Below, piece by piece: positions 1 through 64,000 of a stretch of DNA of 64,000 bases. The translations under genes and the position numbers were made by a program. Below the pieces are notes generated by a model. That model searched no databases, was not told the DNA's origin, and was given only the letters and a program-made list of their open reading frames with translations. Source of the stretch: Solitalea lacus (lineage in GTDB: Bacteria; Bacteroidota; Bacteroidia; Sphingobacteriales; Sphingobacteriaceae). Within the stretch, counting starts at the first letter, position 1; each line of letters opens with the position of its first letter. The DNA is taken from positions 3,894,200-3,958,199 of the forward strand of contig NZ_CP091740.1 in NCBI RefSeq assembly GCF_022014595.1, read 5' to 3'.

Positions 1-2
1 AT

Positions 3-1118
3 GGTAGCTACACCATGCTGAAAGAAGAGTATATATCACTGGAACCCATCACCCATTACAAAAAAATTGATACCATTGAAACCTCTGAACGGATAATTGA
101 AAGGGACACCCTTACCTATAGGGTACTTAGCCATACCTTTACCTACAACAAGCATAATTACATTCTTGAGATTGGCAAAACAACGGCCACTATCAATCAG
201 TACAATACCCCATTACAGCGAATTGCTCTATACGTTTTATCAGCATTGGTGATACTTACCCTATTGATCGATTTAATTTTCACCCGCTATTTATTACGTC
301 CCCTAGGGTTAATTATTAAATCCAAATTACTGAATCGAAAATTTCCGTTTAAAGAAGTAATTCCTTCTGTAAGGACTTCAACAACCGATTTTAAACTACT
401 TGATGAATCGTTTATCAGGTTGATGGATCAGATTCATGAAACTTTTGAGAAAGAACGTGAGTTTACGGCCAATGCTTCTCATGAATTGATGACCCCAATT
501 AGTATTCTTCAAACCAAAATTGAAAACCTGATGCTCGACAGTCCGGTGAATGAGCATATGCAATCGAAATTTTCTGAAATGATGAGAACTCTTAATCGTT
601 TAAAGAAAATTGTTCATTCTTTGTTGTTGATTTCTCGTATTGAAAACGAACAATTCGCAAAAGCTGAAACAGCAAGTTCTAATACATTAATTAATGAAGT
701 AACTGAAGATTTAAGTCACCGGATGGAAGAAAAGGGTATCCAGCTTTCTGTTAATCTTTCACAAAACACCACACTAAGAAACATCAATCATACGCTGCTA
801 TATCAGCTGTTCTACAACCTGATTAACAATGCAATAAGATATAACAAGCCTAATGGCAGAATTATGATAAATGACGGCTTAGACAATGGCCGGTATTTCA
901 TCACTGTAAGCGACACAGGTGTGGGAATTGCCACAGAAGAGCTTGATTCAATTTTCAACCGTTTTAAAAAAGGGAAAAATACCCATAATGAAAGTTATGG
1001 TTTGGGCTTGGCAATTGTAAAAAGCATAGTAACCTATCATGATTTGAAACTGACAGTAAACTCAGAAATAAACATCGGCACAACTTTTAAATTAGTATTT
1101 CCTCCAGCAATAAGCTAG
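3..1118 (+). CDS. Sensor histidine kinase, 5' end outside the window
   Basis: Membrane-bound two-component sensor kinase that autophosphorylates on His and passes phosphate to a response regulator not present here. The frame is open to the left edge, so the N-terminal membrane helix and part of the sensor are missing; the first in-window ATG (15) is probably internal. Counting from that ATG: sensor remnant 1-65, membrane helix about 70-92, HisKA H-box with ASHELMTP (His156), N-box FYNLINNAIRYN about 267-278, G1 DTGVGIA and G2 YGLGLAIV. All ATP-binding boxes are intact. Usually the partner response regulator lies just upstream in such pairs; that is inference. Family certain, signal unknown. 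Confidence 0.93.
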   Translation, partial: GSYTMLKEEYISLEPITHYKKIDTIETSERIIERDTLTYRVLSHTFTYNKHNYILEIGKTTATINQYNTPLQRIALYVLSALVILTLLIDLIFTRYLLRPLGLIIKSKLLNRKFPFKEVIPSVRTSTTDFKLLDESFIRLMDQIHETFEKEREFTANASHELMTPISILQTKIENLMLDSPVNEHMQSKFSEMMRTLNRLKKIVHSLLLISRIENEQFAKAETASSNTLINEVTEDLSHRMEEKGIQLSVNLSQNTTLRNINHTLLYQLFYNLINNAIRYNKPNGRIMINDGLDNGRYFITVSDTGVGIATEELDSIFNRFKKGKNTHNESYGLGLAIVKSIVTYHDLKLTVNSEINIGTTFKLVFPPAIS

Positions 1119-1165
1119 CATCCTCCAACTGAACTTTACCAAGCTAGTGGCTGCATAAACTACTT

Positions 1166-1189
1166 AAAGCGAAACGCTCCATTCGCTTT
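1166..1189 (+). terminator. Weak hairpin after the sensor kinase gene
   Basis: Perfect 8-bp inverted repeat AAAGCGAA / TTCGCTTT with an 8-nt loop, 47 bases after the kinase stop codon. Only three T residues follow, so a terminator role is weak. The rest of the 1119-1358 gap is AT-rich and shows nothing else recognisable. Confidence 0.3.
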
Positions 1190-1358
1190 CACAACTGAAT
1201 TAATAAAATCGAACACTATCATGGTGGACAATGATTTTTCATTGACATAATTACTTTTATTTAAAAATACTATATTAACCATCACTAAAATTAACTTAAT
1301 TTAAAGTTTATAAAGTATTATTATCTTTTCAGTTAAGTCAAACACCCTATCTCACACT

Positions 1359-3089
1359 ATGAAAATTGTATTTGCTGTTAGTGCCTTTAACGGCCTTAGT
1401 CAACGCGCGTATGTAGAACTTACACAAGCAGGACATTTAATTGAGGTGCATCAAATAAACGATGAACAAGTGTTTATTGAGGCTGTAGAAAGCTTTCAAC
1501 CCGACCTGATTATTGCCCCATTTCTAAAAAAGGCTATCCCTACGGAAGTTTGGAAAAATTATGTCTGCCTGATTGTACATCCGGGCATAAGGGGTGATCG
1601 GGGAGCTTATTCACTAGACTGGGCCATTATGAACAATGAAAAGGAATGGGGAGTGACCTTACTTCAAGCAAATGAAACGATGGATGGCGGCGATATCTGG
1701 GCCTATAAAACTTTCAAAATGCGAGACCTGGCAACCATTACTAAAGGCAATATCTATCGCCACGAGGTTACTCAAGCTGCAATGGAATGCATTTTAGAGG
1801 CGGTAAAGAAATTTGAGTCAACTTATTTTCGGCCTGAACCATTAAACTATCTTAATGCTGAGATAAAGGGAACCCTTCATCCGGTTATCAAACAAAAGAA
1901 CAGATCCTTTAGCTGGAACGATGCGGCAAATTGTATTGTCCGGAAGATTAAAGCCGCCGACAGTACTCCCGGTGTTTTAGCTACCATAGGGGGCAATGAG
2001 TATTATGTATACGGAGCTCACACCGAAGAAATAGTAAAAGGCAATACTCCTGGAGAAATCATAGCTCAGCGTAATGGCGCAATTTGTATTGCTGCAGACA
2101 ATGGAGCGGTCTGGTTAACTCACCTGAAAATCAAGAATGCCTCCTACAAAGTAAAAGCAACACTAGCTTTAGATCCATCGGTAGTTAAAAAAATTCCTCA
2201 TTCCGACTTTTCTCCTTTTGATCGTTTAAATGAAGACAAAAAAACCTTCCGCGAAATTTGGTATGAGGAAGAAAATAGAGTGGGTTACCTGCATTTTAAT
2301 TTCTACAATGGAGCAATGAGCACCGAACAATGCCGACGGCTTACAGAAGTTTACAAAGAAGCTTTAAAAAAAGACATACGTGTTTTGGTGTTGATGGGAG
2401 GACAGGATATCTGGTCGAACGGAATTGACTTGAATACGATCGAACATGCGGAGAGCCCTGCAGATGAATCATGGGAAAACATAAATGCTATTAATGATTT
2501 TGTAAAAGAAGTAATTAATACGACTTCAAAAATTGTGATTTCAGCTATGCAAGGTAATGCCGGTGCCGGTGGAGTAATAATGGCTCTTGCTGCCGATAAA
2601 GTATTTGCTCGCAAAGGAGTGGTGCTTAATCCTCATTATAAAAAAATGGGAGGCTTATACGGTTCAGAATATTGGACTTATTTATTACCCAAACGGGTGG
2701 GCATGGCAAAGGCTCATGCTCTTACCGAAAACTGTGAACCTATATCAACTTATGAGGCAAAATCGATTGGACTTATAGATGATTACTGGGGTGATTATAC
2801 CGGCGATTTCTGTAAAACGGTCAAAGTTGAAGCTGAAAAGATTGCTTTCGGAATAAACTATGTTCAAACGCTCAGAGATAAACAAAGGCAACGGGAAAAT
2901 GATGAAAATTATAAACCTTTAGCTGCATACAGAAGCGAAGAATTAGAGAAAATGGAGGAGAACTTTTACGGTGAAAACATGGCTTATCATTTTGCCCGCT
3001 ATCATTTTGTGCATAAAGTTTCGTGTATGGAGCAAATTCCTGAACAGATTTTAAAGAAATATGCATCGCAAAAAGTAGAAGTTTATTAA
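1359..3089 (+). CDS. hypX: HypX-like formyltransferase/crotonase fusion (CO-ligand synthesis)
   Basis: 576 aa. In known HypX (HoxX) proteins an N-terminal 10-formyl-THF transferase domain moves the formyl group to a CoA-type carrier, and a C-terminal crotonase-fold domain releases CO for the NiFe-hydrogenase active site. Seen here: formyltransferase-like region 1-190 with LIVHPG (His74), GDRGAYSLDWAI (79-90) and MDGGDIW (108-114); a formyltransferase C-terminal-like barrel about 195-290; a crotonase-like domain about 310-500 with oxyanion-type segments SNGIDL and GNAGAGG and the GSEYWTY segment. Length is close to known HypX proteins. It stands alone: no hyp or hydrogenase gene lies within the window. 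Family assignment firm by motif; the physiological role here is open. Confidence 0.85.
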   Translation: MKIVFAVSAFNGLSQRAYVELTQAGHLIEVHQINDEQVFIEAVESFQPDLIIAPFLKKAIPTEVWKNYVCLIVHPGIRGDRGAYSLDWAIMNNEKEWGVTLLQANETMDGGDIWAYKTFKMRDLATITKGNIYRHEVTQAAMECILEAVKKFESTYFRPEPLNYLNAEIKGTLHPVIKQKNRSFSWNDAANCIVRKIKAADSTPGVLATIGGNEYYVYGAHTEEIVKGNTPGEIIAQRNGAICIAADNGAVWLTHLKIKNASYKVKATLALDPSVVKKIPHSDFSPFDRLNEDKKTFREIWYEEENRVGYLHFNFYNGAMSTEQCRRLTEVYKEALKKDIRVLVLMGGQDIWSNGIDLNTIEHAESPADESWENINAINDFVKEVINTTSKIVISAMQGNAGAGGVIMALAADKVFARKGVVLNPHYKKMGGLYGSEYWTYLLPKRVGMAKAHALTENCEPISTYEAKSIGLIDDYWGDYTGDFCKTVKVEAEKIAFGINYVQTLRDKQRQRENDENYKPLAAYRSEELEKMEENFYGENMAYHFARYHFVHKVSCMEQIPEQILKKYASQKVEVY

Positions 3090-3112
3090 AGTCTGTGGAA
3101 GCAAGGCCTTTA

Positions 3113-3153
3113 ATAAAAAAACAACCTTCTCTTGGCTTTAGAGAAGGTTGTTT
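3113..3153 (-). terminator. Rho-independent terminator between convergent genes
   Basis: 14-bp perfect stem (AAACAACCTTCTCT at 3119-3132, its complement at 3140-3153) with a 7-nt loop. Read on the minus strand it is followed by a run of T, so it mainly ends the RND efflux operon; on the plus strand it may also serve hypX. Confidence 0.85.
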
Positions 3154-3199
3154 AATCTAAAAATTATAATTGAAACACAGTTTACAATTTTGTTTTAAC

Positions 3200-4633
3200 T
3201 CAATTCCATCCGCCACCTAAAGCCTGGTAAATATTTACCACTGCATTCATTTGCTTTTTCTTGGTTTCCACCAATTCCAATTTAGCTTCCAGGGCATCAC
3301 GTTGAGTCGTCAATACTTCCAGATAGTCAGCTCTTGCAGAGCGGAAAAGATCATTAGAAATATCAATTGATTTGGTCAGCTCATCTACCTGCTTTAACCT
3401 CAATTCATAACTATTTTGCGAGTTGCTTATATTGGACAATTGATTAGCAACTTCAACATAAGCATTTAAAATTGTGCGCTCATAATTATAAACCGCTTGT
3501 ATTTGCTTTGCATTTGCAATTGAATATTCAGCTTTTAACCCATTTCTATTGATGAGTGGAGAAACTAACTCTCCAGCCAATGAATAAAGCATCGATTCAG
3601 GAAACTTAACCAAATAATGAGGATCGAATGCCTGCATACCCAATGAAGCAGAAATTCCCAGTGATGGATAAAACTCTGCACGGGCTACCTTTACATCCAA
3701 TTTTGCTGCCGCCAGTGCCAACTCAGCCTGCTTAACATCCGGTCTGTTAGATAATAACTGTGATGGAATGCCTGCATAGACTTTAGCCGGAGTAAGATCA
3801 GTAATACTGGTTGAAGCTCTTACAATTGGCTGAGGATATCGGCCTAACAAAAAATTAATTCTATTCTCCGTTTCAGTAATCTTTTGCTGAACCTCAAATT
3901 GCAAACTTTGTGTACTTGAAAGTTCGGCAGAAAACTTACGAACAGCCAACTCAGTAACCTTGCTTGCCTCCTTTTGAATCTTAACAATCTCCAAGGCTTT
4001 GCTTTGCAAGTCAATGTTTTGTTTAATAATAGCTAATTGGCTATCTAAGGCCAGCAATTCGTAATAGGAATTTGCAATTTCAGCAACCAGGCTGGTCACT
4101 ACAAAATTTTTACCTTCAACACTTGAAAGGTAACGGCTAACAGCTGCTTTCTTTGCATTGTGCAACTTGTGCCAAATATCAACCTCCCAGTTACCATAAA
4201 CACCTACTAAGTAATCAGCTAGTGGATCCGGAACTTCTCGTCCCGGTGTAATTTCAGTTGAGGCATCACCTGCCCCCTGACTGGTATATCTTCCTACTTT
4301 TTCCAGACCAACACCTGCTCTAACGCCAACTGTAGGCAATATTAGCCCCTGGCGTATTCTGACTTCACTTTTGGCAATTTCCAGTTCTTGCAGCGTGATT
4401 TGCAACTCCTGATTACGCTTTAGCGCTGAGTCGATCAAACTATTAAGGTTTTGGTCAGCAAAAAACGCTTTCCATTGAACCTTCCCCGTATTCAGCGTGT
4501 CGGTTGAGCTTCCATAACTTGATGGAACTTGTTTATTTTCTACCTTTTGAGTTATTGAGGGCACTTTGCAGCTCGCCAATCCGACGCAAATACCAGCCAA
4601 CCCCAGCCCCCAATATATTTTTTTCTTAAGCAT
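3200..4633 (-). CDS. Outer membrane efflux lipoprotein (TolC/OprM-NodT family)
   Basis: 477 aa outer membrane channel of a tripartite RND pump. It has a lipoprotein signal with lipobox LASC (Cys22), then the paired outer-membrane-efflux repeats with long helical segments and conserved patterns (LLSNRPDV, ARAEFYPSLGISAS). It is the last gene of a minus-strand operon, 14 bases after the pump gene, and is followed by a strong terminator. This fits a complete adaptor-pump-channel set. Substrates cannot be told from sequence; drugs, dyes or host-derived toxic compounds are usual for the family. Confidence 0.93.
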   Translation of the reverse strand: MLKKKIYWGLGLAGICVGLASCKVPSITQKVENKQVPSSYGSSTDTLNTGKVQWKAFFADQNLNSLIDSALKRNQELQITLQELEIAKSEVRIRQGLILPTVGVRAGVGLEKVGRYTSQGAGDASTEITPGREVPDPLADYLVGVYGNWEVDIWHKLHNAKKAAVSRYLSSVEGKNFVVTSLVAEIANSYYELLALDSQLAIIKQNIDLQSKALEIVKIQKEASKVTELAVRKFSAELSSTQSLQFEVQQKITETENRINFLLGRYPQPIVRASTSITDLTPAKVYAGIPSQLLSNRPDVKQAELALAAAKLDVKVARAEFYPSLGISASLGMQAFDPHYLVKFPESMLYSLAGELVSPLINRNGLKAEYSIANAKQIQAVYNYERTILNAYVEVANQLSNISNSQNSYELRLKQVDELTKSIDISNDLFRSARADYLEVLTTQRDALEAKLELVETKKKQMNAVVNIYQALGGGWN

Positions 4634-4647
4634 TACCTTCTGTTTCT

Positions 4648-7600
4648 TCAGTTTAATACATCTTCAATTTCAGCCATATGACTATCAACTAATTTGTTTT
4701 CAAGCTCTTCAGTTAATGGCTGTTCGTCTTCAATTCTGATCAGTTTATGTCTTTCAGCAATCTTACCAAAGATGTAATACAAACCAGGTATCACAACAAC
4801 CCCGAACACGGTACCGAACAACATACCTCCTGCCGCAGCAGATCCGATGGTACGGTTTCCAATTGCCCCGGGACCGGTGGCCACCACCAATGGAATTAAT
4901 CCAGCGATAAAAGCAAATGAGGTCATTAAAATCGGACGGAACCTAACCTTAGCCCCTTCCATTGCAGCTCGAAATACCGAAACTCCTTCACTGTGCTTCT
5001 GTACTGCAAATTCAACAATCAACACAGCGTTCTTGCCTAACAAACCAATTAGCATAACCATTGCTACCTGAGCGTAAATATTATTCTCCAGCCCAAATAA
5101 TTTCAGGAATAAGAAGGCTCCAAAAATCCCTGCAGGTAAGGAAAGAATAACCGACAATGGTAAGATGAAACTTTCGTACTGCGCCGCCAAAATGAGGTAA
5201 ACAAAGCCCAAACAAATAAGGAATATATAGATGGCCTCGTTTCCTCTTGATACTTCATCTTTAGAAATACCTGCCCAGTCAATACCGAAACCTCTTGGCA
5301 ATGTTTTAGCAGCAACTTCATTTACAGCTTTAATAGCCTCACCACTACTATACCCTGGCGCAGCCGATCCACTGATTTCAGAAGCATTATACATGTTATG
5401 ACGTGTAATTTCAGATAAGCCATAAACTTTCTCCATCTTCATAAATGCTGAAAACGGAACCATTTCACCTTTATCATTTTTCACATAAAGCTTTAATACA
5501 TCTTCAGGCAAAGCACGATATTGAGGCAGGGCCTGCACCATCACCTTATACTGACGTCCGAATTTGATAAAACTGGTTTCGTAGTTACTACCAATGAGCG
5601 TCGAAAGGGTGTTCATGGCATTTTCAATAGTTATTCCTTTCTGCTGAGCAATATCATTGTCAATGCGTAGCATGTACTGAGGGAAACTTGCGCTATAGAA
5701 CGTAAATACAGATGACAATTCAGGACGTTTACTTAGCTCATTGACAAAATCCCTACTTACGGTTTCCATTTTTTTGTAGTCGCCACTTCCGGCTTTATCC
5801 AATAAGCGCAACTCAAAACCACCTGCTGCTCCATAGCCGGGTACTGCCGGCGGTTGGAAAAACTCAATACTGGCACCGGCAATATCTTTTGATTTTTCCT
5901 CAAGTTCTTCAATGATCTCCTGCGAAGATTCTTTGCGTTCACTCCAATCCTTTAAATTGATCAAACACGTACCCGAGTTGGCACCGGTACCTTCTGTCAA
6001 AATCTCATAACCGGCCAGTGAAGAAACCGATTGTACACCATCAATGCCTTCAGCAAGTTTCTGCAGCTTTTCCGAGATTTGATTTGTTCTTTCCAAAGAG
6101 GACCCCGGAGGCGTTTGAATAATGGCATAAACCATTCCCTGATCTTCGTTAGGAATAAAGCCTGAAGGCACATTGTCATTTAAGATGACGATACCAACAC
6201 AAAACGCCACTAAAACTCCAAAAGTTACAATGCGTCTGCTTACAACCTTATTTAATACGATCTCATAATTAATGGATAACTTCTCAAACAAACGATTAAA
6301 GCCATCTAAAAATCTATCTACAAGTGTTTTCTTTTTAGGTTTTCCATGGTTATTCTTTAACATTATCGCACAAAGTGCAGGAGTTAAAGTAAGCGCTACT
6401 AATCCTGAAAGGATAATCGATGTAGCCATAGTGATGGAAAACTGGCGATAGAAAATACCTACAGGACCTGACATGAAAGCCACAGGAATAAATACAGCCG
6501 CCATTAAGAAGGTAATAGCTATAATTGCTCCGCTGATTTCACGCATAGCCCGTTGGGTGGCCTTCAATACGGAGAGGTGATATTTTTCCATATTGGCGTG
6601 CACGGCTTCAATCACCACAATGGCATCATCCACCACGACCCCAATGGCCAAAACCAATGCAAACAGTGTTATTAAGTTAAGCGTGATGCCAAAGAATTGC
6701 ATGAAAGCAAATGTTCCTACAAGAGAAACCGGAACGGCAATGGCCGGAATAATGGTAGATCGCCAGTCGCCCAGGAAAATGAAGACCACAATACCTACCA
6801 GGATAAAGGCCTCAACCAAGGTATGCACTACTTTTTCGATAGAAGCATCCAGGAACTTTGAAACGTCGTAACTGATCTCATAATCCAAACCTTTAGGAAA
6901 ATCTTTCGATTTGAGTTCCTTCATTTTCTCTTTGACGTCCTCAATAACCTGAGTTGCATTACTTCCATAAGCCTGTTTTAAAACGATAGCTGCAGAACCT
7001 TTTCCATTAAGCGTTGAGTACAGGTCATACATTGAGCTGCCAAATTCTATCTCGGCAACATCCTTTAACCTTAGTATTTCGCCATTAGAACTTGAGCGCA
7101 ATACTATATTTCCATACCCTTCTTTAGAGGTATATCTACCCGGATATTTTAATACATATTCAAAGGCTTGAGAACGCTTACCCGAACTCTCTCCGGTTTT
7201 GCCCGGCGAGGCTTCAATACTCTGTTCGTTCAAAGCATTCATCACCTCTTCAGCAGAGATTTTATAAGCCAGCATGCGATCAGGTTTTAGCCAAATTCGC
7301 ATAGCGTATTCCCTGTTACCCAAAATATCAGCAAAGCCAACTCCGTTTACCCTTTTCAACTCCGACAGGACATTAATGTCCGCAAAGTTGTAAAGGAAGT
7401 TTTCATTCATTTTAGGGTCTTTGCTGTAAAGGTTGATGTACATCAACATATTGGATTCTTCGCGACTAATCTTGATACCTTCACGAATTACCAACGGCGG
7501 AAGCTTATTGGTTACGGCTGCTACACGATTTTGCACGTTTAGCGAGGCCTGATTAGGATCAGTACCAAGATTGAAGATCACCTGAATGGTGGCTTCCCCG

Positions 7601-7854
7601 TCGTTTCCTGCATCCGAAGCAATATACTTCATGCCAGGCACACCATTCAAGGCTCTTTCTAAAGGTATTACTACTGATTTAATTAAGAGCTCATTGTTAG
7701 CACCCGGGTACTCTGCAGTGATATTTACCTTAGGCGGAGAAATGGACGGAAACTGAGTTACCGGCAAATGAGTAATTGCCAGTACGCCCAAAAACACTAT
7801 GATGAGTGATATTACTATAGAAAGGACGGGCCTTTGTATAAATTTATTAAACAT
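4648..7854 (-). CDS. RND multidrug efflux permease, HAE1 (AcrB/MexB-like)
   Basis: 1068 aa inner membrane proton-driven pump, the family's usual length. It starts MFNKFIQRPVLSIVISL with TM1, then the first large periplasmic loop, then helices with VVDDAIVVIEAV (TM4 region, the Asp pair expected for proton relay), a second periplasmic loop with NEDQGMVYAIIQTPPGSS, and a C-terminal half with LILAAQYESFILPL and GLLGKNAVLIVEFA. Both repeated halves are intact. The adaptor gene lies 24 bases upstream and the channel gene 14 bases downstream, so the three are probably cotranscribed. The hydrophilic tail after the last helix is acidic. Confidence 0.96.
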   Translation of the reverse strand: MFNKFIQRPVLSIVISLIIVFLGVLAITHLPVTQFPSISPPKVNITAEYPGANNELLIKSVVIPLERALNGVPGMKYIASDAGNDGEATIQVIFNLGTDPNQASLNVQNRVAAVTNKLPPLVIREGIKISREESNMLMYINLYSKDPKMNENFLYNFADINVLSELKRVNGVGFADILGNREYAMRIWLKPDRMLAYKISAEEVMNALNEQSIEASPGKTGESSGKRSQAFEYVLKYPGRYTSKEGYGNIVLRSSSNGEILRLKDVAEIEFGSSMYDLYSTLNGKGSAAIVLKQAYGSNATQVIEDVKEKMKELKSKDFPKGLDYEISYDVSKFLDASIEKVVHTLVEAFILVGIVVFIFLGDWRSTIIPAIAVPVSLVGTFAFMQFFGITLNLITLFALVLAIGVVVDDAIVVIEAVHANMEKYHLSVLKATQRAMREISGAIIAITFLMAAVFIPVAFMSGPVGIFYRQFSITMATSIILSGLVALTLTPALCAIMLKNNHGKPKKKTLVDRFLDGFNRLFEKLSINYEIVLNKVVSRRIVTFGVLVAFCVGIVILNDNVPSGFIPNEDQGMVYAIIQTPPGSSLERTNQISEKLQKLAEGIDGVQSVSSLAGYEILTEGTGANSGTCLINLKDWSERKESSQEIIEELEEKSKDIAGASIEFFQPPAVPGYGAAGGFELRLLDKAGSGDYKKMETVSRDFVNELSKRPELSSVFTFYSASFPQYMLRIDNDIAQQKGITIENAMNTLSTLIGSNYETSFIKFGRQYKVMVQALPQYRALPEDVLKLYVKNDKGEMVPFSAFMKMEKVYGLSEITRHNMYNASEISGSAAPGYSSGEAIKAVNEVAAKTLPRGFGIDWAGISKDEVSRGNEAIYIFLICLGFVYLILAAQYESFILPLSVILSLPAGIFGAFLFLKLFGLENNIYAQVAMVMLIGLLGKNAVLIVEFAVQKHSEGVSVFRAAMEGAKVRFRPILMTSFAFIAGLIPLVVATGPGAIGNRTIGSAAAGGMLFGTVFGVVVIPGLYYIFGKIAERHKLIRIEDEQPLTEELENKLVDSHMAEIEDVLN

Positions 7855-7878
7855 AAAATTAAGTTTGGAGGGTAAAGA

Positions 7879-8961
7879 CTATTCCGTTTTTAGCTTTAAC
7901 TGACTTATGACGTCTTTAGGATCTTGAAAGTCGTAGGCGATTTTATCGTCGTCTTTAACTTTTTGCACTCCTTCAAGTAAGATTTTATCCGACGCATTTA
8001 AGCCGTTGCTAACAATATAGATATCAGGAAGGTGTGAAGTCACAGTAATTTCTCTCGATTTTACTACGTTATTCTTATCCACAACAAATACAAAGATTTT
8101 ATCCTGTAGCTCGTAAGTAGCTTTTTGAGGAATGACAAGTGCATTTTTGATCGGCACAACCATTTGCACTTTTCCAGTTTCACCATTTCTCAACAACTGA
8201 TTCGGGTTAGAGAATCGTGCCCTAAACGCAATGTTTCCAGTTTCGTTATCGAACTCACTTTCAATGGTCTCTACTTCGCCTTTGGTTTTCAGCACTTCAT
8301 TATTGGCCAAAACTAAGCTAACTTTTTGTTTCTGCCCTTTATTAGTGCTGCTTTGGTAGTTTAAATACTCCGGCTCAGAAACATTAAAATAAGAAAACAC
8401 CTGACTGTTATCTGAAAGACTGGTCAGCAATTCGCCTTCATCAATTAAACTCCCCAGTTTTAACGGAATACGGTCAATAGTACCATCAAACGGAGCCCTG
8501 ATTTCAGTAAATGAAAGATGCACACTTGCAAGCGCAACTTCAGCCTTTGCCTTATCCAGATTGGCTTTGGCCATTGCCAATTCATTTTTTGAGACTATAT
8601 TTTTATCGGCCAAAGATTTGGTGTTTTCGTACTCAATTTCCGAAGCTTTTGCTTCTGCCTGGGCTTTCAACAATTCTGCCTCATAAATTTTAGGCATAAT
8701 CCTAAATAATAATTGACCAGCCTTTACCGATTGACCCTCATCAACATATATATTTTGTAAATAACCTTTTTCCTGTGCTCTAATCTCGATATTACGAACT
8801 GAGCGGATTTGCGAAACGTATTCCTTTGTGAATGAAGTATCTATTATCACTGGACTTGTAACAGCATACTTATTTTTTTCTTCTTTCTCTTCTTTAGCTT
8901 GTTTACAACTTGTATTGTACAGCAAGGCACAAAAACCTGCAAGCATTACAATTCTTTTCAT
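7879..8961 (-). CDS. RND efflux periplasmic adaptor (membrane fusion protein)
   Basis: 360 aa AcrA/MexA-type adaptor bridging inner membrane pump and outer membrane channel. The lipoprotein leader ends in NTSC (Cys19). Seen: biotinyl/lipoyl-like half-motifs around EKGYLQNIYVDEGQSVKAGQLLF and FTEIRAPFDGTIDRIPLKLGSLI, a helical hairpin rich in Ala/Lys/Glu between them, and C-terminal beta-barrel and membrane-proximal domains. It is the first gene of the operon. The roughly 195-bp leader upstream (8962-9158) shows no clear operator, and no regulator gene is adjacent. Confidence 0.94.
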   Translation of the reverse strand: MKRIVMLAGFCALLYNTSCKQAKEEKEEKNKYAVTSPVIIDTSFTKEYVSQIRSVRNIEIRAQEKGYLQNIYVDEGQSVKAGQLLFRIMPKIYEAELLKAQAEAKASEIEYENTKSLADKNIVSKNELAMAKANLDKAKAEVALASVHLSFTEIRAPFDGTIDRIPLKLGSLIDEGELLTSLSDNSQVFSYFNVSEPEYLNYQSSTNKGQKQKVSLVLANNEVLKTKGEVETIESEFDNETGNIAFRARFSNPNQLLRNGETGKVQMVVPIKNALVIPQKATYELQDKIFVFVVDKNNVVKSREITVTSHLPDIYIVSNGLNASDKILLEGVQKVKDDDKIAYDFQDPKDVISQLKLKTE

Positions 8962-9158
8962 TATAATGGTTCTTAAATCTGATTATTAAATTTTCAATTA
9001 AACACAGGGAAAGTTGATCTGTATGAAAACAAATCAATCGAATTGCTTTATTTAGGGAACAAAGCAAAAGCAGTTTTATGAATTTTTTATGAAGTTATGA
9101 AGGAAAATAAAATGATGACGGGGCTGTATTACTAACGTTTTGATTAGCTTAAGATAAC

Positions 9159-9196
9159 AAAAAAGGCCTTTCTGATTACTACAGAAAGGCCTTTTT
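9159..9196 (-). terminator. Terminator of the sucAB operon
   Basis: 15-bp perfect stem (AAAAAGGCCTTTCTG 9160-9174; complement 9182-9196) with a 7-nt loop. On the minus strand it lies just after the sucB stop and ends in a T run. Confidence 0.88.
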
Positions 9197-9214
9197 AATA
9201 GTTTTATCAGCAAA

Positions 9215-10429
9215 CTACACGCTCAATAACAAACGAGTAGGATCTTCTAATAATTGTTTTACGCGTACCAAGAAGCCTACAGATTCACGACCATCAATAA
9301 TGCGGTGATCATAAGAAAGGGCTACGTACATCATTGGGCGAATAACCACCTGACCATTTACAGCAACCGGACGCTCAACGATATTGTGCATACCCAAAAT
9401 TGCCGATTGCGGCGCATTAATAATCGGGGTTGACATCATTGAACCGAACACACCACCGTTAGTAATGGTGAAAGTTCCACCGGTCATTTCTTCAATTGAA
9501 AGTTTATTATCACGAGCTTTAGTCGCAAGGGCAATAACTTCTTTTTCAATCTCAGCCAAAGTCATTGAATCGGCGTTACGGATTACCGGAACTACCAATC
9601 CTTTAGGTGCTGAGACCGCAATTGAACAGTCAACAAACTGGCTGTACACAATTTCCTCACCGTCAATACGGGCATTAACAGCAGGGAATTCTTTTAATGC
9701 TTCGCACACAGCTTTGGTAAAGAATGACATAAAGCCTAAACCAACACCATGTTTTTCTTTGAATTTATCTTTGTATTTAGCACGAATCTCCATAATTGGC
9801 GACATATCCACTTCATTAAAAGTAGTTAACATCGCAGTTTCGTTCTTAACAGCTACTAAGCGTTTTGCAACCGTTTTACGAAGATTCGACATTTTTTCAC
9901 GTTTTTCAGCACGAGGGCCTGCTGGAACTGCAGGGGCAGCAACAGCTGCAGCCTTAGCCGGAGCAGTAGTTGTAGCAGCCTTCTGAGCCTTTTCAGCATC
10001 TTCTTTTGTTACGCGACCATCTTTACCGGTTCCGTTTATATCATTTGGATCGATACCTTTTTCTGCCAAAATTTTAGCAGCAGCAGGCGAAGGATGTCCG
10101 GCAGCATAACTGTTGGTTGCAGCAGCAACAGCGGCTGGAGCTGAAGCGGCAACAGCTTTTTCTTCTTTTGCCGGAGCTGCAGAAGGAGCAGCTGCTCCTT
10201 CTTCAATTGCACAAATTACAGCGCCAACAGGAATAGTATCGCCTTCAGCAGCTAATGTTTTTAAAACACCAGCCTTTTCTGCAGTTAATTCAAAAGTTGC
10301 CTTGTCTGATTCTAACTCGGCAATCACTTCATCCATTTCAACATACTCGCCATCATTTTTAATCCAGCGAGATAAGGTTACTTCGGTTATTGATTCGCCC
10401 ACGGCGGGCACTTTCATTTCTATGGCCAT
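9215..10429 (-). CDS. sucB: Dihydrolipoyllysine succinyltransferase (E2 of 2-oxoglutarate dehydrogenase)
   Basis: 404 aa, normal E2o length. It transfers the succinyl group from lipoate to CoA in the TCA cycle. Domains: lipoyl domain 1-77 with lipoyl-lysine in ESDKATFEL (Lys43); an Ala/Pro-rich linker; peripheral-subunit-binding domain about 110-148; a second linker; catalytic acyltransferase domain about 175-404 with SYDHRIIDG (His375, Asp379). It follows sucA at 100 bases on the same strand. The E3 subunit gene (lpd) is not in the window, so E3 is shared from elsewhere. Confidence 0.97.
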
Positions 10430-10529
10430 GATATTGGTTATCTGTAATAATCGATTTGTATTAGCTTGATATAAGAAGAAAGAAGTTCGATCGATGGAAT
10501 CTTACTTCTTTCTCCTGATTCTATTTTTA

Positions 10530-13316
10530 TTAGTCTACTTTGATTGCCTTTTCGGTTTCTTTTTTAACACCTTCTTTTACCGAGGACTTTACTTTACTGG
10601 CAAAAGCATTGGCAATAATGTTGAGTTGTTGTGCAACATGTAGTTTAGAATAACCGGTTGCAGGTGAGCTTGATTCTAAACGACAAATTACATCCAATGG
10701 TTCGCGACGAAGGTGGCGCACCAACCAAGGCCAAGCTCCCATGTTTTCAGGTTCTTCCTGTACCCAGATCAATTCTTCAGCGTTACTATATTTTGATTTG
10801 ATCTCATTGTATTGCTCATAAGGGAACGGATAAATCTGTTCTAAACGAACAATTGCAACATCTTTACGTTTATCTTTTTGCTGTTGATCAAGCAACTCGT
10901 AATAAATTTTACCTGAACAGAACAACACGCGCTTAACATCCTTAGCTTTTACGAAGTTGTCATCAATTATCTCCTTAAATCCACCTTTAGTGAAGTCGGC
11001 AAGTGGGCTTACACACGCAGGATGACGCAACAAGCTCTTAGGAGAGAATACTGTTAACGGTTTACGGAATTCATTTTTAAGCTGACGACGCATTGCGTGG
11101 AAGATCTGTGCCGGAGTAGTCAGATTAGCTACATACATGTTGTATTCTGCACAAAGTTCCATCATACGCTCAATACGTGCAGATGAGTGCTCAGGTCCTT
11201 GTCCTTCAAAACCATGCGGCAACAACATTACTAAACCGTTGCTACGTTGCCATTTAGTCTCGGCAGCAGCAATGTATTGGTCAATAACAATTTGTGCTCC
11301 ATTTACGAAATCGCCAAACTGAGCTTCCCAAATAGTTAAAGTGTTAGGTGAAGCCATGGCATAACCATATTCAAAACCTAAAACACCATATTCAGAAAGG
11401 TGAGAGTTATAAATATCGAATGGGGCATTTTCGGTAGCCACAGTTGCTTGAATTGGATTATACTCTTCATCCGACTCCTCAACCTTAACAATTGCATGAC
11501 GATGGGAGAATGTACCACGTTCAACATCTTCTCCGGTAAAACGAACACGGAAACCTTCATTTACTAATGATGCATAAGCTAAAAGCTCACCCATTGCCCA
11601 ATCAAGAGACTTGGTTTCGTTGACCATTTTCTTACGCTCCGCAAACAACTTCTCTATCTTGTTGATGAACTTCTTATCTTTAGGAAGGGCCGTAATTTTA
11701 TTACCCAAGTCAATTAAGGTCTTTTCAGCAACTCCGGTATCAACAGATTTTACGAAATCCTCAGGGGTTGCAAAGCGCATTCCTTTCCAAGGGCCTTGTA
11801 AATCAGGCTTGTTAAATACTGGGGATTCTTGTTTCACCTCATCCAATCGCTCCTGCAACATTTTACGGAAGCTCTTATCCATTTCTTTGGCCAGAGTTGC
11901 ATCAACTTCACCCTGCTTCATCAATTTCTCGTTATAGATTTCGCGAGGGTTAGGATGTTTTTCAATTGCCTTGTATAAGGTAGGCTGCGTGAAACGAGGT
12001 TCATCTCCTTCGTTATGACCGTAACGACGGTAGCAAAGAATATCGATGAACACATCATTATGGAATTTCTGACGGTACTCCATCGCTAAGTTGATGGCAT
12101 AAACAACAGCCTCAACATCATCTCCATTTACGTGGAATACCGGAGATAGCGTAACTTTTGCAATATCAGTACAGTAAGTACTTGAACGGGCATCACGGTA
12201 ATTAGTGGTAAATCCTACCTGGTTGTTAATTACCAAGTGGATGGTTCCTCCTGTTTTGTAGGCATCTAATTTTGCCATTTGCAAAACCTCATATACAATA
12301 CCTTGACCAGCAACAGAAGCATCACCGTGGATTAAGATCGGTGCCAGTTTAGTGTAGTCGTTACTGTATTTCTGGTCAATTTTTGCACGGGCAATACCGG
12401 TAACAACTGCATCAACAGTTTCTAAGTGTGAAGGGTTAGGGCAAAGACTCAAGTGAACATCTTTACCTCCTGCAGTTTGAACATCGGTAGAAAAGCCCAT
12501 ATGGTATTTTACATCACCACCAAACGGAGCGCTTTCATCATAGTTCTTACCTTCAAACTCAGTAAAAATATTTTTATAGGTTTTGTTCATGACATTGGCC
12601 AACACATTCAAACGACCGCGGTGAGCCATACCAATAACAAACTCTTGAATACCTAAATCTGCACCCTTCTCAATTACTGAATCCAAAGCTGGAATTACAG
12701 CTTCAGCTCCTTCTAAAGAGAAACGTTTTTGCCCTAAGAATTTGGTATGCAAAAAGTTCTCAAAAACTACAGCTTGATTCAGCTTATGAAGAATGCGTTT
12801 TTTCTCATCAACAGAAAATTGCTGTTTATTGCGGCTTTTCTCCATACGCTCCTCAAACCACTTCATTTTCTCAGGGTTACGGATGTATTTGTATTCAGCC
12901 CCTATCGACTCGCAATAGGTTTCTTCCAGCAATTGACGAATATTTTTTAATGTAGTTGGACCTAAACCAACTTCAGCACCTGCGTTAAACACTGTATCCA
13001 GGTCAGCATCGCTAAGCCCAAATGTTTCCAGTTCTTTGCCTGGAAAGAATTTCATCCGCTCGCGAACAGGATTGGTTTTTGTGAATAAGTGACCACGCTG
13101 ACGGTAGCCATTAATCATGTTTAACACCTTCATTTCTTTATCAAAGTGCTCGTTAGAAACAGGCACTTCGGCTCCGCCATCAGATTTACCCAATTCAAAG
13201 CCTTCAAAAAACTTCTGCCAGCTAAAATCTACTGAAGCTGGATCGTTCTTGTATTGTTGATAAAGCGATTCGATATACGAAGAGTGCGCGTTGGTAAGAT
13301 ACGTGAGGTTATCCAT
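10530..13316 (-). CDS. sucA: 2-oxoglutarate dehydrogenase E1 component
   Basis: 928 aa thiamine-diphosphate decarboxylase that oxidatively decarboxylates 2-oxoglutarate and succinylates the lipoyl group of SucB. Visible: the short N-terminal E2-binding segment (SSYIESLYQQYKNDP), the His-containing IGMAHRGRLNVLANV loop, the ThDP/Mg region GDASVAGQGIVYEVLQ and NNQVGFTTN, and the C-terminal transketolase-like half with LLPHGFEGQGPEHSSAR. Length matches E. coli SucA. First gene of a sucA-sucB operon; the divergently placed MerR gene region lies upstream with about 160 bases between. Confidence 0.97.
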   Translation of the reverse strand: MDNLTYLTNAHSSYIESLYQQYKNDPASVDFSWQKFFEGFELGKSDGGAEVPVSNEHFDKEMKVLNMINGYRQRGHLFTKTNPVRERMKFFPGKELETFGLSDADLDTVFNAGAEVGLGPTTLKNIRQLLEETYCESIGAEYKYIRNPEKMKWFEERMEKSRNKQQFSVDEKKRILHKLNQAVVFENFLHTKFLGQKRFSLEGAEAVIPALDSVIEKGADLGIQEFVIGMAHRGRLNVLANVMNKTYKNIFTEFEGKNYDESAPFGGDVKYHMGFSTDVQTAGGKDVHLSLCPNPSHLETVDAVVTGIARAKIDQKYSNDYTKLAPILIHGDASVAGQGIVYEVLQMAKLDAYKTGGTIHLVINNQVGFTTNYRDARSSTYCTDIAKVTLSPVFHVNGDDVEAVVYAINLAMEYRQKFHNDVFIDILCYRRYGHNEGDEPRFTQPTLYKAIEKHPNPREIYNEKLMKQGEVDATLAKEMDKSFRKMLQERLDEVKQESPVFNKPDLQGPWKGMRFATPEDFVKSVDTGVAEKTLIDLGNKITALPKDKKFINKIEKLFAERKKMVNETKSLDWAMGELLAYASLVNEGFRVRFTGEDVERGTFSHRHAIVKVEESDEEYNPIQATVATENAPFDIYNSHLSEYGVLGFEYGYAMASPNTLTIWEAQFGDFVNGAQIVIDQYIAAAETKWQRSNGLVMLLPHGFEGQGPEHSSARIERMMELCAEYNMYVANLTTPAQIFHAMRRQLKNEFRKPLTVFSPKSLLRHPACVSPLADFTKGGFKEIIDDNFVKAKDVKRVLFCSGKIYYELLDQQQKDKRKDVAIVRLEQIYPFPYEQYNEIKSKYSNAEELIWVQEEPENMGAWPWLVRHLRREPLDVICRLESSSPATGYSKLHVAQQLNIIANAFASKVKSSVKEGVKKETEKAIKVD

Positions 13317-13477
13317 TCTACTTACTTATTTTCCAAAAAATCTGTCGGGTAGCAAAAGTAGTTAACTTAGGTGTATATTGAAAAGAAAAAGGCAATTTTG
13401 TATTGATTTATAGCAGTAATTCACCTCACCAGCTCTATCTGCACAGTCAGAGCGAACATATTGTCAATAATCAGTTT

Positions 13478-14392
13478 TTAACAGGTAAAATACAGGCGTT
13501 GAACCTCGGCATTTGTATCGACGAAGTCAATCATTTCAGCAACTGTTTTTATTACTGTTAAACGATCTTGTGGCTCAATATGACCACTAACAGTCAGGTT
13601 GCCTGAAGCCAGAAGAGGCCATCTGGGTAAGTTATCAAGGATTTTCTTTAGAATGATGTTCACATCTCCAAAATCGGTATCTGAAATCAGGAAAGTAACC
13701 GCATAATCTGGATCGTAATAGGTAGCAACTTGCAATAAATCCTCAAAAGGCAAGTTAGCACCTAAGTACAACACATGATGCCCCCGGGCTTTAATCAGGT
13801 AATTAGTGAATATAAGGCCGATCTCGTGTGTTTCACCTTGGGGCAAAAACAACATATATTTTTTTGAATGCTCGGGATCGGGAGTCGGAAGGCTATTAAT
13901 TGCCGTTAGAAGCTTTTGCTTAATAAGATGGGTAATAAAATGTTCATGAGCAGGGTTAATGGTACCTGCTTGCCACATGATACCTATCTTATGAAGGAAA
14001 GGATAAATCACCTCCAAAATTGTACGTTCAAGGCCCAAAGCATCAATACTCGATTGAAAAGTTTGTTCAAAGGAAGTCTCATCAAGTGTTAACATTGAAT
14101 TGCAGAAGGCTCCAATTGTACAGGAACATCCGTTAATTTCACATTCTGATAGTTTTTCGATGTATAAACAGATCTCTTTTTCCGACATCTTAGCCACTTC
14201 GGAAATTCGCATACCTGAATCGAGTAGCAAAGAGATGTTCAGAAATTTTTTCAGGTCATTATCATCATAATACCTGATATTGGTGCATGTTCTTTTAGGT
14301 GTAATTAAATTGTAGCGCTGTTCCCAAATACGAATGGTATGTGCTTTAATACCGGTCAAACATTCTATGTCACTAATCGAGAACTTTTTCAC
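13478..14392 (-). CDS. MerR-type regulator with B12-binding domain (CarH/LitR-like photoreceptor)
   Basis: 304 aa. MerR winged helix about 1-72 (TIRIWEQRYNLITPKR), then a four-helix B12-sensing domain and a C-terminal Rossmann-like cobalamin domain. It carries the CarH signature W-x9-EH (Trp140, Glu150, His151) and an E-x-H-x-x-G cobalamin motif (Glu187, His189, Gly192), with LGANLP further on. In CarH, adenosylcobalamin keeps the repressor tetrameric in the dark and light breaks it. Start is GTG at 14392, with AGGA six bases upstream; an extra Cys cluster (NGCSCTIGAFC, 88-97) sits at the domain junction. It is divergent from the TetR-ABC1-SDR operon. Light sensing is inferred from residues. 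Confidence 0.88.
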   Translation of the reverse strand: MKKFSISDIECLTGIKAHTIRIWEQRYNLITPKRTCTNIRYYDDNDLKKFLNISLLLDSGMRISEVAKMSEKEICLYIEKLSECEINGCSCTIGAFCNSMLTLDETSFEQTFQSSIDALGLERTILEVIYPFLHKIGIMWQAGTINPAHEHFITHLIKQKLLTAINSLPTPDPEHSKKYMLFLPQGETHEIGLIFTNYLIKARGHHVLYLGANLPFEDLLQVATYYDPDYAVTFLISDTDFGDVNIILKKILDNLPRWPLLASGNLTVSGHIEPQDRLTVIKTVAEMIDFVDTNAEVQRLYFTC

Positions 14393-14693
14393 TTTTCCTA
14401 AATTTTCTGCAAGTTTAACAATTGTTTTTCCAAAGTTGTTTTGTGATATGCATTGTACCGCTTTACGAATAATTAAAATTTAGGTTACAATAAAGTCATT
14501 TCTCTAACGCTCAGCAATTTTTCATCCAATTATAACCTCCACTCGTTTTTTTATAACGATTTAACAATCAATTTGTTTGAAAAGGAAAGTTTATCTGAAC
14601 TTCTTCAAACCAAACAATTAACCTGATGTTATAGAATAAATTAAAACGTTTAAAACAATTTCTCAAAACTCATCTCTTAAATGCTCTACTGAT
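14393..14693. promoter_or_regulatory. Divergent promoter region between the B12-MerR gene and the TetR-ABC1-SDR operon
   Basis: 301 bp without a gene. It must hold promoters for both directions. Candidate operator elements: a perfect 10-bp palindrome AACAATTGTT at 14417-14426, close to the MerR start, and an interrupted repeat AACAA-N5-TTGTT at 14563-14577. Both are AT-rich, so neither is proven. CarH-type repressors normally bind their own intergenic region, which is why this stretch is the best place to look. Confidence 0.45.
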
Positions 14694-15347
14694 ATGAATT
14701 TACGTGAAAAAATCCAGTCGGCTTACGTTGATTATGTGCTAAGCAATGATGAACAACCGAAATCGGTTTATGCCTTCACTAAAAAACTAAAGCTTGGTGA
14801 AGAAGATTTCTATAGCCACTTCAACTCATTTAATGCCATCGAAAGTGGCATTTGGGCTGACTTAATCTCTCAAACGGCAGAAAATGTTAAATCGCAGGAT
14901 GTTTTCAAGCATTATTCTGCCCGCGAACGCATACTTTCTTTTTTCTTTACAGTAGTTGAAGCCATGAAGCCTCATCGAAGCTTTATCAACTATTCGCTTA
15001 AACATGCCGGCAAAAGTTTTTCAACCCCAACTGTTTTAAAAAAAGCCAAAACCGAGTTTGAGTCATTTGTTGCTGAGGTATTGAATGAAGGTATTGATAA
15101 AAACGAAATAGCTGACCGTAAATATTTTTCTAAAAAGTATAAAGATGCACTTTGGCTACAGTTTGCCTTTGTTGTAAACTTTTGGATCAATGATGATAGC
15201 GAAAACTTTGAGAAAACCGATGAAGCCATAGAAAAAGGCATTAATGTAACGCTTGATTTAATGAGCCGAGGCCCAATTGACAATTTGCTTGAATATGGTA
15301 AATTTTTAGCACAGCAAGGAAAAGAGAAAGTCAGGTTTCCGTTTTAA
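14694..15347 (+). CDS. TetR-family-like protein with a weak DNA-binding end
   Basis: 217 aa, mostly helical. The N-terminal 50 residues follow the TetR helix-turn-helix layout (KSVYAFTKKLKLGEEDFYSHFNSF), but the usual Gly/Tyr landmarks are poorly kept. The remainder resembles the TetR C-terminal ligand/dimer domain found in Bacteroidota proteins encoded next to ABC1 kinases. First gene of a plus-strand series (gaps 94, 48 and 62 bases) with the kinase, the DUF2867 oxidoreductase and the CBS protein. It may be a regulator or a ligand-binding partner of the kinase; which one cannot be told. Confidence 0.7.
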   Translation: MNLREKIQSAYVDYVLSNDEQPKSVYAFTKKLKLGEEDFYSHFNSFNAIESGIWADLISQTAENVKSQDVFKHYSARERILSFFFTVVEAMKPHRSFINYSLKHAGKSFSTPTVLKKAKTEFESFVAEVLNEGIDKNEIADRKYFSKKYKDALWLQFAFVVNFWINDDSENFEKTDEAIEKGINVTLDLMSRGPIDNLLEYGKFLAQQGKEKVRFPF

Positions 15348-15441
15348 GCTCACCAACCTACGGGAAATCACTTAACCAATTTATTTAGCCCAATGCAGAT
15401 TTCATTGGGATAATTACCTGTTATCATCAGTGTAATATAGT

Positions 15442-16752
15442 ATGAAAGAACAAAACAGTATACCTGTCACAAAAGTTGAGCGCTCTGTCAGATTTGTAAC
15501 TACAGGAGCAAAGGTAGGAGTGAATTATTTAAAGCATTTCTCCAAAAAGCTGGTAAATCCGGAATTATCTAAAGATGAGCTTAATGAAGACAATGCATCG
15601 GATATATATCAGGCATTGAGTCAATTAAAAGGCAGTGCCCTTAAAATTGCACAAATGCTTAGTATGGATAAGAATATTCTGCCCAAAGCTTACTCCGATC
15701 AATTTTCACAAGCACAGTATAGCGCCCCTCCTCTTTCCGGCCCCTTGATTATACGGACCTTTACCAAATACTTCGGAAAAACTCCCGAAAAAATCTATGA
15801 CTCGTTCAACCTTAAATCAACACATGCGGCTTCAATCGGACAAGTACACCAAGCATGGCTAAAGGACAAAAAGCTGGCCGTTAAAATTCAGTATCCGGGA
15901 GTTGGTGATAGCATCAGCTCTGATTTGAAAATGATAAAACCTTTCGCCTTTAGGTTACTTGGAATGAGTGAAGCTGAGTTGACTGTTTACATTAAAGAAG
16001 TAGAGGAGAAACTTTTGGAAGAAACGGACTATGAACTAGAGGTCAGGCGATCACAATATTTTGCTAAAGAGTGTGCTCATTTACAAAATTTAGTATTCCC
16101 TGAATACTACCCCGAACTTTCAAGCAAACGGATCATCACCATGGATTGGATTGAAGGGATGCACCTGAAAGAATACCTGGAAACCAATCCATCTCAAGCC
16201 GAACGCAACCGGATTGGTCAGGCTCTTTGGGACTTTTATAATTTTCAACAACATGAATTACGTGAGGTTCATGCCGATCCTCATCCAGGAAATTTCTTAA
16301 TAACTCCTGAAGGTAAACTCGGCATAATTGATTTTGGTTGCATAAAAGAATTGCCTGATAATTTTTACTATCCTTTTTTCGCCTTCGTTAATAACCCGTT
16401 TGAAGATCGCCATCGCACTATTGATTATTTCAAGCAATTACACATGATTTTTGATGATGACTCTCCTGAAATGGTTGAGTTTTATTATCAGAGCTATAGA
16501 GAGATGATAGGATTATTTGCAAGGCCGTTCGTTCAAAAAGTATTCGACTTTAGTAAACCCGATTTTTTTAATGAGCTATTCTTTTTAGGTGAAAAAGTAT
16601 CTAAAATGAGAGAATTTAAGCAAGCCAGAGGTGCTAAGGATTTTATTTATGTAAACCGAACTAATTTCGGCTTATACAATATTTTAAATGATCTAGGAGC
16701 AACCGTTAGAACGGACACTTATAAACCCCATTTGTTACAGGAAAATGCATAA
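15442..16752 (+). CDS. ABC1/UbiB (AarF) family atypical kinase
   Basis: 436 aa. ABC1/UbiB proteins are atypical protein-kinase-fold ATPases tied to isoprenoid-quinone and membrane lipid metabolism. Seen: the N-terminal family helix with a KIAQML variant of the KxGQ motif, the Ala-rich loop AASIGQVHQA that replaces the Gly-rich loop, VKIQYPG with the ATP-binding Lys, EETDYELE, HADPHPGNF (catalytic loop) and IDFGCIKELP (metal-binding DFG). All key residues are present, so it should bind ATP. No C-terminal membrane helix is evident, unlike E. coli UbiB. Its placement in a B12-MerR linked cluster suggests light- or stress-controlled lipid or quinone work (inference). Confidence 0.9.
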   Translation: MKEQNSIPVTKVERSVRFVTTGAKVGVNYLKHFSKKLVNPELSKDELNEDNASDIYQALSQLKGSALKIAQMLSMDKNILPKAYSDQFSQAQYSAPPLSGPLIIRTFTKYFGKTPEKIYDSFNLKSTHAASIGQVHQAWLKDKKLAVKIQYPGVGDSISSDLKMIKPFAFRLLGMSEAELTVYIKEVEEKLLEETDYELEVRRSQYFAKECAHLQNLVFPEYYPELSSKRIITMDWIEGMHLKEYLETNPSQAERNRIGQALWDFYNFQQHELREVHADPHPGNFLITPEGKLGIIDFGCIKELPDNFYYPFFAFVNNPFEDRHRTIDYFKQLHMIFDDDSPEMVEFYYQSYREMIGLFARPFVQKVFDFSKPDFFNELFFLGEKVSKMREFKQARGAKDFIYVNRTNFGLYNILNDLGATVRTDTYKPHLLQENA

Positions 16753-16800
16753 ACAACTCAAAAGGATACAAACCCAATAACACTTCAATACTTACTGTTT

Positions 16801-18264
16801 ATGAAAGTACTGCTCACCGGCGCCAATGGATACATAGGCACTCGCCTATTGCCAGTTTTAATTGAAAAAGGCCATGAATTAGTTTGCCTGGTGCGTGACC
16901 GAAGGAGATTTCATGAACAATTGGGCACAAACTCCAAAATTAGCGTTATTGAAGGAGATCTTCTAAAAAGCGAATCGTTGGACAACATTCCGCATGATAT
17001 TGATGCTGCTTATTACCTAGCCCATTCAATGGGGGCCGGCATAAGGGAATTTTCAGAATTAGAATCAATTGCGGCAGGAAACTTCATTAACAAACTTTCC
17101 CAAACTAAATGCAAGCAAATAATTTATCTCGGGGCCATCTCCAATGACAACGATCTATCTCCCCATCTTAACTCTCGTCTCCATGTTGAGAACTTAATAA
17201 AATCAGGGCCTATAGCATATACCATTTTACGAGCAGCTATAATAATTGGTTCGGGCAGTGCTTCTTTTGAAATCATCAGAGATCTAACTGAAAAGCTTCC
17301 AGTAATGATAACTCCAAAATGGCTAAAAACACGTTGTCAGCCAATTGCAATAAGAAATGTTTTACAGTATTTGGAGGGTGTTTTGGGAAATAAAGAAACT
17401 TATAATCGACAATTTGACATAGGCGGCCCCGATGTTTTGACTTACAAGCAAATGCTCCTTGGTTATGCTAAGGTGAGAAAGTTAAACCGACTGATTATAA
17501 CACTACCTGTTCTAACGCCCCGTTTGTCTTCTTACTGGCTCTATTTTGTAACATCCACCTCTTTTCCTCTTGCTCAAAACCTGGTTGAAAGTATGCGCAA
17601 TGAGGTGGTGTGTAAAGAAACAAGTATTAGAAAACTGCTAAATTTTAATTTAATAACCTATGCAGATGCCTTGTCATTAGCTTTTTCCAAAATCGAACAA
17701 AACGCCATTGTCTCGAGCTGGAAAGATGCACTAAACTCAGGTTTATTAAAAACTGAGTTTATGAACCAAGTAAAAGTCCCCGTAAACGGTGTTCTGAATT
17801 ATAAAGTTAAAGTAGATTTCTTAAGAGCACCGGCAGAGGTATTTGTCAATTTCACCCAAATTGGAGGAAACCGGGGTTGGTACTTCTGGGATTGGATTTG
17901 GGATTTACGAGGCCTTCTTGACAAAACTGTTGGAGGCATTGGTTCTCGTCGAGGCCGAACAAGCAATGTAACCATTGAGCCGGGAGATGCACTTGATTTC
18001 TGGAGGGTTTTGCTGATTGATAATAAAAACTTACGACTGTTACTTTATGCAGAAATGAAACTACCCGGGGAAGCATGGCTTGAATTTAAGATAGTTCAAC
18101 ATGACAAAAAACAATACCTTAGTCAGATTGCAACATTCAGGCCTCATGGCTTATGGGGAAGAATTTACTGGTGGTTAATGTGGCCATTTCATCTCATTTT
18201 GTTTAACGGAATGGCCAATCGAATTGTTAACTACACTACTCAAAGAAACCTCAAGCAAGCATAA
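16801..18264 (+). CDS. SDR/NmrA-type oxidoreductase with C-terminal DUF2867
   Basis: 487 aa. The N-terminal NAD(P)-binding Rossmann domain (GANGYIGTRLLP, residues 7-18; LRAAIIIGSGS) resembles atypical SDR/NmrA proteins. From about residue 320 a second domain matches the DUF2867 pattern (GGNRGWYFWDWIWDLRGLLD, then GDALDFWRV, GEAWLEFKI, FRPHGLWGRIYWWLMWPFH). The C-terminal aromatic-rich amphipathic stretch may touch the membrane. Substrate unknown. It follows the ABC1 kinase by 48 bases and is probably in the same operon. Confidence 0.85.
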   Translation: MKVLLTGANGYIGTRLLPVLIEKGHELVCLVRDRRRFHEQLGTNSKISVIEGDLLKSESLDNIPHDIDAAYYLAHSMGAGIREFSELESIAAGNFINKLSQTKCKQIIYLGAISNDNDLSPHLNSRLHVENLIKSGPIAYTILRAAIIIGSGSASFEIIRDLTEKLPVMITPKWLKTRCQPIAIRNVLQYLEGVLGNKETYNRQFDIGGPDVLTYKQMLLGYAKVRKLNRLIITLPVLTPRLSSYWLYFVTSTSFPLAQNLVESMRNEVVCKETSIRKLLNFNLITYADALSLAFSKIEQNAIVSSWKDALNSGLLKTEFMNQVKVPVNGVLNYKVKVDFLRAPAEVFVNFTQIGGNRGWYFWDWIWDLRGLLDKTVGGIGSRRGRTSNVTIEPGDALDFWRVLLIDNKNLRLLLYAEMKLPGEAWLEFKIVQHDKKQYLSQIATFRPHGLWGRIYWWLMWPFHLILFNGMANRIVNYTTQRNLKQA

Positions 18265-18326
18265 TTGCAGTCGAACAATTTCCTCGATTAAGTAAATTAA
18301 AGTATATTTAAGAAAAACAGCATGTT

Positions 18327-18770
18327 ATGTTAAAAGTTCAGGATATTCTAGATAGAAAAGGCAATACTGTTTATACTATTGATGCCGATGAAACTGTTTA
18401 TGATGCTTTGGAAGATCTCGTTGAGAAGAATATTGGGGCTTTGGTAGTTACTGACCACGGCAGACATATTGGTATTATTACCGAAAGAGACTATGCTCGT
18501 AAAGTAATTCTGAAAAGTCGTTCATCAAAAGAAACGAGGGTGAGGGAAATTATGAGCGACCAGCTTTTAACAACTACCCCACAAACTCAAGTAGAAGATT
18601 GCATGGACTTAATGACCAAAAATCGTTTACGGCATTTACCTGTTGAAGAGGATTTTAAGCTGGTTGGAATGATTTCAATTGGAGACGTGGTAAAATACTT
18701 AATGGAAATTTATGAAATGATTATAGATGACTTAGGCCATCAAATACGTGACTGTAAAACTGACTTTTAA
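18327..18770 (+). CDS. CBS-pair domain protein
   Basis: 147 aa made of two CBS motifs: residues 1-65 (IDADETVYDALEDLVEKNIGALVV, GIITERDYARKV) and 75-135 (VREIMSDQLLTTTPQTQVEDCMDLM, LVGMISIGDVVKYLM). Stand-alone CBS pairs bind adenosine nucleotides and act as energy or redox sensors, or modulate partner enzymes. No attached catalytic domain. It is 62 bases after the DUF2867 gene and ends at a strong terminator, so it may close the operon started at the TetR-like gene. Such proteins are common and its link to the cluster is only positional. Confidence 0.9.
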   Translation: MLKVQDILDRKGNTVYTIDADETVYDALEDLVEKNIGALVVTDHGRHIGIITERDYARKVILKSRSSKETRVREIMSDQLLTTTPQTQVEDCMDLMTKNRLRHLPVEEDFKLVGMISIGDVVKYLMEIYEMIIDDLGHQIRDCKTDF

Positions 18771-18808
18771 AAGTTAAGGCCGAGCATTAAAGCTCGGCCT
18801 TAACTTTT
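18769..18808. terminator. Bidirectional terminator
   Basis: 17-bp perfect stem (18769-18785 and 18792-18808) around a 6-nt loop, with A and T runs at the two ends. It lies between the convergent CBS-protein and ferredoxin genes and overlaps the CBS stop codon by two bases. Confidence 0.9.
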
Positions 18809-18813
18809 ATTGC

Positions 18814-19161
18814 CTACTTCGTCTGTAATTGCTCTAATAAATCAAGATCCATAACCAATCTTTCAACTACCCGGTTATTGACAATATGTTCTTCAACAAT
18901 TTCTTTCACATCTTCTAACTGCACCTTACCGTAAAAAATGCCTTCGGGATATACCACCACAGACGGGCCCAATTCACAGGTTTCAAGGCATCCGGCACGC
19001 TGAGCTCTAATTTCAGAATTCAGTCCTTTATCTTTAATCAGCTTCTTAAATTCAGCCACCAATGCTAAACCATGCTTTTCTCCACAACAAACTCTGGTTC
19101 CCGGAGCACGCTCATTGGTGCAAACAAAAATATGCTTGTCGTATTTCATTTTATGCAACAT
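18814..19161 (-). CDS. Thioredoxin-like [2Fe-2S] ferredoxin
   Basis: 115 aa small electron carrier of the thioredoxin-fold [2Fe-2S] type (as in NuoE and Shethna-like ferredoxins). Cysteine pattern: HIFVCTNERAPGTRVCCGEKHG then GCLETCELGPSVVVYPEG, giving the expected Cys pair near the N-terminus and C-x3-C later. The segment PEGIFYGKVQLEDVKEIVEEHI is typical of the family's end. Monocistronic and convergent with the CBS gene. Partner enzyme unknown. The start could also be Met5 (19149). Confidence 0.9.
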   Translation of the reverse strand: MLHKMKYDKHIFVCTNERAPGTRVCCGEKHGLALVAEFKKLIKDKGLNSEIRAQRAGCLETCELGPSVVVYPEGIFYGKVQLEDVKEIVEEHIVNNRVVERLVMDLDLLEQLQTK

Positions 19162-19282
19162 CCTATCCTTTTAATTCTTATTAACGGAAACAAAGGTAAA
19201 TCTTATTAGTTTTATTTTTAGGAAGAAGATGATTAACGCTTTTTCTGCGGTAATCGCTAAAGTCTATTAAAATTCAATTACT

Positions 19283-20194
19283 ATGGTGAAAAACATCCTG
19301 ATTACCGGCGGCAGTGGTTTAATCGGCACTGAGCTAACCTCATTATTACAACGTAAGGGTTACAAAGTTGGCTGGTTGTCACGCTCGAAATCAGCTAAAA
19401 ATTCATCTATTGAGTTATTCAATTGGGATGTAGAAAATCAGGAAATTGACCTTAATGCACTGTACTTTGCTGATGTTATCGTAAATCTTGCAGGCGCAGG
19501 CATTGCCGACAGACCATGGACTACACAACGTAAACAGGAAATTATTGACAGTCGTGTAAACAGTATCAAACTGATCGCCCAATCGATTAAGGCTATTGAT
19601 AAAACAATTGAATCCTTTATTTCGGCTTCGGGCGTGGGTTATTACGGCAACAGGAATGATGAAGTTTTAATGGAAAACGCCTTGCCTGACAACGATTTTT
19701 TAGGACGTTGCTGTGTTGAATGGGAAAACGCTGCGGATGAAATTAATCAACTTGGAGTAAGAACCGTAAAGTTGAGAACCGGCATCGTATTGAGCATGCG
19801 TAATGGAGCCTTACCCAAAATGCTTAAACCAGTACAATTGGGAGCAGGTGCGGCATTAGGAACAGGGCGACAGTGGATGAGCTGGATACATTTAATTGAT
19901 ATGGTTAACATTTACCTTCATGCCATTGAGAACCCACAGTTAAGCGGGGCATTCAACGCTGTGGCTCCAAATCCTGTCACTAACAAGCAGTTTACAAATA
20001 GCATAGCCAAATGCCTAAATAAAAGCATTTGGCTACCTAATGTCCCTGGTTTTGTTTTAAAAATTGCTTTAGGAGAAATGAGCCACCTTGTGCTTGACAG
20101 CGACCGTTGTTCTGCTAAAAAAATCCTTGAATCCGGCTTTCTGTTTGAGTACGAAAATCTTGATGAAGCTCTTACTAATCTTTTGAGCCGTTAA
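19283..20194 (+). CDS. TIGR01777 family epimerase-like SDR protein
   Basis: 303 aa. The N-terminal Rossmann NAD(P) site ITGGSGLIGTELTSLL (6-21), SASGVGYYGN as the active-site-like segment, then a C-terminal DUF1731-type end (VAPNPVTNKQFTNSIAKCLN, VLDSDRCSAKKILESGF). Full family length. Function in bacteria is undefined; the related E. coli YfcH is likewise uncharacterised. In many Bacteroidota genomes this family is found close to photolyase and ABC1-kinase genes, as here. Converges on the GH97 gene with 10 bases between the stops. Confidence 0.88.
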   Translation: MVKNILITGGSGLIGTELTSLLQRKGYKVGWLSRSKSAKNSSIELFNWDVENQEIDLNALYFADVIVNLAGAGIADRPWTTQRKQEIIDSRVNSIKLIAQSIKAIDKTIESFISASGVGYYGNRNDEVLMENALPDNDFLGRCCVEWENAADEINQLGVRTVKLRTGIVLSMRNGALPKMLKPVQLGAGAALGTGRQWMSWIHLIDMVNIYLHAIENPQLSGAFNAVAPNPVTNKQFTNSIAKCLNKSIWLPNVPGFVLKIALGEMSHLVLDSDRCSAKKILESGFLFEYENLDEALTNLLSR

Positions 20195-22103
20195 GCAATT
20201 CAGCTTATTTAGCAGTAATTCTTCCAACCCAACCTCCTCCCGGAGCAAGGAGCACTTTTAATTTACTATTTTTATTTACTTCTTCGCTTTGCATTTTGTA
20301 GTCAATACCGTCTCTAGCAGCATTAACTCCATCTTTCCAAATGGTAATTTTATATTGCTTATCGTCTAAAAAAGATAAATTAATTTCCAATTCACGAGCC
20401 GTCCAGTTATTCATAGCACCAATATACCAATCACCATTACTTGCATTACGAGCCATCGTAACGTATTCTCCAACTTTTCCGTTCAGCACCTTGGTATCGT
20501 TCCATTCAACAGGTACTTTGCTTAAGAACTCCATGCACTCAGGTTCCTTGTAGTAATTGGTAGGATTATCAGCCAACATTTGCAATGGGCTTTCATAAAC
20601 CACATACATTGCTAACTGATGACAGCGAGTACCCATGCTCATTGGTTTATTAAATGATGGATACCAATCGTCCTTTTGTGCATTAATCATAGCCCCAGGG
20701 GTATAATCCATTGGCCCGGCTGCCATACGAATAAATGGAAGCGTGACATTATGCTTTGCATCAATCTTTTTGCTATCATCCCACTTATTTTGCTCCAATC
20801 CATATACCCCTTCACGAGTTAATACGTTTGGATACAAACGTTGAATACCGGTTGGCTTGTAGCTACCATGGAAATCAACTAATAGTTTTCTCTTAGCGGC
20901 CTCCTGTGCAACACGTTCATAATAATTCACCATTTTCTGGTCATCGCGCTGCATAAAATCAACTTTGATTCCTTTAATTCCCCACTTTACAAATTGATCG
21001 AGTGCACTCGTCATATTTTTATCCAATGCCGTCCATGTTGTCCAAAGTATCAACCCTACATTTTTTTGCTTTGCATAAGCTGTCAGTTCTTCCATATTAA
21101 TAGCCGGAATCGACTTTAACAAGTCACGCGTATCAGACCAACCCTCATCCAAAACCACATACTCTAACCCGTATTTAGATGCAAAATCGATGTAATATTT
21201 GTAGGTTTCATTATTTATCCCTGATTTAAAATCAACACCTGTAATGTTATTTGCATTCCACCAATCCCAGGAAATTTTGCCTGCTTTCACCCAACTATAG
21301 TCATCCGTTGTAGCTCGGTTTAGCTGATAAACTAATTGATTGGTTAATAAATCTCCATCGTTTTTAGCAATCATCAACAGGCGCCATGGCAGTTGTTGCG
21401 GACCGTTTAATTTTGCCAGAAAGTTCTCTCTTTTAATCACCTTAACATCCCTGTCGCTTGTTTCTTTTTCTTCAAGCGGATATTGCGGTAATGTTCCATG
21501 AAACCCATTCCTTCCATTTCCAACAATCCACAACCCGGGATAGTTGAATAAATCCGATTCAGTAAGCAACACTTTAACATTTCCTGCATCTACTAAAGCA
21601 GGCAAACTTGCAAGCTTATCCTTATCAATTGAATCAAGAGGCCATTGAACGTAGGTACGCTCATTGTGAGAGTAAAAGCTTTTCTCCAACGGATACCAGG
21701 CCTTACTCGCTGAAGAAAAGTTAACATTCACTTCCTCATCTACTACTTTATAATCACCACTTGCTGTAATCATCCATCGATAGGCAACTCCATTATCAAA
21801 GGCTCTGAAAGCTAACTTTACCTGCTTATTTAAGTTGAGAATAAGTTCATTATACTTATTCTCAACTTCCTTTTTCTTTTCTTTTACCACAGGGCGTAAC
21901 ACCTCGTTAACACTATTTGTTTGGGCCTTTACATTTTTTACAAAAGGAAGGGCATTATCAAGTTTCAAATCAATTGCTGAAGAAGCAATAGTTTCTTTAC
22001 CGTCAACCCATACGGAATAAGTAATTGCAGGATTGGTGCTAACTTTAATAATGATAGTCTTATTGGGAGAGCTGACACTAAATTGCTGAGAGAATGCTTT
22101 TAT

Positions 22104-22120
22104 CCCAAAAAAGTCATTAG
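22104..22120 (+). repeat. IS terminal inverted repeat, left
   Basis: 17 bp starting CCCAAAAAAG, an exact reverse complement of 23549-23565. The transposase stop codon is 5 bases inside it. Confidence 0.97.
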
Positions 22121-22124
22121 GGAT

Positions 22125-23492
22125 TTAAGTTTTTGTCAAGTCAAATGTTTTATTACAATTCCATAGGCCGGTAAACCATTCTCTTCGTTTCATGGCCAGC
22201 GACAGTTTTAGGATTTTCTGGCTGCCGTTTTTTACCATATACCCGCCAATGGCAAACACCTTGTAGCGTAATGTTTTCAGGCGTTGTTCTACTTGGGTAT
22301 TAAGCACGACCTGCCTGAAAAGGCTGATGAAGTTATAGGCCATCATCACCCAGTTCAGGGCCGCTTCGGTGGCATCAAAGTTTTTAAGATTGAAGCTGTC
22401 TGCCCCAAAATCGTATTTCAGTTCTTTGATCCGGTTTTCGCAATTGGCCCTTTGCCGGTACAGATTCCACACCTGAAGTGCCGGCAGGGTTAAATCGGTG
22501 ACAAAACAACTGTAGCGGTAATTTTTATAAATGCCCTCGTCTTCAAATAGTTTCAGCGTTTTGCCCGTTGCACAGGGGCGTTCACTGACTTGCTGGCGGA
22601 CCATGACCAGCCTTCTGGGTTGATCCCACAGGGGACTTTGATAAGTGCTTTCGGCCACTTCGATACCAGCAGTAACTTTTACCCACAGGTGTTGTGCGGC
22701 GAGTTTTTGTTGGATCGGTTTGTACTGCCGGGCGGCAATGATGTAGTTGCCCACTTGTGGACTTTGCTCCAGATACTCAAATACTTCTTTACCGTAAAAT
22801 CCACTGTCGGCCCTGAATAAGCCTATTTTTTTACCGTTTAGTTTTTCGATCGTATCGGCTAAAAAGCCCTGAAAATTATTGCTCGTATAGCTGTCGCCGC
22901 TTCGCAGCCAAAAGTTGGCGACCATTTTTGTTTCCTCTATAAAGGCGATTAAAGGATGATGACTGTTGCGGCCTGGCTTAAGGGGGTTGTATCCTTTTTT
23001 ACTACCCTGTTGCCCGCCGTATCGGGTAAGGATGGTGGAGTCGACATCCAGCGTGTAATTATCATACTGCAGATTGCCAAAAAACCATTGGTATAAAGGG
23101 GTGAAGATCTGCTGGTTGGTGGCCAGGGTATGTTTATTAAAAAAGCGCTGGATGGCTTTACTGCCTGCCATTTGTTTGAAACCCCAGCATTGTTTCATGA
23201 CCGCATCATGGCGCGTTACCTCGCAATGTTCAAACTTGTTGGCCCCACACCATATACTGGTCATAAACTGTTGGATGAGTTGATGCGGAGAATACCCCCG
23301 GTTTGACCCTGGGGCTGGCAATGGCAACTGATCCAATGCAGCTTCAAAATCCATCCTGTCCAACATTTTTTTCATCAAAATAATACCCGACCAAGGAGTT
23401 ATTTCTTTGTCTGTAAAGTCAATTTTCAGGTCCAAGTTCAAATAAGGTTTACTTACTGCAATTTCCTCCAATTTACATTGGTATAAAACCAA
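22125..23492 (-). CDS. IS1380 family transposase
   Basis: 455 aa DDE transposase. Catalytic positions: Asp in YTLDVDSTILTRYGGQQG, Asp in GLFRADSGFYG and Glu in RANCENRIKELKYDFG; the GYNPLKPGRNSHHPLIAF segment is typical of IS1380. No stop or frameshift, so probably active. The frame begins at TTG (23492); no in-frame ATG occurs until Met40, so the true start is uncertain. A perfect hairpin lies in the leader between start and right end. Confidence 0.96.
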   Translation of the reverse strand: MVLYQCKLEEIAVSKPYLNLDLKIDFTDKEITPWSGIILMKKMLDRMDFEAALDQLPLPAPGSNRGYSPHQLIQQFMTSIWCGANKFEHCEVTRHDAVMKQCWGFKQMAGSKAIQRFFNKHTLATNQQIFTPLYQWFFGNLQYDNYTLDVDSTILTRYGGQQGSKKGYNPLKPGRNSHHPLIAFIEETKMVANFWLRSGDSYTSNNFQGFLADTIEKLNGKKIGLFRADSGFYGKEVFEYLEQSPQVGNYIIAARQYKPIQQKLAAQHLWVKVTAGIEVAESTYQSPLWDQPRRLVMVRQQVSERPCATGKTLKLFEDEGIYKNYRYSCFVTDLTLPALQVWNLYRQRANCENRIKELKYDFGADSFNLKNFDATEAALNWVMMAYNFISLFRQVVLNTQVEQRLKTLRYKVFAIGGYMVKNGSQKILKLSLAMKRREWFTGLWNCNKTFDLTKT

Positions 23493-23517
23493 TAGTTATC
23501 AACAAGTTAACACTCTT

Positions 23518-23544
23518 AATTTCTAATGGCGGTCATTAGAAATT
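23518..23544. repeat. Hairpin in the transposase leader
   Basis: Perfect 11-bp inverted repeat AATTTCTAATG / CATTAGAAATT with a 5-nt loop, 26 bases upstream of the transposase frame. In other IS such hairpins in read-through RNA hide the ribosome site and limit expression from outside promoters; that role here is inference. Confidence 0.6.
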
Positions 23545-23548
23545 GAGG

Positions 23549-23565
23549 CTAATGACTTTTTTGGG
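23549..23565 (-). repeat. IS terminal inverted repeat, right
   Basis: 17 bp ending TTTTTTGGG, exact inverse of 22104-22120; followed by the target duplication TTTAT at 23566-23570. Confidence 0.97.
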
Positions 23566-23660
23566 TTTATTGTAAATAGACAAATAAATAATAGCGCTGA
23601 TATATATTTCATGTTTTAAGGTTTGAAAAACAATTTTACTTATTTCATTCTTAATCAAAA

Positions 23661-23720
23661 GAAAGCAGTCGAAAGCAGTCAAAAAATCATTATTTTATTT
23701 TAAGCTTAACCTGTAACAGG
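23661..23720. promoter_or_regulatory. Repeats in the photolyase upstream region
   Basis: The 176-bp gap between the GH97 start and the photolyase gene holds a tandem 10-bp direct repeat GAAAGCAGTC (23661-23670, 23671-23680) and a palindrome CCTGT-A-ACAGG (23710-23720), 69 bases before the photolyase ATG. Either could be a regulator site; no known binder is identified. Confidence 0.4.
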
Positions 23721-23788
23721 CTTAATCTAATTATACAGACGTTTTAACAGTTAAGTAGTACCAGTTTAACAATCTTTCTTTTTAGTTA

Positions 23789-25099
23789 ATGCAACAAGCA
23801 ATAAGTATTTTCTGGTTTCGCAGGGACTTAAGAATAAGCGATAATGCAGCACTGTATTATGCGTTAAAATCTGAATATCCTGTCCTCCCCATTTTCATTT
23901 TTGACACTGAAATTCTAAACAAATTAGAAGATAAAGACGATGCACGGGTGCATTTTATTCACAAAACAATACTAAAGCTTAATAGTGAACTTAAGATGCT
24001 TGACACTTGCCTATTGGTAAAGTTCGGATCTGCCCAGCAGATTTGGGAAGAGCTAATAAATACTTATAATATAAAAGAAGTGTATACCAATCACGACTAT
24101 GAACCTTATGCTATTAAGAGAGATACCAGCATAGCCAGTCTATTGAGCACACATACTATTAAATTTAACACATATAAAGACCAGGTAATTTTTGAAAAAG
24201 GTGAGGTTTTAAAAGATGATAAAAAACCTTATACCGTATTCACTCCCTATAAAAACAAATGGATTAAAAACCTGAATGATTATTACTTTAAGTCTTACCC
24301 TACTCAAAAGTACTACTCAAATTTTCTTAAAGCACCATTGTTTGACATTCCAACTCTTAAAAGCATTGGTTTTCAAGAATCAACCATACCTATACCTGAA
24401 AAAAAATATCAATCTGTAATGAAGGAATATGCAGAAAAACGTGACTATCCGGGCATAAAGGGTACCAGTCTTATCAGCATACATTTACGCTTTGGTACAG
24501 TAAGCATCCGGGAGCTCGTACAAAATGCAATTGCCGCAAAGGCCGACACCTGGTTAAATGAGCTTATTTGGCGGGAGTTTTATTTTATGATTCTTTGGAA
24601 TTTCCCGCATGTTACCCATTCTGCCTTCAAGCCAGAATATGATCGGATAAAATGGAGAACTAATGACCAGGAATTTCAAAGGTGGTGCAATGGCAATACA
24701 GGTTACCCTATTGTGGATGCAGGCATGCGTGAACTTAATAGTACCGGATTTATGCACAATCGTGTACGAATGATTGTAGCAAGTTTCCTAACAAAACACC
24801 TTTTGATTGATTGGCGTTGGGGGGAAGCTTACTTTGCCAGAAAACTCCTCGACTTTGAACTTTCAAGTAACAATGGAGGTTGGCAATGGGTAGCCGGATC
24901 CGGCTGTGATGCTGCACCTTATTTTCGAATTTTTAACCCTTATGAACAAACGAAAAAGTTCGACCCGCATCATTTATACATAAAAAAATGGGTACCTGAA
25001 TATATGGAATTCAGCTACCCTTTACCTATTGTGGATCATAAATATGCTCGAGAACGGTGTTTAAAAGCTTACAAAATGGCTCTAAATGGCCTGAAGTAG
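23789..25099 (+). CDS. phrB: Deoxyribodipyrimidine photolyase / cryptochrome family
   Basis: 436 aa flavoprotein that uses blue light to split cyclobutane pyrimidine dimers. The N-terminal antenna domain starts SIFWFRRDLRISDNAALYYAL; the C-terminal FAD-binding domain has GIKGTSLISIHLRFGTVSIREL, WLNELIWREFYFMILW, WCNGNTGYPIVDAGMRELNSTGFMHNRVRMIVASFLTK and WRWGEAYFARKLLDFELSSNNGGWQW. These contain the Trp and Asn/Asp residues expected of class I CPD photolyases. Length 436 is slightly short of E. coli PhrB (472). Photolyases are classic targets of CarH/LitR-type light control, which ties it to the MerR gene 9 kb away. Its 3' end overlaps the convergent FKBP gene by 18 bases. Confidence 0.95.
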   Translation: MQQAISIFWFRRDLRISDNAALYYALKSEYPVLPIFIFDTEILNKLEDKDDARVHFIHKTILKLNSELKMLDTCLLVKFGSAQQIWEELINTYNIKEVYTNHDYEPYAIKRDTSIASLLSTHTIKFNTYKDQVIFEKGEVLKDDKKPYTVFTPYKNKWIKNLNDYYFKSYPTQKYYSNFLKAPLFDIPTLKSIGFQESTIPIPEKKYQSVMKEYAEKRDYPGIKGTSLISIHLRFGTVSIRELVQNAIAAKADTWLNELIWREFYFMILWNFPHVTHSAFKPEYDRIKWRTNDQEFQRWCNGNTGYPIVDAGMRELNSTGFMHNRVRMIVASFLTKHLLIDWRWGEAYFARKLLDFELSSNNGGWQWVAGSGCDAAPYFRIFNPYEQTKKFDPHHLYIKKWVPEYMEFSYPLPIVDHKYARERCLKAYKMALNGLK

Positions 25100-25600
25100 T
25101 TCTAACTCAAATATAAAATTGGAATTGGCTGGTGCCAGTGTTTTCCCTTGACCATCGGTAATTGTTCGTTCTCCAAAAACATATCCTGAAGGAACGTATA
25201 AGATAATTTTCCCACCTGGCTGAATCAGAGGTATGCCTATTTGAAACCCTGCAATTAAATCACCAAGGGTATACGTGGCAGGTGCATTTATTGTACTTTC
25301 ATCAACCACCGTTCCGTCAAGCAACAATGCTCTGAACTTTACCTGCACTCTGGTACCCGCATTATAAATGATATTGCCTGTACCTGGCTGAACGATGTTA
25401 TAATAAACTCCGCTTGAAGTTCGAATATAAGGCAACTCTTTTTGTTTCAGAAAGCCTTGGATAGCTACTGTATCTTTGCCGAGCTGCTCGTCAAATTTAC
25501 GCTGCTCATCACGTTGCTGTTGCAACGGATCGTAATCATCTTTTTTACAGGAGATAAGTAGCACGAAGGCTAACAATGGAAGTAATAGAAGGTTTTTCAT
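25082..25600 (-). CDS. FKBP-type peptidyl-prolyl isomerase lipoprotein (copy 1)
   Basis: 172 aa. Leader MKNLLLLPLLAFVLLISC marks a lipoprotein (lipobox LISC). A charged helical segment (30-60) leads to one FKBP domain from about residue 65 (GTRVQVKFRALLLDGTVVDES, LIAGFQIGIPLIQPGGKIILYVPS, PANSNFIFELELL). It folds or holds outer membrane or secreted proteins in the periplasm, as proposed for GldI-like FKBPs of Bacteroidota. Third in a row of three related minus-strand genes; a large hairpin precedes its start codon. The TTITDGQGKTLAP variant of the 80s loop may affect activity. Confidence 0.9.
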   Translation of the reverse strand: MKNLLLLPLLAFVLLISCKKDDYDPLQQQRDEQRKFDEQLGKDTVAIQGFLKQKELPYIRTSSGVYYNIVQPGTGNIIYNAGTRVQVKFRALLLDGTVVDESTINAPATYTLGDLIAGFQIGIPLIQPGGKIILYVPSGYVFGERTITDGQGKTLAPANSNFIFELELLQAI

Positions 25601-25603
25601 ATT

Positions 25604-25642
25604 GAAATTTATTAGGTATATATAATTTACCTAATAAATTTC
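25604..25642 (-). repeat. Long hairpin just upstream of FKBP copy 1
   Basis: Perfect 15-bp inverted repeat GAAATTTATTAGGTA (25604-25618; complement 25628-25642) with a 9-nt loop, ending three bases before the start codon. It is not followed by a T run, so it is not a standard terminator. The ribosome site would be inside the stem. Confidence 0.7.
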
Positions 25643-25668
25643 ACTAATCCTCTGCTGTAACAGTTTAT

Positions 25669-26145
25669 TTATTCAACTTTCTTCAGTTCAATATCAAAAA
25701 TCAGAACTGAATTGGCTGGAATTGGACCGTTTGCGTATGGCCCATAACCTAAATGAGAAGGTACCAATAATTTCATCTTTCCACCTTCCTTAATTTTTTG
25801 CAATCCCTCAATCCATCCAGGGATTAATCGATTCAATTGATACTTAAAACTCTCACTTGAGTCAAAAACATTACCATTAGTAAATTTTCCAGTGTAACCA
25901 ACAGTAACAATTGAAGCGGCAGCCGGAGCTACTCCTGTACCTTCTTCAATGATTTGATAATTTAAGCCTGTTGACGTTTTCTGAACTCCTGTCAAACTGT
26001 TCGTATTAATATAATTGGAAATAGTGGTACTGTCAGTTTTCCATTGTGCCTGATAATCAAAAGGCGTCGGCTCCTCTGATTTTAAACAAGCAGTAAAAGC
26101 AAATGCTGCGAATAAAACTGTTAATGCTAAAACTAATTTTCTCAT
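25669..26145 (-). CDS. FKBP-type peptidyl-prolyl isomerase lipoprotein (copy 2)
   Basis: 158 aa from the start chosen here (MRKLVLALTVLFAAFAFTAC, lipobox FTAC). An upstream in-frame ATG at 26172 lies inside a terminator hairpin and would put nine hydrophilic residues before the signal, so it was not used. One FKBP domain from about residue 65: IVTVGYTGKFTNGNVFDSS, LIPGWIEGLQKIKEGGKMKLLVPSHLGYGPY, PANSVLIFDIELKKVE. The Tyr/Phe/Trp/Ile pocket residues are better kept than in copy 1, so catalysis is likely. Periplasmic, lipid-anchored. Confidence 0.92.
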   Translation of the reverse strand: MRKLVLALTVLFAAFAFTACLKSEEPTPFDYQAQWKTDSTTISNYINTNSLTGVQKTSTGLNYQIIEEGTGVAPAAASIVTVGYTGKFTNGNVFDSSESFKYQLNRLIPGWIEGLQKIKEGGKMKLLVPSHLGYGPYANGPIPANSVLIFDIELKKVE

Positions 26146-26157
26146 ATAAACATCCAT

Positions 26158-26180
26158 AAAAAAGGTCCGCATTACGGACC
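26158..26180 (-). terminator. Terminator between FKBP copies 3 and 2
   Basis: 6-bp GC-rich stem GGTCCG / CGGACC with a 5-nt loop, followed on the minus strand by six T (26158-26163). It separates copy 3 from copies 2 and 1. Confidence 0.75.
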
Positions 26181-26207
26181 AATACCTTAATTATTATCTA
26201 ATTTGAA

Positions 26208-26708
26208 CTAATACTTTTCAATCTCAACCAAATTGATATCAAACACCAAAGGTGTATTCGGAGGCACAGCTGCATTTCCACAGCTACTGTAAGCCAGATG
26301 AGAAGGAATCATTAAACGAATTCTACCACCTGTTCCAATTAATTGCAAGCCTTCTGTCCAACCTTTTATTACCTGTTTTAAATTAAAGGAAGGTTTATAC
26401 CCGGCAGAGTCGAACGCCTTACCAGAGACATCTGTTACAAATGAACCTCTGTAATCAGCCTTTATAATAGAACTTGAACGTGGCTTTTGTCCTTCTCCTG
26501 CATTATAAATAACATAAGACAAACCCGACTGGGTGGTTATCACACCAGTCATTCCTTTACGAGCTACAAACTCACGAATGGCCTTTCTATCTGCCGAATC
26601 TTGCGTTGCTGTATATTCATTCACGCAGCCAGGAGCGTAAGGATCCGTACCACACATACTCATCAAAAAGCCCAGGGCCAACAATAAAGGGAGGAATAAT
26701 TTCTTCAT
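26208..26708 (-). CDS. FKBP-type peptidyl-prolyl isomerase lipoprotein (copy 3)
   Basis: 166 aa. Lipoprotein leader MKKLFLPLLLALGFLMSMC (lipobox MSMC). FKBP domain with IIKADYRGSFVTDVSGKAFDSA, VIKGWTEGLQLIGTGGRIRLMIPSHLAYSSCGNAAVPPNTPLVFDINLVEIE. It shares the same N-terminal pattern (Asp-rich helix, then TQSGLSYVIYNAGEG) with copies 1 and 2, supporting origin by duplication. Followed by its own terminator, so probably transcribed alone. Confidence 0.92.
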   Translation of the reverse strand: MKKLFLPLLLALGFLMSMCGTDPYAPGCVNEYTATQDSADRKAIREFVARKGMTGVITTQSGLSYVIYNAGEGQKPRSSSIIKADYRGSFVTDVSGKAFDSAGYKPSFNLKQVIKGWTEGLQLIGTGGRIRLMIPSHLAYSSCGNAAVPPNTPLVFDINLVEIEKY

Positions 26709-26833
26709 TCAGTTTACTCTTTATATTTTATTAGAGAACGCAAATATGCTTGGAATCGGATAGTTATAAAAATATTTTTTTGTTTATCTGACAAAATCCC
26801 GCTTCAAACCCTTGTCAGCTAAGAATGTTCCTG

Positions 26834-26867
26834 AAAAAACAACGGCGATATCAAAAGTTATCGCCGT
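26834..26867 (-). terminator. Terminator of the fadNAE operon
   Basis: 9-bp perfect stem ACGGCGATA / TATCGCCGT with an 8-nt loop, then a run of six T on the minus strand (26834-26839), 32 bases after the acyl-CoA dehydrogenase stop. Confidence 0.88.
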
Positions 26868-26899
26868 GTAATCCTCATAGTTCTAAACTCAATTCGCTT

Positions 26900-28690
26900 T
26901 TAAAAACAATATTTATTTTCCTCAATCAAGGTTTTAGCAACACGTTGACGAGCATCTTTACTATTAAACGGTTCTGTTTTGGTGAAACGTTTCAAGCCCA
27001 TCATCATCATTCGAAGCTCATCACCTTCTGCAAATGAATTTAGTGCCTCCTTACCGTGTAACCAAACCTGATCCATTGCCTCATTCAAATAAATACGAGT
27101 AATATCAATTTGATTGGCGCAAACTTCTTCTCCCCGCATTCCAATCAATTTCTCTGTACGTAACAAGGCTGATTCTGCCACATAAGCCAATGATGCCATA
27201 TCTGCTATGTTCATTAAAATTTCCTGTTCTTTAGCCAGGGTCATCATTAATTTTTGAACAGCTGCACCGGCAACCATTAATGTGGCTTTTTTGATATTCT
27301 TGATTAATCGTTTTTCGTATGCAAACAGACCTTCATCAGAAACGTTAAAATCAGGAATTGACATTAACTCTTGTGCAACTGCCTGAGCCGGGCCCATCAG
27401 GTTCAATTCACCTTTCATGGCACGTTTCAACATCATATCTACAGTCAACAAACGATTTATCTCGTTTGTCCCTTCAAAGATCCTGTTAATGCGGGAATCC
27501 CGATACGCCCGATCCATTGGAGCTTCAGCAGAGAAGCCCATACCGCCATAAATCTGCACACCTTCGTCGGTTACATAATCCAAAGCCTCAGAACCGTAAA
27601 CTTTTAAAATGGCACATTCAACCGCAAACTGCTCTGTACTTTTTAGTTTTGCCTTACCAGGTTCCATGCCGTCGGCAACTAAAGCCTCATAAGCATCGTC
27701 GATATTTTGTCCTGCTCGGTACATTGCCGACTCAACTGCGTAAATCTTTGTAGCCATTTCGGCAAGCTTATAGCGAATGGCTCCAAACTTGGAAATAGGC
27801 AATTTAAACTGTACACGCTCATTTGAGTAGTTTACAGCTTTATTAACTACCTCTTTTGAAGCACCAATTGCTGCGCCAGCCAATTTAATACGGCCGATAT
27901 TTAAGATGTTTACAGCGATTTTAAATCCGTTTCCTCTTTCGGATAACATGTTCTCTACCGGAACATGGCAATCATTAAAGAAGATTTGACGGGTTGAAGA
28001 GCCCTTGATTCCCATTTTGTGTTCTTCTGGGTTCATGGTGATACCGCCAAAGTCTCGTTCAACGATAAATGCCGACAAGTTCTCGTCATTATCAATTTTA
28101 GCAAAAACGATAAACACGTCAGCAAAGCCACCATTGGTTATCCACATCTTTTGCCCGTTGATTACATAATGCTTTCCATCTGCCGATAAAACAGCCTTAG
28201 TTTTACCAGAGTTTGCATCAGACCCCGAGTTTGGCTCAGTTAAACAGTAAGCTGCTTTCCACTCTCCGGTAGCCAATTTAGGAATGTATTTATCTTTTTG
28301 CTCGGCATTACCGTAGTATAAGATTGGGAGTGTTCCGATGCCGGTATGAGCCGACATGGCAACTGCAAATGAATGCCCTGCTCCAATAACTTCGGCTACC
28401 AGCATTGAGGTGTTAAAGTTTTTACCAAAACCTCCGTACTCTTCAGGTACAGAAACTCCCAAAATGCCTAATTCTCCGGCTTTGTCCATTAAGCTTTCCA
28501 TTAACCCCTCTTGATGGTTATCAATGGCATCCAGCTTCGGAAACACTTCGGCTTCCAGAAAATCAGAGCAAGTTTTAGCAATCATCAATTGTTCTTCATC
28601 CCATTGTTCGGGGATAAAAATATCAGCGGCGTCAGTTTCTTTAATCAAAAACTCTCCACCTTTAATTTGTTTATTTTTAATTTCTTCCAT
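26900..28690 (-). CDS. fadE: Acyl-CoA dehydrogenase (FadE type)
   Basis: 596 aa FAD enzyme for the first step of beta-oxidation. Longer than short-chain dehydrogenases (about 380 aa), in the VLCAD/FadE range. Core about 30-410: YCLTEPNSGSDANSGKTKA and MWITNGGFADVFIVFAKID (FAD contacts), IYGGMGFSAEAPMDRAYRDSRINRIFEGTNEI with the catalytic Glu in FEGTNEI. A C-terminal helical extension (420-596) resembles that of membrane-associated VLCADs. Last gene of marR-fadN-fadA-fadE, 27 bases after fadA. Confidence 0.94.
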   Translation of the reverse strand: MEEIKNKQIKGGEFLIKETDAADIFIPEQWDEEQLMIAKTCSDFLEAEVFPKLDAIDNHQEGLMESLMDKAGELGILGVSVPEEYGGFGKNFNTSMLVAEVIGAGHSFAVAMSAHTGIGTLPILYYGNAEQKDKYIPKLATGEWKAAYCLTEPNSGSDANSGKTKAVLSADGKHYVINGQKMWITNGGFADVFIVFAKIDNDENLSAFIVERDFGGITMNPEEHKMGIKGSSTRQIFFNDCHVPVENMLSERGNGFKIAVNILNIGRIKLAGAAIGASKEVVNKAVNYSNERVQFKLPISKFGAIRYKLAEMATKIYAVESAMYRAGQNIDDAYEALVADGMEPGKAKLKSTEQFAVECAILKVYGSEALDYVTDEGVQIYGGMGFSAEAPMDRAYRDSRINRIFEGTNEINRLLTVDMMLKRAMKGELNLMGPAQAVAQELMSIPDFNVSDEGLFAYEKRLIKNIKKATLMVAGAAVQKLMMTLAKEQEILMNIADMASLAYVAESALLRTEKLIGMRGEEVCANQIDITRIYLNEAMDQVWLHGKEALNSFAEGDELRMMMMGLKRFTKTEPFNSKDARQRVAKTLIEENKYCF

Positions 28691-28717
28691 AATGGTTGAT
28701 TATTATCGATTCAAAAA

Positions 28718-29896
28718 CTAATTCAGCAACTCAAATATTCCGGCTGCTCCCTGTCCGGTTCCAACACACATGGTTACCATACCGTATTTTTGTTTACGGG
28801 CACGAAGCTCATTCAGGATCTGAACTGTAAGCTTGGCTCCCGTGCAGCCAAGAGGGTGCCCTAAGGCGATAGCTCCCCCATTCACGTTGATTAAATCAGG
28901 GTTTAATTCAAGGTTACGAATAATGGCCAGTGATTGTGAGGCAAAAGCCTCATTCAATTCAATTAAACCAATATCTTCTTTCTTCAAACCACCTTTTTTC
29001 AATGCTACCGGAATAGCCTCAATTGGACCTATACCCATGATACGAGGAGGGACACCGGCAACGCCGTAACTAACCATACGTGCAATAGGTTCAGCGTTTA
29101 ACTCTTTTAACATTTTCTCAGAAACCACTAAAACAAATGCAGCTCCGTCAGAGGTTTGAGAAGAGTTACCGGCGGTAATGCACCCATTTGCAGCGAACAC
29201 TGGCTTTAATTTTGCCAGTTTATCAAGTGCTGTGTCGGCACGAGGACCTTCATCTGTATCAACCACATACTCTCTGGTTTTCTTTTTCATATTCGAATCC
29301 AGGTAATTTTCTTTTACCGTAATTGGAATAACCCCGGCTTTTAAGGCCCCGTTTTGTTGAGCTTTAATTGCTTTCTGATGTGACTGAAATGCAAATTCAT
29401 CCTGATCTTCTCGAGAAACATTAAACTCTTTAGCAACCGCTTCTGCAGTTAACCCCATTCCCCAGTAATAGTCAGGGTTATTTTTAGCTACTTCAAAGTT
29501 TGGCACGATCTTCCATCCGCCAAAGGGCATTCCCGACATTACTTCTACTCCACCTGCAATAATGCAATCGGCCATACCAGCCTTTATTTTGGCAGCTGCG
29601 ATCGCGATGGTTTCCAAGCCGGAAGCGCAATAACGGTTCACTGTCATTCCAGGAACCTTATCAGTTTTTAGCCCCATCAAAGAGATCATGCGACCAATAT
29701 TTAAGCCCTGTTCAGCCTCAGGTGTGGCATTACCCACTATTACATCGTCAATTTTGTCTTTATCAAGATTGGGCACAGATGCCACCATATGTCCAACTAC
29801 CTCAGCAGCCAGATCATCCGCACGCATAAAACGAAACACTCCGCGTGGCGCCTTACCAACGGCGGTGCGATATCCTGCTATAATGTATGCTTCCAT
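28718..29896 (-). CDS. fadA: Acetyl-CoA acyltransferase (3-ketoacyl-CoA thiolase)
   Basis: 392 aa thiolase completing the beta-oxidation cycle. Catalytic Cys in NRYCASGLETIAIAA (about residue 90), NEAFASQSLAI, His in GGAIALGHPLGCTGAK, and the second Cys in MCVGTGQGAAGIFE. Normal length. It sits between fadN and fadE, the same order as the Bacillus subtilis fadNAE operon, and should act with FadN as a degradative thiolase rather than an acetoacetyl-CoA synthesising one. Confidence 0.95.
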   Translation of the reverse strand: MEAYIIAGYRTAVGKAPRGVFRFMRADDLAAEVVGHMVASVPNLDKDKIDDVIVGNATPEAEQGLNIGRMISLMGLKTDKVPGMTVNRYCASGLETIAIAAAKIKAGMADCIIAGGVEVMSGMPFGGWKIVPNFEVAKNNPDYYWGMGLTAEAVAKEFNVSREDQDEFAFQSHQKAIKAQQNGALKAGVIPITVKENYLDSNMKKKTREYVVDTDEGPRADTALDKLAKLKPVFAANGCITAGNSSQTSDGAAFVLVVSEKMLKELNAEPIARMVSYGVAGVPPRIMGIGPIEAIPVALKKGGLKKEDIGLIELNEAFASQSLAIIRNLELNPDLINVNGGAIALGHPLGCTGAKLTVQILNELRARKQKYGMVTMCVGTGQGAAGIFELLN

Positions 29897-29974
29897 GTTT
29901 TATTAGATTCTTAAGTCGTGAATAACTATTCAAGACCGGTTAAAAATATCTTTGTTTTATTTTCTTTACTTTTT

Positions 29975-32380
29975 CTAATTGCGAAGTGGCTTACCCTTGG
30001 TTAATATACTTTGGATACGCTCAAGCGTTTTCTTCTCACCACATAGCGATAAGAAAGCTTCTCGCTCAAGATCAAGGAGGTATTGCTCAGTAACAACAGT
30101 AGGAGCCGATAAATCTCCGCCACACATTACCCAACCCAGCTTTTCTGAAATCTTTTTATCATGCTCAGAAATATAGCTGCCTGAATACATGGTATTTGCT
30201 CCTGCATAGACCATACCTAATCCTGATTTTCCAAGTACCTTAATATCCTTTCGCTGTACAGGTTGAACATAGCCGGCTTCAGCCAATTCTATTGCCTTAG
30301 CTTTTGCATCAGCAATTAGCCGACTACGATTCATGGAAATATCAAACTTGTCTTTTTGCAAGTACCCCAAATCATAAGCCTCTAATCCTGAAGTTGAAAC
30401 TTTGGCCATCCCTATAGTTAAGAAACGATCTTTTAGTACATTTTGTTCAATTTGGCCTTCGCCAAAGGCATCCGAAGCCCTCAGCGTAAACTCTTTAGTT
30501 CCTCCTCCACCAGGAATTAGTCCTACTCCAAACTCAACCAATCCCATGTAGGTTTCTGCATTAGTTTGAACAAAGTCTGCATGCAAGCAAAGCTCGCAAC
30601 CACCTCCCAGAGTTAAATTATGAGGAGCGGCAACAACCGGTATGGATGAGTAGCGCATACGCATCATGGTATTTTGGAACTGACGAATGGCAAAATCCAC
30701 CTCATCCCAATCTTGTTCAATGGCCATCATGAAAATCATTCCCACATTGGCTCCAGCTGAAAAATTGGCTCCATCATTACCCACAACCAAACCACGAAAA
30801 TCTTTCTCTGCCAGTTCCACGGCTTTATTCAAACCGGCTAAAACTTCTCCGCCTATGGTATTCATTTTAGTATGGAACTCTACGTTAAGAATACCATCTC
30901 CTATATCAGTAATTGTAGTCCCAGCGTTTTTCCATACCGTTTTCGTTGGACGGACAGCATCTAAAATGATGTATTCTGATGTTCCAGAAATTGCTTTGTA
31001 TGATTTTGAAGGAATATCATAGTACAATTTCTGCCCGTTGTCGATTTTATAGAATGAAGTATTTCCGGCGGCAAGCATTTCAGTTACCCAGGCAGCAGGA
31101 ACATGACCGTATTTCTTCATCATTTCAATACCTGCCGCAACGCCTAAGGCATCCCAAACTTCATACGGACCAAGCTCCCAACCGAAACCGGCACGCATGG
31201 CATCATCAATACGATATAATTCATCTGAAATTTCAGGAATTCGATCAGAAACATACTCAAACAGACCTGAAAAGGACGCTCTGAAAAACTCTCCTGCCTT
31301 GTCAGGTCCTTGGGCATAAGCTTTCATTCTAGCTCGTAAGTCTTCAATAGGTTTCAGCATTTCTAATGTTGCCGATTTAACCTTTTGTTGTGGCTCGTAC
31401 GCTAAAGTTTTAAGGTTTAATGAAAGAATTTCAGACTTACCATCTGCTCCTTTAATTTTTTTATAAAAGCCTTGTCCTGTTTTGTCTCCCAACCAATTAT
31501 TCTGCTCCATTTTAGCAACATAGTCAGGCAGTTTGAATAAATCACGAGCTTTATCCTCCGGACAATTATCATATAATCCTTTGGCAACTTTAACCATGGT
31601 ATCCATCCCTACCACATCAGTTGTGCGGAAAGTAGCGGATTTTGGCCGACCTAATACCGGACCGGTAAATTTATCAACCTCGTCTACAGTAAGCTCCATT
31701 TTCTCCACCAGGTGCAGCATGGCCATAATACCATAAACCCCTATACGGTTGGCAATGAAAGCAGGCGTATCTTTACACAATACTGTTGTTTTTCCCAAGA
31801 ATTTATCGCCATAGTGCGTCAAAAAGTCAACAACTTCTGGTTTAGTATAAGGAGTAGGGATAATCTCTAATAGACGAAGGTAACGCGGCGGGTTAAAAAA
31901 GTGTGTTCCACAGAAATGAGCTTTAAAATCTTCACTTCTGCCTTCAGCCATCATATGAATAGGAATTCCTGATGTGTTCGATGTTATTAATGTTCCCGGC
32001 TTGCGGAATTTCTCCACTTGCTCAAATACCTTTTTCTTTATTTCAAGATTCTCAACAACTACTTCGATAACCCAGTCACATTTAACGATATCCTTCATGT
32101 TATCTTCAAAGTTTCCTGTGGTTATTTTGCTAAGAACTTCTTTATTATAAACAGGTGAAGGATTGGTTTTAACAGCGGTATCTAATGAACTGTTTACTAT
32201 TCTGTTTCTAACAATCGGACTTTCTAATGTTAACACATTTGCAGTATCGGCCGCTAAAGATTCTTTAGGCACAATATCAAGTAATAAAACCTCTAGACCG
32301 ACATTGGCAAAGTGGCATGCTATTCGAGAACCCATAATTCCCGATCCTAACACCGCGACTTTTTTAATGATTCTTTTCAT
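29975..32380 (-). CDS. fadN: 3-hydroxyacyl-CoA dehydrogenase / enoyl-CoA hydratase (FadN type)
   Basis: 801 aa bifunctional enzyme for steps two and three of beta-oxidation. Domain order is dehydrogenase first: NAD site VAVLGSGIMGSRIACHFANVG (8-28), SNTSGIPI, HFFNPPRYLRLLEIIP (His/Glu dyad region), then a hydratase domain from about residue 490 (GNDGANFSAGANVGMIF; AAPHNLTLGGGCELCLHAD oxyanion segment; GVGLIPGGGGTKEF). This order is that of B. subtilis FadN, the reverse of E. coli FadB. 51 bases after marR, 78 before fadA. Confidence 0.95.
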   Translation of the reverse strand: MKRIIKKVAVLGSGIMGSRIACHFANVGLEVLLLDIVPKESLAADTANVLTLESPIVRNRIVNSSLDTAVKTNPSPVYNKEVLSKITTGNFEDNMKDIVKCDWVIEVVVENLEIKKKVFEQVEKFRKPGTLITSNTSGIPIHMMAEGRSEDFKAHFCGTHFFNPPRYLRLLEIIPTPYTKPEVVDFLTHYGDKFLGKTTVLCKDTPAFIANRIGVYGIMAMLHLVEKMELTVDEVDKFTGPVLGRPKSATFRTTDVVGMDTMVKVAKGLYDNCPEDKARDLFKLPDYVAKMEQNNWLGDKTGQGFYKKIKGADGKSEILSLNLKTLAYEPQQKVKSATLEMLKPIEDLRARMKAYAQGPDKAGEFFRASFSGLFEYVSDRIPEISDELYRIDDAMRAGFGWELGPYEVWDALGVAAGIEMMKKYGHVPAAWVTEMLAAGNTSFYKIDNGQKLYYDIPSKSYKAISGTSEYIILDAVRPTKTVWKNAGTTITDIGDGILNVEFHTKMNTIGGEVLAGLNKAVELAEKDFRGLVVGNDGANFSAGANVGMIFMMAIEQDWDEVDFAIRQFQNTMMRMRYSSIPVVAAPHNLTLGGGCELCLHADFVQTNAETYMGLVEFGVGLIPGGGGTKEFTLRASDAFGEGQIEQNVLKDRFLTIGMAKVSTSGLEAYDLGYLQKDKFDISMNRSRLIADAKAKAIELAEAGYVQPVQRKDIKVLGKSGLGMVYAGANTMYSGSYISEHDKKISEKLGWVMCGGDLSAPTVVTEQYLLDLEREAFLSLCGEKKTLERIQSILTKGKPLRN

Positions 32381-32431
32381 ATTTTGAATTCACTGATTGA
32401 TTATTATTGATCTTAACTTATGTTTAGGAAA

Positions 32432-32881
32432 TTACTCTATAGCTTCGTCTTCGTCTGGCTGGTAATCCTGAGTCAGTTTGTTTATTTTCTGAAGTGCTTC
32501 AATGCAAATATTTTTTTCCTCTTCGGTTAAATTTTCGGCCAGGTACTCATTGAATTTCTTCACAACCCCGCTGGCTATCTTTCTTTTTTCAACCCCCAGT
32601 GGAGTTAGAAATATTTTAACAAGGCGCTTATCATGGGTATCGGTTTCTCTGTAAATCATTCCCATATCTTCCATACTGTTGAGTAACCTGGATAAACTGG
32701 TTGCCTTTTGACCCAGTAAACCGGCCAATTGTGACACTGTTGTTCCCTCCTTAGCTACATTCATTAACAGATATCCAAAGGCATGTGTAATTCCATATTC
32801 AGCAGCAATTTGATTGTATTTATTAGCAATACTTTGCCAGCTGATTTTCAAATAGTAATCAATAGTATTTAGCTCTTTCAA
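32432..32881 (-). CDS. MarR family regulator of the fad operon
   Basis: 149 aa winged-helix regulator: recognition region GTTVSQLAGLLGQKATSLSRLLNSMEDMGMIYRETDTHDKRLVKIFLTPLG is the canonical MarR wing pattern (DxRxxxIxLTxxG). First gene of the fadN-fadA-fadE transcription unit. Two palindromes TATGCNNGCATA lie 65-115 bp upstream, a further perfect one between fadD2 and the nitronate monooxygenase gene, so autorepression plus control of a fatty-acid regulon is likely. The ligand is probably an acyl-CoA (inference). The acidic C-terminal tail (YQPDEDEAIE) is unusual but harmless. Confidence 0.92.
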   Translation of the reverse strand: MKELNTIDYYLKISWQSIANKYNQIAAEYGITHAFGYLLMNVAKEGTTVSQLAGLLGQKATSLSRLLNSMEDMGMIYRETDTHDKRLVKIFLTPLGVEKRKIASGVVKKFNEYLAENLTEEEKNICIEALQKINKLTQDYQPDEDEAIE

Positions 32882-32945
32882 TTATTTATTGGTTTAGTTG
32901 ATGATTTGAAAACTTTATTCTAAATTGGTCAAGCAAGCATTTTTA

Positions 32946-32959
32946 CTATGCACGCATAG
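32946..32959. promoter_or_regulatory. Predicted MarR operator 1
   Basis: CTATGC-AC-GCATAG, perfect 6-bp arms with a 2-bp centre, 65 bp upstream of the marR start. Confidence 0.65.
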
Positions 32960-32983
32960 CGAATCTAAGCAAAAGAAAATTAC

Positions 32984-32995
32984 TATGCAAGCATA
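32984..32995. promoter_or_regulatory. Predicted MarR operator 2
   Basis: TATGC-AA-GCATA, same core as operator 1 and with matching flank (TTACTATGC / TTTACTATGC on the left), 37 bp centre to centre further upstream. Confidence 0.65.
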
Positions 32996-33042
32996 ATGAA
33001 TAAAAAATATCAAATTATTCTCTCAAAAAAAAAAGCATAAAA

Positions 33043-33069
33043 CAAAAAGCGCTACGTGGTGATAGCGCT
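33043..33069 (-). terminator. Terminator of the gamma-glutamyltransferase gene
   Basis: 7-bp stem AGCGCTA / TAGCGCT, 8-nt loop, followed by five T on the minus strand. Located 66 bases after the ggt stop. Confidence 0.75.
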
Positions 33070-33134
33070 ATTAATATTTCTTATTTTTTGATTGATCCAG
33101 CTATTTTTCAAGAAATAGACAATAGATTAAACCC

Positions 33135-34859
33135 TTACCATCCTTCGGCTTTATCGTCACCCCGCTTATCCGCTCCCGCTTCATAATATCCCCACTGCGT
33201 TTTTAAAATAGCATCGGCTCTACCCATTGCAGCCCTGGATTTAAAGTTGTATCCTTTGCGTTTAAGTTTTTCAATTGTAAGACTGTCTATTGCACTTTTT
33301 TCATATTGAATCGAATCCGGAGTCCATTGAAAATGAAACCTGCCGGCATTAACTGCCTGTTGCATGCTCATTCCATGGTCAACAACATTCATAATATTTT
33401 GAAAAACTGTTGTTATTATGGTTGATCCTCCGGGGGTTCCTACTACCATAAACAATTTGCCATCTTTTTCTAGTATGGTTGGCGCCATTGAACTCAACAT
33501 CCGTTTTCCGGGCTGAATTGAATTGGCCTCACCTCCTGTAACTCCAAATAAATTTGGAACACCAGGCTTCACACTAAAATCATCCATTTCATCATTCAGT
33601 AAAAAACCTGAGCCTTGCACAAAAACCTGTGATCCAAAATTAGCATTGAGTGTTGTTGTAATTGCCACTGCATTTCCTTCCCTGTCGACCACTGAAAAAT
33701 GCGTGGTTTGGTCACTTTCCTTAACATTAATCGCAGGAGTTTTGAATCCTAAATCACCCGGTTGAATTGCTGAACTTGGAGTAGCCTTTTCAAATGAAAA
33801 ATTTGCCATCCTTTTTTTCAAATAATCAGGATTGAGCAAGGCCTGAACAGGAACACTATAAAACTCCGGATCACCTAAGTAAGCAGATCTATCGGCATAC
33901 ACCCTACGCTCTGCCTCAGTAATTAACTGAACACTCTTTTCTGTATTCCACCCCAAAGCTTTCAAATCATAGGCTTCCATTATTTTCAATAACTGAATTA
34001 AACAGATCCCTCCACTTGAGGGCGGAGGCATTGATATAACCTTGCAGTTTCTATAGGAGCCGGTAATGGGTTTACGCCATATTGATTGATAATTTTTCAA
34101 ATCAGCATGCGTTATCAACCCTTTACCCCATTGCATTTCTTTAACAATATTATCGGCAGTTCTACCCTCATAGAATCCGGCTCGTCCCTTATCTCTAATA
34201 AGTTCAAGAGCGATAGCTAAATCTTCTTGCTTTAAGTTATCTCCAGCCTTCCAATTTTCTTCCTTTATAAAATATTTATTCTCTGGCTGGTTATATTTTA
34301 CAAAATCGGCCTTATACTTATTTAATTCTCCGGCCTGCATGTCAGTTAGCGTAAAACCGTCTCTTGCCAAATCAATTGCAGGCTGAAGCAATTCGGACCA
34401 TTTTAATTTACCATATTTTTGATGAGCCTGAACCATTCCATCAACTGATCCCGGCACCCCAACAGCCAAATGCCCTTGTAAGCTTAAGTTAGGAATAACA
34501 TTCCCTTGTGCATCAAGATACATATCTCTACTTGCTGCAGCTGGTGCAGTTTCTCTGAAGTCAAGAGAATTAATTTCACCTTTTGCCGAACGATAAACCA
34601 TAAAACCTCCACCGCCAATATTACCTGCAATTGGATATACTACCGCCAGTGCAAACTGAACCGCAACGGCAGCGTCAACAGCATTCCCGCCTTTCTTAAG
34701 GATTTCAACACCCACTTTTGAGGCTTCAGGATGAGCACTTACAACAACTCCGTTATCGTATTTATTTTCCGGCGATTGCCCTAATTGCCCTTTAACACAT
34801 GATGTAAATAATAGTGTTAAGGTCAGAAACAGGGATAACTTATTAGATAAATGGATCAT
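33135..34859 (-). CDS. ggt: Gamma-glutamyltransferase, lipoprotein form
   Basis: 574 aa N-terminal nucleophile enzyme that cleaves glutathione and other gamma-glutamyl compounds. Leader SLFLTLTLLFTSC suggests a lipoprotein (Cys21). Large-subunit features: VDAAVAVQFALAVVYPIAGNIGGGGFMV and SLDFRETAPAAASRDMYLD. The self-cleaving Thr starts the small subunit in DQTTHFSVVDREGNAVAITTTLN, and GSGFLLNDEMDDF and GKRMLSSMAPTIL follow. All catalytic segments intact. Monocistronic, ended by its own hairpin; acts in the periplasm or at the outer membrane to recover amino acids. Confidence 0.96.
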   Translation of the reverse strand: MIHLSNKLSLFLTLTLLFTSCVKGQLGQSPENKYDNGVVVSAHPEASKVGVEILKKGGNAVDAAVAVQFALAVVYPIAGNIGGGGFMVYRSAKGEINSLDFRETAPAAASRDMYLDAQGNVIPNLSLQGHLAVGVPGSVDGMVQAHQKYGKLKWSELLQPAIDLARDGFTLTDMQAGELNKYKADFVKYNQPENKYFIKEENWKAGDNLKQEDLAIALELIRDKGRAGFYEGRTADNIVKEMQWGKGLITHADLKNYQSIWRKPITGSYRNCKVISMPPPSSGGICLIQLLKIMEAYDLKALGWNTEKSVQLITEAERRVYADRSAYLGDPEFYSVPVQALLNPDYLKKRMANFSFEKATPSSAIQPGDLGFKTPAINVKESDQTTHFSVVDREGNAVAITTTLNANFGSQVFVQGSGFLLNDEMDDFSVKPGVPNLFGVTGGEANSIQPGKRMLSSMAPTILEKDGKLFMVVGTPGGSTIITTVFQNIMNVVDHGMSMQQAVNAGRFHFQWTPDSIQYEKSAIDSLTIEKLKRKGYNFKSRAAMGRADAILKTQWGYYEAGADKRGDDKAEGW

Positions 34860-34921
34860 ATGCTTTTAATCGGTTTAAACCAAAGATAAAATGATAACCG
34901 GGTGAATCAAGCCTTCTTAAT

Positions 34922-34954
34922 AAAAATTGCCCTGCGGTTATCCCCCAGGGCAAT
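34922..34954 (-). terminator. Terminator of fadD1
   Basis: 9-bp stem ATTGCCCTG / CAGGGCAAT, loop of 11, followed by T residues on the minus strand; 30 bases after the fadD1 stop. Confidence 0.85.
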
Positions 34955-34983
34955 AAACAAACACTAAACAAATTATTATCTTA

Positions 34984-36762
34984 TTAAACTGCCAAAGGTT
35001 CATCATGAGCATAAATTTGCTCTACAGCAGTTTTATTCTTTTCTAAAATAACTTTACGCTTAAGACTAAGCTTCGGAGTCATTTCTCCTGCATCAATAGA
35101 CCATTCTTTAGGCAAAATCACAAACTTTTTCACCTTTTCCCATTTACCAAAGCCGTCGTTATATTTATCTACCTCTTGTTGGAAACGTGCTATAACCAAT
35201 GGATTATTAATCATTTCGGAGTTAGAGCCACAGTTTAAACTATGTTTCTCACACCATTCTTTCAAAATTGGAAATGCCGGAACAATAAGGGCTGAAGGGA
35301 AACGCTGGTTTTCACCCAACACCATTATTTGCTCAATAAACACCGATTCTTTGAATTTATTTTCAATCATCTGCGGGGCAATATATTTACCTCCGGCGGT
35401 TTTGAACATTTCTTTCTTACGATCGGTAATTTTTAAGTACTTCCCTTCTACTATAACCCCAATATCTCCAGTATGGAACCATCCATCTGTAATGGCTTCT
35501 GCGGTGAGTTCGGGGCGTTTGTAGTACCCTTTCATAACATTTGGACCTTTACACAGAATCTCACCATCTTCAGCAATTTTAACATGAACCTCGTCAATGA
35601 TCTTACCTACGGTTCCGAAATAATGACCCTCGGGCTCTAAAGTATTTACTGCTATTACCGGGGATGTTTCTGTCAACCCGTAGCCTTCCAATACCGGAAT
35701 GCCTGCCCCGTAAAATACTCGAGCCAGTCGCTCTTGCAAAGCAGCTCCCCCTGAAACAATCGCTTTTACATTACCTCCAAGAGCATCTTTCCATTTAGAA
35801 AAAATAAGCTTGCGAGCCAGCTTCAATTGCTGTTCGTACCACCATCCGTTTTTACCATCATGTTCATATTTCAGCCCTAAATTTAGCGCCCAGAAAAACA
35901 ATTTTTTCTTCACCCCGGTTAAGGCTGCACCTTTGGTCACAATTTTATCGTAGACCTTTTCCAATAAACGCGGAACGGTAGAAAAACAATCAGGCTTTAC
36001 TTCGCCCAGGTTGGCTGCAATTGTTTCAGTACTTTCGGCATAATAAATAGAAACACCGATAGACATATACATATAAACTACCATTCGCTCAAAAATGTGC
36101 GAAAGGGGTAAAAAACTTAATGCTTTATGGGTACCAGGAGGGCAAATTTTTTGACAAGCCATTACATTGGTTACTAAGTTCCCATGAGTAAGCATTACGC
36201 CTTTAGGGTTACCGGTTGTACCTGAAGTATAAATTAACGTTAGTAAATCTTCAGCCTGTACCTGCCCATTCCATTCCTTTAAAACAGAACGGTTGCTTTC
36301 TTTGCCTAATTCTTTCACTTCTTCCCACGAATGGGCTCCGCTTACCTCATCGTATGTATAAATGGCCATTAACGACGGTACCTCATGACGTACCCGCTGA
36401 ACCTTTGCATATAGCTCTGCATTGGCTACAAACAATACCTTTACTTCGGCATCGTTTAAGATGAATTTTAAATCATTTTCAGCCAAAGTTGGGTATAAAG
36501 GAACATGTGTGGCATCAATTTGCAAAATTGCAAAATCAACAAAATTCCACTCAGGGCGATTAGGTGACATATTGGCCACACGATCGTGTTTGCCAATACC
36601 TAATTGTAGCAAACCTAAACTTAATAAGTCTACTTGTTCTCTAAATTCCTGAGCTGAATATTTAATCCATGCACCGTTTTTTTTAGCTGCTACAACCTCT
36701 CTCCCCTGATAACGATCAGGCATGGTATTGAGAAGGTCGACAATGGTGTTCAATTGCATCAT
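34984..36762 (-). CDS. fadD: Long-chain acyl-CoA ligase 1
   Basis: 592 aa AMP-forming ligase that activates fatty acids to acyl-CoA. P-loop-like LIYTSGTTGNPKGVMLTHGN, family motifs LSFLPLSHIFER, GYGLTETSPVIAVNT, GWFHTGDIG and KITDRKKEMFKTAGGKYIAP, catalytic Lys region LKRKVILEKNK. The length and FKTAGGKYIAPQMIENKFKES match bacterial FAA1/FadD15-type ligases. Preceded by a dedicated promoter with a 20-bp palindrome at the transcription start. Closely similar throughout to the next gene, so they are paralogues from tandem duplication. Confidence 0.95.
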   Translation of the reverse strand: MMQLNTIVDLLNTMPDRYQGREVVAAKKNGAWIKYSAQEFREQVDLLSLGLLQLGIGKHDRVANMSPNRPEWNFVDFAILQIDATHVPLYPTLAENDLKFILNDAEVKVLFVANAELYAKVQRVRHEVPSLMAIYTYDEVSGAHSWEEVKELGKESNRSVLKEWNGQVQAEDLLTLIYTSGTTGNPKGVMLTHGNLVTNVMACQKICPPGTHKALSFLPLSHIFERMVVYMYMSIGVSIYYAESTETIAANLGEVKPDCFSTVPRLLEKVYDKIVTKGAALTGVKKKLFFWALNLGLKYEHDGKNGWWYEQQLKLARKLIFSKWKDALGGNVKAIVSGGAALQERLARVFYGAGIPVLEGYGLTETSPVIAVNTLEPEGHYFGTVGKIIDEVHVKIAEDGEILCKGPNVMKGYYKRPELTAEAITDGWFHTGDIGVIVEGKYLKITDRKKEMFKTAGGKYIAPQMIENKFKESVFIEQIMVLGENQRFPSALIVPAFPILKEWCEKHSLNCGSNSEMINNPLVIARFQQEVDKYNDGFGKWEKVKKFVILPKEWSIDAGEMTPKLSLKRKVILEKNKTAVEQIYAHDEPLAV

Positions 36763-36885
36763 AAGGTATGGTTAAAGGTGTATAATTATTGAATTTGGTT
36801 TAACTTTCTGAAATTGATAATATACCTAAAATAACCGGCTTATCGATTTCCCCTTTCATATAAAATTCACATTTGATAAACCTTA

Positions 36886-36905
36886 TACCAAATCAGTATT
36901 TGGTA
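36886..36905. promoter_or_regulatory. 20-bp operator-like palindrome before fadD1
   Basis: TACCAAAT-CAGT-ATTTGGTA: perfect 8-bp arms with a 4-bp spacer, immediately downstream of a -7 element, where a bound repressor would block transcription. The shape suits a TetR-type (FadR-like) dimer. It does not match the MarR-box core, so another regulator is implied. Confidence 0.6.
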
Positions 36906-36935
36906 CAAAGATATTTTTATAGACCAACAAAGCAA
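36906..36935 (-). promoter_or_regulatory. Bacteroidetes-type promoter of fadD1
   Basis: On the minus strand TTG (36935-36933), 19 bases, then TATCTTTG (36913-36906), which fits the -33/-7 consensus TTG ... TANNTTTG of Bacteroidota. Start of transcription would fall in the adjoining palindrome, giving a leader of about 130 bases. The remaining 36763-37142 gap shows no gene. Confidence 0.6.
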
Positions 36936-37142
36936 TATTCCAACAAAAATTTTTCCTACAACACTATTTACTAAATATAATTTTGAATTTAAAAAACTTT
37001 TGCCATTTAATTTAAATACTTTCCTATAGGGAAACCAATCAAAAAGCAAGCCATATTCTCCACCTGAAGAAGTAACGCCCAAAAGAAAACAGTAAAGGAA
37101 GAAACTTCATCCCTTCTCCAACAGGTTATACTTTAGAAATTT

Positions 37143-37184
37143 AAAAAACAGAGGGAATACATCAGTTAAGACGTATTCCCTCTG
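37143..37184 (-). terminator. Terminator of fadD2
   Basis: 12-bp perfect stem CAGAGGGAATAC / GTATTCCCTCTG with a 12-nt loop, followed by six T on the minus strand. Makes fadD2 and fadD1 separate transcription units. Confidence 0.88.
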
Positions 37185-37209
37185 AGAATTTATGGCACTG
37201 CAATCTGAT

Positions 37210-38964
37210 TTATTGCATGTATATTTTTTCAATCAGTTGCTGATTGTTATTAATAATTACTTTGCGTTTTAAACTTAATTTAGGAGTCATTTCCCCACCA
37301 TCAATAGTCCATTCTTTTGAAAGCAATTCAAACTTTTTCACCTGCTCCCACTTACCAAAACCCTGATTAAAAAGTGCTATCACCGCTTCGTATTTCTTAA
37401 TCACTTCAGGATGTTTAATCATTTCGGCATTGTTGGTATATTGAATAGAGTGGCGAGAACACCATTCTTTTAAATTCTCAAAACTGGGAACAATTAACGC
37501 CGCAGGGAAACGCTGATTTTCCCCAATAACTAAAATCTGTTCTATGAGCAGTGATTCTTTAAACTTATTTTCAATGATTTGCGGGGCTACATATTTTCCA
37601 CCTGCAGTTTTAAACATTTCTTTTTTCCGGTCAGTAATTCGTAAAAAGCCATTTGGGTCTAATTCTCCAATGTCTTCTGTATGGAACCAACCTTCTGCAT
37701 CTATAACCTTTTCCGTTAGGTCAGGACGTTTATAGTACCCACTAAACACATTTGGCCCCTTACAAAGAATCTCCCCATCGTCTGCAATTTTTACAGTAAT
37801 GCCGTCAATAGGTTTTCCAACGCTGTTAAACTTATAATTCTTCGGATCAAAGTGATTGGCAGCAATTACCGGTGATGTTTCAGTTAAACCATAGCCTTCC
37901 AAAACAGTTATTTCGGCAGCCATAAAAACTCTGGCTAAGCGAGGCTGCAAAGCAGCACCTCCCGACACAATCAATTTCACCTCATTGCCAAGCGCTTCTC
38001 GCCATTTGCTAAAAACAAGTCTATTAGCCAGTTTTAATTGTGTTTCGTACCACCAACCATTGGCTCCGTTCAACTCATACTTTAAACCTAAATTTAAAGC
38101 CCAATAAAAAAGCGTTTTCTTAATACCGGTAAGCTCTGACCCCTTAATGGTTATTTTATCGTAAATTTTTTCCAGCAAGCGAGGTACAGTGGTAAAGAAA
38201 TGAGGTTTTACCTCTTGTAAATTAGCTGAGACGGCCTCTATACTTTCTGCATAATAAACTGTAATTCCCAAAAAAGCACAGAGGTAATTTGCTACCCGTT
38301 CAAAAACATGTGAAAGTGGCAAAAAACTCAATGCACGTTCCACCCCTTGCGGAATAAACTTATGCAAAGCCTGTAGCTGACTTATAATATTATGATGACT
38401 CAACATTACCCCTTTTGGAGTTCCTGTTGTCCCAGACGTGTAAATAATGGTTAAAATACTGTTGGGTGAAATTTGCGCTCTTCGTTTGTTGATTTCCTCA
38501 ATATCATTTTGGGGATTGCACAATTCCTTCCATGAAAGAATGCCAGAAATATCATCATAGGTATAAATTGCCTTTAATAATGGAATTTCTGATCGCAGTG
38601 CATCCACCTTTTCATATAATTCACGAGTTGAAACGAAAATCACTTTTACCTCGGCATCATTTAAAATAAATTTGATATCCTGATCTGCTAAGGTTGGATA
38701 CAGGGGTATGTGAACAGCACCTATCTGAGTTATGGCATAATCAACAAAATTCCATTCAGGCCTGTTAAAGGACATATTTGCTACTTTATCATTCGGACCA
38801 ACACCTATACTTATCAGTCCCGAACTCAACTGATTTACTTGATCGGTGAATTCGTCTACCTGATATTCATGCCAACGTCCATTTTCTTTGGCACACACAA
38901 ATGGCTTGGCGCCATAACGTTTCCCTAAAGAATCAAACAAATCAACAATTGTCGTTACACTCAT
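37210..38964 (-). CDS. fadD: Long-chain acyl-CoA ligase 2
   Basis: 584 aa from ATG 38964 (MSVTTIVDLFDSLGKRYG), chosen because it aligns with the start of the paralogue and has AAGGAAA just upstream; an in-frame ATG at 38988 would add eight residues. Motifs: TIIYTSGTTGTPKGVMLSHHN, LSFLPLSHVFER, GYGLTETSPVIAANH, GWFHTEDIGELD, RITDRKKEMFKTAGGKYVAP. Note TED in place of the usual TGD in the ATP-ribose-binding motif (paralogue 1 has TGD): Asp is kept. Divergent from the nitronate monooxygenase gene, with a MarR-type palindrome between. Confidence 0.94.
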   Translation of the reverse strand: MSVTTIVDLFDSLGKRYGAKPFVCAKENGRWHEYQVDEFTDQVNQLSSGLISIGVGPNDKVANMSFNRPEWNFVDYAITQIGAVHIPLYPTLADQDIKFILNDAEVKVIFVSTRELYEKVDALRSEIPLLKAIYTYDDISGILSWKELCNPQNDIEEINKRRAQISPNSILTIIYTSGTTGTPKGVMLSHHNIISQLQALHKFIPQGVERALSFLPLSHVFERVANYLCAFLGITVYYAESIEAVSANLQEVKPHFFTTVPRLLEKIYDKITIKGSELTGIKKTLFYWALNLGLKYELNGANGWWYETQLKLANRLVFSKWREALGNEVKLIVSGGAALQPRLARVFMAAEITVLEGYGLTETSPVIAANHFDPKNYKFNSVGKPIDGITVKIADDGEILCKGPNVFSGYYKRPDLTEKVIDAEGWFHTEDIGELDPNGFLRITDRKKEMFKTAGGKYVAPQIIENKFKESLLIEQILVIGENQRFPAALIVPSFENLKEWCSRHSIQYTNNAEMIKHPEVIKKYEAVIALFNQGFGKWEQVKKFELLSKEWTIDGGEMTPKLSLKRKVIINNNQQLIEKIYMQ

Positions 38965-39096
38965 TGGTTTCCTTTTTATGCAGAACAAGCTGTCAAAGCA
39001 ACAACTTTAACTAAGATTTATAATTTTTAATATTAGCAAGAATACGACTTTTTAGATGATTGTTGCCCATTTTACAAATTTAATCACCATGCATTT

Positions 39097-39114
39097 AATT
39101 ATGCATGCATAATT
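39097..39114. promoter_or_regulatory. Predicted MarR operator 3 (18-bp perfect palindrome)
   Basis: AATTATGCATGCATAATT, containing TATGC-AT-GCATA as in operators 1 and 2. It lies 133 bp from the fadD2 start and 77 bp from the monooxygenase start, so one bound dimer could control both. Confidence 0.7.
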
Positions 39115-39190
39115 TTTTGAGATTGTATTTTCTTTCCCTATCTTGCCGTTTATAAACCTTACAACCAACCTTTGCGGAAGCTCAAAAGTT

Positions 39191-40219
39191 ATGAAGATAA
39201 GCAATAAAATGACGCAAGAACTTAATATAGAGCAGCCTATCATTATGGCTCCTATGTTTCTTGTTTCTAATGAAGCGATGATGAAAGCGGCTATTGAAAG
39301 TGGCATGATGGGTGTTTTCCCTAGCTTGAATTTTAGGAATGAAGGCGAATTGGAGAATGTTTTAAATAACCTTAAAGAGTATAAAGAAACACACCCTGAG
39401 TTCAGTGGAAACTATGGCGTCAATCTTATCGTTCAACGATCTAATCCATTATATGAAAAGCATTTAAAAATTTGTATTGACCATAAGGTTCCTTTTTACA
39501 TTACATCCTTAGGCAACCCCAAGCCTGTTATTGATTTAGCACACTCTTATGGAGCCAAAGTATATTGCGATGTCACCAATATTGATCATGCTACCAAATG
39601 CGCCAAACTTGGCTGCGACGGGTTTATCGCAGTAGGACAAGGTGCTGGAGGCCATGCAGGTCCTAGTCCACTCCATTTACTGGTACCTTCTTTAAAATAT
39701 CATTTTCCAGAAATACCAATTGTAGCAGCCGGAGGCATTGCCAATGGCAAGGGCATTTTATCAGCTCTTAGCTTAGGAGCCATGGGGGTTTCAATTGGAA
39801 CCCGTTTCATCAACTCAACAGAAAGTTCGGTAAGCAATGCATACAAACAAGGAATTATTGATGCTAAAATGGAAGACATTGTGCTTACGGAAAAGCTTTC
39901 AGGCACGCCTTGCAATATTATCAATACACCTTACGCAAAAAAATTAGGTTACAAGCAAAATTGGTTTGAAAAGCTATTATCAACCAATAAGACCACCAAA
40001 AAATATTTTAAAATGCTTGTGCAAATTAATGGCATGAAAAAGCTGGAAGATGCAATACGACCTAATAATTATAAAACCCTTTGGTGTGCAGGTCAATCGG
40101 TAGAGCTTATTAATGATATTTTACCAACCAAAGAGATTACTGAAAGATTACTCCGAGAGTTGGATGAAGCCTATGAACTATTACAACAAGAGTTATTAGC
40201 TGTCAATCTGTCTAAATAA
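39191..40219 (+). CDS. Nitronate monooxygenase-like FMN protein
   Basis: 342 aa from ATG 39191 (MKISNKMTQELNIEQPIIMAPMF). A GTG/ATG 48 bases upstream is in frame but adds residues outside the family start. TIM-barrel FMN protein of the NMO / 2-nitropropane dioxygenase / enoyl-reductase-II superfamily: N-terminal QPIIMAPMF, then GCDGFIAVGQGAGGHAGPS with the central His, IPIVAAGGIANGKGILSALSLGAMGVSIGTRFI. True substrate uncertain: family members oxidise nitronates or reduce quinones. Shares an intergenic MarR box with fadD2 and is 41 bases before the DUF4442 gene. Confidence 0.88.
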   Translation: MKISNKMTQELNIEQPIIMAPMFLVSNEAMMKAAIESGMMGVFPSLNFRNEGELENVLNNLKEYKETHPEFSGNYGVNLIVQRSNPLYEKHLKICIDHKVPFYITSLGNPKPVIDLAHSYGAKVYCDVTNIDHATKCAKLGCDGFIAVGQGAGGHAGPSPLHLLVPSLKYHFPEIPIVAAGGIANGKGILSALSLGAMGVSIGTRFINSTESSVSNAYKQGIIDAKMEDIVLTEKLSGTPCNIINTPYAKKLGYKQNWFEKLLSTNKTTKKYFKMLVQINGMKKLEDAIRPNNYKTLWCAGQSVELINDILPTKEITERLLRELDEAYELLQQELLAVNLSK

Positions 40220-40260
40220 AATCGCAAAACTTTAAACCTATTCCTATCTCTTGTACAATA

Positions 40261-40767
40261 ATGAAACAACTAAATAACCTCATCAATAAAGCCAAAACTT
40301 CTTCATTTAACCTTTGGGTATTAAACAGGGTTTTATGGAGAGCTATACCATTTAACAGCCCGCATAAATTTGAGATAGCTGAGATAACAAACGAAAATGT
40401 AAAGATTAAAATGCCTTACATCCGTAAAAATCTTAATCACATTAAGGGATTGCACGCGTGTGGATTGGCTACTCTTTGTGAATATGCATGCGGCTTACAG
40501 CTGATGAACATTTTGGGTGCAGCCAACTATCGCATTATAATGAAAGATTTGACAATGGAATACCATTTTCAAGGAAAAACGGATGTTACCGTAAACTTTA
40601 AGTTTTCGGACAATGATGCCGCTGTTATCAATAATGAACTGCTCTCTACAGACGCTGTTTTCAAAAATTTCGAGCTACCGGTATATGATAATATGAACAA
40701 TCTTATTTGCACTGCCAAGGTGAACTGGCAAATTAAGAGATGGGATAAAGTGAAGACTAAGGTATAG
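40261..40767 (+). CDS. DUF4442 hotdog-fold protein, possible acyl-CoA thioesterase
   Basis: 168 aa. Pattern of a single hotdog domain: INKAKTSSFNLWVLNRVLWRAIPFNSPHKFEI, then LNHIKGLHACGLATLCEYACGLQLMNILG (the central helix) and a beta-rich end. DUF4442 proteins are hotdog relatives of acyl-CoA thioesterases but catalysis is unproven. 41 bases after the monooxygenase gene and probably cotranscribed, placing it in the predicted MarR/fatty-acid regulon. Convergent with the slipin gene (14 bases between stops). Confidence 0.83.
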   Translation: MKQLNNLINKAKTSSFNLWVLNRVLWRAIPFNSPHKFEIAEITNENVKIKMPYIRKNLNHIKGLHACGLATLCEYACGLQLMNILGAANYRIIMKDLTMEYHFQGKTDVTVNFKFSDNDAAVINNELLSTDAVFKNFELPVYDNMNNLICTAKVNWQIKRWDKVKTKV

Positions 40768-40781
40768 AAGCTGCAGTCAAC

Positions 40782-41594
40782 TTATAATACTATATCCGAA
40801 GACGATGATGGGCTGCCATAGTTTTTCTTCTCTTGGTTAGCCCCTAAAAATGGTGTTAACAAATCTATTGGAACAGGAAAGATTGTAGTTGAATTATTTT
40901 CTGTCGCAATTTCCCGCAGCGTTTGAAGATACCGGAGTGTTAATGCACTAGGTTGGTCGCTAAGAATTTTGGCAGCATCGGCCAAACGTTGAGATGCCTG
41001 AAATTCCCCTTCGGCGGCAATAATTTTTGAACGACGTTCACGCTCAGCTTCCGCCTGCTTGGCCATTGCCCGCTGCATCTCCTGAGGCAAATCAATCTGC
41101 TTAACTTCAACATTAGAAACCTTAATTCCCCATGACTCTGTATGAGCGTCAATAATTTGTTGTAACTTCTGATTGATCTTTTCTCGCTGAGATAGCAAAT
41201 CATCTAATTCAGATTGCCCCAAAACACTTCGCAAGGTTGTTTGTGAAAGTTGTGATGTGGCAAACAAGTAGTTCTCTACCTCCACAATAGCCTTTTGCGG
41301 TTCAATAACACGAAAATATACCACTGCATTAACTTTTATGGAAACATTGTCCTCAGTAATAATATCCTGAGGAGGAACATCCATAACTACAGTTCGTAAA
41401 CTTACTCTCACCATTTTATCTATAATGGGTATGAGCAATATCAAACCCGGTCCTTTAGATCCGGTAGCTGGCACCAAACGACCAAGCCGGAAAACAACAC
41501 CTCGTTCATATTCGCGTAAAATCCTGATGGCATTTGCCAAAACAATGATGGCAAATACAACAACAACAATTATTAAAATAGATGCCGGTTCCAT
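40782..41594 (-). CDS. Slipin / stomatin-like SPFH protein
   Basis: 270 aa membrane scaffold protein. One N-terminal membrane helix ([18 protein letters not shown], 6-23), then the band-7/SPFH domain ([59 protein letters not shown]) and a coiled, Ala-rich oligomerisation end. 31 bases after the NfeD-type protease gene on the same strand, the usual slipin-NfeD (stomatin operon partner) pairing, in which the protease cleaves the stomatin C-terminus. Confidence 0.95.
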
Positions 41595-41625
41595 AAGTAT
41601 TGTTTTTAATTTCTATAACATGAAT

Positions 41626-42909
41626 TCAACCGTTCAATAGTGATTCAACCTTTAGGTTCATATGTTCCATTGCAACCACGCGGACCTTACTGTCCTTGTC
41701 AATTTTTCCGCTGATTGATTCGGCCTTCCATATTTCTCCATGCATTCGTACCAAGCCTCTGGGGTCAAGTGTTTCCAATGATAAACCAACTTCTCCAATT
41801 AAACCTTCTATACCAGTTACAGGCTTTGCCCGTTGCGCCCTCAGACCCACACCAATTACAAAAAGAAAAAACAACGTAGTAATCGCGGTGGATGATACAA
41901 TAACTCCCCGGGAGATTTTAACAAGCTCTAAGGAAGAATCGCTCCGAATCAACATCATAGAACCAAGGATTAATGAGATTGCCCCTCCAATGGCAAGCAT
42001 GCCGTGACTAACAATTTTTATCTCGAGCAAAAAGAGGATGATCGCGAAAATAATCAAGGCGAGCCCTGCATAATTAATAGGCAGGCTATGCATCGTGTAA
42101 AACGAAAGAATGAGGCAAATTACACCGATAATACCCGGCAAAATGGCGCCTGGATTATAGAGCTCAAATAGGATACCATACATGCCCAACAATAACAAAA
42201 TGTAAGCAATATTCGGATCACTTAACAGATTGAGAATTTTCTCGGTAGTACTCATGGTCAAAGGCTCAATTCTTGCCGCTCTGGTATGAAGAATTTTTAC
42301 TCCTGCACTTGTTTCAATTTTTTTTCCGTCAATTTTTCTGAGCAGGTCAGTTGTATTATTGGCTACCACATCAATCACGCTTTTATTTAGTGCTTCATTC
42401 TCGGTTATTGAAATACTCTTTCTTACTGCTTCGTCGGCCCATTCCAGGTTGCGTTTTCGTTTTTCGGCAATGGAACGTATGAATGCCGCCGCATCATTGG
42501 TGGCTTTGTTATTCATAACGGAATCCATCGGTCCCTGAATATTTATCGGATGAGCAGCACCGATGTTGGTTCCCGGTGCCATTGCAGCAATGTGAGCTGA
42601 AAGGGTGATAAAGACACCTGCTGAGCCGGCATGCGCTCCTCCCGGTGAAACATAGACAACAACAGGCACAGGGGATTCTAATATAGCGCTCACAATTACC
42701 CGTGTCGATTTCAATAAACCTCCAGGGGTATTGAGTTGAATAAGCAGGCATTCAGCTCGTTCTTTTGATGCATACTCAATGCCCTTACTAACATATGCCG
42801 CCGAAACAGGATTTATGGTTTCATCAATACTTATCTCTACTACTTTTTGGGCAAAAAGGATGGCAGGGTAGCTCAATAAAATGGCGATAAAAAATAAATA
42901 ACGCCTCAT
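41626..42909 (-). CDS. NfeD-type membrane serine protease (ClpP-like)
   Basis: 427 aa from MRRYLFFIAILLSYPAILFAQ, a clear signal peptide; the frame extends 21 codons further upstream without a plausible signal. Long NfeD form: ClpP-like domain about 25-215 (QLNTPGGLLKSTRVIV, SPGGAHAGSAGVFITLSAHIAAMAPGTNIGAAHPI with the nucleophile Ser in HAGSAG, Lys in the KATNDAAAF region), four to five membrane helices, then a C-terminal OB-fold (GLIGEVGLSLETLDPRGLVRMHGEIWKAES). Forms an operon with the slipin gene. Confidence 0.94.
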   Translation of the reverse strand: MRRYLFFIAILLSYPAILFAQKVVEISIDETINPVSAAYVSKGIEYASKERAECLLIQLNTPGGLLKSTRVIVSAILESPVPVVVYVSPGGAHAGSAGVFITLSAHIAAMAPGTNIGAAHPINIQGPMDSVMNNKATNDAAAFIRSIAEKRKRNLEWADEAVRKSISITENEALNKSVIDVVANNTTDLLRKIDGKKIETSAGVKILHTRAARIEPLTMSTTEKILNLLSDPNIAYILLLLGMYGILFELYNPGAILPGIIGVICLILSFYTMHSLPINYAGLALIIFAIILFLLEIKIVSHGMLAIGGAISLILGSMMLIRSDSSLELVKISRGVIVSSTAITTLFFLFVIGVGLRAQRAKPVTGIEGLIGEVGLSLETLDPRGLVRMHGEIWKAESISGKIDKDSKVRVVAMEHMNLKVESLLNG

Positions 42910-43206
42910 GATAACATCCATCAAAACTGAAGTTGTGTTTACAATGAATTTAAACATATAATTATAAACCACTAACTACAAGATAGTTAAATAAAACCGC
43001 ATTAACAATCCAGGAAGGATGGGATAAAAACGCTACCTAACCATTCATCAAAAAGAGTTAATCAGAAGAGCAAACGCCCTCTTAACTTACTGGACATTAA
43101 AGAGTTTATGACAAAAATTGATTAAATTTATGAGTACAGCTAAGTAAAACAGATTTTAACAATCCTTTACTTATTCTTGTTCACACCTATAAACTAAGTT
43201 AACTCT

Positions 43207-44184
43207 ATGGCAACTGATAATTTTAACAACCACACACCTGTAACTATTGGCTTTGCAGGTGATGTTATGCTAGGTCGAATGGTCACTGAAAAAATTTCAA
43301 AAGAGGGTTATAATTATCCTTGGGGCAATATGCTCCCACTTTTTAAAAACACCGATTTAAACCTGGTAAATTTAGAAGTTCCGTTAACCCATTATAATAA
43401 AGAACAACGACGAAGGGGAAATAACATAAAAGCAGATCCTAAAACAATTCAGAGCCTTATTGACGCACGAATTGATGTGGTTAACCTTGCCAATAATCAC
43501 ATACTTGACTTTTATGAAGAAGGCATGCTTGAAACCATTGATCTTTTGAATAAAGCAGGCATACAGCATATAGGTGCGGGAAATAATATCGAACAAGCCA
43601 CTCAGCCCGTCATTATCTCTAAAAACGATATCAAAATTGGTTTTATCGGCTTCACCGATAATGAACCTTATTGGCTGGCTGTCGATAAGCCTGGTACTAA
43701 CTACGTTCAGGTTGGTGATATTACACCAGTTCAGGAGGTTGTTAATTCCATACGTGATAAAGTTGATATTTTAGTTTTAAGTATGCACTGGGGAGATAGA
43801 ATTGCTGACAGGCCGATGCCTGAATTTGTTTCTTTTGCACATAAAATTATTGATTCAGGGGTAGATATCATTCACGGCCATGGAGCTCACGTGTTTCAAG
43901 GCATTGAAATTTACAATGGCAAATTAATAATGTATGACACCGGTGATTTAATTGATGATTTCGACTTAAATCCGAATGTAAAAAATAACGAGTCCTTTTT
44001 CTTTTCTTGTGAAATAGATAAAAACGGCATCAAGAAACTGAAGCTGACACCAATTAAACTTGAGAACATGCAAGCGAATGTTGCCCAGAACTCTGATTAT
44101 AATGATATCATGAGACACATGCAGCAGTTGTCATCAGCTTTTGGAACAAACATCAATGCCAATGGTGAAATTGTTGTGAACTAA
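43207..44184 (+). CDS. CapA-family (PgsA-like) metallophosphatase-fold protein
   Basis: 325 aa. CapA fold: GFAGDVMLGRM (metal site), NLVNLEVPLTH, VVNLANNHILDFYEEGMLETIDLL, LSMHWGDRI, HGAHVFQGIEIYNGKLIMYDTGDLIDDF. In Bacillus, CapA/PgsA belongs to poly-gamma-glutamate synthesis and export. Here there is no signal peptide or membrane anchor and no capB/capC nearby, so it is probably a stand-alone cytoplasmic hydrolase of unknown substrate. Followed by a strong bidirectional terminator. Confidence 0.88.
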   Translation: MATDNFNNHTPVTIGFAGDVMLGRMVTEKISKEGYNYPWGNMLPLFKNTDLNLVNLEVPLTHYNKEQRRRGNNIKADPKTIQSLIDARIDVVNLANNHILDFYEEGMLETIDLLNKAGIQHIGAGNNIEQATQPVIISKNDIKIGFIGFTDNEPYWLAVDKPGTNYVQVGDITPVQEVVNSIRDKVDILVLSMHWGDRIADRPMPEFVSFAHKIIDSGVDIIHGHGAHVFQGIEIYNGKLIMYDTGDLIDDFDLNPNVKNNESFFFSCEIDKNGIKKLKLTPIKLENMQANVAQNSDYNDIMRHMQQLSSAFGTNINANGEIVVN

Positions 44185-44190
44185 GTGCAT

Positions 44191-44238
44191 AAAACGAAAC
44201 AGCGGATAAGTTTTACTCTTATCCGCTGTTTCGTTTTT
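44191..44238. terminator. Bidirectional terminator
   Basis: 20-bp perfect stem (44191-44210; 44218-44237) with a 7-nt loop, A run on the left and five T on the right; serves the convergent capA-like and M61 peptidase genes. Confidence 0.93.
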
Positions 44239-44251
44239 CCTGTCACCCAAC

Positions 44252-46060
44252 CTATCTTATGGCTGTAGTATCAAATTTCATCCAGTAATTATAAGCTCTG
44301 GCTTGATCAGTATTAACTGATTTAATAGCCTCAAACTTATATTTCACGTTAGTATTAGCTTTCAGCACAACAGGTATGGTTTGTAATGATCCTTCACGAC
44401 TTACCAAAACATCAACCTTATCGCCTATTTTTTTATACCCTAACCACTTTGCCAAATCATCAACACGATAATTATCAAAAGCAATTATTTCATCATTAAC
44501 ATTAATTCCGGCTTCGTAAGCGGCAGTTTCTTTTACTACTCCGGTTACGATAATTTTACCATTGTCTGTTTTGGTATTGGCTCCGAATAAAACTTCAGAA
44601 GATTTGCCTTCATTTTGGTTTACCAACTGCAACCCGACTGCATTTAAGTAGTCATTATAAGGAATGGGCTGCGTACCATTAACATACTTAGAGAAAAAGT
44701 CATCTAAATTACGACCACAAATTTTTTCTGCAGCCGCTTTAAATTCAGCATCCGTAAACCCTCTTTTCTCATTCTGATAATACTCGTTATATAAGTACTT
44801 CATTAAATCATCCAAATCTTTTGCACCCTTTGAATTACGCAATATCTCCATATCCATCATTAGTGCTAATAATGAACCTTTGTCATAATAGCTAATGGTT
44901 GAGTTTGCCGAGTTTTCGTTTGAACGGTAGTATTTGATCCATGCATCAAAACTAGATTCGGCAACAGGTTGCACATAATTACCAGGCTGATTGGTAACCT
45001 TGTTAATGTCTGAAATCAAAATATCTAAGTATGCCTCAGGAGTATAAAAACCAGCACGACGAGTCAATAGATTATCATAATAAGCTGTAAAACCCTCTGA
45101 AAACCAAAGCATTGAAGTATAATTCTCATTATCATAATCAAACGGACCTAAAGCTTCAGGACGCAAACGCTTTACGTTCCACAAGTGGAAATACTCATGG
45201 GCAATTAGTGAAAGGAATGATTTATATGATTTATCATTAGTAAAGCTAAATTTTGCAGTTTGTACTGTTGTTGAGTTTAAGTGCTCCAAACCTCCTCCAC
45301 CAGTTGGCAAACAGTGTACAATAAAGGTATAGTGTTTACAAGGATTGGTGTCAAATACTTTGGTTGCTTCTTCACAAATACGTTTTAAGTCTTTTGCTAA
45401 GCGAGCTTTATCGTAATTTCCTCCACCGTACATAGCTACTTCATGCGGAACACCTGCAGCTTCAAAGGTGAAAATATCCTGATTACCGATTTCAATAGGA
45501 GAATCTGCTAAAACATCATAATCATTACTATAACGAGTCCATTTATCGCCATTAACAACCTCTAATCCTGTAGAAATCTCTTTCCAGTTTTTGCTTGGAG
45601 TTATTTTAACAGTAGAAGGTAGTTCTTTCTTTCCATCAATATACATAAACACGTTCGAACCATTCAAATAAGCATGAGCAGCATCAATGAAACTAGTTCT
45701 TACTGTAAGTTCAAATGCATACACCTTATATTTAATACTGATGTTTGAAGCCTTATTAGCTGCAATTTTCCATGTGTTTTTATTAATCTTCTTTGCTTTT
45801 AAAGCTGTAGAACCTGAAAAAGCTTCAAATTGCTCAACATGGCGAGCAAATTCGCGAACTAAGTATGAACCTGGAGCCCATACAGGTAACTTTACAATTA
45901 AATCTTTTCCATTCCAGTCGCTTACATCCATTTGGACATCCACATAATGCTGGGCAGCATCGTTAAATGAAAGTTTGTAGGTTAGTTTAGGATTGGTTGC
46001 AGCTGAAACTGTACTCATAAAAAATACGGATAGTAAAATAAGTGCGCTTAACTTTTTCAT
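44252..46060 (-). CDS. M61 family (glycyl aminopeptidase-like) metallopeptidase with PDZ domain
   Basis: 602 aa from MKKLSALILLSVFFMSTVSAA, a clear signal peptide; the frame begins nine codons earlier at GTG, less likely. Zinc site HEYFHLWNVKRLRPE (HExxH plus distal Glu in WFSEGFTAYYDNL). N-terminal beta-rich domain about 25-200, thermolysin-like domain 230-480, C-terminal PDZ about 490-580 (GIIVTGVVKETAAYEAGINVNDEIIAFDNYRV pattern). Periplasmic or secreted. Full-length relative to the family; no operon partners. Confidence 0.94.
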   Translation of the reverse strand: MKKLSALILLSVFFMSTVSAATNPKLTYKLSFNDAAQHYVDVQMDVSDWNGKDLIVKLPVWAPGSYLVREFARHVEQFEAFSGSTALKAKKINKNTWKIAANKASNISIKYKVYAFELTVRTSFIDAAHAYLNGSNVFMYIDGKKELPSTVKITPSKNWKEISTGLEVVNGDKWTRYSNDYDVLADSPIEIGNQDIFTFEAAGVPHEVAMYGGGNYDKARLAKDLKRICEEATKVFDTNPCKHYTFIVHCLPTGGGGLEHLNSTTVQTAKFSFTNDKSYKSFLSLIAHEYFHLWNVKRLRPEALGPFDYDNENYTSMLWFSEGFTAYYDNLLTRRAGFYTPEAYLDILISDINKVTNQPGNYVQPVAESSFDAWIKYYRSNENSANSTISYYDKGSLLALMMDMEILRNSKGAKDLDDLMKYLYNEYYQNEKRGFTDAEFKAAAEKICGRNLDDFFSKYVNGTQPIPYNDYLNAVGLQLVNQNEGKSSEVLFGANTKTDNGKIIVTGVVKETAAYEAGINVNDEIIAFDNYRVDDLAKWLGYKKIGDKVDVLVSREGSLQTIPVVLKANTNVKYKFEAIKSVNTDQARAYNYWMKFDTTAIR

Positions 46061-46235
46061 TGATTTAGCTCTCTTTCGTAAGGGCACAATATTACGAAAA
46101 TGTTAATGCTCTCAACACACACTTTTAAGTAATAAAAAAGTGACATATCTCAGAATCAGACAGAAGCATAATAGACGCTCATCAATTTGCCATATTTTTT
46201 CGCTAACTTTTAGTTCCATTTAATCCGATCGAACT

Positions 46236-47255
46236 ATGAAACTACGCTCTTTAAACAGGCTCTTATTTCTTCTTTGCTTTAATCTATTGCTCATTGGCCC
46301 TGCTTTTTCTCAAAAGAAAGCCTCCGACAACATTCTAAAAATTATGAAAGAAGCCTATGAGCTTTACAAAGCTGATAAAAGCGGAAAAAACGCGGATTAC
46401 ATACCTTATCTGGCCAAAGTTGACCCAAATCTTTATGGAATTACCGTTGTTACCGCCGAAGGAAAAGTTTATGAATTAGGCGACACAAACTTCGAATTCG
46501 GTATTGAATCGATTTCAAAAGTGTTTGTATTGTGCCTTGCAATGCAAAGTCATACACCTGAAGATATTATGCAGAAAATAGGAGTTAATGCTACCGGATT
46601 TCCGTTTAACTCTGTTACCTCGATCGAACTGCAAGGCAAGAAAGCTGTTAATCCATTAGTTAATGCCGGGGCCATGGCTACCACCAGCTTGGTAAAAGCC
46701 GAAAACGGTGCTGCAAAATGGAAAAAGATCAATGACTACTTCAACAAACTAGCGGGGAGAGAAATTAAGGTCATTGACGAACTCTATCAATCAGAGGCTG
46801 AAACCAACCAGCATAACCAAGCCATTGCTATTTTATTACAATCATATAATGCCATTTATGACAATCCTTTAGAGTCATGTGATATTTATACTAAACAATG
46901 CTCATTTGGGACAACAGCCAAGGATCTGGCAATGATGGCTGCAACTTTGGCCAATAATGGAATACAGCCGATTTCAAAAGAGCGGCTTATTGAAACCGAT
47001 CATATTCCAAAAGTTTTAGCAGTTATGGCCACCAATGGCTTATATGAAACTAGTGGAGAATGGCTATACAGTATAGGGTTACCTGCTAAAAGCGGTGTTG
47101 GAGGAGGAATAATTGCAGTTGCTCCTGGCAAAATGGGAATTGCCGTATTTGCACCACCATTAGATGAAGCTGGAAATAGTGTTAAAGCCATTAAAACGAT
47201 TCGTTACCTGTCAGATAAACTTCAACTTAATTTATTCAAGGCGGCCGAACATTAA
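46236..47255 (+). CDS. glsA: Glutaminase A with signal peptide
   Basis: 339 aa. Hydrolyses glutamine to glutamate and ammonia. Beta-lactamase-like fold with SISK (Ser-x-x-Lys) in GIESISKVFVLCLAMQ, then PFNSVTSIEL, NPLVNAGAMATTSLV, SETNQHNQAIA-type segment and SGVGGGIIAVAPGKMGIAVFAPPLDEAGNSVK. It has a hydrophobic leader ending AFSQ (about residue 25), so exported, unlike E. coli GlsA; periplasmic glutaminases are known in some bacteria. Full length. Monocistronic, divergent from the M61 gene. Confidence 0.94.
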   Translation: MKLRSLNRLLFLLCFNLLLIGPAFSQKKASDNILKIMKEAYELYKADKSGKNADYIPYLAKVDPNLYGITVVTAEGKVYELGDTNFEFGIESISKVFVLCLAMQSHTPEDIMQKIGVNATGFPFNSVTSIELQGKKAVNPLVNAGAMATTSLVKAENGAAKWKKINDYFNKLAGREIKVIDELYQSEAETNQHNQAIAILLQSYNAIYDNPLESCDIYTKQCSFGTTAKDLAMMAATLANNGIQPISKERLIETDHIPKVLAVMATNGLYETSGEWLYSIGLPAKSGVGGGIIAVAPGKMGIAVFAPPLDEAGNSVKAIKTIRYLSDKLQLNLFKAAEH

Positions 47256-47437
47256 AAAACCCTACTTGGATCTTACTACAATTGACCTTAGAAACCAAAT
47301 TAAAGCAAGAGTAATTCTTACTAAAGTCAATGTTAATGGTAATATAAAGAGTACAAAAAACCGATTCATAAGCTTTCTGTTTTGTTTAATAAATTACAAA
47401 AAAAGATCAATAAAGTTTCGCCTCAATTTATCTTCTT

Positions 47438-48859
47438 TCATTTGCTGATCTTATCGCCAATGTTCTCAATAAAACTATTTTGCAGTAACTGATAATTAGT
47501 TTTACCATTGGCAGTAAGCGGAATTTCGTCTACCAGAACAGTTTTAACCAATGAATGGTGAATACCAAATTTCTCTCGTATAAAATCAGTCATTGGATCT
47601 GTTTCAGTCTCGTTACTTTTAGTCAGGAAAATTAACAGTTTTTTATCCTCAAAATTTGTACATGCTATTAACGAAATAGCAAAATGTTGTTTCAGGTGGT
47701 TTTCGAGCTCATCTAAATTAACCCTGTTACCGGCAATTTTAGTAAACCTCTTTAAACGTCCGGTTATATAGACATAACCGTCAGTATCCATCCGAGCTAA
47801 GTCTCCTGTTTTAAGCCATAGTGTTTGATGATACGAATCAAGGTCTGAATAACCTTCGCTATAACCACCAAAAATATTTGGACCGGAATACAGCAATTCA
47901 CTTGTTTCGCTATCAATGCTAAACTGACCATTTTTTATAGGCAACCCTATGGACCCTAATTTTTCCGCTGTTTTTGCGGGAGGCAAAAACGCCATTCTCG
48001 CTGTGGCTTCGGTTTGCCCATACATTACAAAAAATTGAGTTGTATTACTGATAGAATAGTAATAAAATTTCTCAATCAAATCCTCACTTAATCGCCCTCC
48101 TGCCTGCGTGAAATACCTAAGGCTTGGTAGTTGTTCATTTAAGAAACCTAATCGATTTAACATTTCATAAACAAACGGCACCCCAACAATGCTTGTAAAA
48201 TTATATTGCTTGAAATGCTCCCAAAATGAGCGATTCAAAATGTCATCAACTGAAGTAAAAATTGTACCTCCAGCAATTGCATTTGTAGTCAAAACTGAAA
48301 GGCCATAAGAGTAATGAATTGGTAAATTCAATGGAGTCCTATCTGTCAACTGAATTGGCAGGTAGTCAATTATAGAAAGGGCATTTTCAACAACATTTCG
48401 CTCTGAAAGCTTCACTAGCTTAGGAGAGCCTGTTGTGCCAGATGTTGATAGGAGCAATTTCACTTCAGGCGCAATCACATAGTTCCACTTTTGCAATGAA
48501 ACATAAAGAGTGGTCTCAAGTTCGGTTCCTATCTGTTCATACCCCTCTATTGCCTTACGACTGGCATCAGCTATCATCATTGGCCGATAAAGCTGCTCAA
48601 GTGACTGTTTGAGTTCAACAGAAATAGTATCACCAAACAGTGCAATAACTGCCTTTTCACAATTCCAAAAACTGAACAAGGCTTGCAAAGATTCTATAGA
48701 GTTGTTGGTGTAAAGAAACACCAAATACTTACTATCCCCACAACCAGGAAGATTTACTATCAAATCATCGATTCCAGCTTCTTTCGATTGTTTTAAATCG
48801 TGAAAACCTAGGTTCTTATTGGCTCTAACAAGTTCAAGCAGCTTCATAAATTCAGACAC
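47438..48859 (-). CDS. AMP-forming adenylation enzyme of a dlt-like operon
   Basis: 473 aa class I adenylate-forming enzyme, expected to activate an amino or fatty acid and load it on the adjoining carrier protein. Motifs: LLLSTSGTTGSPKLVKLS (A3), MYGQTEATARM (A5), WLKTGDLARMDTDGYVYITGRLKRFTKIAGNRVNLDELE (A7-A8), TANGKTNYQLL with the catalytic Lys (A10). The size and compact C-domain recall DltA. Start GTG 48859 overlaps the carrier stop by one base; ATG 48847 is an alternative. Last gene of the operon. Substrate not predictable by eye. Confidence 0.88.
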   Translation of the reverse strand: MSEFMKLLELVRANKNLGFHDLKQSKEAGIDDLIVNLPGCGDSKYLVFLYTNNSIESLQALFSFWNCEKAVIALFGDTISVELKQSLEQLYRPMMIADASRKAIEGYEQIGTELETTLYVSLQKWNYVIAPEVKLLLSTSGTTGSPKLVKLSERNVVENALSIIDYLPIQLTDRTPLNLPIHYSYGLSVLTTNAIAGGTIFTSVDDILNRSFWEHFKQYNFTSIVGVPFVYEMLNRLGFLNEQLPSLRYFTQAGGRLSEDLIEKFYYYSISNTTQFFVMYGQTEATARMAFLPPAKTAEKLGSIGLPIKNGQFSIDSETSELLYSGPNIFGGYSEGYSDLDSYHQTLWLKTGDLARMDTDGYVYITGRLKRFTKIAGNRVNLDELENHLKQHFAISLIACTNFEDKKLLIFLTKSNETETDPMTDFIREKFGIHHSLVKTVLVDEIPLTANGKTNYQLLQNSFIENIGDKISK

Positions 48860-49101
48860 TAGTCAAACTGAATATCATATTTTTCCAAAAGTTGCCTCGT
48901 ATTGAGAAAGGTATCCATTTCCATTATATCCTTATCTTCTATCCTGATATTAAATGAATCCTCTATTTCGGCAACCAATACCATGTGAGCAATAGAATCC
49001 CATTGTTTCACAGATTGATAACTTAATTGTTCATTTACTTTTTCTCTCTGAATTCCAAGGGCATTTGAGAATGCCCCAATTAGTTTTTCTGAGTTACTCA
49101 T
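48859..49101 (-). CDS. Acyl carrier protein of the dlt-like operon
   Basis: 80 aa four-helix carrier. The phosphopantetheine site is Ser in KQWDSIAHMVLVAEIEDSF (Ser36 region), preceded by Trp-Asp as in DltC/PCP-type carriers rather than the DSL of fatty-acid ACP. Acidic helix 2. Lies between the SGNH gene (11 bases) and the adenylation gene (1-base overlap), so translationally coupled. Role: carries the activated acyl group to the MBOAT membrane protein. Confidence 0.92.
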   Translation of the reverse strand: MSNSEKLIGAFSNALGIQREKVNEQLSYQSVKQWDSIAHMVLVAEIEDSFNIRIEDKDIMEMDTFLNTRQLLEKYDIQFD

Positions 49102-49112
49102 TTCTTCATTTT

Positions 49113-50021
49113 TTAAAGTATTTGACTTTCGATAATTTTCCTTGAGATGAAATCGCTAAACCTCACTGCCCCTTGATGATTCAAGTGAGCCGAATCATAA
49201 AAAATTTGTTTTGCTTTGAATTTGTCGCTAATTGTAAAATCCCAGTATTGCAGCTTATGCTTTTCAAGAATTTTTGTCAGTAATTTTCTGGAATAAAATT
49301 TACGATCATCAATATTTCGCTTAGGAGAAAATATAAATAGTAGTTTCACCCCTTTCTCTTTACATGAAGCAATAATTGACTCTAAATCATCGATTCGCTC
49401 ATTATCAATTGGACCAACTGGATCCCTATAATTTCTTAAATCCCTTTTTGCAGTCCCAAAAAAAGGCTTGTACCCCTCTGATATATCATCCTTACAGGAA
49501 ATGCAATTTTTAATAATACCATAGAATCGGGTATTGTACCTGACTAAACCAGAGCTTTGAATGATATTATCTTTAAATGATAGATTTAAACTTTGTTTTA
49601 ATTCAGGTTCATTAGTAAAAAATGGAGATAAGAATCTAATTGCATTATATTTATCGCCAACAATTGATTCCTCTAGTTCACGGTTATTTATGTCAATTAT
49701 AATCAACTTAGGCTTATGCCTTTTTAAATAAAAATCTATTAATGCTTTATAATATGGTAACCCTGCCCCATCAATACCTGCATTAATAGTTTTAGTATTT
49801 AAACTATGTTCAAATACCTTTGGAACATATTGATGCATCCCCCTGGAATTTCCAAAAATGACAATGTCATAATTGTTTACAGAATTAAGGTAAGTGTTTA
49901 TTTTTTTATAATACCCACATTTATGCCTAGGAATTAAACTATCTAAGGTGTTGCCAACAAACCGATCAACAATTATGAGCACAACAATAATCAATCCTAA
50001 CTGAAGCATTAACCTCCTCAT
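49113..50021 (-). CDS. SGNH/DltD-like membrane-anchored protein
   Basis: 302 aa from ATG 50021 (MRRLMLQLGLIIVVLIIVDRFVG), which gives an N-terminal membrane anchor and removes overlap with the MBOAT gene; an upstream in-frame ATG at 50069 gives 318 aa. SGNH hydrolase layout: IVIFGNSRGMHQ (Ser nucleophile in GNSR), IIIDINNRELE, and the C-terminal D-x-x-H in FYDSAHLNHQGA. In dlt systems the DltD protein takes the acyl group from an MBOAT partner to the final acceptor outside the inner membrane. 13 bases after the MBOAT gene. Confidence 0.86.
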   Translation of the reverse strand: MRRLMLQLGLIIVVLIIVDRFVGNTLDSLIPRHKCGYYKKINTYLNSVNNYDIVIFGNSRGMHQYVPKVFEHSLNTKTINAGIDGAGLPYYKALIDFYLKRHKPKLIIIDINNRELEESIVGDKYNAIRFLSPFFTNEPELKQSLNLSFKDNIIQSSGLVRYNTRFYGIIKNCISCKDDISEGYKPFFGTAKRDLRNYRDPVGPIDNERIDDLESIIASCKEKGVKLLFIFSPKRNIDDRKFYSRKLLTKILEKHKLQYWDFTISDKFKAKQIFYDSAHLNHQGAVRFSDFISRKIIESQIL

Positions 50022-50034
50022 TACCTCATTATTT

Positions 50035-51453
50035 TTAAAATCGTGAATAAATAAATCTACCTCCTTCAAACTCTCCCATAAGCAATATCAATACAATCAC
50101 ACTTACGGTAAATGCCATCTTTACCAACTGAGAAGTGGCATTATTTAGGCTGAGCCTTTCTTTGAAGAACTCTGTTGTCACTTCATACAATAGAATAAAC
50201 GCTAAGGCTAAAAAAATGAAAAACCTTCCGTCAGAAAACTCTGGAGGAGCCTTAACATTTACAATCCTTTTTAAAATCTCAAAAGCCTCTTCAATGCTAT
50301 TAGACTTAAAAAAGATTCGAGTAAATGCGACCAGGATAAAAGTTACAATTATCGACAAACCTCTACGCAACCACTCTGGAACTTTGAATCCTAAAGAGGT
50401 TTCAAAAAATCGTTTATAAATATTTTCAAAAACTATAAAAGTCCCATGCATTAATCCCCAAACTATAAAAGTCCAATTGGCACCATGCCATAAACCACTT
50501 ATAAAAAAAACAATAAGGATACTACTATATATTTTGATGTATTTAGCCCTTCGTCCACAAAAAGGAATGAAAATATAATCCCGTAACCAGCTGGATAGAG
50601 TTATATGCCAACGTTTCCAGAAATCAGAAAATGATTCTGCAAATAGAGGATGGTTAAAGTTTTGAGTAAGTCTTATGCCTAGCATTCGGGCTATTCCCAT
50701 TCCGATATCGCAATAGCCGGAAAAATCACAATACAATTGTATTGTAAAGAAAATTGTGGCAGTAATTAAATCTCCGGATCCGAAAAGTTCAGGAGTACTA
50801 TAAACATTATCGACGTATACTCCCAATCGATCAGCAACAACCAGTTTCTTGAAAAAACCCGTTAAACATAACAGCAATCCACTTTGAATCATTGATTCTG
50901 AAGCCTCTAAAGACGCTTTAAGCTGCTTTAGAAACGGACCGGAACGCTCAATAGGACCTGCAATAATTTTTGGAAAAAACAGAAAATAAGTAAGTAGGTC
51001 AATCAGATTCTTTTCAGCAATGATACCGCCACGCTTGACATCAATTAAGTAGCTAATAGATTGAAATGTAAAGAAGGAAAGCCCTATGGGTAATAATACA
51101 TTCAAATGGGATAGGTTTCCAGGCCATCCTACCCACATTCGGGCGGTATTTATATTGTCAATAAAGAAATTAGAATATTTAAAGTAAACCAGAATAGCCA
51201 CATTTACAACTAATCCGGTTATATAGACAGTTTTGTTATAGCCCTTGTTATTATTATTCTTTATGCCTAGCGCAATAAAATAATTGAGTAAAACAATACC
51301 AATTATTAACAGACAATGCAAAAAAGAAAACGAGCAGTAGAATATTATACTGGAAATCAATAAGAGATAAACACGATGTCTATCTTTTAAAAGATTAAAT
51401 AATATTACTACTACACACACAAATAAAATGAATGAAAGCGTATTAAAATTCAT
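50035..51453 (-). CDS. MBOAT O-acyltransferase (DltB/AlgI-like)
   Basis: 472 aa polytopic membrane protein, about 11 helices. Conserved MBOAT segments: PKIIAGPIER, CDFSGYCDIGMGIARMLGI, FSDFWKRWHITLSSWLRDYIFIPFCG (first conserved His) and SGLWHGANWTFIVWGLMHG (catalytic His). It should pass an acyl group across the inner membrane to an acceptor. AlgI uses acetyl groups, DltB uses D-alanyl from DltC; the carrier and adenylation genes in this operon support a DltB-like mode. First gene of the four-gene operon. Confidence 0.92.
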   Translation of the reverse strand: MNFNTLSFILFVCVVVILFNLLKDRHRVYLLLISSIIFYCSFSFLHCLLIIGIVLLNYFIALGIKNNNNKGYNKTVYITGLVVNVAILVYFKYSNFFIDNINTARMWVGWPGNLSHLNVLLPIGLSFFTFQSISYLIDVKRGGIIAEKNLIDLLTYFLFFPKIIAGPIERSGPFLKQLKASLEASESMIQSGLLLCLTGFFKKLVVADRLGVYVDNVYSTPELFGSGDLITATIFFTIQLYCDFSGYCDIGMGIARMLGIRLTQNFNHPLFAESFSDFWKRWHITLSSWLRDYIFIPFCGRRAKYIKIYSSILIVFFISGLWHGANWTFIVWGLMHGTFIVFENIYKRFFETSLGFKVPEWLRRGLSIIVTFILVAFTRIFFKSNSIEEAFEILKRIVNVKAPPEFSDGRFFIFLALAFILLYEVTTEFFKERLSLNNATSQLVKMAFTVSVIVLILLMGEFEGGRFIYSRF

Positions 51454-51767
51454 TATTTGAAGTGAATAAAACGGTCAATTTCTCAATTTGCAAACTCTAG
51501 CAGCTTTGCATATCCTGAGTATAATTATGATTTAAAAAATTGAATTTCAGAGTATTGAACATTATTTGTGCCAACTTTTATTTTATTAAACTTCAATCAT
51601 CCAAACCCAACTAAAAATTAAAACAAACACAAAACACTTAACCTCATTACTTTTAAAACAAGTAACATAATCTGAATGAATGGAAGTAAACTATTAATTT
51701 ACTGCTATTTAAAGCCCTCCCATTCAACCTATTTAAGCTTTGTGTTTAAATTTGTACAGTCAGTTGC

Positions 51768-51965
51768 GAAAGTGCATGCAGAATTGAGTATAGCGGTAAC
51801 GGCCAGTTGTTCGTAACGATCTTTCTCAGCCTGACTTTCTACCGTAAAGCTCCAGCAGAGCTTTCTCAATTAAAGTAGAAGGTTCATCATAGGACAGTTT
51901 CAATGCTCTAAAACGGTTCACATAAGCATCGACAGTTTTTCAGTCTACCCCTATAGCCTGAGCGA
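51768..51965 (-). pseudogene. Decayed IstA-like (IS21-type) transposase fragment
   Basis: Read on the minus strand, this stretch gives QAIGVD-stop-KTVDAYVNRFRALKLSYDEP and on to LLELYGRKSG-stop, then in another frame EKDRYEQLAV. The order helix-turn-helix, RF..L.LSY, then ERY-like resembles the N-terminus of IstA. Stops and a frameshift show decay. No terminal repeats recognised. The rest of the 51454-52122 gap is AT-rich with no gene seen. Confidence 0.4.
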
Positions 51966-52122
51966 CTGCACCTAAATACAATATTTACACCCCTTTAGTT
52001 ATACCTCCAATTTGAATTTTAACAGGTAAAAACGTTGATACAGTAATCAGATTTAGGACAAAATGAACTTACTTGCAATAAATTTGTTATCACATATATT
52101 CTATTATAATCTTCTTTTATCA

Positions 52123-53193
52123 ATGAAAGTTAAACACATCATTTACACATTAATAGCCATTGTCTTAGGGTATCTCGTTTACAACAGACTGGCCTCTCCT
52201 ACTCCAGGTAAAGGACCTGCTGCCTCAGGAGCTAAAGGAGGAGGAAAACCAAGTGGACCGATGTCGGTAAATGGTATTGTTGTAAAATCTGAAAGCTTCA
52301 CTGATAACCTTAATATTACAGGTAATATCGTAGCCAATGAAGAAGTTGCAATTCGTACGGAAACTTCAGGATTGATTACGGGTATTTATTTTAAAGAGGG
52401 AAGCCTAGTAAAACAAGGAATGCTCTTGGTGAAGATTAATGATAAAGATCTGCAGGCCCAGCTAACCAAGGCCATCACTCTCCAAAAGTTAGCTGAAGAA
52501 AAAGAATATAGAGCCCGTATTTTATTACAAAAAGAGGCCGTAAGTAAAGAAGATTACGATGCGAATTTAGCTGATTTGAATGCATTAAAAGCTGAAACGC
52601 AATTAATACGAACTCAAATTATAAAAACTGAAATAAGAGCCCCTTTTAGCGGAACCATTGGTTTAAGATCGGTATCAATAGGTGATTACATTACCCCTCA
52701 AACAGATATTACCACATTAGTGAATGTAAATCCGGCAAAAATAACCTTTACAGTTCCCGAAAAATATGTGCAGCTTCTAAAACAAAAATCAACTATTAAG
52801 TTTACTGTTGAAGGCACCAGCCGTGTTTACAATGCAACTGTCTACGCTGTTGAGCCTAGAATTGATGAAACGACCCGAACTGTGCAACTAAAAGCAACAG
52901 CTCCAAACAATGATGGCAGTTTACTGCCAGGTTCGTTTGCAAAAGTTGAGCTAGCTCTTAAAGAAATAGAAGATGCATTGTTTGTCCCTACTCAGGCGGT
53001 CGTTCCATTATTGAAAGGGAAAAAAGTATTTGTGAGCAAAAACGGGATGGCTACAGATGCCCTTATTGAAACAGGAGTTCGGACCAGTTCTCGTGTTCAG
53101 GTTCTTAATGGATTAAAAGCCGGTGATACGGTGATCACAACAGGTATCATGTCTCTAAAACCTGAAACTCCTGTAAAAGTTACTTTACAATAA
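52123..53193 (+). CDS. RND efflux periplasmic adaptor (second system)
   Basis: 356 aa from MKVKHIIYTLIAIVLGYLVYN, giving an N-terminal membrane anchor; the frame runs 20 codons further upstream with no fitting start. Gly/Pro/Lys-rich linker (about 28-45), lipoyl halves (ETSGLITGIYFKEGSLVKQGMLLVKIND; IRAPFSGTIGLRSVSIGDYI), hairpin, beta-barrel and membrane-proximal domains (VPTQAVVPLLKGKKVFV). First gene of a plus-strand adaptor-pump-channel operon. Not a lipoprotein, unlike the first system's adaptor. Confidence 0.94.
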   Translation: MKVKHIIYTLIAIVLGYLVYNRLASPTPGKGPAASGAKGGGKPSGPMSVNGIVVKSESFTDNLNITGNIVANEEVAIRTETSGLITGIYFKEGSLVKQGMLLVKINDKDLQAQLTKAITLQKLAEEKEYRARILLQKEAVSKEDYDANLADLNALKAETQLIRTQIIKTEIRAPFSGTIGLRSVSIGDYITPQTDITTLVNVNPAKITFTVPEKYVQLLKQKSTIKFTVEGTSRVYNATVYAVEPRIDETTRTVQLKATAPNNDGSLLPGSFAKVELALKEIEDALFVPTQAVVPLLKGKKVFVSKNGMATDALIETGVRTSSRVQVLNGLKAGDTVITTGIMSLKPETPVKVTLQ

Positions 53194-53310
53194 TCTGAAA
53201 CACAAAAGATTAGGAGCAAGATCGGCGTCTTACTCCTATTTTCTTCATAAATTTAAGATAATCAAGCATTTGCAGTGGAGCAAATAGCACCAACTGCCCA
53301 AACTTATACT

Positions 53311-56300
53311 ATGAGTAGTTTATCAACCACGAGCATTAAGCGTCCGGTCTTGGCCATAGTAATGAACCTAATCATTATCCTTTTTGGCTATATCGGTTTT
53401 AAATACTTGGGCGTCAGGGAGTACCCGTCTATTGACCCTCCCATTGTTAACGTAAGAACTAATTATCCTGGAGCTAATGCCGATGTGATTGAGTCTCAAA
53501 TTACTGAACCACTTGAAAAAGCCATCAACAGTATTGACGGAATCCGTACCATTTCCTCTTCGAGCAATCAAGGCTCAAGCAATATTACTGTAGAGTTCAA
53601 TCTTAGCAAGGACCTTGATGATGCCGCAAATGATGTGCGCGATAAAGTTGCTCAGGCAGTCAGAAGCTTACCGAAAGATATTGACGGCTTGCCGGTAGTG
53701 AGTAAAGCTGATGCCAATTCAGATGCGATCATTTCCATGACTTTGCAAAGCAATACCCGCAACCAATTACAGGTAAGTGATTATGCTGAAAATGTTTTGG
53801 CTGAACGCTTACAAACTATTCCGGGGGTAAGCTCAGTTCAGATTTGGGGACAAAAACGCTATTCCATGCGTTTATGGATCAACCCTACTAAGCTTTCTTC
53901 TTATGGTCTTACTACGCTGGACGTAAAAAATGCCCTAGACCGTGAAAATGTTCAATTACCTACAGGGAAAATAACAGGCGACAATACAGAACTGACTGTT
54001 AACGCAGCGGGTAATATGTCAACCGAAGAAGAATTCAACAATCTGATTATAAAAAATACAGCTGAAAATATAATCCGACTTCGCGATATTGGTTATGCCA
54101 CTCTGGGGCCAGAGAATGAGGAAACCATTTTACGGGAATCAGGCATTCCAATGATTGGACTAGCCTTGGTTCCTCAGCCAGGAGCGAACTACATAGATAT
54201 TGCCAATGAGTTTTATAAACGATACGAACAAATTAAAAAAGATCTGCCTAAAGACTTTAAAACAGACATAGCAGTTGACAATACCATTTTCATTAAGAAG
54301 TCAATTAATGAGGTGGGTGAAACTCTTATTGTAGCCCTTCTTTTGGTAGTTCTGATTATCTATATCTTTTTCCGTAACTGGAGTATTGCTTTCCGGCCAC
54401 TGATTGACATTCCGGTTTCATTAATAGGTACTTTTTTTATCATGTACCTAATGGGCTTTTCCATAAATGTTTTAACCTTACTTGCCATCGTTTTAGCAAC
54501 GGGCTTGGTGGTCGATGACGGTATTGTAGTAACTGAGAATATTTATAAAAAGGTAGAAGCAGGTTATTCTCCCTTTGAGGCTGCCATTAAGGGTTCAAAT
54601 GAGATCTTCTTTGCCATTATTTCAACCTCCATTACACTGGCGGCCGTTTTCTTGCCAATCATTTTCCTTGAAGGATTTGTGGGCCGATTGTTCAGAGAGT
54701 TTGGTATTGTTATCGCTTCAGCAGTGTTGATTTCGGCATTCGTATCATTAACATTAACTCCAATGCTTAATGCCAAAATGATCCGCAAAAATCAAAAACA
54801 AAGTCGCTTTTATGAAGCAACAGAGCCTTTCTTTGTTAACATGGTTGAAAGCTACCGAACTTCACTGAATAATTTTTTATTACATAGATGGGTAGCAATA
54901 CCAATTGTTATACTTTGTGTTGGAATGATTTTCCTTTTCGGTAAGTTCCTCCAATCTGAACTGGCACCTTTGGACGACCGCAGCTTTATCAGTTTACAGG
55001 TAACCGCCCCTGAAGGAGCATCTTTTGACTATACCGACAACTTCATAAAAAAGGTAACACAAACTGTTATTGATTCAATTCCTGAAAAGAAGGTACTCTT
55101 AACGGTAACAGCACCAAGCTTTTTGGGTTCGGGAGCCGCCAATAGCGGATTTGCGCGTTTGCGCTTAACATACCCTGATGAGCGCCTCCTCTCTCAGCAG
55201 CAAATTGCAGATTATTTGACTAAAATAACCTCCAGAATGTCTGAGGCTAGAACATTTGTAATTCAGCAACAAACAATATCAGCGGGCGGGGCACGCGGAG
55301 GGTTACCCGTTCAATACGTTTTGCAAGCCCCTAACTTTGACAAACTGAAGGAGATACTGCCTAAATTCATGGCAGCGGTACAACAGGACCCTACCTTTAC
55401 AATGACAGATGTAAACCTGAAGTTTAACAAGCCGGAGCTCAATATTACTATTGATAGAGATAAGGCTAAAAGCCTTGGTGTTTCATTCATGGATGTAGCG
55501 CAAACCTTACAGTTGGGCTTAAGTGGTCAACGCTTTGGTTATTTTATTATGAATGGTAAGCAGTATCAAGTAGTTGGTCAATTTGATCGCGCAGACCGGG
55601 ATGACCCTTTGGATCTTACCTCCATCTTTGTACGTAACAATGAAAATAAACTAATTCAACTTGACAACCTGTTAAAAACACAGGAAAATAGCTCTCCGCC
55701 TCAATTGTATCACTTTAATCGTTTCACCTCAGCCACTGTATCTGCAGGACTGGCTCCGGGCAAAACCATTGGTGATGGAATTGAAGCAATGGACAAGATT
55801 GCTAAAAAAGTTTTGAATGATTCATTTCAAACTTCTTTAACCGGTGCTTCCCGTGATTTTGCCGAAAGTTCATCAAATATCATGTTTGCATTTATACTTG
55901 CCCTGATATTGATTTATTTGATTTTGGCAGCTCAATTTGAAAGCTTTATTGATCCGTTCATCATTATGTTAACAGTTCCGCTTGCTATTGCCGGAGCAGT
56001 ATTATCATTGTGGTTATTCAACCAAACAATTAACATTTTCAGTCAAATTGGCATCATCATGCTGGTTGGTTTAGTAACTAAAAACGGTATCCTGATTGTC
56101 GAATTTGCTAATCAGCTAAAAGAACGTGGCGTTCCCTTACAAAAAGCAATTAGAGATGCTTCAGCTGCACGGCTTCGTCCTATATTAATGACCAGCTTGG
56201 CTACTTCCTTGGGAGCTCTGCCTATCGCAATGGCTTTAGGAGATGCGGCTAAGAGCCGTATGAGCATGGGTATAGTAGTTATTGGAGGAATATTGTTCTC

Positions 56301-56427
56301 GTTGGTATTAACCCTGTTTGTGATTCCAGCCATCTATTCATTCCTATCAAGGGAGCATAAACCACATCCTGATCAACAATTTACACAAGAAGAAACTGAG
56401 CCTAAACTTGTTGTTACGGAGGCTTAA
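53311..56427 (+). CDS. RND multidrug efflux permease (second system)
   Basis: 1038 aa from ATG 53311 (MSSLSTTSIKRPVLAIVMNL), the family's usual start; the frame also has a GTG at 53275. Twelve-helix HAE1-type pump: GVREYPSIDPPIVNVRTNYPGA, VLATGLVVDDGIVVTENIYKK (TM4, Asp pair), SELAPLDDRSFISLQVTAPEG, LILAAQFESFIDPFIIMLTVP, LVTKNGILIVEFANQLKERG. It resembles the MexK/AcrB-like group common in Bacteroidota. Only moderate resemblance to the first pump, so not a recent duplicate. Next gene (channel) is 29 bases on. Confidence 0.95.
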   Translation: MSSLSTTSIKRPVLAIVMNLIIILFGYIGFKYLGVREYPSIDPPIVNVRTNYPGANADVIESQITEPLEKAINSIDGIRTISSSSNQGSSNITVEFNLSKDLDDAANDVRDKVAQAVRSLPKDIDGLPVVSKADANSDAIISMTLQSNTRNQLQVSDYAENVLAERLQTIPGVSSVQIWGQKRYSMRLWINPTKLSSYGLTTLDVKNALDRENVQLPTGKITGDNTELTVNAAGNMSTEEEFNNLIIKNTAENIIRLRDIGYATLGPENEETILRESGIPMIGLALVPQPGANYIDIANEFYKRYEQIKKDLPKDFKTDIAVDNTIFIKKSINEVGETLIVALLLVVLIIYIFFRNWSIAFRPLIDIPVSLIGTFFIMYLMGFSINVLTLLAIVLATGLVVDDGIVVTENIYKKVEAGYSPFEAAIKGSNEIFFAIISTSITLAAVFLPIIFLEGFVGRLFREFGIVIASAVLISAFVSLTLTPMLNAKMIRKNQKQSRFYEATEPFFVNMVESYRTSLNNFLLHRWVAIPIVILCVGMIFLFGKFLQSELAPLDDRSFISLQVTAPEGASFDYTDNFIKKVTQTVIDSIPEKKVLLTVTAPSFLGSGAANSGFARLRLTYPDERLLSQQQIADYLTKITSRMSEARTFVIQQQTISAGGARGGLPVQYVLQAPNFDKLKEILPKFMAAVQQDPTFTMTDVNLKFNKPELNITIDRDKAKSLGVSFMDVAQTLQLGLSGQRFGYFIMNGKQYQVVGQFDRADRDDPLDLTSIFVRNNENKLIQLDNLLKTQENSSPPQLYHFNRFTSATVSAGLAPGKTIGDGIEAMDKIAKKVLNDSFQTSLTGASRDFAESSSNIMFAFILALILIYLILAAQFESFIDPFIIMLTVPLAIAGAVLSLWLFNQTINIFSQIGIIMLVGLVTKNGILIVEFANQLKERGVPLQKAIRDASAARLRPILMTSLATSLGALPIAMALGDAAKSRMSMGIVVIGGILFSLVLTLFVIPAIYSFLSREHKPHPDQQFTQEETEPKLVVTEA

Positions 56428-56456
56428 ATCCATAACATCATTTTAAAAACTATAGA

Positions 56457-57755
56457 ATGAAGAAAATAAGTATTGTTCTTACCCTAACCTTAATATGTTC
56501 TTTTGGAGCAAAAGCTCAGCAAGTATTAAATCTTAATGATGCTATCCAAATAGGTTTAGAAAACAATTATGCTATCAGGATTTCCAGTAACGATGCAACA
56601 ATCAGCAGAAATAATGCAAGAGATTTGTATGCATCACTTTTACCTTTTGCTTCTGCCTCTGCAAGTACGAATGGCAGCAGAACCAATACTTCCCAAACTA
56701 CAAGTAGTGGAACCCGGGATTTTAATTGGGCGCACTCGACAAACTCAAATGCTAATGTAGGCTTGAACTGGACTGTTTTTGATGGCATGAGAATGTTTGC
56801 TACTTATGATAAGTATAAAGAATTCGAAAAATTAGGAGAGGAAAACGCAAAAATCACCGTTTTACAAACTATTTATGCCATTACCTCTACCTATTATACT
56901 TTGGTCAGTCAGCAACATCAAACCAGGAGTCTGGAAGATGCACTTGAACTGTCAAGAAAAAGAGTTAATGATGCTCAAAATAAATACTCAGTAGGTCGAG
57001 CGGCCAAATTAGACGTATTAAATTCTCAGGTTGATTTAAACGCCGACACCACTAATTTAATGCGTCAGCTAGAAGCGTTACAATCTTCAAAAATCAGATT
57101 AAACCAACTTTTGGCCCGCGATGTAACTACAAACTTTACAGTAATTGATACTATCATAATAGACTATAACTTAAAGTATGAAACTGTCAGACAAAATATT
57201 TTGACAAACAATCCTCAGCTGAAGGCGGCTAAGTTTAATCAGAATATATCAAATTTAACCTATAAAGAAATCCGTGGAGACCGGTTTCCGATAGTAAAAC
57301 TTAATAGCAGCTATAACTTTGCACACTCAGAATCAGAATTTGGGTTTGCGAGTAAAAACACAAGTTCAGGACTATCCTATGGCGCCACAGCTTCGGTCAA
57401 TCTCTTTAGTGGGTTAATCCAAAACAAAAAAGAACAGAACGCAAAAACCGAAATAAATACGGCCAATTTATTATATGAACAATTAAAGCAAGATTTGGAT
57501 GCGCAATTAAGTACGGCTTATATTAACTATCAAAACAGTTTGTCATTAGTAAAAGTTGAAGCTAACAATAGAGAAATTGCCCGTCAAAACCAGGATATTA
57601 CTTACGAAAAATACAAGCTTGGAAGCATTACAGCTGTTGAAATGCGCCAGGCACAACAAAACTATATCATTGCAGACTTCAGATATATAAACGCCCAGTT
57701 CGAAGCCAAAACTGCTGAAATTGGTTTAAAATTATTAGCTGGTAATTTAAGGTAG
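56457..57755 (+). CDS. TolC-family outer membrane channel (second system)
   Basis: 432 aa. Signal peptide MKKISIVLTLTLICSFGAKAQ, no lipobox. Two outer-membrane-efflux repeats with long helices (LNLDDAIQ-type start LNLNDAIQIGLENNYAIRI; YSVGRAAKLDVLNSQVDLN; YKLGSITAVEMRQAQQNYI). Completes the second tripartite pump. Differs in class from the NodT-type lipoprotein channel of the first system. Confidence 0.94.
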   Translation: MKKISIVLTLTLICSFGAKAQQVLNLNDAIQIGLENNYAIRISSNDATISRNNARDLYASLLPFASASASTNGSRTNTSQTTSSGTRDFNWAHSTNSNANVGLNWTVFDGMRMFATYDKYKEFEKLGEENAKITVLQTIYAITSTYYTLVSQQHQTRSLEDALELSRKRVNDAQNKYSVGRAAKLDVLNSQVDLNADTTNLMRQLEALQSSKIRLNQLLARDVTTNFTVIDTIIIDYNLKYETVRQNILTNNPQLKAAKFNQNISNLTYKEIRGDRFPIVKLNSSYNFAHSESEFGFASKNTSSGLSYGATASVNLFSGLIQNKKEQNAKTEINTANLLYEQLKQDLDAQLSTAYINYQNSLSLVKVEANNREIARQNQDITYEKYKLGSITAVEMRQAQQNYIIADFRYINAQFEAKTAEIGLKLLAGNLR

Positions 57756-57843
57756 AACGCTTTGATTTTGAAGTTTTTTTTCATAATATAGAACTTTATT
57801 GTCAGCATTTACGTATAAACAACCAATACCAGAATTCGAGCGG

Positions 57844-58260
57844 ATGGAGCACTTTATTTTTAATTCAGCGCTTATTATTGATGATAGCACTATTGACAAC
57901 CTGATACACAAGAAAATTCTAGTGAATTATTATTTTGTAAAGAATGTTCATTGTGTGGTTTCGGTTAAGGACGGTTTAGATTATTTACAGTATCAGCTGG
58001 ATAATAATGCCGAGCTTCCTGAATTGATTTTTTTAGACATAAGAATGCCTGAAATGAATGGTTTTGATTTTCTCAAAATGTTTGAGCAACTGAATCCTTC
58101 AATTTTAGAAAAATGCAAAATCTATATGTTATCCTCTTCTCTTGACCCGGTTGACCACGAACGTATAGCAAATTATAAATTTGTTAAGAAGTTTTTAGGA
58201 AAACCCCTTACCCGTCAGATTTTAGAAGAAGAGTTTTCTGCCCACCACGAAATTGACTAA
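57844..58260 (+). CDS. Single-domain response regulator
   Basis: 138 aa from ATG 57844 (MEHFIFNSALIIDDSTIDNLI); the frame is open to a TTG 15 codons upstream. Receiver domain only: acidic pair IIDDS, phospho-Asp in LIFLDIRMPEMNGFDFL, Ser/Thr near LSSSLDP, Lys in FLGKPLT. No output domain, as in CheY or Rcp-type regulators used in phosphorelays. Such stand-alone receivers are frequent in Bacteroidota. Its stop overlaps by four bases the stop of the convergent next gene. Partner kinase unknown. Confidence 0.92.
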   Translation: MEHFIFNSALIIDDSTIDNLIHKKILVNYYFVKNVHCVVSVKDGLDYLQYQLDNNAELPELIFLDIRMPEMNGFDFLKMFEQLNPSILEKCKIYMLSSSLDPVDHERIANYKFVKKFLGKPLTRQILEEEFSAHHEID

Positions 58261-58712
58261 TAAGCTGCATTATAATCAATTACCAAATTCAGTTCTGTCA
58301 TTTGCCCATTCTTTACTATAATAGGGCAAATGTTTTGATCACCATCAGACATATTGGCAAACAATCCTTTTTCTTCTTTTACAAATACCGAGTATTTCCC
58401 TGGTTTTAATTTGGCACTAAAGCGACCGTTTTTATCAGACTTTACTTGCTTTATCAATTTCGTCTTTAGTTCACTATAAAAAACTCCCTCTGCTTTAGTT
58501 TCGTTCACATTAGTCAGCTCGTAGATATAAATAGAACGACGAACGGCTTTGCCTCCTCGTTGCTCTTTAGGAATATCCGGAGAAGGCATCTGATTACCTG
58601 ATTTAAAAACGACAATTCCATAAACCCCGGTTTGGCTTTGTGCATTAGCACTTTCTTCAATACTAAACAACAGCAAAACCGTACAGTAAAAAGTAAAAAC
58701 GATAGATTTCAT
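58257..58712 (-). CDS. Small secreted protein with carboxypeptidase-regulatory-like fold
   Basis: 151 aa. Signal peptide ending SANAQ (about 24). The mature part has a prealbumin-like beta pattern: GVYGIVVFKSGNQMPSP, then KSDKNGRFSAKLKPGKYSVFVKEE, typical of a CarboxypepD_reg domain (GxFxxxLxPGxYxV). No catalytic residues. Likely periplasmic or surface-exposed; function unknown. Confidence 0.75.
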   Translation of the reverse strand: MKSIVFTFYCTVLLLFSIEESANAQSQTGVYGIVVFKSGNQMPSPDIPKEQRGGKAVRRSIYIYELTNVNETKAEGVFYSELKTKLIKQVKSDKNGRFSAKLKPGKYSVFVKEEKGLFANMSDGDQNICPIIVKNGQMTELNLVIDYNAAY

Positions 58713-58872
58713 AACTAAATCTACTTATTTTAATCTTAAAAAGTGACCTTATAAGCCTTGCAAAAACTGATTTAATTAATACTGGTTAACAATTTATTAA
58801 AGTCGACAATTTTTCTAATTGATAACCAAAAAAGAATAACTTTAAAGCAAATACTTTGTCCTGCTTAAATTC

Positions 58873-61800
58873 ATGAAAAAAAGCCTTTTGCAGTTACTTG
58901 TCTTCCTAACTTTTTCCCCATCGTTACTATATGCCCAAACTTATTCGGAAGCTGTACAAAAGCAAAAGAAAACTTTACAACTACTTGCAGAAAAAATAAA
59001 GGATACCCACAAGACAAATTTTAAGAAGGCAGAACAATTTGCAAAAAAACACAACCTTCCTATTCTCTGGGTCGATAAATCTGGAAATATTATTAAGCTT
59101 CAGGGCCTTGACAACAATGGAATGCCTTTATTCCTGACAACGCATAACAATGCCATTTCAGCAGCGACTATCGGAACTAATAAAGTATGGCCTGGAGGCA
59201 CATCAGGCTTGAACTTAAGCGGCAATAAAGCTCAAATAACAAACAAATTGGCTTTATGGGATGGCGCCCATCCCCTCTTAACACATCGTGAGTTCGAAAA
59301 CAGAATTACTATTGGAGATAAAGGAGATGATGCCCAAAATCATAGTACCCATGTGGCCGGTACTTTAATGGCCAGAGGCATTAGTCCTCCCGCAAAAGGA
59401 ATGGCATTTCAACTTCAGGGTGCTGTTGCATTTGATTTTGACAACGACAATTCTGAAATGGCCGAGGCAGCCGCAAAATATGGCTTATTAGTATCTAACC
59501 ACTCATATGGTAATATTGCAGGCTGGCGCTTTAATGATAGCAGAGCAGGAACAGCAACCGACCCAAACTGGGAATGGTGGGGCAATGATGGAGACTTTGA
59601 GGACTATAAATTTGGAATCTACAATGCAGACGTTGCAATGTGGGATCAAATAGCGTTTAATGCTCCTTATTATCTGATAGTTAAATCAGCAGGAAACAAT
59701 CAAAATCAAAACGGGCCAGCCATAGGTGAACCCTATTATCAGCGTAATTCATCCGGAGTTTTCGCCTTGCGCACTGCCCGACAGAAAGGCGCCATTTCCA
59801 ACAATGATTCTTATGATAATCTTTCCACCAATTCAAACGCTAAAAATATTTTAGTTGTAGGGGCAATTAGCGGGCTTGCTAATGGATACACTAAAGTTGA
59901 TGATATTTCTTTGGCTCCTTTTAGCAGCTGGGGAGGCACTGATGATGGACGAATAAAGCCTGATGTTGTTGCAAACGGCGTCAATGTACTCTCAACATAT
60001 GCTGGCTCCAATGATTCCTATGGTACTTTAAACGGCACATCAATGGCAGCTCCTTCTGTTGCCGGCTCTGCCCTGCTTTTACAACAGCATTATTCAAACT
60101 TGAATAATAACAATTTTATGCGCTCAGCCACATTAAAAGGCTTAATTACGCATACCACTGACGAAACAGGACCTGCCCCCGGCCCCGATTACAAATTCGG
60201 CTGGGGATTAATGAATACCAATAAGGCCACCAAAGTTATCAGTGAAAATAACCTAAACAGCTTAATCAAGGAAGCCACATTATCACAGGGACAACAATTT
60301 GAACAGAATGTTATCGCCTCAGGTAAAGAACCATTAATTGTAACCTTAAGTTGGACCGACCCGGTAGGACCAGTCACCCCTGATGGAACGGTAGACAGCC
60401 CTAATTTAAAACTTATAAATGACCTTGATGTTCGAGTTATTAAAAATGGCACCATCTTTTCTCCTTGGATATTAGACCCATCAGATCCGTCAAAAGCGGC
60501 AGGCAACGGTGACAATTTTAGAGATAATATTGAAAAAATATTCATTGAAAATCCTGAACCTGGAGAGGTTTATACCATACGTATTAACCATAAAGGTTCG
60601 CTAAGCAACGGCAACCAGACATTCTCCCTTATTGCTTCCGGAATTGGTGGCAACAGCTATTGTTTATCAGGGGCAACATCAACTACGGGAATAAAAATCA
60701 ATAATGTACAAGCAGGAAGTTTTACCAATCCAACCTCAACCTGTAATGGAAATAATAAATACTTAACCACCCCGATAAGTGTGGAACCAGGAAAGGCTAT
60801 TCCATTAAATGTCACCCTGGGTAATTGCGGCGCTCAATCGAATGGGTTTTTAAAAGTTTATGTTGATTGGAACTCAAATGGAAACTTTAATGATTCAGGA
60901 GAATTATTGGCAACCAGTAACGGATTGATTGCACCTGCTACATTCTCAACCTCAATCAATGTACCTTCTTCTGTGGCAATTGGCAATGCAATCCGAATGC
61001 GGATCATTGCAATGGAAACCAATGACCCTAATCAACTAAATTCTTGTGGCCAATATGCCAATGGTGAAACCGAAGAATACATATTAAAAGTAAATCAACC
61101 TGAAGTAGATTGCAGCGTTAATGAATTGGTTATTCCGACTAATTTATCATGTGCAACATTCACCCAAAAAATAGCAGTTACAATTACGAACAATGGAAAA
61201 AGCAGTCAAAACTCAATCCCTGTAACTGCAGAAATTCGCTCAAACGGCAACTTATTAAAAACCATAACAGAAAATGTTAATCAGACAATCCAACCTGGAA
61301 AATCAATAACTTATTCATTTAAAGAAACTTTTACCAGCTCTGCTGGTATTTCCTATGTCATCAAGTGCTTTAGTCGAGTTCCCAATGATCAGGTTCCTGG
61401 AAATGACACGTTGCAAACAACGGTAAATACTGCCAATAATCCGACTGCTCCGGTTTTACAAGCCTTTAAATGTGATGATAATCAAATCCTCTTAACATCG
61501 CCCACAACTGATGGAACAGTAATCTGGTATGATTCAGCAAATGCTACAACTCCAGTTGCCATCGGAAATAATACAGCCTTAAATGCATCCATAAGCAAAG
61601 TTTACGGTTCATTAAATACTTTTGAAGGAACAATTGGGCCTAAAGATCGCACTATTTATGGCGGAACAACCAATGTCTACAATCAGTTTACCCCATCGGT
61701 AAAAATTACAGCCATGACTCCAATTGAATTGCAGCGTGCACGATTATACATTGGCCATTCTGGAGTAATTCGTTTTACAGTTACAAATGAGCAATCAGGA

Positions 61801-62616
61801 GAAGAAGTTTCATCAGTTAAATTAGATGTTACGGCCACAAGAAATCCTGAAGCTTCCGGATCACAAGGAATTGATGTGAATGACCAGGGAATGGTTTATG
61901 ATTTAAATCTGAAAATACCGTCTGCCGGAAATTACTTAATTAATATTGATTACGAAGGCGATGCAACAATTTTCAGAAATAGGCAGGATAATGCAACACT
62001 ACCGTATCCGTTTACCATACCAGGGCTATTGTCGGTAACAGGCAATACAGCCACTTCCAGTGCAGGAGTAGACTATAAAAATTATTGGTACTATTTCTAT
62101 GATTTAAGCGTAAAACCTCTGGGATGTATTAGCGAACGTTCATCAACTGATGTAATTAACCTGACAATAGAAGAAAAGAATGGCGTGCTGTTCTCAAATT
62201 CATTGGTGTCCAATCAATGGTTTTTAAATGGAAGTCCCATTGAAGGGGCTACCTCAAACACCTATACACCTTCATATACCGGAACCTATACTGTTAAATT
62301 GATTGATAGTTGCACGGCTACTTCTAATGAACTATTTTTTAGTCTCCCTTTTGTACCTTCTGATATCGGATTAAAATTATATCCGGTTCCATCAGATGAT
62401 TTTTTGAATGTAAAGTTTAACGTTTGGGAGCCCAATGATGTACATATAAGTATTATCAATTCAATTGGACAGATCTTTTATACGGAGTCGTTGACGAACT
62501 ACAGTGGCCCAGTTAGTCGTGAATATGCCTTGGATGGACTAAGTTCAGGAATTTACTACACGCAAATTGTTATTGGCAAAAAATCTTATGGGTCGCCTTT
62601 TTCAATTACTAAATAA
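58873..62616 (+). CDS. Secreted subtilisin-like (S8) peptidase with type IX sorting domain
   Basis: 1247 aa. Signal peptide MKKSLLQLLVFLTFSPSLLYAQ. S8 domain about 115-465: ALWDGAH (Asp130), QNHSTHVAGTL (His157), IVKSAGNN (oxyanion Asn), LNGTSMAAPSVAG (Ser390). Then a jelly-roll domain with LSWTDPVGPV (470-590), a GEVED-type domain (FLKVYVDWNSNGNFNDSGE, about 650-740), a CARDB-like domain (750-860), Ig-like segments, and a C-terminal Por/T9SS sorting domain (about 1170-1247: LKLYPVPSDDFLNVKF ... LSSGIYYTQIVIGKKSY). Expected to be secreted by the T9SS and attached or released. Monocistronic. Confidence 0.94.
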   Translation: MKKSLLQLLVFLTFSPSLLYAQTYSEAVQKQKKTLQLLAEKIKDTHKTNFKKAEQFAKKHNLPILWVDKSGNIIKLQGLDNNGMPLFLTTHNNAISAATIGTNKVWPGGTSGLNLSGNKAQITNKLALWDGAHPLLTHREFENRITIGDKGDDAQNHSTHVAGTLMARGISPPAKGMAFQLQGAVAFDFDNDNSEMAEAAAKYGLLVSNHSYGNIAGWRFNDSRAGTATDPNWEWWGNDGDFEDYKFGIYNADVAMWDQIAFNAPYYLIVKSAGNNQNQNGPAIGEPYYQRNSSGVFALRTARQKGAISNNDSYDNLSTNSNAKNILVVGAISGLANGYTKVDDISLAPFSSWGGTDDGRIKPDVVANGVNVLSTYAGSNDSYGTLNGTSMAAPSVAGSALLLQQHYSNLNNNNFMRSATLKGLITHTTDETGPAPGPDYKFGWGLMNTNKATKVISENNLNSLIKEATLSQGQQFEQNVIASGKEPLIVTLSWTDPVGPVTPDGTVDSPNLKLINDLDVRVIKNGTIFSPWILDPSDPSKAAGNGDNFRDNIEKIFIENPEPGEVYTIRINHKGSLSNGNQTFSLIASGIGGNSYCLSGATSTTGIKINNVQAGSFTNPTSTCNGNNKYLTTPISVEPGKAIPLNVTLGNCGAQSNGFLKVYVDWNSNGNFNDSGELLATSNGLIAPATFSTSINVPSSVAIGNAIRMRIIAMETNDPNQLNSCGQYANGETEEYILKVNQPEVDCSVNELVIPTNLSCATFTQKIAVTITNNGKSSQNSIPVTAEIRSNGNLLKTITENVNQTIQPGKSITYSFKETFTSSAGISYVIKCFSRVPNDQVPGNDTLQTTVNTANNPTAPVLQAFKCDDNQILLTSPTTDGTVIWYDSANATTPVAIGNNTALNASISKVYGSLNTFEGTIGPKDRTIYGGTTNVYNQFTPSVKITAMTPIELQRARLYIGHSGVIRFTVTNEQSGEEVSSVKLDVTATRNPEASGSQGIDVNDQGMVYDLNLKIPSAGNYLINIDYEGDATIFRNRQDNATLPYPFTIPGLLSVTGNTATSSAGVDYKNYWYYFYDLSVKPLGCISERSSTDVINLTIEEKNGVLFSNSLVSNQWFLNGSPIEGATSNTYTPSYTGTYTVKLIDSCTATSNELFFSLPFVPSDIGLKLYPVPSDDFLNVKFNVWEPNDVHISIINSIGQIFYTESLTNYSGPVSREYALDGLSSGIYYTQIVIGKKSYGSPFSITK

Positions 62617-63873
62617 AAACTTTTGCCTGACCGGCAATTGCAACGTACCACCAATAATCCCCCTGTAACCTATTTTAAAAGTCCTAATTAGGGCCTTCCT
62701 ATTTTTTTTGTTTTTTTTGAAACTATTTAAAAAAACAGTCGTAAAAAGAACCTGTACGAAAAAATAAAAACACCTATTCTGGAGATAGTTACAAAATAAT
62801 TCTATCTACTTATATTTTTATCTTATCACTATACTGATTTACTCCTCAGTAAGCATACTCACCATATAAGTTTATTTTAAGCTTTTATACAATTGTATTA
62901 AGCTACTACTTAACTCAAAAAAGATTAGTTGTTTACACAGCTATTTTTTCTTGTGCCATAATTTATTGACCTTTTGACCTTCTAACAAATTGAATGAATC
63001 AGTAGAAAATTGAATCGAAAAGGTATTAGATATAAGGCGCAATTCAATTTTATTCGAAAAGAGAATCATTATCCACTTGAACAAGCCCCAAAAGGCTAAA
63101 ATATAATCATAGCATAGATTATATGATTGATGAAAAAGCCCTATTAATCAAAGCTTTTTATTTATCAATAGGATTAAAATATTGACATTCTACTCTCAAA
63201 ATCAACTCAACAGTCTAATTATTAATCATTTATTAAAACTTTTAAGAGATACAAAAACCCCGAATCGGGAATCATATTCCACACTTTCCCCAATATCATT
63301 TCCTGCAATTCCCCATATGTTCATACATATAACTCAAAATCAACCAGTTAAATAAAATTGTAAAATTTATAATACACAAGTTAATCTTAATCTTGAGTTA
63401 TTTTTTATAGTAATTCCCACAAATAAAATAAATAGATCTTTTATAACTGCTCCTCAAAAGAACAGACTTATTAACTGGGAACTGAACCATTCACCTTTGT
63501 TTTTTTTCGATGGCATATGAGTTGCAAATTTTCTTGCCGAATGTGGGTACTAAACCGAATAAACCAAAAACCTGCCTTCAATTAACTTTCCGCTCTCTCT
63601 CAAATAATTATTCACAACAAAGTGATGAATAATGTTAAGCATGGGAAAAGCCAGGAGGTAGAAATATGCCCAGCAATAAAACTATGCTAGCATAACATAA
63701 TAAGACTTATTGTAGAAGTTATTGTAAATAACCTTAATGAAAGGAGGCTCAGTAGAAAAGAGTATGAATTCAATTAATGTGATGGAAAGTTTCCTTCAAT
63801 TACAACAAACCAAAACCTCAAGCAAGTAGCTTGAAATATTAATTAAAATCTGAAAACCAAAAAAATTCATAGT
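62617..63873. other. Long AT-rich stretch without a convincing gene
   Basis: About 1.26 kb with no open frame of note. It holds a T-rich run after the peptidase gene (62697-62720), short inverted repeats, a TATGCNNGCATA box (63683-63694), and two strong Shine-Dalgarno-like sites, AGGAGG (63653-63658) and AAGGAGG (63741-63747), leading to tiny frames of 9 codons (63666-63695) and 21 codons (63764-63829). It is probably a long regulatory leader or a gene-decay zone. Confidence 0.6.
63683..63694. promoter_or_regulatory. Predicted MarR operator 4
   Basis: TATGC-TA-GCATA with ACTATGC on the left, like operators 1 and 2, 179 bp before the lipoprotein start. It is about 31 kb from the marR gene, so membership of the regulon is a prediction. 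Confidence 0.5.
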
Positions 63874-64000
63874 ATGCATAAGAAATTTTTTAATTTAAAC
63901 CTGACCAAAAACCAAATAGCTGCATTTACCCTTTTAACTGCTTTTAGCTTTACATCATTAGTTTCATGTAAAGAAGATGAAGCAATTACCCCAACAGAAC
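63874..64000 (+). CDS. Lipoprotein, 3' part beyond the window
   Basis: First 42 codons only. N-terminal positively charged region (MHKKFFNLNLTKNQIAA), hydrophobic core and lipobox LVSC (Cys35), then KEDEAITPTE. A short acidic start after Cys is common for surface lipoproteins of Bacteroidota. The family cannot be told. A MarR-type palindrome and two strong ribosome sites lie upstream. Confidence 0.75.
   Translation, partial: MHKKFFNLNLTKNQIAAFTLLTAFSFTSLVSCKEDEAITPTE

Follow-up and report, generated by a model that had tools for sequence, protein, structure and literature searches.

The window analyzed here, 64,000 nucleotides in length, spans positions 3,894,200 to 3,958,199 of the single-contig 4.40-Mb genome of a Gram-negative soil bacterium, a Solitalea-like member of the Bacteroidota. 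ORF calling places a quartet of genes on its minus strand, running from 51453 to 47438 and encoding, in order, an MBOAT O-acyltransferase of the AlgI/PatA type (50035–51453; 472 aa), a membrane-anchored SGNH transferase (49113–50021; 302 aa from ATG), a phosphopantetheine carrier protein (48859–49101; 80 aa) and an acyl-adenylate/carrier ligase (47438–48859; 473 aa). The first three genes are separated by 13 bp and 11 bp, and the last two overlap by 1 bp. A TTG at 50069 is an alternative start for the SGNH gene, with the ATG at 50021 being more likely, and the ligase has an alternative ATG start at 48850. The ORFs, their Pfam matches, the tight spacing and the recurrence of the set in two more Solitalea genomes indicate that these four packed genes are real, as originally predicted. 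The functional logic put forward in that prediction (adenylate, carrier, MBOAT, SGNH) is also right, and the label ‘Dlt-like’ holds at this level.

The G+C content of the operon is 34.2%, compared to 38.8 ± 1.4% in the other 4-kb stretches of the window, none of which (0/104) is as low. Upstream, between the operon and RND efflux genes, sits a decayed, frame-broken helix-turn-helix-like fragment (minus strand, 51729–51980), whose only Pfam match is to HTH_29 (E = 0.09) and which could conceivably be the relic of an insertion element. Given its low G+C content and this adjoining decayed frame, the operon may have been acquired horizontally. No glycan genes lie near the operon, and gene context hence gives no acceptor. 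Membership of a flexirubin- or arylpolyene-type locus had been named beforehand as grounds for dismissing the prediction; among the ORFs read between 40000 and 60000, no ketosynthase, dehydratase or related genes were recognized.

In the genome, the MBOAT protein is the only one found to match the Pfam MBOAT family (E = 2.7e-31). Against the DltB model, TIGR04091, it scores 193.7 bits, below the cut-off of 375. Its structure model (pLDDT 88) has DltB (6bug) as the best PDB match and contains, after the DltB-like core, two extra C-terminal transmembrane helices (residues 410–429 and 439–459). The protein ends in the hexapeptide FIYSRF (minus strand, 50038–50055), which conforms to the acyl-shuttle motif FxYxxF; in Dlt systems this motif is carried by the microprotein DltX, and MBOATs that bear the shuttle themselves have two additional transmembrane helices (PMC12148441). 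The last residues have low pLDDT values (47–63), making the position of the tail in the model uncertain. In an alignment of 25 MBOAT sequences, H283, H323, F467, Y469 and F472 are invariant, and we propose that Tyr469 (codon 50047–50049) is the acyl acceptor.

The FxYxxF terminus is present in 68 of 68 non-DltB MBOATs in our tree versus none of the three DltBs, which branch apart from all FxYxxF-bearing MBOATs; the operon protein groups with the shuttle-bearing ones. A scan for a separate FxYxxF microprotein recovered DltX in the dlt operons of S. aureus, L. oris and Enterobacter, which served as controls, and found none between 46000 and 53000, where the only such ending is that of the MBOAT itself. 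The three Solitalea clusters likewise gave none, nor did two of the three Bacillales clusters scanned (see below), the third containing only a chance-like FxYxxF frame of 23 residues outside the quartet. FIYSRF departs from the FIYFQF that is usual among carrier-less Bacteroidota MBOATs. In 102 of 102 of the latter, F or L follows the shuttle Tyr, and S, A, M, G and E were seen at this position only beside carriers. As a marker of carrier use, this residue is a correlation rather than a rule: several carrier-adjacent MBOATs keep FIYFQF, the shuttle of N. gonorrhoeae PatA is FIYANF (PMC12148441), and one DltX hexapeptide is given as FLYFGF (PMC11035591).

The SGNH protein has an N-terminal helix (residues 2–32), a G-N-S59-R motif and D276-x-x-H279, and thus its Ser and Asp-x-x-His residues are present in a membrane-anchored protein paired with an MBOAT, as in AlgI/PatA-type systems. 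It reaches no Pfam cut-off, the match to DltD (PF04914) having an E-value of 0.064 and a score of 13 bits versus the required 22.7. The structure model (mean pLDDT 88) has DltD and PatB structures as its top Foldseek matches, and a second structural aligner gave Z scores of 14.6 for thioesterase I, 13.7 for PatB and 12.8 for DltD, with the DltD alignment being long (236 residues).

The carrier matches the Pfam PP-binding family (PF00550) above the cut-off (E = 2.5e-4), and its attachment residue, Ser36 in QWDS, is conserved. The ligase matches AMP-binding (E = 5.4e-30) and has the Lys of an NGK motif near its C-terminus. As a carrier gene accompanies the ligase at most of 80 related loci, whether or not an MBOAT is present, the carrier is likely the acyl acceptor of the ligase.

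DltA binds the D-Ala amino group through the Asp of its SFDLS loop. The corresponding loop of the operon ligase, LPIHYSYGLSVL, is without this Asp. To avoid dependence on alignment register, we scored any acidic residue anywhere in the loop, and found none in 83 of 83 ligase relatives, versus Asp in all three DltAs (those of Enterobacter, S. aureus and L. oris, which keep SFDLS). A specific equivalence between the DltA Asp and Gly185 was dropped as register-dependent, with one alignment pairing the Asp with Gly and another with the neighboring Ser. The ligase scores 72.9 bits against the DltA model, whose cut-off is 476, and acyl-CoA ligase models score higher. Its closest solved relatives are oxalate-CoA and 2-succinylbenzoate-CoA ligases and one NRPS enzyme, with DltA far lower. 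The comparison of the adenylation pocket with DltA, proposed originally as a check, came out against DltA. The lack of an acidic residue in the DltA-type amine-binding loop suggests that the ligase most likely activates a carboxylic acid without an α-amino group, and that the acyl group is probably other than D-alanine. Among the candidates first considered (D-Ala, another amino acid or a fatty acid), D-Ala or any α-amino acid thus becomes the least likely. A polymyxin-sensitivity comparison, also proposed originally, presupposes a cationic group and would probably tell little. One caveat on the choice of acid is that sequence alone does not reveal the substrates of short ligases, and that some amino-acid-activating enzymes bind their substrate in pockets of a different geometry.

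The ligase-carrier pair is a recurrent unit with at least four kinds of surroundings. In or near glycan loci, it is accompanied by LuxE and LuxC genes and often by an SDR gene (L024, L030, L087, L100); in what appear to be siderophore loci of Pedobacter, Flavobacterium and Taibaiella, it is accompanied by a MATE exporter and an IucA/IucC or amino-acid monooxygenase-like gene (L034, L057, L047, L058). It also occurs in an EPS locus (L025) and beside an MBOAT. In the siderophore setting, the ligase loop tends towards FVYGL or SVYGL, whereas YSYGL is common to the glycan- and MBOAT-setting ligases, a hint that these latter two groups may activate one common acid.

The order B-D-C-A is repeated in two other Solitalea genomes, with ∼50–62% identity for the MBOAT, SGNH and ligase proteins, and this recurrence indicates a conserved cluster rather than a fortuitous grouping of ORFs. 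Among named organisms, Solitalea agri has the operon's nearest relative. One of the two relatives retains the chromosomal neighborhood of the window; in the other, the operon lies elsewhere and has two tandem SGNH genes (L023, 8255–9172 and 9390–10313), perhaps serving two acceptors or two sites. A third genome of the genus showed no close ligase. Further afield, about two dozen Bacillales loci have the ligase gene followed by an MBOAT gene with FxYxxF, and the loci that were read completely are stand-alone clusters in the order ACP-ligase-MBOAT-SGNH. No DltB scoring over the family threshold turned up in any of 10 Bacillales genomes with such a quartet (L080–L105), the same search detecting it in two of three controls (B. 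subtilis, Bacteroides ihuae and L. lactis). In quick trees, the Solitalea MBOATs and the Bacillales MBOATs each form a clade of their own with 100% support, surrounded by carrier-less MBOATs, and their ligases likewise fall into distinct, well supported clades among MBOAT-less relatives. Common descent of the two kinds of quartet is thus unsupported, and the simplest reading of these clades, whose deep branches are not firm, suggests that the quartets were assembled independently.

We sampled 112 other Bacteroidota MBOATs and found a same-strand carrier gene within 3.3 kb of 10 of them. The carrier loader is FkbH in three FkbH-ACP-MBOAT-SGNH clusters (L151, L204, L226; confirmed by Pfam for L151), which suggests MBOATs that move glyceryl-type or derived acyl groups, and it is a longer AMP ligase in two others (L246, L258). 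These longer ligases (L246, 5050–6774; L258, 5247–6965) directly adjoin the ACP and MBOAT genes and have the loop YHDMGL, which fatty-acyl-AMP ligases also have. At L253, no loader was evident on reading the locus.

Taken together, these data make it fairly likely that the operon encodes a carrier-fed transmembrane acylation system, in which an MBOAT with its own shuttle hands the acyl group to an SGNH protein for transfer to a glycan. By homology, the ligase would adenylate a carboxylic acid without an α-amino group and load it onto the Ser36-phosphopantetheine of the carrier. At the cytoplasmic face, the MBOAT would take the acyl group from the carrier and, via His323, pass it to Tyr469 of its own FIYSRF tail, which would stand in for DltX. 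The acyl-Tyr of the tail would then be offered to Ser59 of the SGNH protein, which is anchored in the membrane on the periplasmic side and would pass the group on to a glycan hydroxyl, in the periplasm or at the surface (LPS/O-antigen, capsule, exopolysaccharide or peptidoglycan). The Tyr and Ser transfer steps draw on experiments with PatA/PatB and Dlt (PMC12148441), and the carrier step is proposed on the basis of Dlt precedent and the content of the operon.

The same four functions would be expected of a true D-alanylation operon that serves a Gram-negative acceptor and whose DltX has been fused to DltB, and the closest solved folds of the MBOAT and SGNH proteins are those of DltB and DltD. 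Genuine dlt-type loci do occur in Gram-negative bacteria. D-alanylation has been reported for the Bordetella dra locus (PMC4448142), and we found a dlt-type operon, DltD-DltX-like-MBOAT-ligase-carrier, on an Enterobacter cloacae conjugative plasmid (NZ_CP071862.1; L180, 2436–6488). There, the DltX-like protein (40 aa, annotated only as hypothetical) ends in FEYQKF, the MBOAT has no shuttle, the ligase has SFDLS, and IS elements flank both sides. Nevertheless, the absence of Asp or Glu from the loops of the Solitalea ligase and its relatives, the low score of the ligase against the DltA model, and the clustering of a sub-threshold MBOAT with shuttle-bearing proteins away from DltB make a Dlt operon improbable.

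Another possibility is that the MBOAT and SGNH proteins form an ordinary acetyl-CoA-fed O-acetyltransferase and that the adjoining ligase-carrier pair serves some other pathway, in keeping with the carrier-less state of the nearest Bacteroidota MBOAT-SGNH pairs and the presence of the ligase-carrier pair in glycan and siderophore loci that have no MBOAT. However, three Solitalea genomes keep the quartet, in two separate locations and with no further partner gene, the same combination recurs in Bacillales, and the shuttle tail deviates from the FIYFQF of carrier-less relatives, all of which leads us to regard this possibility as rather unlikely. A carrier-fed system as proposed could also have a lipid or lipoprotein, instead of a glycan, as its acceptor. 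Polysaccharide genes are absent beside the operon in the Solitalea and Bacillales loci read, and equivalent quartets occur in Gram-negative and Gram-positive cells alike; against this, polymers are the targets of the characterized MBOAT-SGNH pairs cited in PMC12148441, and we give a lipid or lipoprotein acceptor little credence.

In the open-access literature, we found no description of a ligase- and carrier-fed MBOAT with a fused shuttle, and the Bacillales ACP-ligase-MBOAT-SGNH quartets are likewise undescribed in the literature found. The current account divides MBOAT-SGNH acylation into Dlt, with a carrier and DltX, and acetyl-CoA systems, which are carrier-less and have a fused shuttle. 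The operon and its relatives break this division, contradicting a published generalization. They suggest that any acid that a ligase can load onto a carrier could cross the membrane, widening the expected envelope modifications past acetyl and D-alanyl. Recognition of a carrier by a fused-shuttle MBOAT becomes directly testable. ‘Dlt-like’ annotation in Gram-negative bacteria can also mislead. More tentatively, carrier-fed, shuttle-bearing MBOAT-SGNH systems could constitute a class of their own, widespread, so far undescribed and assembled independently, that adds non-acetyl, non-amino acyl groups to bacterial envelopes and, in some Bacillales, is present where canonical Dlt is missing and may stand in for it.

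How, then, does the operon compare with known systems? It works like Dlt (DltX-A-B-C-D, teichoic acid D-alanylation), sharing a ligase, carrier, MBOAT and SGNH protein, a carrier-loaded donor and FxYxxF chemistry, but lies outside Dlt by membership, because its MBOAT falls below the DltB model and bears the DltX-type shuttle and its ligase is without the amine-binding Asp. The original description of these genes as the functional parts of DltB-D-C-A therefore stands for the shared logic and fails for the MBOAT and ligase. Moreover, DltX is missing, the shuttle being fused to the MBOAT on two extra helices, and teichoic acid is not expected as an acceptor in Bacteroidota. The Enterobacter plasmid dlt operon looks different from that of Solitalea.

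The membrane components belong with the AlgI/PatA-type systems (PatA-PatB, AlgI-AlgJ/X, WssH-I), with which they share two additional TM helices that lead to an FxYxxF terminus, the conserved His and the SGNH partner. Non-Dlt MBOAT/SGNH pathways are described as carrier-less, evidently because their donor is acyl-CoA (PMC12148441), whereas the operon has a dedicated carrier and ligase in three Solitalea species, and so breaks this ‘no carrier’ feature. The FkbH-ACP-MBOAT-SGNH and acyl-ligase-ACP-MBOAT clusters of other Bacteroidota also have a carrier gene beside a shuttle-bearing MBOAT, but there FkbH or a longer, distant ligase acts as the loader. The Bacillales quartets (Lysinibacillus, Bacillus, Planococcus, Fictibacillus, Exiguobacterium and a Metabacillus plasmid) differ in gene order, in an MBOAT that is no sister in the tree and in an SGNH protein without detectable BLAST similarity, yet have the same four functions in a stand-alone cluster, the FxYxxF terminus of the MBOAT and the ligase loop YSYGL.
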